From the NCBI GenBank assembly GCA_028820935.1, contig JAPPHZ010000018.1, positions 1 to 64,000 on the forward strand: DNA of 64,000 nucleotides. The letters are read 5' to 3'. Shown one piece after another: positions 1 to 64,000 of this stretch. The translations under genes were made by a program, and so were the position numbers. Every line of letters begins with the position of its first letter. The stretch's first letter is position 1. This stretch comes from a bacterium (GTDB taxonomy: Bacteria > Actinomycetota > Acidimicrobiia > Spongiisociales > Spongiisociaceae). The notes below the pieces were generated by a model. It was not told the DNA's origin and did no database searches. It was given only the letters and a program-made list of their open reading frames with translations.

Positions 1-132
1 CGGCCATCGGCGTCCCGTCGCTGCGTTCCGCTTCCTCGACGTACCGCTGCGGGTACGCCTTCGTCAGCGGGCCTTGCGAGGAACACCGCTGCCTCGCCAT
101 ACCACACCGCCATTCCACAGACAGACCACTAG
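1..132 (+). mobile_element. MITE-like repeat, copy A (left end outside window)
   Basis: This is the right-hand part of a dispersed repeat that recurs at 18514-18690, 44982-45148 and 51388-51556 (inverted). It ends in CAGACAGACCA followed by CTAG (129-132), matching the right ends of the other copies. The core includes the small palindrome GTACCgctgcGGGTAC. No transposase is encoded. Short reading frames across it are compositional and have no start signal. The left end lies before base 1. Confidence 0.8.
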
Positions 133-278
133 ACACTCGATATGGTCTGTTCAGCGAGTGAACCTCTGCCAACTGACGCCGGGCGGATCTCCCGTACGGC
201 CCGGCCATCGAGGAGATCCCTGCCAGACTGTCCCATGTCACCGAGCCCTCGCCACCGGCCCACCACCAGGTTGATCCC
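133..278 (+). other. queA leader with two hairpins
   Basis: This gene-free stretch lies between the repeat and the TTG start of queA. Two perfect inverted repeats are visible: CACTCG (134-139) with CGAGTG (155-160), and GGATCTCC (185-192) with GGAGATCC (212-219). There is no U-run after the second hairpin and I see no match to a known riboswitch. An AGG at 268-270 is the only ribosome-binding-site candidate. A regulatory leader is possible but unproven. Confidence 0.4.
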
Positions 279-2449
<2,171 letters not shown>

Positions 2450-2560
2450 ACCCCGACTTCCTCTCTCCGCCATGACCGCTACCATCGACTCACCCTCCTA
2501 CTGGCGGGTACGTATCCGAGCCGGTCTCAAGCAAAACCGATCCGAAAGAGGTGTGAAAAG

Positions 2561-2860
2561 GTGTCCGTTGCCTACATTGCCCAGACAGACGCCGGTGGCG
2601 GTCTCAGCGTCCTGTGGCCGCTGTTGCTTCTCGGCGCGCTCATGTACTTCCTCATCATCCGGCCGCAGCGCAAGCGGACCAAGAATCAGCAAGCTCTGTC
2701 GGCCGCCCTGGAGGTCGGCGACCAGGTTCGCACCATCGGGGGCCTCATGGGAGTGATCGTCGGGTTGGGCGACGACTGGGTGACCCTCGGCATCGAGGAA
2801 GGGCGCATCAGGGTGTTGCGGAGCGCCGTGGCCGCCCGCATGAACGCCGACTCCACCTAG
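2561..2860 (+). CDS. yajC: Preprotein translocase accessory subunit YajC
   Basis: This is a 99-residue single-span membrane protein. A hydrophobic helix (about residues 17-34, WPLLLLGALMYFLIIRPQ) is followed by the basic RPQRKR stretch and a small cytoplasmic domain with the family's VGDQVRTIGGLMG motif. YajC associates with SecDF at the translocon. The start is GTG, preceded by purine-rich GAAAGAG/GAAAAG. A 111-bp gap separates it from tgt, and secD follows 15 nt after its stop, in a CTAG that no mobile repeat occupies. Confidence 0.93.
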   Translation: MSVAYIAQTDAGGGLSVLWPLLLLGALMYFLIIRPQRKRTKNQQALSAALEVGDQVRTIGGLMGVIVGLGDDWVTLGIEEGRIRVLRSAVAARMNADST

Positions 2861-2875
2861 GAGCAGAACCCTCTC

Positions 2876-4405
2876 GTGTTCCGCCGCTGGCTCGCGGTCG
2901 TCATCCTGGCGGGTCTCGCGTGGGGTGGGCTGGTCGCCATCTTCGCTCTCGGCTGGACCCCCCGGCTGGGCCTCGACCTGCAGGGCGGAACCTCGGTCAT
3001 CCTGGAGGGGCCGGAGGGTACCGACGAGAGGGTGATCGAGACCGCGGTCGAGGTCATGAGACGGCGGATCGAGGACTTCGGCAGCGTACAGGAGCCGGAG
3101 ATCTCGATCACCGGCGGAACGTCGATACTGGTCCAGCTGCCCGGCGTGACCGATCAGGAGCGGGCGTTGAACGCGGTGGGGCGAACCGGGCTGCTGTCCT
3201 TCCGGCCGGTCCTGTCCATCTCACCGTATCTGGAGGCGGAGGAGCGGGGTGAAGGCTTCGTGTTCCCCGACGGCGTCGACCCCGAGACCGGGCTCACCAT
3301 CGAGGACGACATCAACGCGGACAGGTCTCTCCTGCCCGAGTACGACGACCTGGGGAACATAGTCGCCGTCTACGAGGTGGGCCCGGCCGATATCTCCGCG
3401 CACCGCCAGGGCATCTGCAACCACGGGCTGGACTGTTCCCGATTGCCCACTGTGCCGAGCCTCCTAACCGGCGCGGAGGTGGCTTCGGCCCTGGCGCTCT
3501 TCGGGCAGCATGCCGATAGCGCATGGACCGTGCAGCTCAACATGACCGGAGAGGGCGCCGGCCGGTTCGCGGCGGTCACCGGACTGCTCGCCCAGTATCC
3601 CTTGGGGACTCCCAACCGCCGGTTGGCGATAGTGCTGGACGGAGCGGTCGTCTCGGCGCCGGAGATCTCTGCCGGCGTCGGTCCGGACGGAATCAGCGGG
3701 GGCACCGCGGTCATAACGCTGGGCGCGTCCGGGAACGAGCAGGAGGAAGCCGAGGATCTGACCACGGTATTGCGGTATGGGTCGTTGCCGGTGGCCTTCG
3801 AGCGGTCCGCCGTCCAGAAGGTCTCGGCAACTCTCGGAGAGGACTCCCTACGAGCGGGACTGATCGCGGGCGTGGGGGCCTTGGTGCTGGTGATCCTTTT
3901 CCTGATGGTCTACTACCGGTCACTCGGACTGGTGACCCTGCTGGGATTGACCGTGTTCGGCAGCCTGCTGGTAGTCATCTTCGGGGTGCTCGGAGCCTGG
4001 CAGGGCCTCACCCTGACCCTTTCCGGGGTGGCCGGGGTGATCGTGTCGATCGGGATCACCACCGACTCCTACATCGTCCTGTTCGAGCGGACCAAGGAGG
4101 AGATCCGCAACGGCCGGACCGTCGTCGACGCCAACAGGGAGGCGTACCGGCGGGCCTTCCGGACCATCCTCACCGCCGACTTCGTGTCGTTCGTCGGCGC
4201 GGTGCTGTTGTGGGCACTGGCGATCGGTCCGGTCAAGGGTTTCGCCCAGGCACTGGGTATCGCCACGGTGCTCGACGTGATCGTGTTCGTCGTGTTCACG
4301 CGCAACGCGTCGGGGATCATGGCCCGTAGCCGGCTCGGCGACGGCGGGTTCTTCAGCATCCGGGGCACGACCGGTCAGCAGCTGTCCCATGGGACCACGC
4401 GATGA
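2876..4405 (+). CDS. secD: Protein translocase subunit SecD
   Basis: SecD with SecF uses the proton gradient to pull secreted proteins out of SecYEG. The 509-residue product has an N-terminal membrane helix and the conserved GLDLQGGTS motif (about residues 32-40). A large extracytoplasmic region follows, then five C-terminal membrane helices (from about residue 320). The start is GTG with TAGGAG upstream. The secF start overlaps its stop (ATGA). The long acidic insertion around residues 118-185 belongs to the periplasmic region, which varies between phyla. Confidence 0.95.
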   Translation: MFRRWLAVVILAGLAWGGLVAIFALGWTPRLGLDLQGGTSVILEGPEGTDERVIETAVEVMRRRIEDFGSVQEPEISITGGTSILVQLPGVTDQERALNAVGRTGLLSFRPVLSISPYLEAEERGEGFVFPDGVDPETGLTIEDDINADRSLLPEYDDLGNIVAVYEVGPADISAHRQGICNHGLDCSRLPTVPSLLTGAEVASALALFGQHADSAWTVQLNMTGEGAGRFAAVTGLLAQYPLGTPNRRLAIVLDGAVVSAPEISAGVGPDGISGGTAVITLGASGNEQEEAEDLTTVLRYGSLPVAFERSAVQKVSATLGEDSLRAGLIAGVGALVLVILFLMVYYRSLGLVTLLGLTVFGSLLVVIFGVLGAWQGLTLTLSGVAGVIVSIGITTDSYIVLFERTKEEIRNGRTVVDANREAYRRAFRTILTADFVSFVGAVLLWALAIGPVKGFAQALGIATVLDVIVFVVFTRNASGIMARSRLGDGGFFSIRGTTGQQLSHGTTR

Positions 4406-5412
4406 GCGCGATCGGCCGCCTCTACCGTGCCGAGACCTCGATCGACTTCGTCGGCCAGGCCCGCCGGTGGTTCATTGTCTCGGGCGTCGCGATCGCGCTC
4501 TGCCTGCTGAGCCTGGGCATCCGCAACCTCAACCTCAGCCTGGACTTCACCGGAGGAACCTCCATCAACATGCCCAACCCGGCTGCTGCCGAGATAGGTG
4601 AGATCCGCTCGGCCCTCGGATCGATGGGCGCCGCGGCCCGCGTGCAGCTGGTGGACGACGGCGCTTCGGTCCGGATCCAGACCGAGGCGGTCGACCTCGA
4701 CACCGAGCGCGCCATGGTGCTCTCGCTCGTAGAGGTGACCGGGACCACGATCGAAGTGACCGACGTCGAGTCGGTGGGCCCCACGTTCGGGCGCCAGATC
4801 GCCGGACGGGCGGTGCAAGCGTTGCTGGTGTTCCTAGGCGTGGTGGTCGTCTTCATCAGTATCCGGTTCGAGTGGAAGATGGCAATCGGCGCCATAGCGG
4901 CCCTGCTGCATGACCTGATCCTGACGGCGGGGGCGTATTCGCTGGTGGGCTTCGAGGTCACCCCGGCCACGGTGGTGGCGGTACTCACGATCCTCGGGTA
5001 CTCCCTCTACGACACCGTGGTCGTCTACGACAAGATCAAGGAGAACGTGGAGTCCGACCGGGACCGGCGTACCTACACCGACCTGGTGAACCGGTCCATG
5101 AACCAGGTGTTGATGAGATCCATCAACACCTCGCTCACCAGCCTGCTCCCGGTCGGTTCTTTGCTGTTCATCGGCTCGTTGCTGCTGGGAGCCGGTACGC
5201 TCCGCGACTTCGCGCTGGCGCTGTTCGTAGGGATCGCTGCCGGTACCTACTCGTCGATCTTCGTGGCCGCGCCGCTGCTCGCCCTCTGGAAGGAACGCGA
5301 GACCGAGTGGTCGAGGCGCCGCTACCGGTCGGAACGAAAGACCCGTGGAACGAGCCCCTCCGGTCACCGGCTCAGTTCCCGAGGCCAGCAGACCGCTCGT
5401 AGGCGGAAGTAG
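4402..5412 (+). CDS. secF: Protein translocase subunit SecF
   Basis: SecF is the partner of SecD in post-translocational export. The 336-residue product has an N-terminal membrane helix, the LDFTGGTS motif (about residues 50-57), and a cluster of membrane helices with VEYSLYDTVVVYDK-like sequence (YSLYDTVVVYDKIKE here). The C-terminal tail is basic and hydrophilic (RRRYRSERK). The start ATG overlaps the secD stop. SecD and SecF are separate here, unlike the fused forms of some phyla. Confidence 0.95.
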   Translation: MSAIGRLYRAETSIDFVGQARRWFIVSGVAIALCLLSLGIRNLNLSLDFTGGTSINMPNPAAAEIGEIRSALGSMGAAARVQLVDDGASVRIQTEAVDLDTERAMVLSLVEVTGTTIEVTDVESVGPTFGRQIAGRAVQALLVFLGVVVVFISIRFEWKMAIGAIAALLHDLILTAGAYSLVGFEVTPATVVAVLTILGYSLYDTVVVYDKIKENVESDRDRRTYTDLVNRSMNQVLMRSINTSLTSLLPVGSLLFIGSLLLGAGTLRDFALALFVGIAAGTYSSIFVAAPLLALWKERETEWSRRRYRSERKTRGTSPSGHRLSSRGQQTARRRK

Positions 5413-5457
5413 ATGAGATGCCGCGTTGCCCCGCTCGGCTGTACGGGACCACCCTCC

Positions 5458-5463
5458 TAGGAT
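5458..5463 (+). promoter_or_regulatory. -10 box TAGGAT, leaderless start of apt
   Basis: TAGGAT lies exactly 7 nt before the ATG at 5471, the spacing that places transcription start at or next to the start codon. No convincing -35 is seen. The same arrangement recurs at many genes in this window. Confidence 0.5.
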
Positions 5464-5470
5464 GAAGGCG

Positions 5471-5998
5471 ATGGATATCGGTCGGCTGAGCACGCTGGTC
5501 CGCGACGTCCCCGGCTTCCCGGTCCCGGAGGTGACGTTCAAGGACATCACGCCGGTCCTGGCCGATCCCGACGCCCTCCGGTTGGTCACAGAGTTGCTCG
5601 CGGCTCCGTTCGAAGATTCAGGCGTGACCGTGGTGGCAGGGATCGAGGCCCGCGGTTTCGTGCTGGCGCCAACCGTAGCCCTGGCCCTCGGTAGTGGATT
5701 CGTACCGCTGCGCAAGCCGGGAAAGCTGCCCTACCACACCCGCAAGGAGGAATACCAGCTCGAGTACGGGCTGGATGCGCTGGAGATCCATGTCGATGGC
5801 GTCGGTCCGGACGACCGGGTTCTGCTCGTGGACGACGTGATAGCCACCGGCGGCACGGCCCGGGCGGCTACCAACCTGATCCGGGGACTGGACTCGGAAC
5901 TGGTCGGCATGGGGGTACTCATCGAGCTGACCTTTCTGGGTGGAAGGGAAACACTGGACGGAGTCGATCTGCATTCGATCCTGACCTATGACAGCTGA
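5471..5998 (+). CDS. apt: Adenine phosphoribosyltransferase
   Basis: Apt converts adenine and PRPP to AMP (purine salvage, cytoplasm). The 175-residue product has the FKDITPVLADP motif, GIEARGFVLAP, LRKPGKLP, and the PRPP-binding loop VLLVDDVIATGGTA. I chose the ATG at 5471 because homologues begin near this point and a TAGGAT box sits 7 nt upstream; an ATG at 5462 is also possible. The apt-relA pairing is conserved in actinobacteria and links purine salvage to (p)ppGpp metabolism; relA starts 3 nt after this stop. Confidence 0.93.
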   Translation: MDIGRLSTLVRDVPGFPVPEVTFKDITPVLADPDALRLVTELLAAPFEDSGVTVVAGIEARGFVLAPTVALALGSGFVPLRKPGKLPYHTRKEEYQLEYGLDALEIHVDGVGPDDRVLLVDDVIATGGTARAATNLIRGLDSELVGMGVLIELTFLGGRETLDGVDLHSILTYDS

Positions 5999-6001
5999 GC
6001 C

Positions 6002-8194
6002 ATGACTGACCTTGCGGTAGCGCGCGGTCGCCACGATGCCGCCCAAGCCGAGCTGGAACCGATCCTCGCCGCCCTTCGACGCCACTTCCCGGATGCTGAC
6101 GATGACATCGTCATCCATGCCTACGACCTGGCTCAGAGCTACCATGCCGGCCAGTTCCGGCTGTCCGGCGACCCCTTCATCACCCATCCCATCGCGGTCG
6201 CCCAGATCCTGGCCGAGTACGGGCTGGATGCCGAGACGATCGCCGCCGGATTACTCCACGACACGGTGGAGGACACCGACCTGACGCTCAGCGAGGTCGA
6301 GCACCTGTTCGGCGAGAACGTGGCCCGCATCACCGACGGGGTCACGAAGCTGGACGGAGTGAAGTTCGACATCACGCGGGAGGAGGCCCAGGCCGAGACC
6401 ATCCGCAAGATGGTGGTATCGATGGCTCAGGACGTGCGGGTGCTGATCATCAAGCTCGCCGACCGGCTCCACAACCTCCGGACCATCCATCCGCTGCCGG
6501 TGGAGCGCCAGCAGGTCAAGGCCAAGGAGAGTCTGGAGATCTACGCGCCGCTGGCCCACCGGATGGGTTTCCAGGAGGCAAAGCATGAGATGGAGAACCT
6601 CTGCTTCGAGATCCTCTACCCCGGCCGCTACCAGGAGATCGAGGACCTCATCCGGCAGCGGGCGCCCGAGCGGGAGGCCGTGATCCGCCAGCTCATGGCC
6701 GAGGCGCGGGAAATACTGGCCCGAGCCGGGATAGAAGCGGAGCTCAAGGGACGTCCGAAGCACCACTACTCGATCTACCGCAAGATGGTCGACAGCCGGT
6801 TGTCATTCGAGGACATCCACGACCTGATCGGGATCCGGATCCTGGTGCAGATAGTCAAGGACTGCTACGGCGCGCTGGGGCTGGTCCACTCCCGGTGGAC
6901 TCCGGTCCAGGGGAGGTTCAAGGACTACATAGCACTCCCGAAGTTCAATCTGTACCAAAGCCTGCACACCACCGTGATCGGCCCGGACGGCAAACCGCTG
7001 GAGGTTCAGATCCGCACTCATGAGATGGACATGCGTGCGGAGTTCGGCATCGCCGCCCATTGGAGATACAAGGAAGGTGGGACCAGTACCGATCTGGCGT
7101 GGATGGTGGATCTCCGCAACCTGCCGGCCGACTACGAGGACCCGGCCGAGTTCCTGGCCAACCTGAAGCTCGACCTGTACGAGGACCTGGTGTTCGTGCT
7201 GACCCCGCAGGGGGATGTGAAGACCCTGCCGCGTGGCGCCACTCCCGTGGACTTCGCCTACTCGGTACACACCGAGGTGGGGCACCGGTGCGTGGGCGCC
7301 AAGGTGAACGGACGGCTGGTGACGCTGGCCACCGAGCTCCAATCGGGCGACATCGTGGAGATCATCACCACCAAGTCCGACGACTCCGGACCCACCAGGG
7401 ACTGGCTCGGCTTCGTCCGCACCTCCAAGGCCCGCTCCAAGATCAAGCAGTGGTTCTCGCGGGCTCGCCGCAAGGAGTCCCTCCAGTCGGGGCGGGATAC
7501 CGTCCAGGACCTGATCAGGCGGGACAGGGTTCACATCATCAAGAACGAGCGGGCCAGGGTGCTTCACGACGCGGCGCTCGCTCTCGGCTACCGCGACACG
7601 GAGACGATGTACATAGCGGTCGGGGACGGCGCGGTGGCCCCGCAGACCGTCGTCAGCCGGATCAAGAAAGTGCTCGCGGTGCCGGTGGTGGGGGAGGATC
7701 TCGAGACATTCGACCCGGTGCGGCGGAGGACGGACCGACCGGCCGGGGAGGGCGTCATCGTGGAAGGCTTCGATGACGTCTGGGTTCGTATCGCCCGGTG
7801 CTGCAGTCCTGTACCCGGCGATGACCTGGTGGGGTTCGTCACCGTCGGTCGAGGAGTGTCGATCCATCGCACCGAATGCAGCAACATGCAGCGCCTGGCC
7901 GGCCAGGAGGAGCGCATGATCGAGGCGAGTTGGGCGCCGGGCCAGCTCAGCAGCTTCAGCGCGTGGATTCAGGTGGAGGCTCTCGACCGGCCCAACCTGC
8001 TGCGGGACATCACCTCGGTCATATCGGATGCGGGCGCCAACATCGTCGGCGCGTCTTCGCGGACCGACCGCGACCGGGTCGCGGTCCTCCGGTACGAGGT
8101 GGAGCTATCGGATCCCGGCCAGCTGGACCGCCTGCTGGCGGGCGTGCGCCGGGTTGCCAGCGTCTACGAAGCCTTCCGCCTGAGGCCGGGTTGA
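6002..8194 (+). CDS. relA: Bifunctional (p)ppGpp synthetase/hydrolase
   Basis: This Rel-family enzyme makes and degrades the alarmone (p)ppGpp on amino-acid starvation. The 730-residue product has all expected domains. The HD hydrolase holds H62 and the HD pair of LLHDTVEDT (86-87). The synthetase region includes GRPKHHYSIYRKM, FKDYIALPKFN.YQSLHT and EVQIRT. A TGS domain follows near residue 398 (VFVLTPQGDVKTLP), then a zinc-finger-like region with ARCCSPVPGD and a C-terminal ACT domain. Both catalytic sites look intact, so dual activity is likely. It is co-transcribed with apt. Confidence 0.96.
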   Translation: MTDLAVARGRHDAAQAELEPILAALRRHFPDADDDIVIHAYDLAQSYHAGQFRLSGDPFITHPIAVAQILAEYGLDAETIAAGLLHDTVEDTDLTLSEVEHLFGENVARITDGVTKLDGVKFDITREEAQAETIRKMVVSMAQDVRVLIIKLADRLHNLRTIHPLPVERQQVKAKESLEIYAPLAHRMGFQEAKHEMENLCFEILYPGRYQEIEDLIRQRAPEREAVIRQLMAEAREILARAGIEAELKGRPKHHYSIYRKMVDSRLSFEDIHDLIGIRILVQIVKDCYGALGLVHSRWTPVQGRFKDYIALPKFNLYQSLHTTVIGPDGKPLEVQIRTHEMDMRAEFGIAAHWRYKEGGTSTDLAWMVDLRNLPADYEDPAEFLANLKLDLYEDLVFVLTPQGDVKTLPRGATPVDFAYSVHTEVGHRCVGAKVNGRLVTLATELQSGDIVEIITTKSDDSGPTRDWLGFVRTSKARSKIKQWFSRARRKESLQSGRDTVQDLIRRDRVHIIKNERARVLHDAALALGYRDTETMYIAVGDGAVAPQTVVSRIKKVLAVPVVGEDLETFDPVRRRTDRPAGEGVIVEGFDDVWVRIARCCSPVPGDDLVGFVTVGRGVSIHRTECSNMQRLAGQEERMIEASWAPGQLSSFSAWIQVEALDRPNLLRDITSVISDAGANIVGASSRTDRDRVAVLRYEVELSDPGQLDRLLAGVRRVASVYEAFRLRPG

Positions 8195-8232
8195 TGCCTG
8201 CCAGCCGCCCGTGGGGCGCAATCCGTCGACTC

Positions 8233-8238
8233 TAACCT
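8233..8238 (+). promoter_or_regulatory. -10 box TAACCT before the metallo-hydrolase
   Basis: TAACCT sits 9 nt before the ATG at 8248 with no Shine-Dalgarno between, consistent with a leaderless or near-leaderless message. Confidence 0.45.
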
Positions 8239-8247
8239 GTCCCCCGT

Positions 8248-8895
8248 ATGTTCATCCGCCGACTCGAGTTGTGGCTGGCCGCCACCAATACCTACGTGGT
8301 CGCCAGCGAGACCGGTGGGCCGGCTGTCGTCATCGATGCTCCACCGGAGTGCCTCGATCCCCTCACCGATCTGCTGGCGGCGCACGATTTGATCCCGACG
8401 GCCTTGCTGCTCACCCATGGCCATGTCGATCACCTGGGAGGCGCCGGCAACTTCGTGGCTCGAACCGGGGCCGCCGTCTACCTACACCCCGACGATGACT
8501 TCCTGGCCCGGAGCCCGGAGGATCAGCTCCGCTACTTGATGGGGACCGTTCCGCCCGGTGACTACCGGCCGCCCGAGAGCTATCTAGATCTCTCCGACGG
8601 CTTGTCTCTCGATCTGGCCGGCCTCCGGCTGGACGTGATAGCGACGCCGGGACATACTCCCGGGCACTGTTGCTTCTATCTGGCCGAAGAGGCGATACTC
8701 TTCTCGGGCGACCAGCTGTTCGCCGGCTCGATCGGCCGAACCGACCTCCCCGGCGGGGATTACCAGACCCTCATGAAGAGCATGAGGGAGAAAGTGATCC
8801 CCCTCGACGACGGGGTAACCGTCATGCCGGGCCATGGTCCCTCGACCACGGTGGGCCGCGAGCGGCGTTCCAATCCCTTTCTGGGAGGGTACTGA
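8248..8895 (+). CDS. Metallo-beta-lactamase-fold hydrolase (glyoxalase II-like)
   Basis: The 215-residue product has the binuclear-metal ligands of the superfamily: THGHVDHLGG, TPGHTPGHC, FSGDQLF and the terminal PGHGPSTTVGRER. GSIGRTDLPGGD is typical of glyoxalase II-like proteins that usually sit beside hisS in actinobacteria. The substrate is unknown; a thioester or persulfide is possible. There is no signal peptide. The stop codon TGA lies inside the left arm of a short inverted-repeat element (8883-8985) separating it from hisS. Confidence 0.85.
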   Translation: MFIRRLELWLAATNTYVVASETGGPAVVIDAPPECLDPLTDLLAAHDLIPTALLLTHGHVDHLGGAGNFVARTGAAVYLHPDDDFLARSPEDQLRYLMGTVPPGDYRPPESYLDLSDGLSLDLAGLRLDVIATPGHTPGHCCFYLAEEAILFSGDQLFAGSIGRTDLPGGDYQTLMKSMREKVIPLDDGVTVMPGHGPSTTVGRERRSNPFLGGY

Positions 8896-8985
8896 AAAAT
8901 GTCCAGTTGGCCTGGAGGCCTAGAATGAAACCCCTGGTCAAGATGTGCGGCCAACCAAGATCCCCGTCTTTTTCAGCACCCTCCC
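8883..8985. mobile_element. Small inverted-repeat element between hydrolase and hisS
   Basis: The left arm is GGGAGGGTACTGAAAAA (8883-8899). The right arm (8969-8985) is its reverse complement with one mismatch. Inner arms TTGGCC (8907-8912) and GGCCAA (8949-8954) extend the symmetry. At 103 bp with 17-bp terminal repeats and no coding capacity it looks like a MITE, or a long regulatory hairpin. The left arm contains the hydrolase stop codon. TAGAAT at 8921-8926 could act as a -10 box toward hisS. I saw only one copy in this window. Confidence 0.55.
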
Positions 8986-8995
8986 GGGTGTGTGA

Positions 8996-10240
8996 ATGAG
9001 CTTCCGGGCGCCCAAGGGCACCGACGACGTATTGCCCCCGGAGTCCCGGCGCTGGCGCGAGCTGCTCCGTTCCTGGGACCTGCTGGCGGAACAGTACGGG
9101 TATGCCTATGTAGCCACCCCCATGTTCGAGGCCACCGACCTGTTCGCTCGGGGGGTGGGCGAGGCTACCGAGGTGGTCGAGAAGCAGATGTACAGCTTCC
9201 GGGACAAGGGCGGGCGGCATCTCACCCTCCGTCCCGAGGTCACCGCCAGTGTTCTGCGGGCCTACATCCAGGCGGGCCTGTCGGGCGAGTTCAAGGGCGC
9301 CTACTCGGGACCCTGCTTCCGGTACGAGCGCCCGCAGGAGGGCCGTCGCCGGCAGTTCTGGCAACTGGGCGTCGAATACCTGGGCACGCCTGAAGCGGAG
9401 GCCGACCTGGAGGTGATCGAACTGGGCTATCGCTACCTCCTGGATTGCGGCCTCGGCGACGTGGTCGTGCACGTGAACTCCATCGGCGACGCCCCGGACC
9501 GGGTGGCCTACCATGCCCTGCTGTCGGGCTGGCTTGAGGAGCGAAGTCACCTGCTCTCCAAGGATGCCGCCCGGAGGATCCACACCAACCCCTTGCGGGT
9601 ACTCGACTCCAAAGCCGATCGGGAGGTCGTGGCCGACGCTCCCGTTCCCGTCGATTATCTGGAGGGGGAGGCCGCCGCCCATCACGACCAACTCATCGCC
9701 GGTCTCCAGGAACGAGGCATAGCACACCGCCTCGCCCCCCGGCTGGTGCGGGGGCTGGACTACTACAACCGCACCGTGTTCGAGTACATCCCGCCCGGCT
9801 ATGCCGCGGCCCACAACGCGGTCGGCGGCGGCGGCCGCTATGACGGATTGTCCCGGCTGCTCGGCGGCGGGGACCTACCGGGCGTCGGTCTGGCGCTGGG
9901 GCTCGACCGGATACTGTCGGCGGCCGGGCAGAGCCCTCCGGCGAGGGCGCTGGACGTGTTCCTGGTGGTGGCCGACCAGGAGCGCCGCAGCCTCGCCCAT
10001 GCCTTCGCCCGTCGCCTCAGGGCAGCGGGGGTCCGGTGTGACCTGGTGGCGGGCCGCCGATCCGTCAAGGCCCAGTTCCGGGCGGCCAATCGACGTGACG
10101 CGGCGTTGGCGGTGGTGATCGGCGCCGAGTGGGACCGGGGGATGGTGACGGTCAAGGATCTCAGCTCGGGCGATGAGCGCACCATACCTGCCGGCGAGGT
10201 GGCGGCGTGGGTGATCGGCGGTCCCGGGGGAGGGCGGTGA
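8996..10240 (+). CDS. hisS: Histidyl-tRNA synthetase
   Basis: HisRS is a class II synthetase charging tRNA-His. The 414-residue product has motif 2 around FRYERPQEGRRRQFWQLG and motif 3 near GVGLALGLDRIL. The histidine-binding stretch LVRGLDYYNRTVFEY is present, followed by a C-terminal anticodon-binding domain. Start ATG at 8996, just after the inverted-repeat element. Its stop overlaps the aspS start (TGATG). HisS-AspS adjacency is common in bacteria. Confidence 0.95.
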   Translation: MSFRAPKGTDDVLPPESRRWRELLRSWDLLAEQYGYAYVATPMFEATDLFARGVGEATEVVEKQMYSFRDKGGRHLTLRPEVTASVLRAYIQAGLSGEFKGAYSGPCFRYERPQEGRRRQFWQLGVEYLGTPEAEADLEVIELGYRYLLDCGLGDVVVHVNSIGDAPDRVAYHALLSGWLEERSHLLSKDAARRIHTNPLRVLDSKADREVVADAPVPVDYLEGEAAAHHDQLIAGLQERGIAHRLAPRLVRGLDYYNRTVFEYIPPGYAAAHNAVGGGGRYDGLSRLLGGGDLPGVGLALGLDRILSAAGQSPPARALDVFLVVADQERRSLAHAFARRLRAAGVRCDLVAGRRSVKAQFRAANRRDAALAVVIGAEWDRGMVTVKDLSSGDERTIPAGEVAAWVIGGPGGGR

Positions 10241-12036
10241 TGACTGCTTACCGTTCCCACTTCGCCGACGAGCTCGGACCGGATCAGCTGGATCAGCATG
10301 TGAAGGTGGCCGGCTGGGTGGCTCGGGTCAGGGACCTGGGCGGTATCTCGTTCTTCGACCTGAGGGACGGGCGGGGGATAGTGCAAGTGGTGGTCGATCC
10401 GGCGGTGGTCCCATCGGCATCGGACCTCCGCATGGAGTACTGCGTCCGGGTCGAGGGCACGCTCCGCCGCCGGCCGGCGGGGACCGAGAACCCCGACCTT
10501 CCCACCGGGGACTTCGAGGTGGAGGCCGGTGTGCTCGAGGTGTTGAGCCGGGCGGCTCCGCTCCCCTTCATGATCGACGACCGTTCCCACTCGGAGGAGC
10601 GGGTCCGGCTCGAGTATCGCTATCTGGATCTGCGCCGCCCTCGTATGGCCGCCAATCTGCGAGCCCGTTCCAGGTGCATCAGCGCCATCCGGCGTACCCT
10701 CGACGGTCTGGGATTCCTGGATGTGGAGACTCCCACGCTCGTCAACTCGACGCCCGAGGGGGCCCGGGACTTCCTGGTACCGAGCCGGCTGCGGCCCGGC
10801 CGGTTCTACGCCCTACCCCAAAGTCCCCAACTCTTCAAGCAGCTGCTCATGGTGGCGGGCGTCGAGCGCTACTACCAGATCGCCCGTTGCTACCGGGACG
10901 AGGACACGCGGGCCGATCGCCAGATCGAGTTCACCCAGTTGGATCTGGAGGGATCGTTCTGGGAACGGGAGGACGTCTTCGCCGCTATCGAGCGGGTGGT
11001 GGTGGCCGTAGTGCGAGACCTGCGCGGCATCGAACTCCCCCTACCACTGCCCAGGATCACCTACGACGAGGCGCTGGCCCGCTACGGCACGGACAAGCCC
11101 GATCTGCGGTTCGGCATGGAGGTGACCGAGCTGTCGGATGCATTCTCGGGCACCGGCTTCCGCGGCTTCGGCGGCGCCCTCGAGGCGGGGGGAGCGGTCC
11201 GGGGCATCAACGCAGGGCCGATGAGTCCCTCCCGGGCGGAGTTGGACGGTCTGGTGGGCCGGGCCAGGGAGTTGGGCGCTGCCGGCCTGGTCTGGGCCGT
11301 GGTCGAGGACGGCGGCGGTTGGCGTTCGCCGGTGGCGAAGTTCCTGGACGGCGCCGAGATAGCGGAGGCGACCCGGTTACTGGACGCATCGCCGGGCGAC
11401 CTGTTGCTGCTGGTCGCCGGCGGGGCTGCCATGGCCTCCTCGGTGCTGGGCGCGATCCGACTGGACCTAGGCCGGCCCGGTAGCCACGAGGAGCTGCGTT
11501 TCCTCTGGATAGTGGACTTCCCGGTCTTCGAGACGACCGAGAGAGGTGACCTGGTTCCCTCCCACCATCCCTTCACCGCCCCGGTCTCGGTGCAGGAGAT
11601 GCGCGAGCGGCCGGAGACGGCGGTGGCCCAGGCTTACGATCTCGTGCTCAACGGGTCCGAGCTGGGATCCGGGTCCGTGCGGATCCATGACGCCGAAACC
11701 CAGAGGGCCGTGTTCGAGACCCTGGGAATCTCCGATGAGGATGCCGAGTCCCGTTTCGGCTGGTTCATGGAGGCCCTTGCCTACGGGACACCACCCCATG
11801 CCGGCTTCGCGGTGGGGATCGATCGCCTGGTAGCAATCCTCCAGAACGAGACCAGTATCAGAGAGGTGATCCCGTTCCCCAAGACCCAGAGCGGCGCCGA
11901 TCCGCTCACCACCGCTCCGACCCGAGTGGTCGATGACCAGTTGGAGGAACTCGGCCTGGATCTCACCGCCGGCGCCAAGGCGGCCCTGGCTGCCACCGAC
12001 CAACCCCCTACGGGGCCTTCCGACCCTGACCGGTAA
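10240..12036 (+). CDS. aspS: Aspartyl-tRNA synthetase
   Basis: AspRS of the bacterial type, 598 residues. It has an N-terminal OB-fold anticodon domain (about 15-110), a class II catalytic core with motif 2 YRDEDTRADRQIEFTQLD, an inserted GAD domain (about 280-415), and C-terminal PFPKTQSGADPLT and FAVGIDRLV. The ATG at 10240 overlaps the hisS stop; a GTG at 10237 is a minor alternative. Because gatCAB is present in this window, the enzyme could be non-discriminating (also charging tRNA-Asn); sequence alone cannot decide this. Confidence 0.95.
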   Translation: MTAYRSHFADELGPDQLDQHVKVAGWVARVRDLGGISFFDLRDGRGIVQVVVDPAVVPSASDLRMEYCVRVEGTLRRRPAGTENPDLPTGDFEVEAGVLEVLSRAAPLPFMIDDRSHSEERVRLEYRYLDLRRPRMAANLRARSRCISAIRRTLDGLGFLDVETPTLVNSTPEGARDFLVPSRLRPGRFYALPQSPQLFKQLLMVAGVERYYQIARCYRDEDTRADRQIEFTQLDLEGSFWEREDVFAAIERVVVAVVRDLRGIELPLPLPRITYDEALARYGTDKPDLRFGMEVTELSDAFSGTGFRGFGGALEAGGAVRGINAGPMSPSRAELDGLVGRARELGAAGLVWAVVEDGGGWRSPVAKFLDGAEIAEATRLLDASPGDLLLLVAGGAAMASSVLGAIRLDLGRPGSHEELRFLWIVDFPVFETTERGDLVPSHHPFTAPVSVQEMRERPETAVAQAYDLVLNGSELGSGSVRIHDAETQRAVFETLGISDEDAESRFGWFMEALAYGTPPHAGFAVGIDRLVAILQNETSIREVIPFPKTQSGADPLTTAPTRVVDDQLEELGLDLTAGAKAALAATDQPPTGPSDPDR

Positions 12037-12041
12037 CCGGG

Positions 12042-13409
12042 ATGCCGTCCGAGCCCGACCTGTTCTCCGCCGGCCGGGAGAGACGCCGGCGCCGGGTGGC
12101 CCCACTGGCTGACCGCATGCGTCCCAGGTCCTTGCCGGAGGTGGTGGGCCAACCGGATCTTCTGGGGAAGGGCGCCGCCTTCCGCGCCATGGTCGAATCG
12201 GGCCGCCTGGTGTCCGTCCTCCTCTTCGGACCGCCGGGTACCGGGAAGACGACCCTGGCCCGGCTTATTGCCTCCGAAAGCGACGCGGTCTTCGAACAGC
12301 TGACCGCGTCCGCTCACGGGGTGCGTGACGTCCGCCGCGTCCTGGAAGGAGCCGAGCGCCGGCTCGGGGAGGACGGGAGACGGACGGTGCTCTTCCTGGA
12401 CGAGATCCATCGCTTCAACAAGGCTCAGCAGGACGCCCTCCTGCCTGGGGTCGAGAACGGCACCGTCATACTCGTCGGCGCTACCACCGAGAACCCGTTC
12501 TTCGAGGTCAACTCCCCCCTGATCAGCCGATGCACCCTGTTCCGACTGGTCCCGCTCTCCGCTGCCGAAGTGGTCGAGCTTCTCGAGCGGGCGCTGGCCG
12601 ACCGCGAGAGGGGGCTGGGTACGGCGGGGATGGCGATCGACCCGGCGGCGGCAGGGGCCCTGGCCGGTCGGGCGGGAGGAGACGCCCGCTTATCGCTCAA
12701 TGTCCTGGAGTTGGCCGCCATCGTGGCCGGCGGCGCAGGGCGGACCACCATCACGTACCACGATGTGGAGGAGGCCCTCCAGCGCCGCATCATCCGTTAC
12801 GACAAGAAGGGTGACCAGCACTACGACGTTATCTCGGCCTTCATCAAGTCGATGCGGGGCTCCGACCCCGACGCCGCCCTCTACTGGCTCCACACCATGC
12901 TGTCGGCCGGCGAGGATCCCGAGTTCGTGGCGCGGCGGATGGTCATCTTCGCCTCCGAGGACGTAGGCATGGCCGACCCGGACGCTCTGGTCCAGGCGGT
13001 GGCGGCCGCCCAGGCTCTGGCCGTGGTCGGCCTGCCCGAGGCGGCCTACAACCTGTCGCAGGCCGCGATCTACCTGGCCACCGCCCCCAAGTCCGACTCG
13101 GTGAAGCGATCGATGGGTGCGACCCGGCGGGCGGTCGACGAGACCCCCGCTGCCACCGTCCCCGCCCACCTGCGCTCCACCGGCGGGCGGCTGGTGTCGT
13201 CCCAGGTGGACGGCACGCCGGCGGGGTATCTTGATCCCCACAGGGGACCGGGACACCTCGTTCCCCAGCCTTACCTCCCGGAGCAGATGGAGGGAAGGAT
13301 CCTCTACCGGCCCACCCGACAGGGCCGGGAGGCGGGCGTCGCCGAGCGGCTCGAGGAATGGGACAGGGTCATGGGCCGTCCCACCAGGGAAGGCGATCCA
13401 TACCGCTAA
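12042..13409 (+). CDS. rarA: Replication-associated recombination AAA+ ATPase RarA
   Basis: RarA/MgsA acts at stalled replication forks together with SSB and recombination proteins. The 455-residue product has Walker A FGPPGTGKTTLA (about 64-75), Walker B VLFLDEIHRFNKAQQD, sensor GATTENPFFEVN, then the tetramerisation region with GSDPDAALYWL. It starts 5 nt after aspS. RarA next to alaS is a common gene order. Confidence 0.92.
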   Translation: MPSEPDLFSAGRERRRRRVAPLADRMRPRSLPEVVGQPDLLGKGAAFRAMVESGRLVSVLLFGPPGTGKTTLARLIASESDAVFEQLTASAHGVRDVRRVLEGAERRLGEDGRRTVLFLDEIHRFNKAQQDALLPGVENGTVILVGATTENPFFEVNSPLISRCTLFRLVPLSAAEVVELLERALADRERGLGTAGMAIDPAAAGALAGRAGGDARLSLNVLELAAIVAGGAGRTTITYHDVEEALQRRIIRYDKKGDQHYDVISAFIKSMRGSDPDAALYWLHTMLSAGEDPEFVARRMVIFASEDVGMADPDALVQAVAAAQALAVVGLPEAAYNLSQAAIYLATAPKSDSVKRSMGATRRAVDETPAATVPAHLRSTGGRLVSSQVDGTPAGYLDPHRGPGHLVPQPYLPEQMEGRILYRPTRQGREAGVAERLEEWDRVMGRPTREGDPYR

Positions 13410-13497
13410 CCCGATCATGGCTCGAGTGGGCGCGATGGGTGGAAAGGGGAGTCTCCGGCTCCTGATCCGGGGTCACCGGCAACCTGCCACTCAGGGC

Positions 13498-13503
13498 TAA
13501 CCT
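13498..13503 (+). promoter_or_regulatory. -10 box TAACCT, leaderless start of alaS
   Basis: TAACCT ends exactly 7 nt before the alaS ATG at 13511. It lies in a 101-bp gap after rarA and there is no Shine-Dalgarno. It marks a new transcription unit running from alaS to aroE. Confidence 0.55.
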
Positions 13504-13510
13504 GCATCGG

Positions 13511-16132
13511 ATGCGAGCCAATGCCATCCGGCGCGCCTTCACCGACTTCTTCGCCGAACGCAATCACGTTGTCCGGCCGTCCGCGTCGTTGATCCCCACC
13601 GATCCCACGTTGCTGGTGACCAACGCCGGCATGGTCCCGTTCAAGCCCTATTTCCTCGGCGAGGAGGAGCCGCCCTGGCCCCGGGCGGTCAGCATCCAGA
13701 AGTGCGTGCGAACGGTTGACATCGACATCATCGGCACCACCGCCCGCCACCTGACCATGTTCGAGATGCTCGGGAACTTCTCGTTCGGTGATTACTTCAA
13801 GGAACTGGCCATCCGCTACGCCTTCGACTTCGTCACCGGGCCGCTCGGCCTGGATCCCGAACGTCTCTGGTACACGGTCTACGAGACCGATGATGAGGCC
13901 GAGGAAATCTGGATCGACTCGATCGGGGTTCCACCTGACCGGGTGCAGCGGGGCGGTAAGGACAACTTCTGGCAGATGGGCATTCCGGGTCCGTGCGGTC
14001 CGTGCTCGGAGATCTTCATCGACCGGGGCCCTGCCTACGGACATGACGGAGGCCCGATCGGTGGTGGCGAGGACCGGTTCGTGGAGCTGTGGAACCTGGT
14101 CTTCATGCAGAACATCCAGGACGAGCCCTATCACGTTGTCGGCGACATCCCGGCCAAGGGGATAGACACCGGTACCGGGCTGGAGCGTCTGGCCATGATC
14201 CTCCAGGGAGTCGACACCCTCTTCGAGGCCGACTGCGTCCATGACGTGCTGGCGGCCGCGGCGGGCGCCCTGGGCCGGACCTATGGCGAGGATGAACGGG
14301 TCGACGTGACGCTTCGCCTGCTCGCCGACCACGCCCGCGCCTCCACGTTCCTGATCGGCGACCGCGCCCTGCCCGGGAACGAGGGCCGGGGTTACGTGGT
14401 GAGGCGCCTGATCCGTCGCGCGGTACGCCACGCCTGGCAACTGGGTAGCGAGAGGCTCATCATGCCCCGCCTGGCCGGGGTGACGGCCGACATCATGGAG
14501 GACGCCTACCCGGAACTCAAGGCCGACCTCGACTTCATCCAGCATGTCTTCGAGCGGGAGGAGTCCCGATTCCGGCGCACGCTCTCGGCCGGCACCCAGA
14601 TGCTGGACGAGGCGCTGGTGGGTTCGGAGCCGGGCGTTATCGTGTCCGGCGCCCTGGCCTTCAAGCTGCATGACACGTACGGCTTCCCGATCGACCTAAC
14701 CCGGGAGATCGTGGAGGAGCAGCAGCGCGAGGTGGACCTGGACGGATTCGAGGCCGAGATGGCCGCCCAGCGGGCGCGGGCCAAGGCCGCCTGGAAGGGG
14801 GGTGCGGAGGCGGTCCGCGTCGAGTCCTACAAGCGCATCCTCGACACCGTAGGCCCCACCGAGTTCCTGGGCTACGTAAGGGACGATTCGCCGGCCCTCG
14901 TCCTCGCCATCCTCCGGGAGGGGGAGCTGGTGGAGAGGGCCGAGGAGGGGCAGGAGGTGGAGGTCTTCCTGGACAGTTCGCCCTTCTACGCCGAGGCCGG
15001 CGGGCAGGTGGGCGACGTCGGGTTGATCGAGTCGGTGACCGGACGGATCGAGGTGGGTGACACGCAGGCCGCCGTGACGGGCTTGCACGGCCACCACGGC
15101 ATGGTGAAGAGCGGGTTCGTCCAGACCGGCCAGGAAGTCGACGCCCGTATCGACAGCCCGCGGCGCGAGCGCATCCGCAAGTCCCACACCGGCACGCACA
15201 TTCTCCATTGGGCGCTCCGGGAGGTGATAGGCGAACACGCCAACCAGGCCGGTTCGCTGGTCCAGGACGGGCGTTTCCGCTTTGACTTCAGCCACTACAC
15301 GGCGGTGCCTGCCGAAGAACTCGGCGAGGTGGAGCGGCTGGTCAACCAGCGGGTGGTGGACAACCACCGGGTGGGGCTGCTCGAGACGTCCAAGGACGAG
15401 GCCGAGGCGATGGGAGCGCTGGCCTTCTTCGGCGACAAGTACGGTGAGCGGGTACGGGTGGTCTCGGTGGGCGACTTCTCGGTCGAGTTCTGCGGAGGCA
15501 CCCATGTGGGTAGTTCGGCGGAGGTGGGACCGCTCCTGGTCACCTCCGAATCCTCCATCGGATCGAACGTGCGCCGGGTGGAGGCCCTGACCGGCATGGC
15601 GGCCTATTCCTATGCCAGGGCAGCGAGGGAGCAGCTGACCGACGCAGGTCGGTTCCTCGGTCTGTCGATGTCGGAGGTCCCGGCGGGAGTGCGCCGGCTG
15701 GCCGAGCGCGCTGACGCCCTCCAGACCGAACTGGATCAGCGCCGCCGGCACGAAAGGACTGCGATCGCCGCCGATCTAGCCGGCGCCGCCCGGCGTACCG
15801 GCGATACCTCGTGGCTGGTGGCCGAACTCGACGATCACGCCCCGGTGGCGCTACGCCAGGTGGGAGCGCAGGTCAGGGACCGGCTCGGGTCCGGTGTCGT
15901 GGTGCTGGGTAGCCGGGCAGGCGGCAAGGGGGCGCTTGTCGGGCTGGCGACCCGTGACCTGGTCGACCAGGGTGTTTCCGTGGCCGACTTGGTGCTGGTG
16001 GGCGCCAAGCTCCTAGGCGGAGGCGGCAGCCGCGATCCCGAGCTGTCACAGGCGGGCGGACCCAGGGGCGACAAGGTGGGTGAGGCTCTGGACGCGATTC
16101 GGGAGGCGGTGGCACGCCGTCTGAGTGCCTGA
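13511..16132 (+). CDS. alaS: Alanyl-tRNA synthetase
   Basis: AlaRS, 873 residues, with the usual order of domains. The class II catalytic core includes NAGMVPFKPYFLG and HLTMFEMLGNFSFGDYFK. A tRNA-recognition region follows. The editing domain carries zinc ligands HTGTH.LH (near 560) and CGGTHV (near 661) that clear Ser/Gly-tRNA-Ala. The C-terminal C-Ala domain ends with GGGGSRDPELSQAGG. The ruvX start overlaps its stop, and ruvX, mltG and aroE follow in one tight unit. Confidence 0.96.
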   Translation: MRANAIRRAFTDFFAERNHVVRPSASLIPTDPTLLVTNAGMVPFKPYFLGEEEPPWPRAVSIQKCVRTVDIDIIGTTARHLTMFEMLGNFSFGDYFKELAIRYAFDFVTGPLGLDPERLWYTVYETDDEAEEIWIDSIGVPPDRVQRGGKDNFWQMGIPGPCGPCSEIFIDRGPAYGHDGGPIGGGEDRFVELWNLVFMQNIQDEPYHVVGDIPAKGIDTGTGLERLAMILQGVDTLFEADCVHDVLAAAAGALGRTYGEDERVDVTLRLLADHARASTFLIGDRALPGNEGRGYVVRRLIRRAVRHAWQLGSERLIMPRLAGVTADIMEDAYPELKADLDFIQHVFEREESRFRRTLSAGTQMLDEALVGSEPGVIVSGALAFKLHDTYGFPIDLTREIVEEQQREVDLDGFEAEMAAQRARAKAAWKGGAEAVRVESYKRILDTVGPTEFLGYVRDDSPALVLAILREGELVERAEEGQEVEVFLDSSPFYAEAGGQVGDVGLIESVTGRIEVGDTQAAVTGLHGHHGMVKSGFVQTGQEVDARIDSPRRERIRKSHTGTHILHWALREVIGEHANQAGSLVQDGRFRFDFSHYTAVPAEELGEVERLVNQRVVDNHRVGLLETSKDEAEAMGALAFFGDKYGERVRVVSVGDFSVEFCGGTHVGSSAEVGPLLVTSESSIGSNVRRVEALTGMAAYSYARAAREQLTDAGRFLGLSMSEVPAGVRRLAERADALQTELDQRRRHERTAIAADLAGAARRTGDTSWLVAELDDHAPVALRQVGAQVRDRLGSGVVVLGSRAGGKGALVGLATRDLVDQGVSVADLVLVGAKLLGGGGSRDPELSQAGGPRGDKVGEALDAIREAVARRLSA

Positions 16133-16575
16133 TGAGCGCCGGACCGGAGCGGGCCAGCCGCATCATGGGCATCGACTACGGAAGCCGGCGCGTGGGTGTG
16201 GCGCTTTCCGACCGTCTTGGTATCGCCGCCCATCCCTTCGGAGTACTCGAGGCGGGCCCCGGGCTCGGCCGCCGGCTGGCCGACCTGGTCGGCTCGGAGG
16301 ATGTGGCCAAGGTGGTGGTGGGGTTACCGGTCTCGCTCGACGGCACCGAGCAGGCTGCCGCCCGCAGGACGCGCCGGTTCGCCGATCGGCTCCGGCCGCT
16401 CGTGGGGGTCGAGGTGGTCCTGTATGACGAGCGGCTGACCACCCGGATCGCGGAAGACGTACTGGTGGCGGCCGGGACATCCCGGGCCAAGCGCCGCCGA
16501 CGGGTCGACAAGGTAGCCGCCGCGGTGATGCTCCAGGGATATCTTGATGGTCAATCCCGGACGGGGGTCGAATGA
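16132..16575 (+). CDS. ruvX: RuvX/YqgF-type RNase H-fold nuclease
   Basis: This 147-residue protein has the RNase H-like fold of the YqgF family, with MGIDYGSRRVGVALSD, VVGLPVSLDG, YDERLTT and the C-terminal VDKVAAAVMLQGYL (acidic residues at D14, E105 and D132 in family positions). The family processes 16S rRNA ends and may resolve Holliday junctions. Stop and start overlaps (ATGA) join it to alaS and mltG. The alaS-ruvX-mltG-aroE order is typical of actinobacteria. Confidence 0.92.
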   Translation: MSAGPERASRIMGIDYGSRRVGVALSDRLGIAAHPFGVLEAGPGLGRRLADLVGSEDVAKVVVGLPVSLDGTEQAAARRTRRFADRLRPLVGVEVVLYDERLTTRIAEDVLVAAGTSRAKRRRRVDKVAAAVMLQGYLDGQSRTGVE

Positions 16576-17699
16576 GCGCCTACCGGCGACCGGACGTTCC
16601 ACCGGAGGGTTACGACGGAGCTGACGACCGGTGGTGGATCCGCGCCCGAGGCGCCATCACCGGTCTGCTCGTAGCTGCTGTCGTCAGCTACGCCCTGGTA
16701 GTGGGGGGCACGGGCGTGGGCAACTGGGTAAACCGGCTCGGCGGGCTCGGTGGAGGGGATCAGACCGCCGAGGTCGTGCCCGGCCGTACGGTGGTGGTGG
16801 AGATCCCGTCTGGGTCCAGCGCCCGTAGCATCGCCGGCATCCTGGTGGGCAACGGCGTGGTGCCCTCCGCCATCGAGTTCGAGTCGTTGGTCCGGACTCG
16901 CGAGGCAGGCAGCCTCCTCAAGGCCGGTACCTACGAGTTGGTTACCGGGACCGACCTCGACGAGATCGTGGACCTACTCATAGCGGGGCCGTCCCTCGAT
17001 GTCTTCCGGGTGACGGTGGTCGAAGGACTCCGTCTCGCCGAGGTCCTGGACGTGCTGGCTCAGGCCACCCGCGACTATTCGGAGGGGGACTTCACGGCGG
17101 CCCTGTTGAGCGGGGACGTGACATCCGCCTACCTGCCCGCCGGTCTCGACCGGACGGTATGGGAGGGGCTCCTCTTCCCGGCTACCTACGAGTTCTTCGG
17201 TGACGCCACCCCGGCCGAGATGCTGCAAAGGCTGGCTACCGAGCTGGAGCGACGCCTGGAGACGTATGACTGGTCCCCGGTTACCGCACGAGGCCTCTCG
17301 GTTTACGAAGGCCTGGTGATGGCCTCTCTGGTGGAGGCCGAGGCCGGTACGGATGAGGACCGGCCGCTGATCGCCAGCGTCATCAATAACCGGTTGGCGC
17401 GGGGCATGCCGCTCCAGATCGACGCCACCGTTCTCTACGCCATGGCGGACCGGGGCCGGTCGCCCACGCTCGAGGACCTCCGGTTCGAGTCCCCTTACAA
17501 CACCTACCTGATAGCCGGTCTCCCGCCGACGCCGATCGGTGCGGCAGGCGCCAAGTCCATCGAAGCGGTCATCGACCCGGCGGATACCGACTACCTCTAC
17601 TACGTTCTCACCTCGGAGGACGGCGCCCACTCCTTCTTCAGTGACTACGACGACTTCTTGGTGGCCAAGCAGCAGGCGGACGCCCTGGGGATCGGTTGA
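16572..17699 (+). CDS. mltG: Endolytic murein transglycosylase MltG
   Basis: MltG cleaves nascent glycan strands to end peptidoglycan elongation. The 375-residue product has a cytoplasmic N-terminus and one membrane helix (about 30-56). A LysM-like region precedes the YceG catalytic domain. The catalytic Glu lies in SLVEAEAG (about 253-258); ASVINNRL, PLQIDATVLYA, SPYNTY and GLPPTPI are characteristic. The ATG overlaps the ruvX stop. Confidence 0.93.
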   Translation: MSAYRRPDVPPEGYDGADDRWWIRARGAITGLLVAAVVSYALVVGGTGVGNWVNRLGGLGGGDQTAEVVPGRTVVVEIPSGSSARSIAGILVGNGVVPSAIEFESLVRTREAGSLLKAGTYELVTGTDLDEIVDLLIAGPSLDVFRVTVVEGLRLAEVLDVLAQATRDYSEGDFTAALLSGDVTSAYLPAGLDRTVWEGLLFPATYEFFGDATPAEMLQRLATELERRLETYDWSPVTARGLSVYEGLVMASLVEAEAGTDEDRPLIASVINNRLARGMPLQIDATVLYAMADRGRSPTLEDLRFESPYNTYLIAGLPPTPIGAAGAKSIEAVIDPADTDYLYYVLTSEDGAHSFFSDYDDFLVAKQQADALGIG

Positions 17700-17704
17700 T
17701 CCGG

Positions 17705-18517
17705 ATGGCCTACCTGCGTCTGGCGGTCCTCGGCGATCCGGTGGCCCATTCGCTCTCGCCGGTCATCCACGCCGCCGCGCTGGAGTTCGCCGGACTCGAG
17801 GGCACGTACGGCAGGCGCCGGGTTGACCACGTCGGCATGAGACAGGCTGCGGACGATCTCCGCTCCGGGCGCTTGACCGGCGCCAACGTGACGATGCCCC
17901 ATAAGGCCCTGGCAGCCGGGCTGGCCGACCGGCGCTCGGGAGCCGTGGTCCGCTCGGGCGGCGCCAATACCCTCTGGATGGAGAACGGCCGGCTTCATGC
18001 CGACTCCACCGACCCCGAAGGGGTGCGCTTCGCGTGGCGGCATGCCGGACTCCCGGCCGATGCTCCGGTGTTGCTGCTGGGCGCGGGTTCGGCCGCCGCC
18101 GCGGCCCTCCTGGCTCTGGCCGATCGGGAGGTCTTCGTGGCGGCGCGGCGTCCGGAAGCAGCTCACCAACTGGTAGCCCGAGTGGGCGCCAGGGCCGGGG
18201 TCGCGCCGTGGGGGGAGCCGGTGGCGGGTGCGGTACTGGTCAACGCCACCCCGCTCGGTATGCGTGGCGAGGCCCTCCCGGCCGGCGTGCTGGACGAGGC
18301 GGGGGGTCTGGTGGAACTGGCCTACGGCGGCGGGCCGACCCCGGCCGAAGCCGTGCTGGCGGCGCGGGAGCTGCCGGTGGCGTCGGGGGAGCTGGTGCTG
18401 GTCGGCCAGGGGGCGGCCTCGTTCGCCATCTGGACCGGCGTGGAGGTGCCTCCTGGCGTGATGCTGGCGGCGCTCGCCGGACACCGCGATCCGCCCACCG
18501 AGCCCGCGACCCGCTAG
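17705..18517 (+). CDS. aroE: Shikimate dehydrogenase
   Basis: AroE reduces 3-dehydroshikimate to shikimate with NADPH in aromatic amino-acid synthesis. The product (270 residues from ATG 17705; a TTG at 17696 overlapping the mltG stop is possible) has SLSPVIH, NVTMPHK with the catalytic Lys, STDPEG with the conserved Asp, LLGAGSAAAA nucleotide loop and NATPLGM. The stop codon TAG (18515-18517) is part of the CTAG at the left edge of MITE copy B, so the element directly abuts the gene. Confidence 0.92.
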   Translation: MAYLRLAVLGDPVAHSLSPVIHAAALEFAGLEGTYGRRRVDHVGMRQAADDLRSGRLTGANVTMPHKALAAGLADRRSGAVVRSGGANTLWMENGRLHADSTDPEGVRFAWRHAGLPADAPVLLLGAGSAAAAALLALADREVFVAARRPEAAHQLVARVGARAGVAPWGEPVAGAVLVNATPLGMRGEALPAGVLDEAGGLVELAYGGGPTPAEAVLAARELPVASGELVLVGQGAASFAIWTGVEVPPGVMLAALAGHRDPPTEPATR

Positions 18518-18690
18518 TGGTCTGTCTGCGAAACAGCCAGGCGTGTTCTGGCGGTCACCGGTGTCCCGTCGCTGCGTTCCGCTTCCTCCACGTACCGCTG
18601 CGGGTACGCCTTCGTCAGCGGGCCTTGCGAGGAACACTGCTGGCGGCGCCACACCACACCGCCATTCCGCAGACAGACCACGTGGTCTAG
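18514..18690 (+). mobile_element. MITE-like repeat, copy B
   Basis: The element runs from CTAG (18514-18517)-TGGTCTGTCTG to CAGACAGACCA (18670-18680), and its core closely resembles copies A, C and D. Its right edge differs: six bases (CGTGGT) separate the inverted repeat from the next CTAG (18687-18690), creating the palindrome GACCACGTGGTC (18676-18687). It fills the aroE-prepilin peptidase gap, provides the aroE stop codon, and lies immediately upstream of the next gene. Confidence 0.85.
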
Positions 18691-18701
18691 TCATCCAGGC
18701 G

Positions 18702-19442
18702 GTGCCGCTCTACCTGGTCGCGGGAGTCCTGGGCCTCTTTGCGGGCCGGCTCCTGGTGAGCCTGATCCGGGCCGAGCTGGATCGGGCGCCGTTCAGGTCG
18801 GCCATGGCCTGCCGTCCGGCTTGCGGCTGTCCTGTCCGACCGGCGGACTTCGTGCCTCTCTGGTGGTGGGCGGGTAGCAGGGATAGGGACTCCTGTTCAC
18901 GATGCCACCGGCCGGCCGGGGCTTTCTACCGGCTGGTGGAGCCGGTGACTGCGATTGCCTGGGCCGGGACGGTCGGGCTGGTCGGCGTGCGGTGGACCCT
19001 CGCATCGTTTCTCTGGATGGTGGCGGTGACGGTGGTGCTGAGCTTCGTCGATGTCCGGAGCTACCGGCTTCCCAACCGGGTACTCGTACCCGGCACGGTG
19101 GTGGGTTTGCTGCTGCTCTCCGGTGGCGCTCTTGTGGACGGTCGGATCGGCGACGTGCCGGAAGCGTTGGCCAGCGGCCTCGGTTACTCGGTCGCGCTGC
19201 TGATCCCGGCTCTGGTAACCCGAGGCGCCATCGGAATGGGCGACGTCAAGCTGGCCTTACTGCTGGGACTGTTCGCCGGCTACACCGGCTGGGAAACCGC
19301 CGTGGCGGCCCTGGTGGGCGCGTTCCTGCTGGCTGGGGCGGTGGGCGTTCTGCTACTGGCCCTGCGCCGCATCACCCGCCATGATCACCTACCGTTCGGC
19401 CCCTTCATGGTCGCCGGAGCCTGGCTCGCAATCGCGTTCTAG
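18702..19442 (+). CDS. Prepilin peptidase (A24 family)
   Basis: This polytopic membrane aspartic protease would process type IV prepilin-like signal peptides. It has a cytoplasmic zinc-binding region with cysteine pairs (CRPACGC...CSRC, about residues 29-66), then several membrane helices. The two catalytic aspartates lie in FVDVRSYRLPN and GMGDVKLA. I place the start at GTG 18702, giving 246 residues; upstream in-frame codons translate the mobile repeat and are rejected. No pilin genes are in the window. The stop lies in a CTAG that begins the heptamer hairpin. Confidence 0.85.
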   Translation: MPLYLVAGVLGLFAGRLLVSLIRAELDRAPFRSAMACRPACGCPVRPADFVPLWWWAGSRDRDSCSRCHRPAGAFYRLVEPVTAIAWAGTVGLVGVRWTLASFLWMVAVTVVLSFVDVRSYRLPNRVLVPGTVVGLLLLSGGALVDGRIGDVPEALASGLGYSVALLIPALVTRGAIGMGDVKLALLLGLFAGYTGWETAVAALVGAFLLAGAVGVLLLALRRITRHDHLPFGPFMVAGAWLAIAF

Positions 19443-19512
19443 TTGTTAGTTTCTAGTTGTTAGTTTCTAGTTTATAAGCAACTATCGACTAGCAACTATC
19501 AACTAGCAACTA
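19440..19512. repeat. AT-rich heptamer-repeat hairpin before argS
   Basis: Two 33-bp arms (19440-19472 and 19480-19512) flank a 7-nt loop TATAAGC. Each arm is built from TAGTTnn heptamers. Aligning the arms gives 26 Watson-Crick pairs, 3 G-U pairs and 4 mismatches. It is strikingly AT-rich in a GC-rich genome, and its first TAG is the prepilin peptidase stop codon. It could be a transcription barrier, a slippage-generated satellite or a regulatory RNA stem. There is no U-tract as in a standard terminator. Confidence 0.75.
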
Positions 19513-19522
19513 TTGATTGCTG

Positions 19523-19528
19523 TATCCT
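19523..19528 (+). promoter_or_regulatory. -10 box TATCCT before argS
   Basis: TATCCT lies 11 nt upstream of the argS ATG, just after the heptamer hairpin. It implies a message with a leader of only a few bases. Confidence 0.4.
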
Positions 19529-19539
19529 GCCGGGTTCGT

Positions 19540-21303
19540 ATGAGCCTTCTCTCGGATCTGACCAGGATCGTCGCGGCCGGCTTCGAAGCAGCCGGTCTCG
19601 ACGCTTCGTTCGGCGCCGTTCAAGTCTCGGATCGTCCCGATCTGGGCCAGTTCCAGTGCAACGGCGCGCTGGCCGCCGCGCGGAGCGCCGGTCGTGACCC
19701 TCGCGACATAGCCGGGGAGGTGGTGAGGCGGATCGAGGGCGACCGCCGGTTGGCCTCGGTGTCGATCGCCGGGCCGGGTTTCATAAACCTGACCATGACC
19801 GGTCGGACCCTCGCCGACGGCGTGGACGCCATGGCGCGGGACGAGCGGTTGGGCGTTCCCCCGGTCGGGCGACCGCTCAACGTGATAGTGGACTACGCGG
19901 GGCCGAACGTGGCCAAGGCGATGCATGTCGGGCATCTTCGGGCCACGATCATCGGGGACACGCTCAAGCGGCTCTTCCGTTTCGCGGGACACGAAGTGCT
20001 GGGAGACGCCCACTTCGGTGACTGGGGCCTTCAGATGGGCATGCTCATCGTGGCCACCCGCCGGCGACATCCCGAACTGGCGCATTTCGACGGATCGTCC
20101 GAGGGTCCCTACGAGGACCCCCTCGACGTCACCCTGGCCGACCTCCAGGAGTGGTATCCGGAGATGGCCCGCCAGGTCGCCGATGACGAGGCGGTGGCCG
20201 CCGAAGCTCGGCAAGCCACCACCGATCTCCAGTCGGGCCGGCCGGGGTACGTGGCGATCTGGGAGCACTTCGTCCGGGTGTCGCGCGCCTCCCAGGAGCA
20301 GGATTTCTCCGACCTGGGGGTGGAGTTCGACCTCTGGTACGGGGAGAGCACCGTCCGGGATCTGCTCCGCCCCCTCGTGGATGAGACCCTTGCTCGGGGG
20401 ATTGCGGTCCGGTCGGACGGAGCGGTGGTGATCGATGTGAGCCGGCCTGACGACAGAGCCGAGATCACGCCCCTCGTGCTCGAGACCTCCCACGGGGCGT
20501 TCCTCTACGGCACCACCGACGTGGCCACCATCCAGATGCGGGTCTCGGAACTGGGGGCGGACCTGATCCTCTACGTCGTCGACTCTCGCCAGTCCTACCA
20601 CCTCGAGCAGGTTTTCCGGGCCGCCCGCCGGGCCGGCTTGTCCGGCGGGGCAGTCATGGAGCACATCGGATTCGGAACCATGAACGGGCCGGATGGAACC
20701 CCTTTCAAGACGCGTGAGGGCGGCGTGCTCAGGCTGGGAGATCTGATCGAGACGGTTACGGAGGCCGCGGCGGCCCGCCTGGAGGAGTCGGATCTGGCAG
20801 CCCGGTATTCCGGGGACGAGCGGGCGCTGATCGCTCGCCAGGTCGGGATCGCCGCCCTCAAGTTCGGCGACCTGGTCAACAACCGTGCCTCCAACTACGT
20901 CTTCGACGTGCGCCGGTTTACCGCGCTGGAAGGCAAGACCGGTCCCTACCTGCAGATGGCGACCGTGCGTATGGATTCGATCCTCGGGCGGGCCTCCCGC
21001 CAGGGATTGGCGCCGGGCGCCGTCCTGCCGCCGCGCCACGAGACGGAGACCAGGCTCGTGCTGCGCCTCCTCCAGCTACCCGAGGTGATCGACCGGGCCA
21101 TGGAACTGCGCGCCCCCAACCACCTGGCTGAGTTCGCCTACGAGGTTGCCGCCGACTTCAGCCGTTTCTACGAGGCCTGCCACATCCTGACCGAGCGCGA
21201 CCCCGGACTGCAGGCCTCATGGTTAGGGACGGTCCGGACCACCCGCCGGGTGCTGGAACTCCTGCTCGACCTGCTGGGTATCGAAGTTCCGGCTCGCATG
21301 TAG
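19540..21303 (+). CDS. argS: Arginyl-tRNA synthetase
   Basis: ArgRS, class I, 587 residues. It has the N-terminal tRNA-recognition domain, VDYAGPNVAKAMHVGHLR with the HIGH-like motif, GDWGLQMGM, a degenerate KMSK-like FKTREGG and the C-terminal anticodon domain (DALR-like, ending FYEACH.L). ATG 19540 was chosen because the nine codons before it run into the heptamer-repeat flank. It converges with the minus-strand membrane gene 7 bp away. Confidence 0.95.
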   Translation: MSLLSDLTRIVAAGFEAAGLDASFGAVQVSDRPDLGQFQCNGALAAARSAGRDPRDIAGEVVRRIEGDRRLASVSIAGPGFINLTMTGRTLADGVDAMARDERLGVPPVGRPLNVIVDYAGPNVAKAMHVGHLRATIIGDTLKRLFRFAGHEVLGDAHFGDWGLQMGMLIVATRRRHPELAHFDGSSEGPYEDPLDVTLADLQEWYPEMARQVADDEAVAAEARQATTDLQSGRPGYVAIWEHFVRVSRASQEQDFSDLGVEFDLWYGESTVRDLLRPLVDETLARGIAVRSDGAVVIDVSRPDDRAEITPLVLETSHGAFLYGTTDVATIQMRVSELGADLILYVVDSRQSYHLEQVFRAARRAGLSGGAVMEHIGFGTMNGPDGTPFKTREGGVLRLGDLIETVTEAAAARLEESDLAARYSGDERALIARQVGIAALKFGDLVNNRASNYVFDVRRFTALEGKTGPYLQMATVRMDSILGRASRQGLAPGAVLPPRHETETRLVLRLLQLPEVIDRAMELRAPNHLAEFAYEVAADFSRFYEACHILTERDPGLQASWLGTVRTTRRVLELLLDLLGIEVPARM

Positions 21304-21310
21304 GTGCCGC

Positions 21311-21949
21311 TCAACCGGTCCGGTATTCCAGGATGACGAGGAGCATCCAGGGCGCGTAGAGCAGGGAAGGGACGTTGCCGGCGATCCACGGGTAGCGGGG
21401 TGCTCCGTATTGGAGGGCCGGCCAGGCCAGCGCCAGGGCGATCAGGCCTGCCGGCAAGGCCCGGTTGCCCACCACGCCCAGATAGGCCGGCACGAGGTCG
21501 AACAATTCGGAGAAGCGGGCCAGAGTCGAGGTCGCAAGGCCTGCCAGCCGGCCGGTCACCCAGATGCCGACCAGAATGGCCGGCACCCAGGTGAGCAGCG
21601 TCTCCCACGGCTCGGCCTCCACCCGCAGACCGGAGGGCCCGAGGCCCCACTCGGTGGCCATCCCGACAACCGCCGCGCCGAGCATCAATACCGCTACCCC
21701 GACCGCCAGGACTTCGGACTCGGGCGGTGCCAGGTCGAGCGCGAGCAGGCCGAGCCCACCCAGGGCCAGCCCGATCCCCATTCCTGCGAGTCCGGTGCCT
21801 ATGACCGCCAGGACCACCCCGAGCACCATCCGGAGCGACTGCATGCCGATGGTTGCCCACCGCCAGACCTCGGAACCGGGCTGGAGGATCTGGGGGAGCA
21901 GCTCCAGGAGGTTCCGGCGCCGCCGGTCGTATGGCGGGTAGTCGGTCAC
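21311..21949 (-). CDS. Uncharacterised polytopic membrane protein
   Basis: The 212-residue product begins at GTG 21949, overlapping the glcF stop (GTGA). It has a short charged N-terminus (PPYDRRRRNLL) and about five hydrophobic segments (from about residues 30, 55, 80, 115 and 165). I recognise no family. Its tight coupling to glcD-glcE-glcF suggests co-expression, perhaps as a membrane partner or transporter-like protein for glycolate metabolism; this is inference. A longer reading frame upstream lies antisense to nothing useful and overlaps glcF out of frame. Confidence 0.7.
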   Translation of the reverse strand: MTDYPPYDRRRRNLLELLPQILQPGSEVWRWATIGMQSLRMVLGVVLAVIGTGLAGMGIGLALGGLGLLALDLAPPESEVLAVGVAVLMLGAAVVGMATEWGLGPSGLRVEAEPWETLLTWVPAILVGIWVTGRLAGLATSTLARFSELFDLVPAYLGVVGNRALPAGLIALALAWPALQYGAPRYPWIAGNVPSLLYAPWMLLVILEYRTG

Positions 21950-23193
21950 CGGACGGCCGCCCGTCTCCCGGCTCGCTGCAGTGCCTCCCAGTAGAGCTCC
22001 ACCGGATGAGCGACCCGGGCCGCATGCCCGAGTTCGTTCAGATACGTGCGCAACTGTATCTCGCATCCAGGATTGGCGCTGGCTACGAGAAGGGCTCCGG
22101 TCGCTTCCACCTGTTCCGCCTTCGAGGAGCCGAGGCGGCGCGACATCTCGGGTTCCAGCAGGCTGTAGATGCCCGCCGCGCCACAACACAGGCCGTTCGG
22201 GTCGATCTCGACAACGGTCAGCCCGGCCGCGGCCAGGATTGCTCGGGGCTGGTCGGTGATCCGCTGCACATGCCGGAGATGGCATGGGTCCTGTACCGCC
22301 ACCAGGCCGCCACCGGTGCTCAATCGGGGAAGCCTCCCGTCGGTGATCGCCTCCGCCACCACCTCGTTCACATCGGCCACCCTCGCGGCGAGTTCCTCCC
22401 CGCCGTCGACCCAATGGGCGTATTCCTTCATGTGTGCCCCGCATCCGGCCGAGTTGACGACCACCAGATCCACACCTCGGAAGGCCGCCATGTTCACGGA
22501 TGCCATCTTCCGGGTGTCGTCCGCCCAGCCGTCATGCGCGGCGAGCGCTCCGCAACAGGTTTGACCCCGGGGTGAGACGACCTCCCACCCGGCCGCTGCC
22601 AGCAGCTCGACGGTGGCCGTGTGCACATCTCCGAACCAGGCGTCCATGACGCAACCGGCCACCAGAGCGGCCACCCCCCGTTTCTCTCCCTCTGCGGCGC
22701 GGATCCTCCCCACGATCGAGCGAGGCCACCCTTTGAGCGGTCGGAGCCCGCTCAGGTTGCCCCGGATCCGGCGCGGCGCCAGCGTGGTGAGCCGGAACGA
22801 CTGGGCGATCGATGCGGCCAGCGTCCCGAATCGGACCGCCGTCCGGCTACGCAACAGGCGGGCTGTCACCAGCCGCCGGAGCCGGCGGTCGACACCCGAC
22901 GTCTGGGCGGCTATCTCGGCTCTCGCGCCCTCCATTGCTCGGCCGAACGGTACGAACGATGGGCAGACGACCTCGCAGGCGCGGCACTGCAGGCATGCCC
23001 CCATGATCTCCTCGAAGCGGCTGTCCACGGGTCGTCCGGCGGCGACCGCCGACATCGCGGTCAGCCGTCCCCGCGGCGAGGCGGTCTCGAGTCCGGTCAG
23101 CCGGAAGGTAGGGCAGCTGGGCAGGCACAGCCCGCACTGGATGCATGAGGAGAGTTCGTCCGCGCGTGGCGCGTGAGGGGTGACCCAGCTCAT
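21946..23193 (-). CDS. glcF: Glycolate oxidase iron-sulfur subunit
   Basis: GlcF passes electrons from the GlcD/GlcE flavoproteins toward the membrane. The 415-residue product carries two 4Fe-4S motifs, CIQCGLCLPSCP (about 17-28) and CLQCRACEVVCP (about 67-78). Two cysteine-rich CCG domains follow (VAGCVMDAW...TCCGALAAH, and DPCHLRHVQ...LCCGAAGIY). The start is 1 nt downstream of the glcE stop. It is a likely client of the Fe-S assembly proteins encoded nearby. Confidence 0.93.
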   Translation of the reverse strand: MSWVTPHAPRADELSSCIQCGLCLPSCPTFRLTGLETASPRGRLTAMSAVAAGRPVDSRFEEIMGACLQCRACEVVCPSFVPFGRAMEGARAEIAAQTSGVDRRLRRLVTARLLRSRTAVRFGTLAASIAQSFRLTTLAPRRIRGNLSGLRPLKGWPRSIVGRIRAAEGEKRGVAALVAGCVMDAWFGDVHTATVELLAAAGWEVVSPRGQTCCGALAAHDGWADDTRKMASVNMAAFRGVDLVVVNSAGCGAHMKEYAHWVDGGEELAARVADVNEVVAEAITDGRLPRLSTGGGLVAVQDPCHLRHVQRITDQPRAILAAAGLTVVEIDPNGLCCGAAGIYSLLEPEMSRRLGSSKAEQVEATGALLVASANPGCEIQLRTYLNELGHAARVAHPVELYWEALQRAGRRAAVR

Positions 23194-23194
23194 C

Positions 23195-24277
23195 TCAGAT
23201 CCGGCCCGGCAGGATGCCCCGGTTGATCCTGCGGCCGGGATCGAACAGGTTGACGACGCGCCGCTGGATCTCGATCGATGGGGGCGGCGTTCCCCACGGG
23301 TCGAACGCCCCGGCTACCGATGGGGGCGCGTCCAGCATCACCAGAGCGCCTCCGAGGGACTCGGCCCGGCCCCTCAACTCGCCGAGCTCCTCGAGGTCGA
23401 CCTCGCCGGCGCCGACTGTTACCTCGCCGACTCCGAACTGGGCCAGGTACCTCCAGCCGGGGTCGAGCCGATCGACGATGCTACGCAGGGAGGAGGGAGG
23501 GGTCCGCACCGAGAAGCGAACCGCTCCGGCGGGATGGTCGGGCCAATCCAGCCCGGTGGTGGGTTCGGCGTCCAGTGCGGCTGCCTGGCCTGCCACCTCT
23601 TCGGGGGTGCCACCGAGGAATACGGCGGCGCTTCCCCGAGTTTCCAGCACGGCCAGAGGGCGATAGGCCACCTCGAGCGCCTCCTCAGGGGACTCCACGG
23701 GCACGGTTGCGGACGCCTGTGGGACCGGCCACAACTTGAGGCAGACCTGGGCGATCAGGCCCATGGCTCCGAGGGATCCGGTGGCGAGGCGGGGAATGTC
23801 GTACCCGGTCACGTTCTTCACCACCCGGCCACCGGCGGTGACTACCCGGCCATCGCTGGACACCAGGGTCGTCTCCAGCACCCGGTCCCGGATCGGGCCG
23901 TACCGGTAACGCCGCCATCCAGACATGGCGGTGGCGATCGCGCCGCCCACCGTGCCGGTTCCGGGTTGCTCGGCCAGCAGGGCGGTCTGGCCCTTCGACG
24001 CCAGCATCTGCTCGAGTTCCTCGACCAGCACCCCGGCCTCCACCACCACGGTCAGGTCGTCCGGCTCCCACGCCACCACGCGATCCAGGCCGGACGTGGA
24101 AAGGATCACGTCGGAGGTCACCGGGTATCCGATGCCCCGGTGGGAGCCGCCGCCGTGGATCCGGATGCGGTCTCGGCCGGCCGGCAGGTTGGCCATCAGG
24201 CCGGCCGCCTCCTCGATGGTCTCGGGCGTGGCGGTCGGTAGGCCCGAGACCCCATCCGCCGAGCTGGCGAGGCTCAA
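23195..24277 (-). CDS. glcE: Glycolate oxidase FAD-binding subunit
   Basis: GlcE is the second flavin-domain subunit of glycolate oxidase. It shows the PCMH-type FAD fold: IHGGGSHRGIG, VVAWEPDDLTVVVEAG, QPGTGTVGGAIATA, RVVKNVTGYDIPRLATGSLG. I prefer the TTG at 24277, which overlaps the glcD stop (TTGA) and gives 360 residues. An ATG at 24319 would add 14 residues read out of frame from the end of glcD. It lacks the C-terminal substrate domain of GlcD, as expected. Confidence 0.9.
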   Translation of the reverse strand: MSLASSADGVSGLPTATPETIEEAAGLMANLPAGRDRIRIHGGGSHRGIGYPVTSDVILSTSGLDRVVAWEPDDLTVVVEAGVLVEELEQMLASKGQTALLAEQPGTGTVGGAIATAMSGWRRYRYGPIRDRVLETTLVSSDGRVVTAGGRVVKNVTGYDIPRLATGSLGAMGLIAQVCLKLWPVPQASATVPVESPEEALEVAYRPLAVLETRGSAAVFLGGTPEEVAGQAAALDAEPTTGLDWPDHPAGAVRFSVRTPPSSLRSIVDRLDPGWRYLAQFGVGEVTVGAGEVDLEELGELRGRAESLGGALVMLDAPPSVAGAFDPWGTPPPSIEIQRRVVNLFDPGRRINRGILPGRI

Positions 24278-25698
24278 ACCCAGGCCCCCACCGGCGGCGG
24301 TCGGCCGAAGTCGAAGCATCGTGAGCCCTGCGGCACGATCTTGCCGGGGTTAAGCCTTCCGTCGGGATCGAGAGCCTCGCGGATGCGCGCCTGAGCATCG
24401 AGGCCCATCTCGTCGAAGACCAGGTGCATGTAATCCCGCTTCTCCATGCCGATGCCGTGCTCACCGGACAGCGAACCGCCGATGGCTACGCACATCTCGA
24501 TGAGGTCTCTCCCGGCCGCGTCCACCCGCTCCATGACCCCTGGAACGGAGGCATCGAACGACATGAGCGGATGCAGGTTGCCGTCACCGGCATGGAAGAC
24601 GTTCAGCATCGGGATGTCGTGACGCTTCGAGATGGCATAGGTCTTCTCTATCGCTTCCACCAGCCGGGTCCGGGGTACCACCGTGTCGTGCAGGTAATAG
24701 TCGGGATTCATCTGGGCGATGGCGCCGAAGGCCGACTTGCGACCCAGCCAGATCCGCTTCCGTTCGGCCTCGTCGGAGGCTATCCGGGTCAGGGTGGCCC
24801 GATGGGAGACGGCCAGCCGGCGCACCAGCTCGGCCTCGGCGTCCACCGCCGACGGGTGTCCGGTCACCTCGGCGATCAGCACGGCCGCCGACTCGGTGGG
24901 AAAACCGGCGTTCGCGAAACGCTCCACCGCGATCGTCATCGGCTGGTCCATCATCTCGAGGGCTGCCGGGATCAGCCCGTTGGCGATGATTCCCGACACG
25001 GTGGCGGCCGCATTCTGCACCTCGGGAAAGGCCAGCAGGATGGTGCGGGACGCGGGCGGGTTGGGCAGCAGGTTCACCAGGACGTCGGTGACGATGCCCA
25101 GCGTGCCCTCGGAGCCGACCATCAACCCCCGTATGTCGAGCCCGGTCGGATCCGGCGCCGGCCCGCCTATCGACAGGACGTCACCGTCCGATGTCACTAT
25201 CTCCATCGCCAGCACGTGGTTGACAGTGGTGCCCTCCGCCAGGCAGTGCGGCCCCCCCGAGTTGTTGGCCACGTTGCCTCCGATCGTGCAGACCGACTGG
25301 GAGGAGGGATCGGGCGCGTAATGGAGCCCGAACGGGGTGGTATGGATGCTGAGGTCCAGGTTGATGACCCCGGGTTGTACCCAGACGCACCTGTTCTCGA
25401 CATCGACGGGGCCGATACGGTTCATGCGGGTGGTGACCAGCAGCACGTGGGGCCCGGTGGTGACCGCTCCACCTGCCAGGCCGGTTCCCGACCCGCGCGG
25501 CACCACCGGCACGCCGTGGCGCCCGGCGAGGCACATGATCGTGGCCACCTCGGTGGTATTGCGGGGGAAGACCACCAGTCCCGGCTCGCCGCGTACCAGC
25601 CCGGAGTCCTTGCCGAACACGTACAGGTCGAGCGGGTCGGAGGCCACCTGCTCGTCACCGAGCCGGCGGCGGAGTTCGAGTTCGAGAGACGGGATCAC
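24274..25698 (-). CDS. glcD: Glycolate oxidase catalytic subunit
   Basis: GlcD oxidises glycolate to glyoxylate using FAD. The 474-residue product has the FAD-linked oxidase N-domain (VVPRGSGTGLAGGA, GGNVANNSGGPHCL, GLMVGSEGTLGIVTDV) and the C-domain with FHAGDGNLHP and SGEHGIG. It heads a four-gene unit (glcD-glcE-glcF-membrane protein). Start GTG 25698, with TACCAT 8 nt upstream. A related D-lactate dehydrogenase is the main alternative, but the three-gene order favours glycolate. Confidence 0.93.
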   Translation of the reverse strand: MIPSLELELRRRLGDEQVASDPLDLYVFGKDSGLVRGEPGLVVFPRNTTEVATIMCLAGRHGVPVVPRGSGTGLAGGAVTTGPHVLLVTTRMNRIGPVDVENRCVWVQPGVINLDLSIHTTPFGLHYAPDPSSQSVCTIGGNVANNSGGPHCLAEGTTVNHVLAMEIVTSDGDVLSIGGPAPDPTGLDIRGLMVGSEGTLGIVTDVLVNLLPNPPASRTILLAFPEVQNAAATVSGIIANGLIPAALEMMDQPMTIAVERFANAGFPTESAAVLIAEVTGHPSAVDAEAELVRRLAVSHRATLTRIASDEAERKRIWLGRKSAFGAIAQMNPDYYLHDTVVPRTRLVEAIEKTYAISKRHDIPMLNVFHAGDGNLHPLMSFDASVPGVMERVDAAGRDLIEMCVAIGGSLSGEHGIGMEKRDYMHLVFDEMGLDAQARIREALDPDGRLNPGKIVPQGSRCFDFGRPPPVGAWV

Positions 25699-25706
25699 AG
25701 AGCGGA

Positions 25707-25712
25707 ATGGTA
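25707..25712 (-). promoter_or_regulatory. -10 box TACCAT, leaderless start of glcD
   Basis: On the minus strand TACCAT ends 8 nt before the GTG start at 25698, consistent with leaderless transcription of the glc unit. The nfu-like gene diverges from this region. Confidence 0.45.
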
Positions 25713-25743
25713 GTGGTTAGGGGCTGTGCAACCGGAGCAGGGT

Positions 25744-25763
25744 TAACATCGCGGCAAAGGAGG
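25744..25763 (+). promoter_or_regulatory. -10 box TAACAT plus strong Shine-Dalgarno
   Basis: TAACAT (25744-25749) is followed by AAAGGAGG (25756-25763), 4 nt before the GTG at 25768. This is one of the strongest ribosome-binding sites in the window and it decides the start of the next gene. It contrasts with the leaderless starts nearby. Confidence 0.6.
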
Positions 25764-25767
25764 TCTG

Positions 25768-26028
25768 GTGCCGATCGTTCCCCAATACACCCCCAATCCC
25801 AACGCGCTGAAATTCAGCGTCGGGGTGGAGGTGGGCGGTCCTCGTAGTTACGTGCCGGCCAACGCTGCAGACGACCCCGTGGCCCGAGAGCTGTTCGGGA
25901 TCGAGGGGGTGATGAGCGTCTTCATGACCGCCGACTTCGTCACCGTCACCAAGGAACCGGACGCCGACTGGTCCGGCATCTCCCCGGCGGTCGCGGCCAT
26001 CCTCGAGAGACACTTCCCGAACGCTTAG
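25768..26028 (+). CDS. Stand-alone Nfu N-terminal-domain protein
   Basis: The 86-residue product matches the Nfu/NifU-scaffold N-terminal domain, with Q.TPNPNALKF near the start and a fold ending in ILERHFPN. It lacks the CxxC-bearing C-terminal domain that binds the cluster, so on its own it probably acts as an adaptor or regulator in Fe-S delivery. The start is set by the AAAGGAGG just upstream. It diverges from the glc operon, whose GlcF subunit needs two 4Fe-4S clusters. Confidence 0.8.
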   Translation: MPIVPQYTPNPNALKFSVGVEVGGPRSYVPANAADDPVARELFGIEGVMSVFMTADFVTVTKEPDADWSGISPAVAAILERHFPNA

Positions 26029-26031
26029 TCC

Positions 26032-26820
26032 TCAACGTGTCACCGGCCAGCCGATACCGGCCGAGTCCACTCTCCATGCCAGCTCGGACTCCGGCAGCGG
26101 GACTAAATCCGTCTCGGTCGGAGCGGAGATCTCGGGTAGCGAAAGGGCGCGTACCCCGCCGTCCACCTCGACCCGGAGGTCGACTTCCACCCGCTCCACC
26201 GGAAGCCGCCGGAAGCCGGTCCCGTCGGGCGCCACTAGCCGGCGGATCAGCACGAGGGCTCGGTAGGTGTCCGGTCCGGTCTGGGTGACCGATCGGGTCC
26301 GGGTCCACTCCACATAGGACACGGTGTCGGCGCTGGACGGCTCAGGCGCCACCCCGTGGGGCAGCCGGAGGCCCGAAGCGGCCTGGACCCGCTCGGCCCA
26401 CACCTCGGACGGGTCGATGGTGAAGAACTCCAGCACCAGCCATTCGGCGGTGCCCGCCAGGGCCCGCTCCGTACCTTCCCGGTCGACCGCCATGAGGTCG
26501 GCCTGGGAGAGCCCGGGGGTGACCTCCGGCTCGGCCAGGGCCACGGTGGCCGGCACCGGTCCCTGGTCAGCCACGGGCGGGAGGGTGGTGGTCGTGGCCA
26601 GCGGCTCGGAGGCGACGGCAATCGGGGTGACCGGCACCAGATCCGGCGCCGAAGGCCGGTTGATCTGCCGGAACACGACCACGCCCAGCACCACGACGAT
26701 CAGGCCGGCTGCGATGCCGTAGACCAGTACCTTGCGGTCGGGTTGGGGTGGGATGGTGAGTTGTTCCCACGGTATGTGCTCGCTCACCTGGTCGTCGGTT
26801 GCGGGTGGAAGGTTTGGCAC
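26032..26820 (-). CDS. Membrane-anchored protein of unknown function
   Basis: The 262-residue product starts at GTG 26820, preceded by GAAAGGG; a longer frame to 26895 has no start signal. It has a cytoplasmic N-terminus of about 30 residues with IPWEQL, one membrane helix (about 30-50, VYGIAAGLIVVVLGVVVF) and a Thr/Pro/Ala-rich linker. An extracytoplasmic alpha/beta domain follows (from about 100) with VEWTR.RSVT and RRLPVERVEVDLRVEV. I do not recognise the family. It converges with the nfu-like gene, ending 3 bp from it. Confidence 0.7.
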   Translation of the reverse strand: MPNLPPATDDQVSEHIPWEQLTIPPQPDRKVLVYGIAAGLIVVVLGVVVFRQINRPSAPDLVPVTPIAVASEPLATTTTLPPVADQGPVPATVALAEPEVTPGLSQADLMAVDREGTERALAGTAEWLVLEFFTIDPSEVWAERVQAASGLRLPHGVAPEPSSADTVSYVEWTRTRSVTQTGPDTYRALVLIRRLVAPDGTGFRRLPVERVEVDLRVEVDGGVRALSLPEISAPTETDLVPLPESELAWRVDSAGIGWPVTR

Positions 26821-26956
26821 GGGCTGACCCTTTCGTTCCTCCCGGTGCCGACGAACATCGCGCGTCCGGACAACATACCCCGAATGCCCCCGCATTAACA
26901 GCCCTGCGGGATAACCCGCCGGCCACGGATAACCGGGAAACCGGTCGCGTGCGGAC

Positions 26957-26962
26957 TAACGT
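26957..26962 (+). promoter_or_regulatory. -10 box TAACGT before an anchored protein
   Basis: TAACGT ends 8 nt before the ATG at 26971. This supports ATG 26971 over the in-frame TTG at 26962, which overlaps the box. Confidence 0.5.
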
Positions 26963-26970
26963 TGTTCGCT

Positions 26971-27633
26971 ATGGTGTCCAACCCCGACCCGAGGCCCGGC
27001 CGTTGGGTATTGCCCTTGGTAGTGCTGGGAATGATCCTGTTCACCTGGGTCTGGGTGAACCGTCTGGAGCCGCCTGCCGTCGAGATCACGGCCGACGTAT
27101 CCGGCACTGCTCCGTCCACGACGGCGACCTCGGCGGCCGCTGAGGACACCACCCCCGGTAACGGCGAGGCCGAGACGCCCGAAGACACCACTCCTACGAC
27201 CCTCCTACCGCCCGAGATCGAGGTGTACCTCACCAACCTGGCAGAGGACAAGACGGCGCTGGCGGCGCTGGTCGAGGAGTTGAACGCTGTCAACGACGCC
27301 TGGGAGAACCGGGATGAGACCGGTGTTACCTTCGCCGAGACGGAGGCCGGCATGGTCGCTGCCTCCGAGCGGGCCGTGGTCTTCAGCGAGGCGGTGGAGC
27401 TCCACCGGCCACCAGAGGACGTGGCCGGGTTGACCGACGCTCACCAGCGGGTCTACGAGTCGGCGGCCGCAGTTGCAGAAGCAGCAGCCGCCGCCCTGAC
27501 CGGATTGAGAGCGCCCGACACCGGCGAGGACCGCCGAGCGGCCATGGTGGAGTTCCGGGCCGCAGCGGCCAGCTTCGAACAACAGGTCGACCAGATCAGC
27601 GAGATCGTCCGGCAGGGCTTCGGCGCCGCCTGA
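26971..27633 (+). CDS. Membrane-anchored or secreted protein, unknown function
   Basis: The 220-residue product has an N-terminal hydrophobic helix (about 10-31, WVLPLVVLGMILFTWVWV), a Thr/Ala/Glu-rich spacer (about 40-80) and a helical domain rich in Ala, Glu and Val (about 85-220). The likely topology is an anchor with an extracytoplasmic helical domain. No family is recognised and there are no catalytic motifs. It is divergent from the gene at 26032-26820, which has a similar anchor-plus-linker plan; the two may act in the same envelope process. Confidence 0.7.
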   Translation: MVSNPDPRPGRWVLPLVVLGMILFTWVWVNRLEPPAVEITADVSGTAPSTTATSAAAEDTTPGNGEAETPEDTTPTTLLPPEIEVYLTNLAEDKTALAALVEELNAVNDAWENRDETGVTFAETEAGMVAASERAVVFSEAVELHRPPEDVAGLTDAHQRVYESAAAVAEAAAAALTGLRAPDTGEDRRAAMVEFRAAAASFEQQVDQISEIVRQGFGAA

Positions 27634-27741
27634 CAGTTCCGGGCACGTTCCCGATGGCCTCTTGCCTGTCCCGACACGCTGGCTACTACTGAGGCTTCGC
27701 CGACCAGCCCCCTTGAAACCATCATCGGATAGCGATATATG

Positions 27742-27805
27742 GAGTGTGGGATGACTAGAAGCAGGATGTGTAGCTCAACACCCATCCCGTGCTCTGGGCT
27801 ACACT
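27742..27805 (+). promoter_or_regulatory. Inverted repeat and -10 box TACACT
   Basis: TACACT (27800-27805) ends 7 nt before the ATG at 27813. Upstream, GAGTGTGGGATG (27742-27753) and CATCCCGTGCTC (27783-27794) form a 12-bp inverted repeat with two mismatches that spans the -35 position, which could be an operator. Confidence 0.45.
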
Positions 27806-27812
27806 GGCAGCA

Positions 27813-28163
27813 ATGGAGTTAAGCAATATGGACTATGCAGTGGTCGTCGGATTGTTCGGCATCTCGGTCGCTATCTTCTGGCGGGTCGTATTCGTGCTGA
27901 CCCGAAGCATCGAGAGAAGCCTCGAGGAGTTCAAGGCCCTTACCAACGAGCGCTTCGACCGCCAAGATGCGGCGATCAGGGAAGGCTTCGCCAAGCAGGA
28001 TGAGCGGTTCGACCGGCAGGACGGGCGGCTGGGCCGACAGGATGAGCGCCTGGAGAGGCACGGCGCTTTGCTACTCCAGTTGGTCAGGGACGTCGGTCTG
28101 CTGACCGGCGCGCTGATCGGAATACCGGGCAAGGAAAGAGAGAAGGTCGGCTCCCGCGAGTAG
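27813..28163 (+). CDS. Small membrane protein with heptad coiled coil
   Basis: The 116-residue product has one N-terminal membrane helix (about 8-29, VVVGLFGISVAIFWRVVFVL). A charged helix with repeated ERFDRQD, ERFDRQD, RLGRQDERLERH heptads follows (about 45-85), then a short hydrophobic tail. It is probably a membrane-tethered coiled coil that oligomerises. Such proteins accompany membrane complexes, but I recognise no family. ATG 27813 is preferred over 27789 because of the TACACT box 7 nt upstream. Confidence 0.65.
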   Translation: MELSNMDYAVVVGLFGISVAIFWRVVFVLTRSIERSLEEFKALTNERFDRQDAAIREGFAKQDERFDRQDGRLGRQDERLERHGALLLQLVRDVGLLTGALIGIPGKEREKVGSRE

Positions 28164-28195
28164 GCCTTACCGGCCGCCGGCAGGGTGCGAAAGAG

Positions 28196-28234
28196 TAAAG
28201 GCCCGATGCGCGCATTGCTGCACGCATCGGGCCT
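28196..28234 (-). terminator. Terminator of glutamine synthetase II
   Basis: A perfect 12-bp stem (AGGCCCGATGCG, 28199-28210, with its complement at 28223-28234) has a 12-nt loop. On the minus strand the stem is followed by TTTACTCTTT, giving a U-rich tail. It lies 21 bp beyond the glnII stop. Confidence 0.75.
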
Positions 28235-28255
28235 CAGACCACAGGGTCGGTTGGT

Positions 28256-29284
28256 TCAGGAGGAGGCCGCTCCGCAGATGGTCTCCATGATCAGGCGGGT
28301 AACCAGGTAGGGATCGCAGTTCGAGTTGGGACGGCGATCCTCGATGTAGCCCCTCTGGTTCTTGTAGGTGGTCCAGGGGATCCTCACGGATGCGCCCCGG
28401 TCGGACACCGCGTAGTTGAACTGGTCGTAGCGCTGGGTCTCGTGCGCCCCGGTCAGCCGCATCTCGATGTCGGCGCCGTAGTTCTTGACGTGCTCCTGCG
28501 CGTTGGCGCCCAGAGCCTCGCAAGCGGCGATCACGGCGTCGTAGCTCTCCATCATCTGGCGGGTCGAGACGTTGGTGTGGCATCCCGCGCCGTTCCAGTC
28601 ACCCGTAACCGGCTTCGGATGCAAGGTCACCTGTAGGCCGTAGTCCTCGGCGATCCGTTCGATCATCCAGCGGGCGATCAGGATCTGGTCGGACACCTCT
28701 ACGGGCGGCAGCGGCCCGATCTGGTACTCCCACTGCCCTGGCATCACTTCGGCGTTGGTGCCCTCGATCGACAGGCCGGCGTCGATGCAGGCCTGGCTGT
28801 GCGCATCCACTACGGGCCTCCCGAAGGCGCGATTGGCGCCCACCGAGCAGTAGTACGGGCCCTGGGGGGCCGGATACCCGCCGAGCGGGAACCCCGGCGG
28901 GGGACCGTAGTACTGGCTGGCCGTCGGATCCATCATCGTGATGAAGGTGTACTCCTGCTCCAAACCGAAGATCGGGTTGAAGTCGGCATACTTCTCGTAG
29001 GCTTCCACGCAAGCGGCCCGAGTGTTGGTGGGGTGGGGTTCGAAGTCGGGCGTCAAGCACTCGGAGAGCACGAGAATGTCGTCACCGCCGCGGATCGGGT
29101 CGGGCACCTGTTTCACCGGCCGGAGCACCACGTCCGAGTCGCCTCCGGGCGCCTGGTTGGTGCTCGATCCGTCGAAGCCCCAGATGCCCGGTTCTTCTCC
29201 GTCCTTGAGCACGTTGGTCTTCGACCGCAGGAGCGGGGTCGGCTCGGTCCCGTCCGACCAGATGTACATAGCTCTGTATGCCAT
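28256..29284 (-). CDS. glnII: Glutamine synthetase type II (eukaryotic-type)
   Basis: This enzyme makes glutamine from glutamate, ammonia and ATP. The 342-residue length and motifs (WGFDGSSTNQAPGGDSD, EQEYTF, GANRAFGRPVVDAH, EGTNAEVMPGQWEYQ, GDWNGAGCHTN, DRRPNSNCDPY) are those of the decameric GSII class shared by eukaryotes, rhizobia, Frankia and streptomycetes, not bacterial GSI. There is no adenylylation-loop tyrosine as in GSI. The ATG is preceded by GAGAGGA, so it has a leader, and a strong terminator follows. It is transcribed alone. Confidence 0.95.
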   Translation of the reverse strand: MAYRAMYIWSDGTEPTPLLRSKTNVLKDGEEPGIWGFDGSSTNQAPGGDSDVVLRPVKQVPDPIRGGDDILVLSECLTPDFEPHPTNTRAACVEAYEKYADFNPIFGLEQEYTFITMMDPTASQYYGPPPGFPLGGYPAPQGPYYCSVGANRAFGRPVVDAHSQACIDAGLSIEGTNAEVMPGQWEYQIGPLPPVEVSDQILIARWMIERIAEDYGLQVTLHPKPVTGDWNGAGCHTNVSTRQMMESYDAVIAACEALGANAQEHVKNYGADIEMRLTGAHETQRYDQFNYAVSDRGASVRIPWTTYKNQRGYIEDRRPNSNCDPYLVTRLIMETICGAASS

Positions 29285-29659
29285 ACAAGCATCCTCTCAT
29301 CAAGGGAGTCCCCATGCCGCGGTGAGTAGATCGCTTGGCGAGTGGCCGCCTCAACCCCAGTGCGATCATCGCACCCCCGGCATCTCGGGGCGTGGCGTGG
29401 CAAGGCTAGTCCGCCCGATCATGAATCGGAAACGCATGCGTGTTCCGTTCACCTCGGATCAGGCCTGGCCGCGGGCCCGTTTGGTGTCGGATGGTCGAAC
29501 CCGGTCGCATAGTCGGCCAGGAACCCGGTTGGTGTCGGCCGCGGCCCATGCCTCGCGTCGCGCCCGTTCAACGCCTGTTCGGTGCGGCTCTCGTGATGGG
29601 AGGCGGTTGGCGCGTAGCCCGAGGCTTCGGCAAGCCCAGCGGGCCGCATGGACCCAGGC
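29285..29659. other. Gene-free stretch between glnII and ridA
   Basis: No reading frame here has a convincing start, and no tRNA-like fold is visible. TTGGTGTCGG occurs twice (near 29479 and 29529) as a short direct repeat. The part next to glnII must hold its promoter and any nitrogen-response site; I see no GlnR-type pair that I would defend. Confidence 0.5.
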
Positions 29660-30052
29660 TTAACCCTGGTTCCCGCTCCGCGCCGCCACGATCTCGATCT
29701 CGACCCGGAACCCGCCCGGTAGGGCGGACACCTGTACCGCCGACCGAGCCGGGGCACCACCCTCGAAATACTCGGCGTACACCTGGTTGATAGCGGTGTA
29801 ATCCGCAATGTCAACCATGAAGATGGTGGTCTTCACGATGTCGGCGTAGTCGAGCCCGATGTCTCCGAGCATGGCGCCGATGTTGTTCATGACCTGACGC
29901 GTCTGCGCGGATACGTCACCGTCCTCCCGTCCACCCTCCGGTACGAGTGCGACTTGACCCGACAGGAATACCAGGCCGGCGGCCTCGACCGCCACCGAAT
30001 ACGGGCCCAGAGCACCTGGAGCGCTGGGAGTCTTGAGGATCCTCTTTGCCAT
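29660..30052 (-). CDS. RidA-family enamine/imine deaminase
   Basis: RidA proteins hydrolyse reactive enamines such as 2-aminoacrylate made by PLP enzymes. The 130-residue product has the family pattern: GPYSVAVEAAGLVFLSGQVAL, an internal TRQVMNNI, and the C-terminal ARSAVQVSALPGGFRVEIE with the conserved Arg. ATG 30052 has GGAGG 8 nt upstream; a GTG/ATG 7 codons earlier lacks one. Its role fits the several PLP enzymes in the window (IlvE, DapC, IscS). Confidence 0.9.
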   Translation of the reverse strand: MAKRILKTPSAPGALGPYSVAVEAAGLVFLSGQVALVPEGGREDGDVSAQTRQVMNNIGAMLGDIGLDYADIVKTTIFMVDIADYTAINQVYAEYFEGGAPARSAVQVSALPGGFRVEIEIVAARSGNQG

Positions 30053-30145
30053 GGCGATGCCTCCGTTTCTCACGTCAAAGGCTACCGCGCCGGTGGAGGA
30101 GGTCGGATGTTCCGGAAGTGTCGCCCGGGATAGGCGGGTCAGTAG

Positions 30146-30508
30146 CTAGCTGAAGCTGTTCCCGCAACCGCACGACCTGCTGACGTTCGGGTTGTTGATG
30201 GCGAAACCCGCCCCCATGAGGCCGTCCTGGTAGTCCAGGGTCGAGCCGCGCAGCAGGTCCACGCTCTGGCGATCGACCACCACGTCGAGGCCATCGAACT
30301 CCTCGACCACGTCGGCCTCGGATCTGTCGGAGTCGAAGAACATCTCGTACGAGAAGCCGGAACACCCTCCGGGGCGGACGGCCATGCGCAGGGCTAGCGC
30401 CGGGTCCCCTTCGGAGACCAGCAGTTCACGCACCTTGGCAACCGCTCCGTCGGTCAGGGTGACCGCCCTCACCGGTCGGCGCGTGGTGATGTTGACTAGC
30501 TGTTCCAT
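30146..30508 (-). CDS. erpA: IscA/ErpA-type iron-sulfur carrier
   Basis: This A-type carrier hands Fe-S clusters to apoproteins. The 120-residue product has the three conserved cysteines: GGCSGFSY (about 48-55) and the C-terminal SCGCGNSF. ALTLTDGAV-like helix residues and DYQDGLMGAGFAINNPN are characteristic. The subtype (ErpA, IscA or SufA) cannot be settled from sequence alone. It diverges from the mrp unit and has its own TATAAT box upstream. Confidence 0.88.
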   Translation of the reverse strand: MEQLVNITTRRPVRAVTLTDGAVAKVRELLVSEGDPALALRMAVRPGGCSGFSYEMFFDSDRSEADVVEEFDGLDVVVDRQSVDLLRGSTLDYQDGLMGAGFAINNPNVSRSCGCGNSFS

Positions 30509-30564
30509 CCGGGTACTCCCGATCGACCGTCCGGGCTATCCCTAGGGATCAACCCGACGCGAGC

Positions 30565-30570
30565 ATTATA
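30565..30570 (-). promoter_or_regulatory. -10 box TATAAT upstream of the Fe-S carrier
   Basis: This is a perfect TATAAT on the minus strand, about 57 nt before the start at 30508, the only consensus -10 I noted in the window. No good -35 at 17 bp was found. It implies a leader of about 50 nt. Confidence 0.5.
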
Positions 30571-30739
30571 CAAGCGGCTGGCCTGCAACCGAGAGATGAC
30601 GCGGGAAACTGGCGAATCCCTGCGGCACTGCGACCTTCGTGATCCGGCTTGTCGAAGCTGGTACCAGGACGCTGAGCGTATCGGAAACGCCGTCATTGCC
30701 GATAAGGTGGGTCGATCCGACGGATGCGCGGAGACGACC

Positions 30740-31879
30740 ATGCCACAGTCCCTCACCGAAGACCGGATCATGGAGGCCCTGCGAGGGGTGATGGACCCTG
30801 AACTCGGTTCGGACGTGGTCGATCTGGGGATGGTGCGCGAGGTCGTACTCGATGAAGGCGTTGTGACCATCGGTCTGGCTCTCACCATCGCCGAGTGCCC
30901 GATGCGGGGCCAGATCGAGAACGACACCGTCCGCAGGATCGAGGCCATCCCCGGGGTGGAAAGGGCAGTGGTCGAGACCCGAGCCATGACCAGGAAACAG
31001 CGTTCCGAGCTCATGGAGGTGGCTCGCCGCCGCGCCCGGGAGAACGCAGCGCCCACCCGCGTGCCGCCCACCACCAGGACGATCGCGGTCGGCAGTGGCA
31101 AGGGCGGAGTCGGCAAGAGTTCGGTCTCCGTCAACCTGGCCCTGGCACTGGGTCGGCTGGGCTACCGGGTCGGGTTGCTCGACGCTGATATCTGGGGGTT
31201 CTCGGTCCCGCGGATGCTGGGGACCGACGCCCGGATCGAGGCCGACCCGGATACCAGGCTCATGCAACCGGTCGAGGCCTACGGCATCGAGGTGGTGTCC
31301 ACGGGCTTGATCATCGAATCGGAGGAGACCGCCCTAATGTGGCGGGGCTTGATGCTCTCCAAAGCGCTGGAGCAGTTCCTCCAGCAGGTCGCCTGGGGCA
31401 AACTCGACTACCTCGTCATCGACCTCCCGCCCGGCACCGGCGACGTCCAGATGGCCCTGTCACGCCTCCTTCCACAGTCGGAGATGATCGTGGTGACCAC
31501 CCCTTCCCTGACCGCCCAGAAGGTGGCGATCAGGGTGGCCGACATGGCTCGCCGCTCCGCCATGCCGGTGGTGGCGGTGATCGAGAACATGTCCTACTTC
31601 GAGACTCCGGACGGGCAACGGTTCGAGTTGTTCGGCCGGGGTGGGGGAGAGGCGCTGGCGGACTCGCTCAACGTCCCCCTCATCGGAGCCATCCCCCTGG
31701 ATCCGGCCCTGGGCGCCGGGGCCGACCGGGGCGAGCCGGTGGTGGTGGTCAGACCCGACGGTGCTGCGGCCCGGGTCTTCATGGAAGTGGCCGGGAGGCT
31801 GGTCGGGCTGGTCCCCCCGGCCGAGGCCGAGACCTGCACGGGTCGGATCGCCAAGCTGATGGCGGCGCTCTCTTCGTAG
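30740..31879 (+). CDS. mrp: Mrp/ApbC-family Fe-S cluster carrier ATPase
   Basis: Mrp is a cytoplasmic ATPase that binds and transfers Fe-S clusters. The 379-residue product has an N-terminal MIP18/DUF59 domain (about 1-85, DPELGSDVVDLGMV, ECPMRG). The ParA/MinD-type domain has a deviant Walker A (GSGKGGVGKSS, about 118-128), DADIWGFSVPRML, VIDLPPGTGD and VIENMSYF. The CxxC typical of Mrp near the C-terminus is not obvious. ATG 30740, with a GCGGAG upstream, starts at the DUF59 domain; codons back to 30596 show no homology and are rejected. Confidence 0.92.
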   Translation: MPQSLTEDRIMEALRGVMDPELGSDVVDLGMVREVVLDEGVVTIGLALTIAECPMRGQIENDTVRRIEAIPGVERAVVETRAMTRKQRSELMEVARRRARENAAPTRVPPTTRTIAVGSGKGGVGKSSVSVNLALALGRLGYRVGLLDADIWGFSVPRMLGTDARIEADPDTRLMQPVEAYGIEVVSTGLIIESEETALMWRGLMLSKALEQFLQQVAWGKLDYLVIDLPPGTGDVQMALSRLLPQSEMIVVTTPSLTAQKVAIRVADMARRSAMPVVAVIENMSYFETPDGQRFELFGRGGGEALADSLNVPLIGAIPLDPALGAGADRGEPVVVVRPDGAAARVFMEVAGRLVGLVPPAEAETCTGRIAKLMAALSS

Positions 31880-31961
31880 AGCCCGCCCATCCGGCTCGAT
31901 GACACCGGAATACCCCGGGGGAGGTGCCGTGTTCGGTCCCGGTCGTGGCACAATTCCCACC

Positions 31962-33091
31962 ATGCTCTATCTAGACCATGCCGCGTCCTCTCCCCTTCGA
32001 CCCGAGGTATGGGCCGCGATGGAACCCTTCCGTCTCGACGTCTACGGCAATCCGTCAGGGAGCCACGCCATCTCCCGTAGAGCAAAGAACGCCCTCGAGG
32101 ACTCCCGCGACCTGGTCGCCTCGCTCATCAACGCCGACCCGAAGGAGATCGTTTTCACAGGGGGTGGATCGGAGGCCGACAACCTGGCCATCAAGGGCAG
32201 GGCGTTCTCGGGCGGACGCCGCGGCGCCATCGTCACGTCGCCCACGGAGCACGACGCCGTCCTCATGAGCGCCGAGCACTGCAACTCCTTCGGATCCGTG
32301 GTCACCTACGCGAAGGTGACCACCGATGGCCTCGTCGACCCGGCCGAGGTCGCCTCCCACGTGACAGAGGACACCGCGGTGGTCTCGATCATGATGGGCA
32401 ACAACGAAACCGGCGTGCGGTTGCCCGTCGAGGAGGTGGCCAAGGCGGTAAGGGCTGCGCACCCCGCGGCCATCGTCCACACCGATGCCGTCCAGGGTTA
32501 CGTCTCGGAACGGGTGGATGTCGACGCCCTGGGTGTGGACCTGCTGTCTCTCGCGGCGCACAAGTTCGGAGGTCCCAAGGGCGTGGGCCTCCTCTACGTC
32601 CGGTCCGGGACTCCTCTTGCTCCCTTGGTCCACGGTGGCGGGCAAGAGTTGGGTCGGCGCTCCGGCACCCACAACGTGATGGCCGTGGTCGGAATGGCGG
32701 CCGCCATGGCCGCTCTCGAGGAGGAGCGGGCCTCCTTCCGGGCCCGGGTCAGGATCGAACGCAGCGCCTTCGAGGCCACGCTGGCCGAAATGGTTCCGGA
32801 CCTGGTCGTCACCGGCGCCGGCGCGCCCCGGATGATCCAGACCAGCCACCTCCGCATTCCCGGTGTTCGCAACGAGATGCTGCTGGTCCGGCTCGACCGG
32901 GCCGGGCTGGCCGCGTCCGCGGCCTCCGCCTGCCAATCGGGCGCGGCCTCGGTCTCCCACGTGCTCGAGGCCATGGGCATGAGTCCAACTCTGGCCAGGG
33001 AGTGCCTCCGGTTCTCCTTCGGGTGGTCGACCCCGGAGGGTGAGGGCGCCCGCGCGGCCAGACTGGTCGCCGGCGAGGCAGGCGCGCTGCG

Positions 33092-33095
<4 letters not shown>
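31962..33095 (+). CDS. iscS: Cysteine desulfurase (NifS/IscS type)
   Basis: This PLP enzyme frees sulfur from cysteine as a persulfide. The 377-residue product begins with YLDHAASSPLRPEV and has YGNPSGSHAISR, FTGGGSEADNLAIKG, HTDAVQGYV and SLAAHKFGGPKG with the PLP lysine (about 200). The active-site Cys is in SACQSGA (about 324). ATG 31962 lies 7 nt after a CACAAT box. The mnmA start overlaps its stop, so its main job here is probably sulfur supply for tRNA 2-thiouridine. Confidence 0.92.
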
Positions 33096-36587
<3,492 letters not shown>

Positions 36588-36704
36588 GTCCGGGTCTCCA
36601 CGGCAGGGGATTCTATGGGGTGCCTCATGTGCGGGGTTCGCCGCCTGTTTCGGTAGCGCACCGGGCAGTAGGCGGGTTGAGGCGGGTTGCCATGGCCATG
36701 ACGC

Positions 36705-36710
36705 TACCCT
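36705..36710 (+). promoter_or_regulatory. -10 box TACCCT, leaderless start of dapC
   Basis: TACCCT ends 6 nt before the GTG at 36717; no Shine-Dalgarno is present. It supports leaderless initiation of the dapC-dapE unit. Confidence 0.45.
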
Positions 36711-36716
36711 GACCCC

Positions 36717-37856
36717 GTGCGCGTGAATCCGGTGCTGGACCAGATCGGCTCCCACGCCATTACGGCCATACACGACCGGGCCCGCCACCTCCGCGCGGCC
36801 GGTAGGCCACTGGTCGACTTCTCGATCGGCGATCCGCGCGAGCCGACCCCTGCCTTCATCCCGGAGGCGCTCAAGAGAGCGGTTCCGAAGGTGTCGCAGT
36901 ACCCCACGGTGATGGGCCTGCCTGCCCTCCGCCGCGCCATCGCCGGCTATGCGGGTCGCCGGTTCGGCGTGGAGGTCGATCCTGATACCCAGGTGTTGCC
37001 CACAACCGGGTCCAAGGAGTCCATCTTCTCCACGGCGCTCGCGTTCGTTGACCGCGAGGCCGGAGACGGGGTGGTGTGGCCCACTCCCGGCTATCCCATC
37101 TACGAGCGGGGCGCCCGCCTGGCGGGGGCATTACCCCTCCCGGTCCGCCTGAAGGACGACTTCCTGTTTCGTGTCTCCGACATCCCGGACCGATCCTGGG
37201 AGCGGGCGCGCATGCTATGGCTGAACAGCCCCCACAATCCGACCGGCGTGGTCAGTTCACTCGACGAGCTGGCCCGGTTCCGGGAACGGGCGCAGCAACA
37301 CGGGGTGCTGTTGTGCTCCGACGAGTGCTACGTGGATCTATATGACCACGATCCGCCTGCTTCCCTTCTCGAGGTGGGCGGCACGGAGGGGGTGCTCGTC
37401 TACCTGAGCCTCTCCAAGCGGAGCGGTATGACCGGCTACCGGAGCGGAGCAATCGTGGGAGACGAACGGGCGATTGCGGTGCTCAGATCCCTCCGCACCG
37501 GAACGGGCACGGCCCCTCCCGAGTTCACTCAGGCGGCTGCCATCGCCGCCTGGAACGATGACGCCCATGTTGAGGAACGGCGTACGCTCTTCCGGCGCAA
37601 GCGGGTGATCATCTCCCGAGGGTTCGAGACGCTCGGTTACCCCACGATCGGCTCCGAGGCGGGCCTGTACATCTGGTTGAAGGTAGAGGATGATGTGGCC
37701 ATTACCGAGCGGCTCCTGGAACACGGCGTAGTGGTCTCTCCCGGTCGCGTGTTCGGCGCCGGCGGCGAAGGGCATATCCGCCTGGCGCTGGTACCTACCC
37801 TGGACGAATGCCACCAGGCGATCGAAGTAGTCAGCACCTGCCTGGGTAGCCGATGA
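36717..37856 (+). CDS. dapC: PLP aminotransferase, likely N-succinyl-diaminopimelate type
   Basis: This class I/II aminotransferase has 379 residues, with FSIGDPREPTP, YPTVMGLPALRRAIAGY, NSPHNPTG, DECYVDLY and SLSKRSGMTGYRSG carrying the PLP lysine. It overlaps dapE (ATGA), so it very probably gives N-succinyl-L,L-diaminopimelate in lysine and peptidoglycan synthesis. Generic aspartate/methionine aminotransferases look similar; the operon partner decides the call. The GTG start is preceded by a TACCCT box. Confidence 0.85.
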   Translation: MRVNPVLDQIGSHAITAIHDRARHLRAAGRPLVDFSIGDPREPTPAFIPEALKRAVPKVSQYPTVMGLPALRRAIAGYAGRRFGVEVDPDTQVLPTTGSKESIFSTALAFVDREAGDGVVWPTPGYPIYERGARLAGALPLPVRLKDDFLFRVSDIPDRSWERARMLWLNSPHNPTGVVSSLDELARFRERAQQHGVLLCSDECYVDLYDHDPPASLLEVGGTEGVLVYLSLSKRSGMTGYRSGAIVGDERAIAVLRSLRTGTGTAPPEFTQAAAIAAWNDDAHVEERRTLFRRKRVIISRGFETLGYPTIGSEAGLYIWLKVEDDVAITERLLEHGVVVSPGRVFGAGGEGHIRLALVPTLDECHQAIEVVSTCLGSR

Positions 37857-38914
37857 CGGTACTGGACACCCTGTGCTGGCTGGTTGACATCCCGTCTCCT
37901 ACCGGTCAAGAGGGTCGGCTTTGCGAAGCCCTCTCGCGCCGGCTCGGCTCCACGTATGCGAGGGACCATGTCCGGCGTGTCGGCAAGAGCCTGGTAGTGG
38001 GCCCACGCACCGGGCGGCCACTGCTCTTGCTCGTGGGCCACATCGATACCGTGCCTCCCCAGGGTCAGGGGCCCGCTCAGATCGAGGGAGGACGGCTGCT
38101 CGGTCTCGGAACGTCGGACATGAAATCGGGCGTCGCGGTCATGGTTCACCTGCTCGAGGAGGAGATGGTCCGGGAGGGCCCCTTCGATGTGGTCGGCGTG
38201 TTCTACGATGCCGAGGAGGGTCCCGATGCGGGGAACGGTCTCGAGCCGGTTCTGCAGGAGCTGTCCTGGCTGTCCGAGGCGGAGTTCGCGGTGGTGCTCG
38301 AGCCCACCGACCTCGAGCTCCAGCTCGGTTGCCAGGGCACCGCGAACGCCACCGTCCGTTTCGAGGGCAAGACCGCCCACAGCGCCCGCCCCTGGTTGGG
38401 TGAGAACGCGATCACCAAGGCTGGCGCGTGGCTGGCCGATCTCCATGAGCGGCAGCCGGAGGAACACGTGGTGTCGGGCCTTTCCTTCTTCGAGGTGTTC
38501 TCCGTGACCCAGGCCTCAGCAGGGCTGGCGCGCAATGTGATCCCCGGGACCTTCGATCTCCACCTCAACTACCGGTTCCCGCCCAACGTGACCCCCGAAG
38601 CTGCGCGCAGGCGGCTGTCCGAGATCGCGGCCCCCGCCGACGCGGTGGAGGTTCACGAGATCGTTCCCGGCGCACCGGTGCCGGAAGGCAACCCGCACCT
38701 CGATCGGCTGATCCGAGCCACGAGTGCCCCGCTCACTCCCAAGCAGGCGTGGACCGATGTGGCACGTCTGGCGCGTTACGGGGTTCCGGCCGTCAACTAC
38801 GGACCGGGTGAGGTTGCCCAGGCCCACCAGGCCACGGAGAGCGTGCCGATCGCCTACCTGGATCCGGCGTACGAGGCGCTGCTCGGCTTCCTGACGGAGG
38901 CGCCATCCGGCTGA
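37853..38914 (+). CDS. dapE: Succinyl-diaminopimelate desuccinylase
   Basis: DapE removes succinate to release L,L-diaminopimelate. The 353-residue M20 metallopeptidase has metal-site motifs GHIDTVP, GTSDMKSG and DAEEGPD, with VVLEPTD and the dimerisation domain starting at GKTAHSARPW. The actinobacterial DapE subtype fits well. It overlaps dapC and the following membrane protein, so three genes form one unit. Confidence 0.9.
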   Translation: MTVLDTLCWLVDIPSPTGQEGRLCEALSRRLGSTYARDHVRRVGKSLVVGPRTGRPLLLLVGHIDTVPPQGQGPAQIEGGRLLGLGTSDMKSGVAVMVHLLEEEMVREGPFDVVGVFYDAEEGPDAGNGLEPVLQELSWLSEAEFAVVLEPTDLELQLGCQGTANATVRFEGKTAHSARPWLGENAITKAGAWLADLHERQPEEHVVSGLSFFEVFSVTQASAGLARNVIPGTFDLHLNYRFPPNVTPEAARRRLSEIAAPADAVEVHEIVPGAPVPEGNPHLDRLIRATSAPLTPKQAWTDVARLARYGVPAVNYGPGEVAQAHQATESVPIAYLDPAYEALLGFLTEAPSG

Positions 38915-39354
38915 TGGATCACGCGGTCCTGTACCAGCACTCCCAGGCCAGCCCACCTGCGATGTGGGTACTGGTGTGCTGCTGGTGGATTCCGGTCGCT
39001 CTCCTATCGGGTGTGAACGATCCCGGAAGAACCCCGTACCTGCTTGGGCTGTTTCCGGTGCTCTCGCTGATCTACGTGGGTTTTCTCCGGCTGACAGTGA
39101 CGGTCAGCGGTGCTGAGATCCTTCTGGCCTACACCTTCGGCCGGCCGCGCCGGCGGATCGACCGCGGCAGGGTCATCTCCGCCGTTCCGGAGCGGATTCC
39201 CCTTTGGTACGGGTGGGGCATCCGGCGGACGCCAAGGGGTTGGATGTGGAATGTCTGGGGACGGGACGCGGTGCGGGTCACCCTTACCGACAGGGAGTTC
39301 TTGATAGGCACCGACGACCCTGACGGGCTGGTGGCGGCTCTGACGCCTCGTTAG
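38914..39354 (+). CDS. Small membrane protein (two helices plus soluble tail)
   Basis: The 146-residue product has two adjacent membrane helices (about 17-36 and 42-60), then a beta-rich cytoplasmic domain with RRIDRGRVISAV and RVTLTDREFLIGTDDPDGLVAAL, reminiscent of PH-like or DUF3093-type domains. The name is tentative. It overlaps dapE (TGATG), suggesting a role near cell-wall precursor synthesis or simple co-expression. Confidence 0.65.
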   Translation: MDHAVLYQHSQASPPAMWVLVCCWWIPVALLSGVNDPGRTPYLLGLFPVLSLIYVGFLRLTVTVSGAEILLAYTFGRPRRRIDRGRVISAVPERIPLWYGWGIRRTPRGWMWNVWGRDAVRVTLTDREFLIGTDDPDGLVAALTPR

Positions 39355-39390
39355 CACCGGCGGGCGCTACTCCGACCGCTGCGGTGCCGT

Positions 39391-39396
39391 TAACCT
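39391..39396 (+). promoter_or_regulatory. -10 box TAACCT, leaderless start of gatC
   Basis: TAACCT ends exactly 7 nt before the gatC GTG at 39404. No Shine-Dalgarno is present. It drives the gatC-gatA-gatB unit. Confidence 0.5.
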
Positions 39397-39403
39397 CCCG
39401 TCC

Positions 39404-39700
39404 GTGGCCGTTGAGATCGACATTGTCCATGTGGCGCGCCTGGCGCGCCTCGAGTTGTCCGACCGGCAACTGGATACCTACGGGCGCCAATGCCAGGAGC
39501 TGCTCGAGCACGTGGCTCGCATCCAGGCGGTGGATACCGAGGGTGTGGAGCCCACCTCCCATCCCCTCCCCATGACCAACCGCTTCCGCGAGGATCGAGT
39601 CACCCCGGAGACCGTGCTGGGCCACGAGGAGGTGCTGGCCCAGGCGCCGGACACCGAAGGCCCCTTCTTCCGGGTGCCGCCGGCCATCGAGGAGGCCTGA
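39404..39700 (+). CDS. gatC: Asp/Glu-tRNA amidotransferase subunit C
   Basis: GatC is the small tether between GatA and GatB. The 98-residue product has the family pattern VAHVARLARLELSD near the N-terminus (here VHVARLARLELS), a helical middle and a C-terminus ending FFRVPPAIE. It is the first gene of gatCAB, starting at a GTG after a TAACCT box; gatA follows 3 nt downstream. Confidence 0.92.
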   Translation: MAVEIDIVHVARLARLELSDRQLDTYGRQCQELLEHVARIQAVDTEGVEPTSHPLPMTNRFREDRVTPETVLGHEEVLAQAPDTEGPFFRVPPAIEEA

Positions 39701-39703
39701 GCG

Positions 39704-41188
39704 GTGGTATTCACCACGATCGTGGGGGCGGCCCGCGCCCTGCGGAACGGATCGGTCACCTCGGTCGGGCTGGTCGAACAGGTCCTGGAACGCACCTCGA
39801 TGGTCGAGGCCCAACTCCACGCTTACCTGACCCTCGATTCGCACGGGCTGAGGGAAGCGGCCGCCCGGGCCGACAAGGAGCTGGCAGGGGGGCAGGATCG
39901 CGGCCCGCTCCACGGTATCCCGATCGCGGTCAAGGACAACATGACCACCCGGCACATGGAGACCACCGCCGGTTCGAGGATCCTGTCCGGCTACATCCCC
40001 CCGTACGATGCCACGGCAATCCGGCGCCTCCGGGATGCGGGCGCGCTGATCGCGGGCAAGACCAACCTCGACGAGTTCGCCATGGGGTCTTCCACGGAGA
40101 ACTCCGCCTTCGGTCCCACCCGTAACCCCTGGAACACCGACCGGGTCCCGGGCGGTTCGTCGGGCGGCAGCGCGGCGGCGGTCGCGGCCGGGATGGCCCT
40201 GGGCGGCCTGGGTTCCGACACGGGCGGTTCGATCCGCCAACCCGCCTCTCTGTGCGGAGTGGTCGGGGCCAAACCAACCTACGGCGCGGTCAGCCGCTAC
40301 GGGCTGATCGCCTTCGCCTCCTCGCTCGACCAGATCGGTCCCATTGCTCACCGCGTTGAGGATGCCGCCCTCCTGCTCGATGCGATCTGCGGCCATGACC
40401 CCCTTGACTCCACCTCGTATCCCGGCGCGATCGAGCCGTCCCGGGCCCGGCTGGACGGGGGCCTGGACGGGCTCCGGGTGGGTGTGGCCCGCCGGTTGGG
40501 CGGCGCCGATGCCGTGGAGCCCGATGTGGAGGCGGCATTCGACCGTACGCTGGCGGCCATGGAGGGGGCCGGCGCCGTAACCGTCGAGGTCGATCTTCCC
40601 TCCACGGAGCAGGGGCTTTCCGCCTACTACCTGGTCGCACCCGCCGAGTGCTCCGCCAACCTGGCCCGCTTCGACGGGGTTCGGTACGGACTTAGGGTCG
40701 GCGGCGCCACCACCGAGCAGATGATGTCCCGCTCCCGCGCCGACGGGTTCGGCCCCGAGGTCACCCGCCGCGTGCTGCTGGGCACCTTCGCCCTATCGGC
40801 CGGTTACCACGAGGCGTTCTACGGCCAGGCCCAGAAGGTGCGCACACTGATCCGCCAGGACTTCGCCCGCGCCTACCGGCAGTGCGACGTGCTGGTCTCA
40901 CCCACCAGCGCCACCACCGCCTTCCCGCTGGGCGACCGGACCGAGGATCCGCTGTCCATGTACGTGAGCGACGTCTTCACCATCCCGTCCAATCTGGCCG
41001 GGCATCCCGCCATCAGCGTCCCCATCGGCCTGGACCGCCACGATCTGCCCATCGGGTTCCAGGTGATGGCCCCCGCCCTGGAGGAGGCGGTCATGTTCCA
41101 GGTGGCCGCGGCGGTGGAGTCCCTCGCCGGTTTCGACACCACCGTTCCGTTCGATCCCGCATACGGACTGAGAGGCGGGGTCCGTTGA
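39704..41188 (+). CDS. gatA: Asp/Glu-tRNA amidotransferase subunit A
   Basis: GatA is the glutaminase of the complex, releasing ammonia to amidate mischarged Glu-tRNA-Gln or Asp-tRNA-Asn. The 494-residue amidase-signature enzyme shows the Ser-cisSer-Lys triad: VKDNM (Lys near 80), GGSSGGSAAAVAAG, and GSDTGGSIRQPA with the nucleophile Ser. The start is GTG with GGAGG about 10 nt upstream, overlapping the gatC end region. The stop overlaps gatB (TTGA). Confidence 0.95.
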   Translation: MVFTTIVGAARALRNGSVTSVGLVEQVLERTSMVEAQLHAYLTLDSHGLREAAARADKELAGGQDRGPLHGIPIAVKDNMTTRHMETTAGSRILSGYIPPYDATAIRRLRDAGALIAGKTNLDEFAMGSSTENSAFGPTRNPWNTDRVPGGSSGGSAAAVAAGMALGGLGSDTGGSIRQPASLCGVVGAKPTYGAVSRYGLIAFASSLDQIGPIAHRVEDAALLLDAICGHDPLDSTSYPGAIEPSRARLDGGLDGLRVGVARRLGGADAVEPDVEAAFDRTLAAMEGAGAVTVEVDLPSTEQGLSAYYLVAPAECSANLARFDGVRYGLRVGGATTEQMMSRSRADGFGPEVTRRVLLGTFALSAGYHEAFYGQAQKVRTLIRQDFARAYRQCDVLVSPTSATTAFPLGDRTEDPLSMYVSDVFTIPSNLAGHPAISVPIGLDRHDLPIGFQVMAPALEEAVMFQVAAAVESLAGFDTTVPFDPAYGLRGGVR

Positions 41189-42633
41189 CCTGGGAAGCGG
41201 TGATCGGCCTGGAGACCCACGTGGAGCTGTCCACGGCGTCGAAGATGTTCTGCGGCTGCCCCGCCCGGTTCGACGCCGAGCCCAACACCAACGTCTGCCC
41301 GGTCTGCCTGGGATTGCCGGGTGCGTTGCCCGTGCCGAACCGGGAGGCGATCAACCGGATCATGCAGATCGGTCTGGCGCTGAACTGTTCGGTGAACCGG
41401 CGGCCGGTTTTCCACCGCAAGAACTACTTCTACGCCGACCTGCCGAAGAACTACCAGATCTCCCAGTTCGACCTGCCCGTCTGCGTGGACGGGTACCTCG
41501 AGCTGGGCGGGGACCATCCCGCCCGGATCGGTATCGAGCGGGTCCACCAGGAAGAGGACACCGGCAAGAGCACCCACCGGGGCGGCGACGGGAGGATCAG
41601 CGCGGCCGAGTACTCGTTGCTCGATTTCAACCGTTCCGGCGTGCCGCTGGTCGAGATCGTGACCCGTCCTGACATCCGGTCTGCCCCCCAGGCCAGGACC
41701 TACGCGCAGGAGCTCAGGTTGCTGGTGGAGGCCCTCGGGGTGTCCGACGCCCGGCTGGAGGAGGGGTCGATCCGCTTCGACGCCAATGTCTCGGTGCGTG
41801 CGGGACCCCGGGCGCCCCTCGGCACGAAGGTGGAAATCAAGAACATGAACTCGTTCCGGTCGCTGGAGCGGGCCGTCTCGTACGAGATAGAGCGCCAGAC
41901 CTCTCGCCTGTCGAGCGGGCAAAGGATCATCATGGAGACCCGCCACTGGGACGAGGAGGCCGGCGTCACCAGGGGAGGGCGGATCAAGGAGGGCAGCTCG
42001 GACTACCGCTACTTCCCCGATCCCGACCTGGTGCCGATGGAGATCGACCGTGACTGGGAAGAGGGGATGGCGGCGTTGTTGCCGGAACTGCCGAGCGTCC
42101 GGCGGGTGCGGTACGAGGAGATGGGTATTGACGCCGTCCAAGCGGCCATCCTGGTGGGAGCCGATACCGGCCTGTCCCAGCTGTTCGAGGACGCCGTGGA
42201 AGCCGGGGCCGGTGCTACTCAGGCCGCCAACTGGGTGACCGGTGAGGTCGTGGCGTCCCTGAGGAAGGCGGGCATCCCGTCGGTGGGAGGGTCGTTCCTG
42301 ACCGGGTCGTCGCTGGCCGAGCTGCTGGGCATGATCCGGCAGGGGTCCCTGTCCGGCTCGGCCGCGAGGGAGGTGCTGGCAGGAGTGATGGCAGGGGAGG
42401 GTGCTCCGGCTGTAGTGGCAGCCGCCCGCGATCTGTTGCAGATCTCCGAAAGCGGCTTGCTGGAGTCGGTTGTCGACGAGCTGATCGCGGCGAACCCTGA
42501 CGAGTTCGCCCGCCTCAGGGATGGCGAACGCAAGCTGGTCGGATTCTTCGTGGGCCAGGTGATGCGCAAGACCCGGGGAAAAGCCGACCCGAAACTGGCC
42601 GGAAGCCTCATCACCGAACGAGCAGGACTCTGA
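41185..42633 (+). CDS. gatB: Asp/Glu-tRNA amidotransferase subunit B
   Basis: GatB binds the mischarged tRNA and activates its side chain with ATP. The 482-residue product has VIGLETHVEL, CPVCLGLPGALPV, FHRKNYFYADLPKNYQISQ, IERVHQEEDTGKS, DFNRSGVPLVEIV and a C-terminal YqeY-like helical tail. The start is TTG 41185, overlapping the gatA stop; a frame reaching back to 40882 reads inside gatA and is rejected. With GltX and tRNA-Gln in the window, indirect Gln-tRNA synthesis is the expected role. Confidence 0.94.
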   Translation: MTWEAVIGLETHVELSTASKMFCGCPARFDAEPNTNVCPVCLGLPGALPVPNREAINRIMQIGLALNCSVNRRPVFHRKNYFYADLPKNYQISQFDLPVCVDGYLELGGDHPARIGIERVHQEEDTGKSTHRGGDGRISAAEYSLLDFNRSGVPLVEIVTRPDIRSAPQARTYAQELRLLVEALGVSDARLEEGSIRFDANVSVRAGPRAPLGTKVEIKNMNSFRSLERAVSYEIERQTSRLSSGQRIIMETRHWDEEAGVTRGGRIKEGSSDYRYFPDPDLVPMEIDRDWEEGMAALLPELPSVRRVRYEEMGIDAVQAAILVGADTGLSQLFEDAVEAGAGATQAANWVTGEVVASLRKAGIPSVGGSFLTGSSLAELLGMIRQGSLSGSAAREVLAGVMAGEGAPAVVAAARDLLQISESGLLESVVDELIAANPDEFARLRDGERKLVGFFVGQVMRKTRGKADPKLAGSLITERAGL

Positions 42634-42708
42634 CCGCTACGCCCAGTGGACGGAATCCGGCTAACGCGGGCCGCCACCCATGCGCGCCTCGCGTAAGGTC
42701 CTTCGTGG

Positions 42709-43158
42709 TCAACCCGTGAGACCCTGAACGATCCAGGCCGCCCCGAGACCCCACAAGCCCGCTACCACGTCGTCCGCGGTGATCCCCAGCCCGCCCGGCA
42801 GAGTCTCGGCCCTCCGCACGAGCGGGAACCGTTTGGTGATGTCGGCAACCCGGAACACCGCGAATCCCACCAGAGCCGGCCCGAGAGACACCCCGATGGT
42901 GGCGATGAACGTCCCGGCTGCCTCGTCTACTACGACCCATGCCGGATCTCCCTCGTCGGCGAAGTACCCGCTCGCCCACACCGAGAGCGCGCACACCGCC
43001 ACGGCTGCCACAAGCTGGATCCCCCAGCCCACCCGGCCGAGGAGGAGAGCCGGCACCAGAGCGGCCAGGGCGCCCACCGTCCCGGCGCCCTCGTCAGCCC
43101 CCCGGAGCCGGCGCGGGATGAATCCGCACCCGAGCCACGACGCTACGACCCTAGCCAT
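42709..43158 (-). CDS. pgpA: Phosphatidylglycerophosphatase A
   Basis: PgpA dephosphorylates phosphatidylglycerophosphate to make phosphatidylglycerol. The 149-residue membrane protein has several hydrophobic helices and the conserved WVVVDEAAGTFIA, FRVADITKRFP and PGGLGITADDVVAG motifs with their acidic residues. The ATG at 43158 has no clear Shine-Dalgarno. It is transcribed toward gatB and convergent with it. Confidence 0.88.
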   Translation of the reverse strand: MARVVASWLGCGFIPRRLRGADEGAGTVGALAALVPALLLGRVGWGIQLVAAVAVCALSVWASGYFADEGDPAWVVVDEAAGTFIATIGVSLGPALVGFAVFRVADITKRFPLVRRAETLPGGLGITADDVVAGLWGLGAAWIVQGLTG

Positions 43159-43216
43159 GGACAGCAGAGTAGATGTGGGCGCCCCCTGCCCTGCCCTAGC
43201 GATTCGATGGCCGGGG

Positions 43217-43939
43217 TCACGAGCCGGTGGTCTGGTTGCGCCGCATGCGCATGTTCAGCATCTCGACCAGCACGGCGAACCCCATGGCCGAGTAGATATA
43301 GCCCTTGGGGAGATGGGCGCCTCCGCCCTCGGCGACCAGAGAGACGCCGATGAGCAGGAGGAAGGCCAGCGCCAGCATCCGGATGGTCGGATGCTCGTTG
43401 ACGATCCGCATGACCGGGCTCGACATCCACATCATCACGCCGACCGCTATGAGAACTGCCGCGACCATGACCCCGATCCGGTCGGCCATACCGACGGCGG
43501 TGATCACCGAATCCAGACTGAATACGACGTCCAGCAACGCGATCTGGCCCAACACCCCTTTGAAGGTGGCGGCGGTCCGCTTAGCCCTCCCGTCGTGGCG
43601 CGATCCCGGATAGAGCTGTTCGTGTATCTCGATCACGGCCTTGCCCAGGAGGAACAGGCCGCCGCCCAGGAGGATGAGGTCCCGCCCCGAAACGCTGTGG
43701 TTGAAGACGGAGAACAGCGGCGCGGTGAGGCCGATAACCCAGTTGATGGCGAACAGGAGCACCACCCGCATGCCAGCGGCCATTGCCAGGCCCACCTTCC
43801 ACACCCGGTCCCGGGACGCGGCAGGCAGCTTGTTGGCCATCAGCGAGATGAACACCAGGTTGTCCACGCCGAGCACGATCTCGAGGGCCGTAAGGGCCAC
43901 GAGGGACACCCAGATATCGGGCGAGAGCAGGCTACTCAC
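43217..43939 (-). CDS. TerC-family integral membrane protein
   Basis: The 240-residue product has about seven membrane helices and the TerC signatures LEIVLGVDNLVFIS and LLDVVFSLDSVITAVGM, with conserved acidic residues inside helices. TerC/Alx/MeeF proteins export Mn2+ and help metallate secreted enzymes. Start GTG 43939. It is divergent from ilvE across a 134-bp shared upstream region and probably followed by pgpA as a separate unit. Confidence 0.9.
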   Translation of the reverse strand: MSSLLSPDIWVSLVALTALEIVLGVDNLVFISLMANKLPAASRDRVWKVGLAMAAGMRVVLLFAINWVIGLTAPLFSVFNHSVSGRDLILLGGGLFLLGKAVIEIHEQLYPGSRHDGRAKRTAATFKGVLGQIALLDVVFSLDSVITAVGMADRIGVMVAAVLIAVGVMMWMSSPVMRIVNEHPTIRMLALAFLLLIGVSLVAEGGGAHLPKGYIYSAMGFAVLVEMLNMRMRRNQTTGS

Positions 43940-44060
43940 GAACGCAATGCATCAGGACAAGCCAGCAGGATACCGTGCGGGCGGTCCGGAGACCCCGACC
44001 CGTCCGGTCCGGCCACTCGGAACATCGAGCAGTTCCGGGTTCCTCTGTCTGCGGGGGTTC

Positions 44061-44066
44061 TATCAT
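44061..44066 (+). promoter_or_regulatory. -10 box TATCAT, leaderless start of ilvE
   Basis: TATCAT ends exactly 7 nt before the ATG at 44074. An in-frame ATG at 44065 overlaps the box, so 44074 is the better start. Confidence 0.55.
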
Positions 44067-44073
44067 GGTGTTC

Positions 44074-44985
44074 ATGGATACGGCAAGATACATATGGATG
44101 GATGGTCGGATAGTTGACTTCGAGGATGCCACCGTCCATGTCCTGACCCACGCATTGCATTACGGCACGGGTGTCTTCGAAGGCATCCGAGCGTACGAAG
44201 CAGTGGGCGGTACGGCCGGTTTCCGGCTTACCGACCACATGAAACGTCTGGCCCGTTCCGCCAAGTCGTACCGCATGGAACTCGGGTACACGGTGGACGA
44301 GATGGTCGGGGCCGCCAAGGAGGTAGTCCGGGCCAACGAGTTCTCATCCGCCTACATCCGCCCGATCGTCTTCCTCGGTCTCGGCGCTCTCGGTCTGGAT
44401 CCTCGCAACGCCCAGGTTCAGGTGGCGATCATCACATGGCAGTGGGGCGCCTACCTCGGCGAGGAGGGCGTTCTCAACGGGATACGGGTGAAGGTGTCCT
44501 CATGGCGTCGCTTCTCCCATGAGGCCTTCCCGAACGCCAAGGCGACCGGGACCTATATCAACTCGATCCTGGCCAAGCGGGAGGCGGTGACGGACGGCTA
44601 CGACGAGGCCCTGATGCTCAATTCGGAGGGTTCGATCTCCGAGGGCTCGGGCGAGAACCTGTTCGTGATCCGCGACGGCGTCATCTACACGCCCCCGCTG
44701 TCGGCCGGGTGTCTCGACGGCATCACCCGCAACTCGGTGATGACGCTCCTCCGCGACGACGGGTACGAGGTGGTGGAGAAGGTGATCCACCGCTCCGACC
44801 TGTATTACTGCGACGAACTGTTCATGACGGGGACCGCGGCCGAGGTGACGCCGGTCCGCGAGGTCGACAATCGTACGGTCGGTTCGGGCCGTCCCGGCCC
44901 GGTGACCAGGCGGGCGCAGGAGATCTACGCCGACGCCTACACCGGGAAACTGGATGAATACACCGACTGGCTCGACTACATCTAG
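44074..44985 (+). CDS. ilvE: Branched-chain amino-acid aminotransferase
   Basis: IlvE interconverts Leu/Ile/Val with their 2-oxo acids. The fold-type IV PLP enzyme, 303 residues from ATG 44074, has HALHYGTGVFEGIRAY, NAKATGTYINSILAK with the PLP Lys, EALMLNSEGSISEGSGENLF and TGTAAEVTPVREV. The start choice rests on the TATCAT box. The stop TAG (44983-44985) is part of the CTAG at the left edge of MITE copy C, just as aroE ends at copy B. Confidence 0.93.
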   Translation: MDTARYIWMDGRIVDFEDATVHVLTHALHYGTGVFEGIRAYEAVGGTAGFRLTDHMKRLARSAKSYRMELGYTVDEMVGAAKEVVRANEFSSAYIRPIVFLGLGALGLDPRNAQVQVAIITWQWGAYLGEEGVLNGIRVKVSSWRRFSHEAFPNAKATGTYINSILAKREAVTDGYDEALMLNSEGSISEGSGENLFVIRDGVIYTPPLSAGCLDGITRNSVMTLLRDDGYEVVEKVIHRSDLYYCDELFMTGTAAEVTPVREVDNRTVGSGRPGPVTRRAQEIYADAYTGKLDEYTDWLDYI

Positions 44986-45148
44986 TGGCCTGTCTGCGAA
45001 ATAACTCAGCGTGGTCTGGCGGTCATCGGCGTCCCGTCGCGGCGTTCCGCTTCCTTGACGTACCGCTGCGGGTTGCCTTCGTCAGCGGGCGTTGCGAGGA
45101 ACACCGCGGCCGACGCCATAACACACCGCCATTCCACAGACCCACTAG
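44982..45148 (+). mobile_element. MITE-like repeat, copy C
   Basis: It is flanked by CTAG at 44982-44985 and 45145-45148. The left terminal repeat is TGGCCTGTCTG (one change from copy B), and the right repeat is shortened to CAGACCCA. The core aligns with the other copies. It provides the ilvE stop codon and sits 6 bp before the next gene's ATG, so that gene must be transcribed through it or from a promoter inside it. Confidence 0.85.
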
Positions 45149-45153
45149 TCCTG

Positions 45154-45669
45154 ATGGGTAGGCAACCGAACATCCGCCTGCGGGCTGCCGAGCGACCGGT
45201 GGAAGACCTCGAACGGGCCCCGGAGCGACGCTGGAGCCCGACCCGTCCCGGCGAGATCACATCTCCTGCCGACACTCCTTCCGGGGGGTCGTTCGGACGC
45301 CCGGGCCCGGACACGGGCTGGGGACTGCGGATGATCAGAGTGGCCTCGTTCGACCGGGGCCGGAGGCCCAGAGATCTGGAGAGCTTGCTTTCCGCCTTGG
45401 TGGGCGCCCGGGCGTCCCGGGCTCGCCGGGGGCCTACTCACCAGGACGTGGAGGTTGCGCTGTCTCTGGTGGGGTTGCACGATGGCTATGCCCGGACGGG
45501 CGGGGCCCCGGCAGGGCTCGCCGAGGTGAGAGAGCGCTGGCTGGACGAGCTGGCGCACGATCCCTGGCCGGGACGCTCGGCGCTCGCGTCTGTCCCCGCC
45601 GATCTTCTCATGGACGAGCCGCGCCGGATACGGGCCCGTCTCCGGGCTGACCCTTCCCTGGTCGCCTGA
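45154..45669 (+). CDS. Conserved-looking protein of unknown function
   Basis: The 171-residue product from ATG 45154 has no membrane helix. A Pro/Arg-rich N-terminus (about 1-50) precedes a compact helical, charged region (about 50-170) with TGWGLRMIRVASFDRGR, ALSLVGLHDGYAR and RARLRADPSLV. I do not recognise it. Codon usage is GC-rich like its neighbours. Codons upstream to 45055 read through the MITE and are excluded. A hairpin follows at 45673-45709. Confidence 0.5.
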   Translation: MGRQPNIRLRAAERPVEDLERAPERRWSPTRPGEITSPADTPSGGSFGRPGPDTGWGLRMIRVASFDRGRRPRDLESLLSALVGARASRARRGPTHQDVEVALSLVGLHDGYARTGGAPAGLAEVRERWLDELAHDPWPGRSALASVPADLLMDEPRRIRARLRADPSLVA

Positions 45670-46073
45670 CCGGCCGGACGAGGGTGCCAGGTTGTTCCTG
45701 CCGTCCGGCGCCGGTCCGCCCGCGTCATGAGGGACGCCGGCCCGCCACGGCCTGATCTCTCTCCGGGCCCACCGATCGAGGGCGCGCGAACCGCCGCCGT
45801 CGGTGGCTTCGCCGGTGGCTCCGCCGGGCCCTCCCCCACCGCCACCTTTCGTGGGATGAGAGCGCGCTCCGCCGGGCCGGGCCTCGGGGCCCGCTCTCGA
45901 TGTTCGATAACCCCTCGGGCGGCCGGGCTGACGTCGGAGCTCGAAACCGCCGGGTATTTGGTGATCTCCAACATGGCGCGAGCCTGTGACAGATTCCGCC
46001 CCGTCACCCCGAGAACGCGAAAAAACCTTCGCCGAGGGCCTCGACCGGCGCGTGCGCCAGCGACGGTGCGACG
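45670..46073. other. Gene-free stretch with three GC-rich hairpins
   Basis: GCCGGACG (45673-45680) pairs with CGTCCGGC (45702-45709). GGTGGC/GGTGG blocks near 45803-45820 face CCACCGCCACC near 45835-45846. GAGAGCG (45858-45864) pairs with CGCTCTC (45892-45898). None has a U-run, so simple terminators are doubtful. A 116-codon frame from 45727 is low-complexity and unsupported. The stretch precedes the FAH-gltX unit. Confidence 0.5.
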
Positions 46074-46835
46074 GTGAAGATCGTCCGCATGCAGACCCCG
46101 GAGGGCATCCGCTACGGCGCCGTCGAGCCGGAGGGGATCCGCATCCACGATGGGACTCCATTCGTGGCCTGGCAGCCAACCGAGGTGGTGGTCGACTTCC
46201 GCGAGGCCCGCCTCCTGTCGCCGGTGTTCCCGACCAAGGTGATCGGCGTCGCCGCCAACTACACCTCCGGCCCGGACGACGTCGGCGGCGTGTTCCCGGA
46301 GAGGCCGAGCCTGTTCATGAAGCCCTCCACGTCGGTCATCGGCCCGGGCCAGGCGATCGTGCTGCCTGCCCTGTCCGGCCAGGTCCACCACGGAGCAGCC
46401 GTAGCCGTGGTTATCGGCAAGGTGGCCCGCAAGGTGGCCGTAGAGGATGCCTCCTCGGTGGTGCTCGGCTACACCGCCGGTAACGACATCACAGCCCAGG
46501 ATCTTCTCCGCGAGGAGGGGCAGCCGGTTCGGGCCAAGAGCTTCGACTCGTTCTGCCCGCTCGGGCCGGCCATCGAAACCGAATACGATCCTTTGGAGGA
46601 CTTCTCACTCGAGTGCCACGTGAACGGCGTCTTGCGGCAGGGAACATCGATCAACGACATGATCTTCGGGGTGGCTGAGCTGATCTCCTTCGTGACCTCC
46701 GTGATGACCCTGCTGCCCGGTGACGTGATCCTCACCGGTACCCCTCCGGGCGCGGGGCCGGTCAAGAACGGCGATGTGGTGGAGGTGTCGCTCGAGGGAG
46801 TGGGCGCCCTCACCAATCCGGTGGTGTCCGAGTGA
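46074..46835 (+). CDS. Fumarylacetoacetate hydrolase-family protein
   Basis: The 253-residue product is a metal-dependent FAH-fold enzyme. It has the short N-terminal domain, then VIGVAANY, PSLFMKP.TSVIGPG, HHGAAVAVVIG (family has E in HxExE; here His-His-Gly-Ala), GYTAGNDITAQDL, and ELISFVTSVMTLLPGDVILTGTPPG. The replacement in the HxExE-like stretch (HHGAAVAVV) may weaken metal binding and is worth noting. Substrates could be acylpyruvates or related 2-oxo acids. Start GTG 46074; stop overlaps gltX (GTGA). Confidence 0.85.
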   Translation: MKIVRMQTPEGIRYGAVEPEGIRIHDGTPFVAWQPTEVVVDFREARLLSPVFPTKVIGVAANYTSGPDDVGGVFPERPSLFMKPSTSVIGPGQAIVLPALSGQVHHGAAVAVVIGKVARKVAVEDASSVVLGYTAGNDITAQDLLREEGQPVRAKSFDSFCPLGPAIETEYDPLEDFSLECHVNGVLRQGTSINDMIFGVAELISFVTSVMTLLPGDVILTGTPPGAGPVKNGDVVEVSLEGVGALTNPVVSE

Positions 46836-48307
46836 GCGGCCATCGCCGGGTCCGGGTCCGCATCGCCCCGTCGCCGACCGGCTACCTCCATGTCGGCAAC
46901 GTGCGGGCGGCCCTGTTCAACTGGCTGTTCGCGCGCCGCCATGGCGGTGTCTTCATCATCCGCATCGATGACACCGACCGGGCCCGGTCCGACGACCACT
47001 ACATAGCGGACATCGTCTCCGGGTTCCGCTGGCTGGGTCTGGACTGGGACGAGGGTGTGGAGGTGGGAGGGCCGCACGGTACCTATCGCCAGTCCGACCG
47101 CTTCGATCGCTACCGGGCAGTGGCCGACCAACTGATCGACATGGGACGCGCCTACCACGACTTCCGGTCGGCGGAGGAGATGGAGGACCTGCGGGCCCGG
47201 GCCCGGGCGGAGAGGAAGCCCCCCGGCTATTACGTGCGGCGTCCGCCCGGCAGCGACCCGGACACGGCCCGCCGGCGCCTCTGGGACGGGGAGAGGGCGG
47301 TGGTTCGATTCTCCAATCCGGGCCGGGCGGTGGGGTTCACGGACGTGGTCCGGGGCGAGGTGCTGTTCGAGGCGGACGCGATCGACGACTTCGTGATCCT
47401 GCGCTCCGACGGCTCCCCGACCTACCACCTGGCGTCCACCGTCGATGACATCGACTACGGGATCACGCATGTGGCCCGGGGGGAGGACCTGCTTTCCTCC
47501 ACTCCCAAGCACATCCTGATCACGGAGGCACTCGGCGGGGAGCGGCCCGTCTATGCCCATCTCCCGCTGCTGTTCGGTCCTGACGGGCGGAAGCTGTCGA
47601 AGCGGCACGGCGATACATCCCTACGCGCCTACCGGGACGGCGGGTACCTGCCGGAGGCGGTGTTCAACTACATGGGCCTGCTGGGCTGGTCGCTCGATCC
47701 GGACAACGAGGTCTTCGGCCGCGAGGAGGCGATCGCCGCCTTCGATCTGGCGGATGTACAGAAGAGCCCGGCCGTGTTCGACCCCGACAAGCTGGGTTGG
47801 ATGAACGGCGTGTACATGCGGTCGATGGCCACGCGACGCTTCACCGATCTGGCGGTAGCTTCGGTCGAGGAAGACCTGGGGCGCGACCTGGATGGTAACG
47901 AGCGGAGCCGCCTGGCCGGACTGGCGCCCCTCATACAGGAGCGGGCCAAGCTGACCACCGATGTCGGTCCGGCGGCGCGCTTCCTGTTCTCGGACATCAC
48001 CTATGACGAGAAGGCCTGGCGGAAGGTGATGAAGTCCGATGCCCGGCGAGCTCTGGCCGCCGCCCTCAGGATGCTGGACGGTGTCGGGAGCTGGACCGCC
48101 GGAGACATCGAGAGGGCCCTGCGGGAGATGCTGGTCGCCGAGAGCCTCAACCCCCGCAAGGGCTGGCAGCCGATCAGGGTGGCGATCACGGGTTCCAACA
48201 TCTCGCCACCCCTGTTCGAGAGCCTGGAGGCTCTCCCCAGGGAGGTGGCCCTTGCCCGGATCACCGCAGCCATCGCACGCCTCGACCTGCCGGCCGGCGC
48301 CGACTAG
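46832..48307 (+). CDS. gltX: Glutamyl-tRNA synthetase
   Basis: GluRS, class I, 491 residues. It has the HIGH-type motif in PSPTGYLHVGNVRAALFNW, IRIDDTDRARS, HLASTVDDIDYGITHVARGED and KLSKRHGD, with a helical anticodon-binding domain at the C-terminus. The start is GTG 46832, overlapping the FAH gene. Because the window has gatCAB and a tRNA-Gln, this enzyme is probably non-discriminating and also makes Glu-tRNA-Gln. Its stop lies in an unoccupied CTAG. Confidence 0.95.
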   Translation: MSGHRRVRVRIAPSPTGYLHVGNVRAALFNWLFARRHGGVFIIRIDDTDRARSDDHYIADIVSGFRWLGLDWDEGVEVGGPHGTYRQSDRFDRYRAVADQLIDMGRAYHDFRSAEEMEDLRARARAERKPPGYYVRRPPGSDPDTARRRLWDGERAVVRFSNPGRAVGFTDVVRGEVLFEADAIDDFVILRSDGSPTYHLASTVDDIDYGITHVARGEDLLSSTPKHILITEALGGERPVYAHLPLLFGPDGRKLSKRHGDTSLRAYRDGGYLPEAVFNYMGLLGWSLDPDNEVFGREEAIAAFDLADVQKSPAVFDPDKLGWMNGVYMRSMATRRFTDLAVASVEEDLGRDLDGNERSRLAGLAPLIQERAKLTTDVGPAARFLFSDITYDEKAWRKVMKSDARRALAAALRMLDGVGSWTAGDIERALREMLVAESLNPRKGWQPIRVAITGSNISPPLFESLEALPREVALARITAAIARLDLPAGAD

Positions 48308-48310
48308 AAA

Positions 48311-49570
48311 CTAATCATCGAGTGCCCGGTCAAGGGCGGTGATCAACCGGTCGATCTCGCCTTCGGTGTTGTAGTGGATGAATGACATCCTCAGCACGCC
48401 GGGCTCCGTAGGTATCCGCATTTCATCGAGGAGGCGGGGGGCGTAGAAGTCCCCGACGCCGACCATCATCCGGCTGCGAACCAGTGACTTCGCGACTTCC
48501 GTAACCGGGCGTCGCAAAGGGACGATCGAGACGGTGGGGGCCCGCAGGGTGGCGTCGGTCGGGCCGGCCACCCGTACGTCATCCCGCCCGGCCAGGTAGC
48601 GGAGCAGCCGGTCCGCCAGGTTCGTCTCGTGGGCACGGAACATGTCATGGACCGCCCGGCCTCGCGCCACCGGGGTCGCGGAGGGTCCTCCATGGTGGGT
48701 GTATAGGTCGTCCAGGTAGTCGATCACTCCCGCGCACGCCGCCACCTGGGCATGGTCGGGTCCGGCCGGCACCAGCTTGGAGCGGGGTTGGTCGGCCACG
48801 AAGTAGTGGCCCTCGTTCCCGAGCCGGTCGGCGAGTTCGCGGCCGACGTACATCACCCCCTGGTGCGGACCCCACGTCTTGTAGGCGGAGAAGAGGTAGA
48901 CGTCGACTCCGAGCGCCCCGATGTCGGGCAGGCCGTGGGGTGCGTAGGACACTCCGTCGACCACAACCCGGGCGCCGACCTCCGCCGCCCTCGCCACCAC
49001 GTCGGCGACCGGGTTGATGGCGGCCACCACGTTGGAGGCGTGGGGAAAGGCGACCAACCTGGTGCGCTCGGTCATCAACCCGTCGAGATCGGCCAGGTCC
49101 AGGGTTCCCTTCTCCGGATCTACCCGCCACTCCCGCACCACGATCCCCGTGGCCTCCAAACGCCGCCAAACCCCGGCGTTGGCCTCGTGATCCTGCGTGG
49201 ATGCGACGATCTCATCCCCATCGCGCCACATCGAGCGGAACGCCCGGGCCAGGACGTAGGTGTTCTGCGACGTGGATGGCCCGAAGTGGATCTCGTCCAC
49301 CCCCACGCCCATCCACTCCGCCATCCGTCGGTAGGAGTGCTCCATCGCCTCGGTGGCTTCGATCGAGAGCGGGAAGGCATGATCGGGTTGTACCTTGGTG
49401 CGGCGGTAGAAGCCGGTCAGCCGGTCGATCACCTGCCGACAGGCGTAGGACCCGCCCGCGTTCTCGAAGTGGGCCCACCCGGCGAGTCGGGCGTCGGAGA
49501 AGGCGGGAAACTGGCGGCGGGCGAACTCTACGTCCAAGGGCCGCAGCGGGGGTTCCGGCTCGGGGTTCAC
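48311..49570 (-). CDS. Class V PLP enzyme, VC1184-type cysteine desulfurase-like
   Basis: The 419-residue product has the class V aminotransferase fold: FENAGGSYACRQVIDRL, FGPSTSQNTYVLARA, HEANAGVWRRL, VVVDGVSYAPHGLPDIGALGVDVYLFSAYKTWGPHQG with the PLP Lys. This SAYK(T/F)xGPHxG form is typical of the VC1184-like subfamily, whose reaction is unsettled (desulfurase, epimerase or lyase). I see no clear active-site Cys near the C-terminus (around LVRSRMMVGVGDFYAP), so true desulfurase activity is doubtful. It converges with gltX. Confidence 0.82.
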   Translation of the reverse strand: MNPEPEPPLRPLDVEFARRQFPAFSDARLAGWAHFENAGGSYACRQVIDRLTGFYRRTKVQPDHAFPLSIEATEAMEHSYRRMAEWMGVGVDEIHFGPSTSQNTYVLARAFRSMWRDGDEIVASTQDHEANAGVWRRLEATGIVVREWRVDPEKGTLDLADLDGLMTERTRLVAFPHASNVVAAINPVADVVARAAEVGARVVVDGVSYAPHGLPDIGALGVDVYLFSAYKTWGPHQGVMYVGRELADRLGNEGHYFVADQPRSKLVPAGPDHAQVAACAGVIDYLDDLYTHHGGPSATPVARGRAVHDMFRAHETNLADRLLRYLAGRDDVRVAGPTDATLRAPTVSIVPLRRPVTEVAKSLVRSRMMVGVGDFYAPRLLDEMRIPTEPGVLRMSFIHYNTEGEIDRLITALDRALDD

Positions 49571-49640
49571 ACGGCGGAGTTTGCCAGATCGGGCCGGTCC
49601 GAGCCGCCTGCCGTCCAGCTACCCGGCCCGGCTGACGCGC

Positions 49641-50063
49641 TCAGGCGCGTTCGAGCACGATTACCGGGATGACCCGCGACGTCTTGGACTCGTACTCCTC
49701 GAACTGCGGGTAGTCCTGCTTCTGCCTGGTCCAGATCCGGTCCCGCTCTGCTCCCGAGGCGACCCGGGCTCGGACCCGGATGGTCCCGGTCCCGACCTCC
49801 ACCTCTGTGGCTGGATTAGCCACCACGTTGTGATACCAGTCGGGGTTGGTGTCCGCGCCGGCCTTGGAGGCGAAGACCGCGTAGCCGTCCGCCAGGTCCT
49901 GGTACGCGAGCGGTGTGACCCGGCGGGTCCCCGTGCGGGCGCCCGTATGATGAAGGAGCAGCAGCGTCCTCCCTTCGAACATTCCACCCACCTGACCGTT
50001 GTTGGCGCGGAACTCCTCGATGATCGCCGCATTCCAGTCGTTCACGTTCGTCCAATCACTCAT
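49641..50063 (-). CDS. Deazaflavin (F420)-dependent nitroreductase-family protein
   Basis: The 140-residue product belongs to the Ddn/FDOR-A split-barrel family. It has the N-terminal DWNAAIIEEFRANNG, LLLLHHTGARTGTRRVTPLAY, FASKAGADTNPDWYHNVVANP and EVEVG. Members reduce nitro- or quinone-type substrates with F420H2. It begins at ATG 50063; codons back to 50192 are rejected for lack of homology. It diverges from the Rieske oxygenase gene. Confidence 0.9.
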   Translation of the reverse strand: MSDWTNVNDWNAAIIEEFRANNGQVGGMFEGRTLLLLHHTGARTGTRRVTPLAYQDLADGYAVFASKAGADTNPDWYHNVVANPATEVEVGTGTIRVRARVASGAERDRIWTRQKQDYPQFEEYESKTSRVIPVIVLERA

Positions 50064-50341
50064 CCGGCGCTCCGATCCTCGTTCTGCTGGAAGGCCTGTC
50101 GAAGCCTGTCCTGATGATGCCACGGTCTTTTGACAACCCGAAGCGGCCTGGCATTCGTCGCCGGGCGAAGACGGCCGCTTGGCACTCATCACTCTTAAGT
50201 GGTCTCATGCGCAATGGCGTGCCGGAAACGCGAATTGGCAGGGCTAGGGTATGCCGGACCGCGTCGTGTACAGCAGTTCCGGAGGCCCTATGCGTGACGG
50301 TTACGGACCCATGACGAGGTTCCGGATGAGAAGGGTCAGCC

Positions 50342-51391
50342 ATGTCAACCCGGCGTAGGGTGGTGCTCGAGAATACGCCGCTGCCGTCTCCGTTTCCCGA
50401 GGGTTGGTACTTCGTCACGAGCCGTGAGGCACTGCTGGAAGCCGGGCTGATCGAAAAGAAGTGGATGGGGGAGAACATCGTCGCCTGGAGCGACGAGAAC
50501 GGGGAGGTGTGCGTCGCCGGCGCCTATTGCCCGCATCTGGGCGCCGATCTGGGACCGACCGCAGGAGGACGCATCTGTGAAGGGCGGCTGGTCTGCCCGT
50601 TCCATGGGTACGAGTTCGACGCGACCGGCCAGTGCGTGGCCACCCCCTATTCCCCGCCGCCGACGACCGCGAGGTTGCGCGTCTTCGAGACGCATGAAAT
50701 CGCCGGGCTGATCTTCGCCTGGTGGGGGGCCGGGGGACGGGCGCCGCAGTGGAGCCTGCCCGACGATGTACTGGATCAGGCCGGATGGACCGGTCTCAAG
50801 ATCAGGACCCTCCGGTTTCCCGGCCATCCGCAGGAGACGACGGAGAATTCGGTCGACGTAGGCCACCTGCGCTACGTCCACGGCTACGACAGCGTGGACC
50901 GGGTGGGGAAGGTGTCGGTGGACGGGGCGCGTCTGGAGAGCGACTTCGACTTCAGGCGTACCCGGACGACTGCGGGGATTGTGACCCTCACCTTCGACGT
51001 GGCCGCCCGCACCCGAATCTTCGGGTTGGGTTACTCGTTCGTGCAGATCCGCGAGCGCTCGATCGGGATGGATCTGCGGCTGTGGGTGCTGGCGACGCCC
51101 GTCGACGGTTCGCTCATCGACCTGTCGCTGGTTTCGCAGGTGCGGGAGATACGAAATCCGGGCCGGTGGATAGCAGGCCTGGGGTTCCTACCGGTGAAGT
51201 GGCGAGCGCCCATCATGAACCGGTTCATCTCGTCCCAGCAATACCGGGACGTCCAGCAGGATGAGATCATCTGGAGCCGCAAGCAGTACCGGTCCCGCCC
51301 GCGCCTCTGTCGCTCCGACGGCGAGATCATGCCGTTCCGGCGCTATTGTGCCCAGTTCTATCCCGATCCTGCCGATCTGGAGACTCCCTAG
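50342..51391 (+). CDS. Rieske non-heme iron oxygenase
   Basis: The 349-residue product has an N-terminal Rieske 2Fe-2S site CPHLGADLG...CPFHGYEF (about 63-91). The C-terminal catalytic domain has a mononuclear iron site in ENSVDVGHLRYVHG. The overall plan resembles steroid-type oxygenases such as KshA and 7-desaturases. No reductase or ferredoxin partner is adjacent. The ATG at 50342 has AAGGG about 9 nt upstream. Its stop TAG (51389-51391) is part of the CTAG edge of MITE copy D; a P450 gene converges from the other side. Confidence 0.9.
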   Translation: MSTRRRVVLENTPLPSPFPEGWYFVTSREALLEAGLIEKKWMGENIVAWSDENGEVCVAGAYCPHLGADLGPTAGGRICEGRLVCPFHGYEFDATGQCVATPYSPPPTTARLRVFETHEIAGLIFAWWGAGGRAPQWSLPDDVLDQAGWTGLKIRTLRFPGHPQETTENSVDVGHLRYVHGYDSVDRVGKVSVDGARLESDFDFRRTRTTAGIVTLTFDVAARTRIFGLGYSFVQIRERSIGMDLRLWVLATPVDGSLIDLSLVSQVREIRNPGRWIAGLGFLPVKWRAPIMNRFISSQQYRDVQQDEIIWSRKQYRSRPRLCRSDGEIMPFRRYCAQFYPDPADLETP

Positions 51392-51556
51392 TGGTCCTGT
51401 CTGTGTAATGGCGGTGTGGTATGGCGAGGCAGCGGTGTTCCTCGCAAGGCCCGCTGACGAAGGCGTACCCGCAGCGGTACGTTGAGGAAGCGGAACGCAG
51501 CGACGGGGCGCCGATGGCCGCCAGAGCGCCCGGTTGTTTCGCAGACAGACCACTAG
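51388..51556 (-). mobile_element. MITE-like repeat, copy D (inverted)
   Basis: It is flanked by CTAG at 51388-51391 and 51553-51556. Read on the minus strand it begins TGGTCTGTCTG and ends CAGACAGGACCA (one extra G). It lies between two convergent genes, fills most of the gap, and provides the Rieske gene's stop codon from its right end. Confidence 0.88.
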
Positions 51557-51579
51557 CCTGGGAATCTGATGGAACTCCC

Positions 51580-53607
51580 TTACACCGGCAGTTCGTGCCT
51601 TTGCTCGGCGACGACGAACTGCAGCTTGTTGTTCACCGACGACGACGGGAAGGAGCTGATCTTCAGCTTGTAGTTGGCGGGAGAGATCTCGAGCCTGAAA
51701 TGGTGAACGAGCAGCAGCAGATGGATCGCCAGATGCAGGGATGTCCACCGGGACCCCAAACACGTATGGGTACCTAGGCCGTACGGCGCGTATGACGACC
51801 CGAGGTGCTCCTTGCGCGGAGGCAGGTAGCGGTCGATGTCGAACGAGAAGGGATCGGGGAAGACGTCCTCCATGTAGTGCGTGGCCGTCTGGGCAATCAG
51901 AACCCGCGCCCCCTGCGGCAACTCGTATCCCTCGACCGCGCAGGTGTTCATCACATTTCGATACGATGCTGGCACGATCGGGTAGAGACGCAGGCACTCC
52001 ATGATGAACCGGCGTGTGATGTCGATCGCCGGCCCGGTGAGTTCGTCACGATCCGGCGTCCCCTTGGCGAACAGGGCGTCTGCCTCATTGCTAATACTCT
52101 CGTGGAACTCGGGCTGCGACAGCATCGCGTAGATGATTAGGCCGAGTTGATCACCGACATACATGCTTGCGATCAGCGCCGCCGAGAGCACGAAGGGCAG
52201 GTTCGACTCCGGGAGGAACTGCCGATCGCTCGCGTGCATGCTCAGCAGGTCATCGGCGAGGTCGCGAGGACACCCAGCCCGCTGGGCGGGTGTGTGGCTA
52301 CTCAGGACTCGTTCCATGACCTCTCCGACCAGCTTCGCCCGGCGCTTCATAGCGGGCGTACGCAGCATCACCTTGGGCAGGTTCCCGATGACATGGGTCT
52401 GCAGGGCTCTTTCCTTGAATTTGTGCAGGTCCGCGACGACATCCTGAGTATCGATGCTGACCATGGCCGGCGACAACGTTGAATTGACCAACTGCCTGCA
52501 CATCGTCTTTGCGGGGAGCTTGTCACCGACAGACCAAGCCGCCATGTAGGCCCGGGCGGTGGAGTAGCACTCATCCAGCCGAGCCTCCAACCTGGTGCGG
52601 GAATAGGCCGGCTGCATGGACTTGCGGTACCGGAAATGATCGGCACCGTCCAGCGTGGGCAGGATTCCTGATCCTCCGTATACCTTTTCGAAATCCTCCA
52701 GATAATCCCTGGATCTCAGGTACATGCGCCCATGCCGATGTGCCCAGTGATTCATCTCGGGGCCGGCAAGCAAAATCATCGGGCCGGTCAAGGGCGGGCG
52801 GAGCTCGAACACCGGTCCATATTCTTCGGCAAGCTCTGCAAAGAAAGCAGGTAAATTGCCTTGGCGAGCGGGCCGGCTGCGCAGCAACCTACGAAGTGGG
52901 ACAACCGGAATCGGCTTGGCGAAAGCGGAAGGCCTGAACAATGAACGAGAGAGGTTGTGGCTAACTGCTGCGGCGATGGACCTGCCGATCAAGTCCATGT
53001 TGCTGATGAACTCAACTCGCTTCTCCGATGCTTCGTCGAGTTCGAATATGAAACGCAAGACGTCGCATGTATTGATGAGACAGATGATGATGATATCTCT
53101 TGGATCCGGAATCTCGTTGGCGAAGATGGCTCTACTAAGGCGGATCTTGACGAAGTCAACAGCGGTACCTTCTCCAGCCGTGGCGTACGAATCCTGTTGC
53201 CATGCGCCCCGCGCCAGCGACCAGAAGTCACCGTCGTGGTGCCGGAGAATCTTCAGATCGACCAGCCGCTCAAGGGTCAAGTCGATAATTGAGTCCGCGC
53301 GCGGGGCCAGTCGCTCGATCCAGTACTGGGCGTCTCGTTGGACCGGCTCGGAGGCGATTTTCTCAAGGACAGGATCCAGGGCAGGATCGCCCGTTTCTGT
53401 CCGATCCAGAAGTATCAGCGAATCCATATCCGTGTCTATACGCGTTAGGAGAGACAGCTGTCCCAGCACCCCTCCGATAACGGCACAGTTCAAATCCCAC
53501 CCGGGAACCTGCCGGAAGTAGCCACTCTCCTCGTTGAGGAGTGTGAGGACGAGTTCGTCGAGCAGGCTGAGCTTCTGAGTGACCGCACTGTCGGCGGTTA
53601 GAGTCAT
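51580..53607 (-). CDS. GPP34 (GOLPH3-like) domain fused to cytochrome P450
   Basis: The 675-residue product joins two domains. Residues about 13-220 match the GPP34/GOLPH3-like fold (LSLLDELVLTLLN, GGVLGQLSLLTRI, TETGDPALDPVLEKI, LTLERLVDLKIL, RLSRAIF). Residues about 240-660 are a P450, with ECLR (ExxR, 537-540), FPDPFSFDIDRYLPP and the heme ligand Cys616 in PYGLGTHTCLG. The helix-I region (about 478-489, ASMYVGDQLG) lacks the usual acid-Thr pair. ATG 53607 has GGAGGGA upstream; a frame to 53691 runs into the regulatory repeats. Base composition drops to about 38% G+C in parts of the GPP34 region, suggesting transfer. A bacterial GPP34 domain may target membranes; the substrate is unknown. 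Confidence 0.85.
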   Translation of the reverse strand: MTLTADSAVTQKLSLLDELVLTLLNEESGYFRQVPGWDLNCAVIGGVLGQLSLLTRIDTDMDSLILLDRTETGDPALDPVLEKIASEPVQRDAQYWIERLAPRADSIIDLTLERLVDLKILRHHDGDFWSLARGAWQQDSYATAGEGTAVDFVKIRLSRAIFANEIPDPRDIIIICLINTCDVLRFIFELDEASEKRVEFISNMDLIGRSIAAAVSHNLSRSLFRPSAFAKPIPVVPLRRLLRSRPARQGNLPAFFAELAEEYGPVFELRPPLTGPMILLAGPEMNHWAHRHGRMYLRSRDYLEDFEKVYGGSGILPTLDGADHFRYRKSMQPAYSRTRLEARLDECYSTARAYMAAWSVGDKLPAKTMCRQLVNSTLSPAMVSIDTQDVVADLHKFKERALQTHVIGNLPKVMLRTPAMKRRAKLVGEVMERVLSSHTPAQRAGCPRDLADDLLSMHASDRQFLPESNLPFVLSAALIASMYVGDQLGLIIYAMLSQPEFHESISNEADALFAKGTPDRDELTGPAIDITRRFIMECLRLYPIVPASYRNVMNTCAVEGYELPQGARVLIAQTATHYMEDVFPDPFSFDIDRYLPPRKEHLGSSYAPYGLGTHTCLGSRWTSLHLAIHLLLLVHHFRLEISPANYKLKISSFPSSSVNNKLQFVVAEQRHELPV

Positions 53608-53638
53608 CCGTCCGGTCCCTCCGTCACCAACCATCGAA

Positions 53639-53695
53639 ACCTTAGCATGAAGTACGTATGAAGAAAGTATGAAGAGGCTGTTCGGGAGCATGAAG
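53639..53695 (-). promoter_or_regulatory. PhoB-like 11-bp direct repeats and -10 box
   Basis: On the minus strand CTTCAT occurs at 53690-53695, 53669-53674, 53658-53663 and 53647-53652. The last three are spaced exactly 11 bp and the first 21 bp away. TAAGGT (53639-53644) follows as a -10 box. Tandem 11-bp direct repeats in the -35 region are the layout bound by OmpR/PhoB-family regulators. They lie 40-90 bp upstream of the GPP34-P450 start. Confidence 0.55.
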
Positions 53696-53911
53696 CGTAA
53701 AGAGGTGGTATCCGCTGGGGTGGTCAGGTAGCCGCCACCTCATTGGTTTCGGACGGGCTGCTGAACCCCGCGGCCTCCGTCACCATGACCTAAATACGGG
53801 TTTGGAGCATCCGGGCCGCAGCAACAGCAACCCAGCGATTGCACGTACTTGAATGCCCGGCCGGCGATCAATCCATAGACAGCGCTTAGGTCGGCCGGTA
53901 GGCTGGACGAC
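53696..53911. other. Divergent intergenic region
   Basis: This region lies between the P450 promoter and the next membrane-protein gene. An inverted repeat GAGGTGG...CCACCTC (near 53701-53740) is visible. TAGACA (53876-53881) and TAGGCT (53899-53904), 17 bp apart, form a promoter for the gene at 53912, with the -10 ending 7 nt before its ATG. I see nothing else in it. Confidence 0.5.
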
Positions 53912-54682
53912 ATGGCTCAACTACAACTGCGTCCACTCGGTGTCGGCGAGATCGTCGACGCTACCTTCACCGTCTACCGGCGCCGCTTCGGCCCGATGCT
54001 CGCCATCGTGCTGGTGCTCGTGTTCATCCCCTTCCTCGTCAGTCTGGTCGGGGGCTGCAGCCTGGACTCGGGCGGCACGACGACGTGCTCGTCTCCCATT
54101 GGTTGGCTCGGGTATTACGCGGGCGTTGTCGGTTCGCTCGTGGCGGGCGTGGCCGCCATCCTGGTGGCGGCGGAGGCGTATGCAGATGTCCCGTCCGACT
54201 GGCGGAGCGCGATGAGCGCCGCAATCCGGAGGATCGTCGCGATCATCGCGGCGACGATCGTGGCCGGGATCCTGCTGGCCATCGGATTCGTGCTCCTGAT
54301 CATCCCCGGGATCTTCGTTCTCGTGTCGCTCGCCGTGGTCTGGGAGGCCCTGATCATCGAAGGCATCGGTCCGATGGAGAGCATCAAGCGGTCGTGGCGC
54401 CTCGTGTCGGGCGAGCGGTGGCGGGTGTTCGGCGCCGGCGTGCTCGTCATCGTCCTCATGGCCATCGTCGTAGGGGTCATCTCGGCTGTCATAGCGCTCA
54501 TCCTTTCGGCCGGCCTGGGAGTGAGCGGTGGTATGACCGGTTACCTCGTCCAGCAGGTCGCCAGCCTGCTGTCGATCCCGCTGACCGCCGCGCTCGGCAC
54601 GGTCATCTATCTGGACCTGCGGGTCCGCAAGGAGTCGCTGAGCACGGACGAACTCGCCGCCGCTCTGTCCGAACAAGGCTGA
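53912..54682 (+). CDS. Polytopic membrane protein (GPDPase-membrane-domain/YciC-like)
   Basis: The 256-residue product has about six hydrophobic segments (from about 28, 70, 108, 125, 165 and 205). The N-terminal LRPLGVGEIVDATFTVYRR is common to actinobacterial proteins annotated with a glycerophosphodiester-phosphodiesterase membrane domain. FVLLIIPGIFVLVSLAVVWEALIIEG...SIKRSW is typical of that group. No catalytic domain is attached. The start is supported by the TAGACA-17-TAGGCT promoter. Its role is unknown; lipid or envelope homeostasis is likely. Confidence 0.75.
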   Translation: MAQLQLRPLGVGEIVDATFTVYRRRFGPMLAIVLVLVFIPFLVSLVGGCSLDSGGTTTCSSPIGWLGYYAGVVGSLVAGVAAILVAAEAYADVPSDWRSAMSAAIRRIVAIIAATIVAGILLAIGFVLLIIPGIFVLVSLAVVWEALIIEGIGPMESIKRSWRLVSGERWRVFGAGVLVIVLMAIVVGVISAVIALILSAGLGVSGGMTGYLVQQVASLLSIPLTAALGTVIYLDLRVRKESLSTDELAAALSEQG

Positions 54683-54754
54683 TTCCCAACTAGCCTCCGG
54701 ACCCGAGCAACGCCGGCCGTTGATCGAGGGTTCTCCGCAGCTCTGCAGAAAGCG

Positions 54755-54760
54755 TAGGAT
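54755..54760 (+). promoter_or_regulatory. -10 box of tRNA-Glu(UUC)
   Basis: TAGGAT lies 12 nt upstream of the mature tRNA 5' end. A poor -35 (TTCTCC, 54731-54736) precedes it by 18 bp. Confidence 0.4.
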
Positions 54761-54772
54761 CCGGGAACCACA

Positions 54773-54846
54773 GGCCCCGTCGTCCAGCCGGCCTAGGACG
54801 CTGGCCTTTCAAGCCAGAAACGCGGGTTCGAATCCCGTCGGGGCCA
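54773..54846 (+). tRNA. tRNA-Glu (anticodon UUC)
   Basis: A full cloverleaf can be drawn. The acceptor GGCCCCG pairs with CGGGGCC, with discriminator A. The anticodon stem is CTGGC/GCCAG with loop CTTTCAA (anticodon TTC), and the T-arm is GCGGG-TTCGAAT-CCCGT. CCA is not encoded. U34 is a substrate for MnmA. Confidence 0.93.
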
Positions 54847-55418
54847 CTAGGGGATACTCGCCATTACCGACGTCCCGGATCGTCGGCGGCGACCAGCGTG
54901 CTGGCTTCTGTGGATGGTTTGCTCATGTCAGAGGTCGGAGCCTCGGGTGCTGCCGAAACAGCCCAGAGCGGTTCATCGAGGACGACGGACGGGCTCAAAT
55001 GAACAGGGCTAAGAGGCTCGCCAGTTGGGGACCATAGGCAGATAACGCGTTCATCAAGGCTGGTCCCGCGTCGTCGGGAACCCTCCGACGAGTGGCACCC
55101 GCAGGGGAGGGTTAGCGGCCCGCCGGCCCGTCCCGTGGAACGGCTTAAGCCTGAGTCCACCGAACACGGCCACAACCTTAAGTGCCGTTGTGGAGGTTTC
55201 CGGCCCTGGGCGACGCCACACAGCCGGAACGGGACCGCTGGGGAACGACCCCGGACGGAACGGTCGTCTGCCGGCCCCCTGGGACAGGTCGTCCTGGTTG
55301 CGCACCTGGCCGAACAGCGGGGACCGGACGCGGAGCTAGGCGAATGGCTGCCAAACCGACACACCGCGGCGGCCTGATCGTCGGCGGACTGTCCGACCCC
55401 CTTAGTGTGACCGACTGG
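54847..55418. other. Gene-poor stretch after tRNA-Glu
   Basis: No well-supported gene is here. An 80-codon GTG frame (55135-55377) with a CRC motif is possible but has no ribosome-binding site. Palindromes include GGCTTAAGCC (55142-55151) and CCACAAC (55170-55176) with GTTGTGG (55187-55193). A small hairpin TGACCAGTCGGTCA follows the stop of the next minus-strand gene. The position behind a tRNA is typical of island borders, but I found no integrase and no repeat of the tRNA 3' end. Confidence 0.5.
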
Positions 55419-57212
55419 TCAGAGGGGCAGCCATTTGACCGCCATCAGCCATACGTAGATTCCGATGACGGCGAACCCGATACCGACCGTGGTGGTTTGT
55501 TCCACCCTGGGGTTGTGCTTCGCGTCTGTCTTGACGGTTCGGAACATGACCTTCCCGGCGCCTGTGATGAGGGGAAGGTCACGTTCGGAGCGTCGGTCGA
55601 ACAGGTGAACGGTCATGAACGTGACAGCCGACGCCAAGAGCATCGACAGCACATCGTTCACCAGCGCGGGCCACGCCTGCGTTTCGGTGCGGGCGAACAC
55701 GGCCATACCCGCCACCAGGAACGCCAGCATGACCAGCACGATCAGCTCGGCCAGGTTCCGGCCCTTCTGTTTGCTGTTCACCAGCGTGTCCAGGTTCCCT
55801 TGCATCTCCGCCGCCTCGGAACGGTCCAACCCGGCTTGTTCGATCTGGTCGGTCACATAGTGGTAAGCGTGTTCGAGTTCGCCGATGTTCCTGGTCGTGT
55901 CAATGGTCTGAACATGGTTCAGCAGGACGCGGCGGGTCTGTTTGTCGGCGGATAGCGCGTCGAGCCGCCGCCACAGCATGTAGGTTTGCTGTTCCTCGCT
56001 GGCGGTGCGGGCGGTCAGACGCGAAGTGCGGAACGACAGGATCAGAACGAACACCGTCGCGCCCGCGCCCAGCACGCCGTAATAGTCGCCGAATCCCGGG
56101 AACCATCCGTATCCGGGAATGTGGGTGAACCATTCGTCGCGCATATAAATGACGAACCCGAACCCCAACAGACTCAGCACAAGCCACTTGAACCCGGCCC
56201 GGTCCTCGGACCGGAAGTTGATCAGCGCACTTACCGCTATCACCGCCGCGGCGCCGACCCAGAGAAAGTCGGTACGGTACACCGTGATCGTAGCGAAGGC
56301 CGCCAACCAGACCAGCGACAGGACCGGCCGCAGGTACTGCATGGCGTTCACACCCAGATTCGTCGCTTCCAGGTTTGCGTAACGGAAAGCGATGTTTCCC
56401 AACGCACTTACTATCCCGATAGCGATCAACCAGACGACCGGGGTTGACACGAAACCGCCCAGATGTGTGCCAGGTCCTGTATCGCCTGGGAAGACGGTCA
56501 GACCGATTAGAAGGCCGCTTAGTATGCTGGCCACACTTGTTACTATCGAAACAGCTAGTACACAGGCTAATTCATCCCTCTGAGTATCAGATATATCTGA
56601 CATGCTCTTGCATCTATCATGATACAGTTCTATCCCTAACCTAAACCTAAAAGATATCCAGGAGCCACAGACCGCGCTCGCCGCGGCTAGCAGCACACCC
56701 CACAGGAGACGCCAACCTCCCTCGGTTGTGATACCACCGGCCTGCGAAAACGTAACGAGCGCAACCCCGGCCATAGCAATACTGAGTAGCAGCCAATGCT
56801 GCCCAGTCATCCGCTGGTACCGGGGGTCGTGTTGCTTCCGATAAGCGACGAAGAGAATAAGCCAGCCACCCGTAATGACCGTCACTAATGCGGTGTCCAG
56901 GAACAGAGTGGCACCCACGAAGGCTGCCAAATTGAAGCCGTTGAGCATTGCCAGTACACCGTCACGTGTAGGAAGTCGGCGAAGAATCCAGGCCCAAAAG
57001 TCGCTTCGTATGACGAGCCCGGGATGAGTCCAGATCAGATAGACGAGCCAAACCAGAGACACTGTGGAGTAAACCCAGAATTGGAACACGAAAGGCCCGA
57101 CCGTGCCGCCTACAAGGGCCACTGCGAGCGGAGTCCACGAGTTCAAGAACACCGAAACGCCCATCCACGACGCCGCCCTCGTGTCCGGTTTCAGCCGCGC
57201 AGTGTCGGTCAT
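55419..57212 (-). CDS. Large DMT/EamA-like membrane protein with extra C-terminal module
   Basis: The 597-residue product starts at ATG 57212 with GGAGAGG upstream. About ten membrane helices (residues about 15-360) have the repeated layout of drug/metabolite transporters, including LNGFNLAAFVGATLFLDTALVTVITGGW and ALGNIAFRYANLEATNLGVN. A further helix pair, a charged helical cytoplasmic segment (about 405-490) with HVQTIDTTRNIGELEHAYHY, and two more C-terminal helices follow. No substrate can be named. The N-terminal half is lower in G+C than its surroundings, suggesting acquisition. Confidence 0.7.
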   Translation of the reverse strand: MTDTARLKPDTRAASWMGVSVFLNSWTPLAVALVGGTVGPFVFQFWVYSTVSLVWLVYLIWTHPGLVIRSDFWAWILRRLPTRDGVLAMLNGFNLAAFVGATLFLDTALVTVITGGWLILFVAYRKQHDPRYQRMTGQHWLLLSIAMAGVALVTFSQAGGITTEGGWRLLWGVLLAAASAVCGSWISFRFRLGIELYHDRCKSMSDISDTQRDELACVLAVSIVTSVASILSGLLIGLTVFPGDTGPGTHLGGFVSTPVVWLIAIGIVSALGNIAFRYANLEATNLGVNAMQYLRPVLSLVWLAAFATITVYRTDFLWVGAAAVIAVSALINFRSEDRAGFKWLVLSLLGFGFVIYMRDEWFTHIPGYGWFPGFGDYYGVLGAGATVFVLILSFRTSRLTARTASEEQQTYMLWRRLDALSADKQTRRVLLNHVQTIDTTRNIGELEHAYHYVTDQIEQAGLDRSEAAEMQGNLDTLVNSKQKGRNLAELIVLVMLAFLVAGMAVFARTETQAWPALVNDVLSMLLASAVTFMTVHLFDRRSERDLPLITGAGKVMFRTVKTDAKHNPRVEQTTTVGIGFAVIGIYVWLMAVKWLPL

Positions 57213-57757
57213 GCAACGCCTCTCCGGGTACGACCGTCGGCACCGTGTACCAACATGGCGAGGATAGAACACGATACCGGGACCGGCCGGCGCTTGGCCC
57301 GGCGGGGCTTGCGGCGCGCCACCATCGGCCGGCGGCGAACGGCTCAGCCTCGATCACATCGAGGGCGACCGGGCCGGGTTCACCGCCTCCGGCTTAGCAT
57401 CCGTAGCGGGTGCGGGGGGCTGTGCCCTGGCCAGCGGGGTCAGAGACGGGCGGGGTCGGGATGGACGTTCACGGACCAGGCCGCGGAACGGCGGCCGTGG
57501 CTGCGGGTGGATGGCGCGGGCATGTGCGGGAATGTGGAAGTCCCCCCCCACTGATAATGTGGAAGTCCCCGTCGGAATGGTCCTATCACCGCAGGTCAGG
57601 GATGGTGGGGAACATGCCACTACATCTCTTCGGGGGCCGCGGAGTTTCGTCCGGCACGGCGGTGGAGCGGAGCGCCGTTGCCGGAGCTATGGACGCCCCC
57701 ACAGATTGTGCTGCTACCGTCTCCTCCGCCCCACCCGGCCCTTTTCCTGAGGTGTAG
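57213..57757. other. Gap with possible insertion-sequence remnant
   Basis: AATGTGGAAGTCCCC occurs twice, at 57531-57545 and 57556-57570 (25-bp period), with ACTGAT between. Such tandem terminal sites resemble the ends of IS21-type elements, but no istA/istB gene remains. Reading frames on either strand are Pro/Arg/Gly-rich and unsupported. The last 50 bases carry the ribosome-binding site (GAGGT) of the next gene. Confidence 0.4.
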
Positions 57758-58951
57758 ATGACCGGGGACAGACACTTCTACGTCGAGTTGTTCGGCTCGG
57801 TCCGGTTGAGTTCGTTCCGACAGTGCCAATCGCCCTTCGCCGACCGGTACGTGACGGATCGGACCGTCTTCGGCATGTACTGCGATCGCCTGTATCCCCT
57901 CAAGGCGTACCCTGACGAGGACCCCGTTCCCCAGTACTGGAAGTTGCGGAACGGGGTGATGCTGTACGACGTCCCCGAAAAGCCCCTCGAGATCATCGGT
58001 CCGGATGCCGCCAGGATGCTCGAGAGGGTCCTCACCTGCAGGGTCGGAACGCTTGCAGTGGGTCGGGCTCGGTACGGAATTGCCTGCAATGAGGACGGCA
58101 CCGTTCTGATGGACGGCGTGATCATGCGCCTTGGGCCGGATCGCTTCTGGTATGTGAAGGCGAACGGTGAATTCGAGGGTTGGCTCACGGCCCACGCCAT
58201 GGGGCTCGATGCCGAGGTCTCCGATCCGGACTCGAGAGTCCTCCAGATTCAGGGACCGAAGTCGCTCGACGTGCTGGACGCGGCGATCGGCGGTGGACTA
58301 TCGACCGACTTCAGGTACTTCCACGCCGGATTCTTCGAAATCGGAGGACAGACACTGTGGGTGTCCCGGACCGGATGGACGGGCGAGGCGGGGATCGAGA
58401 TCTACTGCAACAGCGGTCCGGAGGCGACGGATCATGACGCCCTCTGGGATCATCTGCTCGCCTGCGGTGAGCCCTCCGGCATGGAGTTCAGCTCGTCCTC
58501 ATCGATGGGAATACGGCGCATCGAAGCCGGCATCCTGGACAACGGTACCGACATCGAGCCGGACCTGACCCCGTTCGGCGCCGGCCTCGGAAACTTCGTC
58601 GCGCTCGAAAAGGGGGGCTTCATCGGACGTTCCGCGCTGGCAAAGGCTGATCGCAGCCAACTCCTGTTCGGCCTGGTCTGCGCCACCGCCGCGCCGGACG
58701 CCGGCAGGCAGGTGCACTTCGAGGACGGCCCGGTCGGGCACATCACGATCGGCACCTGGTCGCCCGCGCTGGATGCTGGCGTCGGCTACGTGCGCTTCGA
58801 TCGGCCCCTGCAGGGCGGCGACTGGCTGGGCAAGACCGTCTCCTTGCTCAACCACGAAGGAACTCCTCATCGGGCGACCGTTGACACCCTGCCGTTCGTC
58901 GACAAGGAGAAGCGGTTGCCCCGCGTCGAGTGGAGTGGCAGACGGTCCTAG
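57758..58951 (+). CDS. GcvT-fold folate-dependent demethylase, DmdA-like
   Basis: The 397-residue product has the aminomethyltransferase fold. VRLSSFRQCQSPFADR, PQYWKLRNGVMLYDV, PLEIIGPDAARMLERVL, YGIACNEDGTVLMDGVI and LQIQGPKSLDVL resemble the DMSP-demethylase (DmdA) branch more than glycine-cleavage GcvT. No gcvP/gcvH is nearby, so a methyl transfer to tetrahydrofolate from a small methylated compound is likelier than glycine cleavage. The substrate is not determined. The ATG at 57758 has GAGGT just upstream. Confidence 0.8.
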   Translation: MTGDRHFYVELFGSVRLSSFRQCQSPFADRYVTDRTVFGMYCDRLYPLKAYPDEDPVPQYWKLRNGVMLYDVPEKPLEIIGPDAARMLERVLTCRVGTLAVGRARYGIACNEDGTVLMDGVIMRLGPDRFWYVKANGEFEGWLTAHAMGLDAEVSDPDSRVLQIQGPKSLDVLDAAIGGGLSTDFRYFHAGFFEIGGQTLWVSRTGWTGEAGIEIYCNSGPEATDHDALWDHLLACGEPSGMEFSSSSSMGIRRIEAGILDNGTDIEPDLTPFGAGLGNFVALEKGGFIGRSALAKADRSQLLFGLVCATAAPDAGRQVHFEDGPVGHITIGTWSPALDAGVGYVRFDRPLQGGDWLGKTVSLLNHEGTPHRATVDTLPFVDKEKRLPRVEWSGRRS

Positions 58952-58974
58952 GAATAGGGCGTTCCCCGGTCCGG

Positions 58975-59005
58975 TTGACGCGTGCCGGCCGATACCTGGT
59001 ATCTT
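58975..59005 (+). promoter_or_regulatory. Promoter of tRNA-Gln
   Basis: TTGACG (58975-58980) and TATCTT (59000-59005) are separated by 19 bp, ending 10 nt before the tRNA. The -35 is one of the best in the window. Confidence 0.55.
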
Positions 59006-59015
59006 GCGGGCCTGA

Positions 59016-59087
59016 TCGGGAGTGGTGTAATCGGCAGCACGACAGGTTCTGGCCCTGTTAGTAGGGGTTCGAGTCCTCTCTCCCGAG
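59016..59087 (+). tRNA. tRNA-Gln (anticodon CUG)
   Basis: The acceptor TCGGGAG pairs with CTCCCGA, with discriminator G. The anticodon stem is ACAGG/CCTGT with loop TTCTGGC (anticodon CTG), and the T-arm is AGGGG-TTCGAGT-CCTCT. CCA is not encoded. With GatCAB and GluRS present it is probably charged by the indirect route. Confidence 0.92.
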
Positions 59088-59114
59088 CGGTTGGTATCAT
59101 TCGCCACGCGCAGT

Positions 59115-59187
59115 GGCCCCGTCGTCTAGGGGCCTAGGACACCGCCCTCTCAAGGCGGAGACGCCAGTTCAAATCTGGTCGGGGCTG
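59115..59187 (+). tRNA. tRNA-Glu (anticodon CUC)
   Basis: The acceptor GGCCCCG pairs with CGGGGCT (last pair G-U), with discriminator G. The anticodon stem is CCGCC/GGCGG with loop CTCTCAA (anticodon CTC), and the T-arm is GCCAG-TTCAAAT-CTGGT. It follows tRNA-Gln by 27 bp and is probably co-transcribed. Confidence 0.92.
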
Positions 59188-59196
59188 CGATAGAAC

Positions 59197-59247
59197 GACC
59201 CGGTCGGATCCGTCACCGTTGGTGAAGGGCTCCGGTCGGGTCTTTCC
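59197..59247 (+). terminator. Likely terminator of the tRNA-Gln/tRNA-Glu unit
   Basis: GACCCGGTCGGA (59197-59208) nearly complements TCCGGTCGGGTC (59231-59242). Inside, TCACC-GTT-GGTGA forms a perfect inner stem. TTTCC follows the outer stem. Confidence 0.5.
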
Positions 59248-59372
59248 AATTTGGGCGATAGGGCGGCCTTCGCGAGTGCGAGTGGGGTGTGCGTCCGACC
59301 ATGAGCCTTGCCTCGGACACGGGATGCCCGGTCCCATGACCCTCCCCGAAGGAGGACATGGGGGCACTGCTC

Positions 59373-62300
59373 CTACTGTTCCGAGCTGACGTGGGCCTGA
59401 CCGGCTTCGCAGAACGTCAGGAAGTCGCAGGAGCGGCAGGCGGGGGAGGGGACGGTCTGGAATCGCTCCGACCGGATGCCGTCGACCAGCTCCGTCACCC
59501 GCTGCTCGGCTCGCTCCATCCAGGCGCCGTCCGCTTCCTGGCTCACCACGTCGAGTCCGTCGCCGAGGTAGACGAAGGACACTTTCAGTGACTCCGGTGG
59601 GGCGGCACCCAGACCGGATTGGCGCGCCGCCAGCGCGTAGGCCTGCAGCTGGACCTCGCTCGAGGGCCGGTGGGAACGCCGGCCTGACTTGAAGTCGACT
59701 ATCTCCCAGCGGTCCGCGCCCTCACCGTAGACGGCGTCGATCCGGCCTCTGATCCGGACCGACTCGGACATCCGGAGCTCGAACGGCGCCTCGACGTGGA
59801 CGGGGATACGGTCGGCGTAGGGCGACTCCAGGAAGGCGTCCCAGCCGGAGTGCCCGCCTTGGGACGATGCCGCGTCCTCATCGGCGGTGCGGTCGTACAG
59901 CTGAGGTTCGAGGTCGTCGAAGGGGACCAAACCCCGGTTGTGCAGCTCGATGCGGCGATGCAGTTCGAGGCCGCGGCGAGCAGCAGGTCCCGGCCGGCGG
60001 GGAAGCCGGTCCACCTCGGACCAGTAGTACCGCTTCGGGCAGTCGGCATAGGTGACCAGGCCCGTCACGCTGATGACGGTCGGCTCCGGTTCGGGATCGT
60101 GTCCGGCGGGATCGGTGAGGGACAGCAGTACCTCTTGGAACTCCTCCACAGCCTGATCGTAGAGGTCTCTCACCCCGAGCCGGCCGGCCCGGCGGGCCGC
60201 CCAATCCGGGTCGGAGCCGATCGCGTGAAGCGCGCTCTCCCAGGTGGTCCCCAGCACCGGGTCCGGCCCGGCCTCCGGGATCGGGAACCTCAGGCTGTCG
60301 GGTCGGGGCGGTGGCTCCGGGATCCACTGATCTATCGTCACATGCTCCAGGCGGCGGGCGGTGTCGATGAGATCCCCGGGTCGGGAGGGGCGTTTGAGAG
60401 GCTCCGGTGAGCCGTACCAGTGGGCCCCGCTCAGGTAGAGGTGTTGCTCGGCACGGGTCACCGCCACATAGGCCAGGCGCCACTCCTGGTCGTAGTGCCG
60501 CCGGCGGAGCCAGTCCCGGCGAACCCGGTCGTCGAGCGCCGGGTCGAGGTTGGCGCGGAACTCGGGATCGATACGGAGGTGGGAAGGAACCGATGAGTCG
60601 ATCCTGGACGGGTCGGCATACGCCCGGGGCCGGGCCGGGAAGTTGGTCTCGTACAGCGCGGGAAGGAATACGGCTTGCCATTCCAGCCCCTTCGCCCGGT
60701 GGACCGTGGAGAGCGTGACCGCTTCCTCGTCGGCGAGCCGGGCGGTGTCCAGCCCGTCGCCCGGATCGTTCCCGATCATCTCCAGATGGTCCAGGAACGC
60801 CCGCAGCGAGTAGGACCCCTCGAGGGGTTGCCAGTGCTCGGTGAAGTCGAGGAAGCGGTGCACGTTGAGACGGGCGGAGATGTCGGAGGGGCCGGGCATG
60901 GCCTCGATGTCCTGCCAAGCCCCGGTCCTGGCCAGGACCGATCGAGCCAGCTCGGACGGCCCTGCGCCCTGGGCCTCGACGACGAGTGACCGGTAGATGT
61001 CCCGGAAGCGCTCCAGGCGGCTCCTGGTGTCAGCGAGCAGTTCCAGCGAATCGAGTTGCTCCAGTGCCTCTGCGAGGATGAACCACATGCCGTCGCTGTT
61101 GCGGTTCCGGGAGGCCACCCAGCGGGCGAGGGGTACCAGGTCGCCCAGACCCAGGCGGTAGCCGGTGCCCATCAGGATCCGCACCAGGGCCGGGCTGTCG
61201 GCCGGGTCGTCCAGCAGGCGGAGCCACGCGTGCAACTCGACCACCTCCGGGACCTTGAGCAGGCCGCCCAGATCGGTGACCTGGAGGGGAACGTCATGTT
61301 CCTCGAGGGCCTGGCGCACCAACTCGATGTTGGCGTTACGGCGGAACAGCACCGCCATCTCCGACCATGCCATGCCGGATTCGTGGAGGCGCCGCAGCTC
61401 CCGGGCGGTTTCCTCGGCCTCCTCCCGCGCGTCGCCGAACCAGGACACCTGTACCGAGCCGGGGGGCTTGCCCTCCAGGGCCTCGAGGTCATCGGCCGGG
61501 TCGGAGCCGGTGATCCGCGCCCTGACCCGGTTGGCCAGATCGAGGATGCGCTGCCCCGACCGGCGGTTCACCGACAACCGGAGAGTTTGCGACTCCGACC
61601 CGTCGGCTTCCCGGAAGCTGGTGGGGAAGTATCCGAAGTTGGCCGGGCTGGCGCCCCGCCACTCGTAGATGGTCTGGTCGAGGTCGCCTACCGCGGTCAC
61701 GGCCCCGCCGGTCCCGAAGAGGGTCGAGAAGAGTTCTCGCTGGGCCGGGTTGGTGTCCTGGTACTCGTCCAGCAGGACGCACCGGTACTGCGATCGGACC
61801 CGATCCAATATGCCGCGGTGGTCGGGGTTCCGTACCAACTCCACGGCGAGCCGGGTGAGGTCACCGAAATCCCGCACCCCCAACTCCCTTTTTTCCTCCT
61901 CGAACTTGACGAGGGTGGTGGCCAGTTCGGCCCGGCGGGCGCCGACCTCGTCCTCCGGATCAGAAGCGAGGACGTCCTCAGGACGGAGCAGGTTGTCCGA
62001 CAACTCTCCGGCCAGTTCGACCAGCTTTCGCACCACGGTCGGCACGTGGGTGGCGTCCACGAGCCGGAAAGGGGTGGAGAGGACGCATCGGTGGAGGATC
62101 TGGCGGCCGGCTGCCGGGGTGATGATGCGGGTGCCCCGATCCATACCGACCAGCGCCCCGTAGGTACCGAGCAGGTGGGCGGCGAACCCGTGGTACGTGA
62201 AGACGTCGATCGCCTGCTCCGGTCGCATCCCGCGTATGGATGGGAGTTCGGGGGCCGACCGGATCCGTCCTGCCAGCTCGGCGGCGGCCTTGTTGGTGAA

Positions 62301-62468
62301 GGTCACTCCGAGAATCTGTTCCGGCCGGACGCCGTAACGCTCCATGAGAGCGGTCATCCGGCGGACCAGGGTGAAGGTCTTGCCCGTGCCGGCCCCGGCG
62401 GTCACGCGGAGGGGTCGCATTCCGTAGTCGATGACCGCCTGTTGCTGGGCCGAAGGGCGGTGCCTCAT
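59373..62468 (-). CDS. adnB: AdnB-like helicase-nuclease subunit
   Basis: The 1031-residue product combines a UvrD-type SF1A helicase and a C-terminal RecB-like nuclease. It has Walker A TAGAGTGKT (about 23-31), GVTFTNKAAAE, DEYQDTNPAQ, GDLDQTIYEWRG and LSTVHRAKGLEWQAVFLP. The nuclease has GRIDAVYGEG and VDFKSG, and Cys residues for a 4Fe-4S cluster in YADCPKRYYW and CRSCDFLTFC. ATG 62468 overlaps the upstream gene's stop (ATGA). Tandem motor-nuclease genes like this form AdnAB, the actinobacterial double-strand-break resection enzyme. Confidence 0.85.
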   Translation of the reverse strand: MRHRPSAQQQAVIDYGMRPLRVTAGAGTGKTFTLVRRMTALMERYGVRPEQILGVTFTNKAAAELAGRIRSAPELPSIRGMRPEQAIDVFTYHGFAAHLLGTYGALVGMDRGTRIITPAAGRQILHRCVLSTPFRLVDATHVPTVVRKLVELAGELSDNLLRPEDVLASDPEDEVGARRAELATTLVKFEEEKRELGVRDFGDLTRLAVELVRNPDHRGILDRVRSQYRCVLLDEYQDTNPAQRELFSTLFGTGGAVTAVGDLDQTIYEWRGASPANFGYFPTSFREADGSESQTLRLSVNRRSGQRILDLANRVRARITGSDPADDLEALEGKPPGSVQVSWFGDAREEAEETARELRRLHESGMAWSEMAVLFRRNANIELVRQALEEHDVPLQVTDLGGLLKVPEVVELHAWLRLLDDPADSPALVRILMGTGYRLGLGDLVPLARWVASRNRNSDGMWFILAEALEQLDSLELLADTRSRLERFRDIYRSLVVEAQGAGPSELARSVLARTGAWQDIEAMPGPSDISARLNVHRFLDFTEHWQPLEGSYSLRAFLDHLEMIGNDPGDGLDTARLADEEAVTLSTVHRAKGLEWQAVFLPALYETNFPARPRAYADPSRIDSSVPSHLRIDPEFRANLDPALDDRVRRDWLRRRHYDQEWRLAYVAVTRAEQHLYLSGAHWYGSPEPLKRPSRPGDLIDTARRLEHVTIDQWIPEPPPRPDSLRFPIPEAGPDPVLGTTWESALHAIGSDPDWAARRAGRLGVRDLYDQAVEEFQEVLLSLTDPAGHDPEPEPTVISVTGLVTYADCPKRYYWSEVDRLPRRPGPAARRGLELHRRIELHNRGLVPFDDLEPQLYDRTADEDAASSQGGHSGWDAFLESPYADRIPVHVEAPFELRMSESVRIRGRIDAVYGEGADRWEIVDFKSGRRSHRPSSEVQLQAYALAARQSGLGAAPPESLKVSFVYLGDGLDVVSQEADGAWMERAEQRVTELVDGIRSERFQTVPSPACRSCDFLTFCEAGQAHVSSEQ

Positions 62469-64000
62469 CGGCGGTAGGCCTCCTGGCCCTCTGCCCACGC
62501 CGGACAGACCAGCCTCACGTCGCAGCTGCCGCAGGCCCGGCCCGGCCGGGGCTCCCAGTCCTCCTGGTGGATCAGGCGGGCGATTTCCTGGAGGCGCCGC
62601 CTGGTCTCCGCCTCCCGGTCCGGGCCGAACCTGCGCACCGTGACCTTCCTGGCGGGAGCGTGCGGGAACCAGAACTCGGCGCCGGTTACCGGCCCATGCT
62701 CGGCTATCGCCGGGTCGGCGTTGGAGGCCAGGTAGTAGAAGCCGAGCTGGAGGGAGTCGCGGGCCTCCTCGTTGGTGGGTGCCGCCTTGCCGGTCTTGTA
62801 GTCGACCACCCGCAGCGTGTTGTCGGGATTCCGCTCGATCCGGTCTATCCGGCCCCGCCAGGTCGTCCCTCCCAGTTCCAGCCTCACCGGGTACTCCAGC
62901 AAGACCGGGCTGCCGGCGGGCTGCGGCCAGCCGGCGTAGAGCTTCTCCAGCAACTCCTGAGCCCGCCGCCGCCAGGCGTATCGCAGTGACTCGGTTCCGA
63001 AGTCGTGCCGTCCGATGTGGGAGTCCAGGAGGGCCAAGGCCTCATCGACGGTGGACCGGCGGTCCTCTCGTGCCGCCTGCCGCTCGGCGTGTTCGAGCAC
63101 CGCGTGGATGACGGCGCCAAAGGTGAGGTGGGGGCTGTCTTCGGCGCCTACCTCGAGCAGCCGTCCCAGGGCGAACTGCCGGGGACATCTGTCGTAGCCC
63201 AGGGCATCACTGGGGGACAGCCGTCTCCGGCCGCGGATGAGGCCCTGGTCGGCGTCCTCCCGGCGTACGGCTGCGTAGCTATGCGGGGTGCGGATGCCGG
63301 GGCACGAGGTGGTGGCCAGCACCGTCGCGGCGGCGAGACGTCGATGGTCGGGCTCGGCGGGGTCGACCAGGACGCGCCTCAACCAGGTCTCCGCCTCTCG
63401 AGGAGTGACGGGCCTGACCGGAGCGGGATCGGCGCCCGCCACGTCCACTCCCGGGCCTTGGATCATCTCCAGGAACCGGCTGGGACGGTGGTGGGCCTCG
63501 CCGGAGCCGGCGTTGGTCGCGGTCAGCACGACGCGCCGGCACGCCCGGGTCATACCGGTGTAGAGAAGGCGGGTCTCCTCCTGCAGGCGTCGGGTGTTCG
63601 ACGGGTCGGGCGCCGCCCCGGATCGGATCGGGGGGGCGGAGGAGCGTGGGGGATCGAGGTGCTCGACCTGGAGCAGCGATCGGTGGCGGCTCAGGTCGGG
63701 CAGCACCCCCTCGACCGCATCGGCGATGAACACCACGTCGAACTCGAGGCCCTTCGTCTGGTGGATGGTGGTCAGGACCATCCGATCCTCGCCGGGATCG
63801 CGGTAACTGAGCAACGGGCTGGCCTCGAAGTCATCGGACTCGACCAGGCGGATGTAGTCGATCAGGGTGATGCTCGGATCGCGGTCGGCCACCCTGGCCA
63901 GGGCCTGGGAAAGGCTCGCCCAGGCCGCCCGGAAGTCGCCGCGCGCCGGATCGTTCACGAAGGGCTCCAGCTGCGGGAGTCGGGTCCAGGCATGCCAGAA
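62465..64000 (-). CDS. adnA: AdnA-like helicase-nuclease subunit (5' end outside window)
   Basis: This is the C-terminal 511 residues of a second UvrD/RecB-type protein, open at the window edge. It shows the late helicase motifs TTIHQTKGLEFDVVFIAD and EETRLLYTGMTRACRRVVL. A nuclease domain has GRIDRIERN, VVDYKTGKA and cluster cysteines in YDRCPRQFA and CGSCDVRLVCP. It precedes and overlaps adnB in the AdnA-AdnB order. Whether its motor motifs I-III are intact cannot be seen here. Confidence 0.8.
   Translation of the reverse strand, partial: FWHAWTRLPQLEPFVNDPARGDFRAAWASLSQALARVADRDPSITLIDYIRLVESDDFEASPLLSYRDPGEDRMVLTTIHQTKGLEFDVVFIADAVEGVLPDLSRHRSLLQVEHLDPPRSSAPPIRSGAAPDPSNTRRLQEETRLLYTGMTRACRRVVLTATNAGSGEAHHRPSRFLEMIQGPGVDVAGADPAPVRPVTPREAETWLRRVLVDPAEPDHRRLAAATVLATTSCPGIRTPHSYAAVRREDADQGLIRGRRRLSPSDALGYDRCPRQFALGRLLEVGAEDSPHLTFGAVIHAVLEHAERQAAREDRRSTVDEALALLDSHIGRHDFGTESLRYAWRRRAQELLEKLYAGWPQPAGSPVLLEYPVRLELGGTTWRGRIDRIERNPDNTLRVVDYKTGKAAPTNEEARDSLQLGFYYLASNADPAIAEHGPVTGAEFWFPHAPARKVTVRRFGPDREAETRRRLQEIARLIHQEDWEPRPGRACGSCDVRLVCPAWAEGQEAYRR

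Follow-up and report, generated by a model that had tools for sequence, protein, structure and literature searches.

The Fusion Gene and Its Two Domains

What does a bacterium do with a protein in which a GPP34 (GOLPH3-like) domain runs on into a cytochrome P450? Such a protein is encoded in the window, by which we mean the whole 64,000-nucleotide stretch of DNA analyzed here; the genome (3.3 Mb, 97% complete) has metagenome-assembled genomes of Acidimicrobiia as its nearest named relatives. The gene is a single uninterrupted open reading frame (ORF) starting with the ATG at 53607, and a Pfam search recovered both halves claimed by an earlier note on this DNA far above the cut-offs (Table 1): 88.7 bits against 29.1 for GPP34, over profile positions 1–199 of 201, and 124.1 bits against 22.8 for the P450. 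Another in-frame ATG upstream at 53691 is not shared with close relatives, and at loci L033–L037 a stop codon closes the frame 6–12 codons above the equivalent of the 53607 start. The structure prediction that the earlier note had proposed yielded a good whole-protein model (mean pLDDT 84) from a 78-row alignment, which was used instead of an alignment of 16 close homologues that gave a pLDDT of 49. Invariant columns amount to 60 of 204 in the GPP34 part, 85 of 412 in the P450 part and 3 of 32 in the linker. The GPP34 domain is hence conserved at least as much as the P450 and the linker much less, which argues for a working GPP34 domain.

In line with the earlier note, which knew of no characterized bacterial protein of this kind, no description of a GPP34-P450 fusion was found in the part of the literature searched. 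A search combining GPP34 and P450 returned insect transcriptome papers only, and the use of a GPP34 domain as part of an enzyme is a role for which the searched literature gave no report. SCO4440 of Streptomyces coelicolor, studied in the formation of wall-deficient cells, is also a bacterial GPP34 protein, but a single-domain one (PMC12402492).

Table 1. Positions in the window of the fusion gene, its domains and motifs, and the adjoining conserved gene.
Feature	Position	Strand	Evidence
GPP34-P450 fusion gene, 675 aa	51580..53607	-	Single ORF; both Pfam domains; full length kept in many genomes
GPP34 (GOLPH3-like) domain, residues 15-216	52960..53565	-	PF05719, E = 7e-25
Predicted beta hairpin, residues 121-131, candidate membrane/oligomer contact	53215..53247	-	Secondary structure of the model; conservation in 30 homologues
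Interdomain linker, residues 217-248, least conserved part	52864..52959	-	3/32 columns invariant
Cytochrome P450 domain, residues 249-658	51634..52863	-	PF00067, E = 8.5e-36; fold nearest M. capsulatus CYP51
Degenerate I-helix motif A-S-M-Y-V-G-D, residues 480-486, replacing (A/G)GxDT	52150..52170	-	S481, Y483, G485 invariant 30/30
ExxR motif, residues 537-540 (E537, R540)	51988..51999	-	Invariant 30/30
Haem-Cys loop YAPYGLGTHTCLG, residues 606-618, Cys616	51754..51792	-	Cys invariant 30/30
KshA-type Rieske oxygenase, convergent neighbor, conserved partner	50342..51391	+	Rieske and KshA_C domains; nearest solved structure KshA

The P450 Domain and Its I Helix

The solved P450s nearest by sequence profile are CYP120 and CYP51 and, lower down, CYP46A1, and the nearest fold is that of Methylococcus capsulatus CYP51 (TM-score 0.81 by target length). 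CYP51-type enzymes carry a conserved His-Thr pair in the I helix. Because this signature is absent, the P450 half is not a CYP51; moreover, CYP51 acts downstream of an oxidosqualene cyclase, and no cyclase was found in the genome or the genus. The M. capsulatus protein (PDB 6mcw, 7snm) is likewise a bacterial sterol P450 with an extra domain fused to it, but it is a ferredoxin-fused sterol 14alpha-demethylase, whereas the present protein has an N-terminal GPP34 domain, no acid-Thr pair and about 20% identity to it.

As claimed previously, ExxR and the haem Cys are retained, E537, R540 and Cys616 being invariant in all 30 homologues. The earlier note overlooked the I helix, in which the canonical monooxygenase signature (A/G)Gx(D/E)T is missing. 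In all 30 block-type P450s, that is, those of the gene block described below, the acid-Thr pair has given way to A-S-x-Y-[VLM]-G-[DQ] with one residue deleted; 29 of them read A-S-x-Y-x-G-D and the one at locus L044 reads N-S-x-Y-x-G-Q. Most P450-only relatives outside the block (25–34% identity) retain AGxDT or close variants. Two of these relatives, L135 (SNSLLYGAP) and L137 (SNAMLYGGP), are also without AGxDT, apparently through a separate loss. With its proton-delivery pair replaced by the conserved S-x-Y-x-G-D, the P450 probably works without the standard O2-activation relay and, having lost the catalytic pair, is perhaps no ordinary oxygenase. The I-helix Thr is also lost in P450s such as allene oxide synthase and prostacyclin synthase; our search for papers on the loss of this Thr found nothing. 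This P450 subfamily is of interest in itself, as one that dropped the I-helix catalytic pair yet kept the haem site.

It is nevertheless quite possible that this P450 serves in a sterol locus as an ordinary hydroxylase or desaturase, receiving protons via a substrate hydroxyl, a water molecule, Tyr483 or Asp486. The overall fold is retained together with ExxR and the haem Cys, and some P450s without the I-helix Thr, such as P450eryF, still hydroxylate; what speaks against an ordinary hydroxylase is that every member has lost the pair and one residue with it, a change not shared by most outside relatives, which keep the pair. We regard it as unlikely that the P450 half has no catalytic activity left and acts as a sterol-binding or scaffolding subunit, as might be proposed from the lost I-helix motif and from the P450-derived glycosyltransferase activators, which show that a helper role is possible. 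The match to the model of these activators (TIGR04515) is very weak, 19.7 bits against a cut-off of 343, and the haem Cys that, like ExxR, is invariant here is missing from the helper P450s known so far.

The GPP34 Domain

When bacterial GPP34 domains were combined into a profile, it matched GOLPH3 (3kn1) at 1e-20, a significant match indicating that the fusion shares this domain with the eukaryotic family members GOLPH3 and Vps74, which have no P450. The PI4P pocket of GOLPH3 involves W81, R90, R171 and R174 (PMC4414131), and by sequence mapping these correspond to V34, I44, D105 and I108 of the fusion. As none of the four residues is conserved, the phosphoinositide-based membrane recruitment that the earlier note had envisaged is unsupported, and the membrane role of the GPP34 domain rests on analogy. 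A generic association with membranes is possible, for example through the conserved hydrophobic stretch F128-W129-x-L131 of the predicted hairpin, in which L121, H124, G126, F128, W129 and L131 are invariant in 30 homologues. A loop with invariant F31, V34 and W37 is a second candidate for a membrane or oligomer contact. The domain would most likely hold the P450 at the membrane near its substrate, taking the role that the N-terminal helix plays in eukaryotic CYP51.

Genes Near the Fusion

The ORFs lying within 6 kb of the fusion were compared over 26 divergent loci. A Rieske/KshA_C oxygenase and an FAD amine-oxidase-like protein each recur at 22 of them, an MMPL/RND protein with sterol-sensing and Patched matches at 21, and a sterol methyltransferase at 18. 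Seven Chloroflexota loci (L099, L100, L102–L106) have an ERG4/ERG24 sterol-reductase pair (PF01222, 8.5e-41) in tandem close by, although L106 shows one copy only within the fetched stretch. Four sterol-family components, namely the methyltransferase, ERG4/ERG24, the Rieske oxygenase and the sterol-sensing RND protein, are thus co-located in related loci. For the FAD enzyme, the closest sequences are those of the amine oxidase LkcE and of 2b9w, a fatty-acid double-bond isomerase; for the MMPL protein, they are those of Patched, HpnN and NPC1-type proteins. Hopanoids and other lipids are likewise transported by MMPL/RND proteins, and matches to the sterol-sensing domain occurred in 5 of 14 control genomes of ordinary bacteria and archaea. 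BstA of the Bst sterol transport system is also an RND-type bacterial sterol transporter (PMC10942540), but the MMPL neighbor resembles it only weakly, scoring 31 bits where the cut-off is 1400.

In the window, only the Rieske gene adjoins the fusion, the other surrounding genes being housekeeping or unrelated, and this is the one partner that remains adjacent in the genus. The genome nonetheless holds the whole set, dispersed over five contigs: the FAD enzyme and the MMPL protein lie side by side on contig C36 (85% and 80% identical to those of locus L039), C11 carries the block-type methyltransferase (56–67% identity to the copies in the block), C51 a further methyltransferase and C38 an ERG4/ERG24 gene. 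Of the "lipid or polyketide-like substrates" suggested earlier, the lipid part is supported by the recurrent sterol-type neighbors, and there is no sign of polyketides, no polyketide gene being present among the neighbors scanned; the earlier interpretation as a whole is partly supported. Three further observations concern neighboring or related genes. A 617-aa protein without a Pfam match is encoded at 55419-57272 of the window (with a low third-position G+C of 0.715), and it is present at the same place in some close relatives and was not found in others. Another P450 lies beside an FAD amine-oxidase-like gene on a small contig of the same genome (L059:1437-4280). The ERG4/ERG24 genes L185 and L186 of genomes G521 and G494 score 421–434 bits, compared with at most 244 bits in other carriers, and in G494 some 200 bases separate this gene from a match to a sterol methyltransferase.

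The block-type methyltransferase accompanies the fusion also at the genome level. Among 60 genomes of the order it was found in all 9 with the fusion and in 0 of the 51 others, its type having been judged from the domain match profile, not a full comparison, in G001, G004, G006, G007 and G008. G005 has the C51-type methyltransferase only and no fusion, and G009 and G013 have neither. In Chloroflexota, where methyltransferases were typed by score, 20 of 22 carriers and 0 of 279 others have it; 18 of these 20 genes adjoin the fusion, and in G494 and G670 the gene is on a different contig. Two carriers of the fusion block, G521 and G561, have no sterol methyltransferase at all, and G462 and G545 have a methyltransferase of another type without the fusion. 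The Fisher values for co-occurrence are tiny, uncorrected for shared ancestry and physical linkage.

A Putative Role in Sterol Modification

These observations make it fairly probable that the fusion is an enzyme of a sterol-modification locus common to bacteria of several phyla that apparently live with sponges and corals. No squalene/oxidosqualene cyclase was found in the genome of the window or in any searched member of its genus, and no triterpene cyclase in the carriers G521, G601, G561, G494, G485, G448 and G449; such carriers could use sterols only from outside. Because the fusion usually stands beside sterol-handling genes in genomes mostly unable to make sterols, it probably helps these bacteria to remodel sterols acquired elsewhere. 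In a pathway of this kind, the RND/MMPL sterol-sensing protein would move the sterol, the methyltransferase would alkylate its side chain, the Rieske oxygenase, the FAD enzyme and the P450 would oxidize or rearrange it, and the ERG4/ERG24-type reductases would saturate the products. "Candidatus Aldehydirespirator" has an oxidosqualene-cyclase-like gene (fitting the oxidosqualene model far better, at 705 versus 258 bits, although 705 is below that model's cut-off of 851), so this carrier may make sterols itself; the gene was located at L066:1486-3480.

The locus might instead serve a different isoprenoid lipid, hopanoids or carotenoids for example, with the sterol-type neighbors acting on those. 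Among the Chloroflexota, most carriers possess a triterpene cyclase, and 4 of the 5 cyclases classified from carriers are hopene cyclases; the MMPL protein matches HpnN models as well, and HpnE and carotenoid enzymes are among the FAD amine-oxidase-like enzymes. We consider this reading improbable in view of the carriers that have no cyclase and of Sterol_MT_C and ERG4/ERG24, which are sterol families by name and matched none of the 14 control genomes in either case.

A sterol-modification locus in symbionts has published counterparts. Sterol methyltransferases of symbionts (PMC10070321), sterol clusters of Ircinia symbionts (PMC9531527) and the msb cluster in Melophlus (PMC7074536) have been described, and these sponge-symbiont clusters also have methyltransferases and ERG24, with a Rieske oxygenase in Melophlus. 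Unlike the present locus, they are built around de novo synthesis by an oxidosqualene cyclase and CYP51, and GPP34, Rieske and MMPL proteins are not mentioned in the main texts of PMC10070321 and PMC9531527. The locus bears on the question of which organisms produce the sponge sterols with alkylated side chains that serve as the oldest chemical traces of animals; bacterial methyltransferases that can form the 24-isopropyl side chain have been described (PMC10070321). To these it adds a defined group of six or seven co-conserved genes, found in bacteria mostly without a sterol-making cyclase. As a speculation, the P450, anchored by GPP34 and no longer a monooxygenase, might rearrange, dehydrate or ring-close the side chain or nucleus of host-derived sterols in symbionts, thereby helping to make unusual sterols credited to sponges.

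Distribution and Relatives of the Fusion

Within the genus, 8 of the 10 genomes (that of the window included) have the fusion, and so does G010, from a sister genus of the same family. In addition, 22 of 301 sampled Chloroflexota genomes carry it at 58–65% identity, two of them as contig-end fragments, and one scan of the whole collection gave 13 fusion loci in Acidimicrobiia, Chloroflexota and one Rhodospirillales bin. Identity across carriers ranges from 51 to 96%. The fusion is hence real and conserved across unrelated bacteria of several phyla: although all named carriers are metagenome-assembled genomes, the frameshift or assembly error joining two genes that the earlier note had considered is practically out of the question, because stop-free, full-length homologues with the same domain order recur in many independent genomes. 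The block regions of L042 and L043 are 100% identical at the protein level despite belonging to bins labeled Rhodospirillales and Chloroflexota, so one of these bins probably contains a foreign contig. The sponge or coral habitat of the carriers is read from isolate names; a search for papers on some of these names found nothing. The fusion did not turn up in other sampled Actinomycetota, where the 12 regions with long GPP34 frames that were inspected have no P450; no place in plasmid records covered 80% of the fusion, and Foldseek against viral models gave essentially P450 matches only. Many carriers have a stand-alone GPP34 paralogue elsewhere (36–44% identity), and the genome of the window has one on another contig.

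In the tree, the clade of the window groups with other Acidimicrobiia (L038, L044), several forks being unresolved. The version shared by G010 and L039 falls outside this group, though G010 belongs to the family of the window. The fusion gene has a G+C content of 59%, compared with roughly 64–68% for its surroundings, and a third-position G+C of 74%, compared with 82–88% in all but one of the neighbors measured. Since the fusion is G+C-poor relative to its own locus in 33 of 36 cases, covering nearly every lineage, base composition is weak evidence for horizontal transfer into the genus.

A second, diverged GPP34-P450 fusion (32–33% identity) occurs in G521, G657 and G697, the last with one stop codon. 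The copy at L118 matches Pfam GPP34 at 5e-36 and P450 at 2e-65, and both diverged fusions examined have a canonical I helix, indicating that the architecture predates the I-helix change or that the fusion arose twice. The diverged fusions at L118:1272-4509 and L119:5984-9186 are followed by an acyltransferase-3 (MdoC-like) gene.
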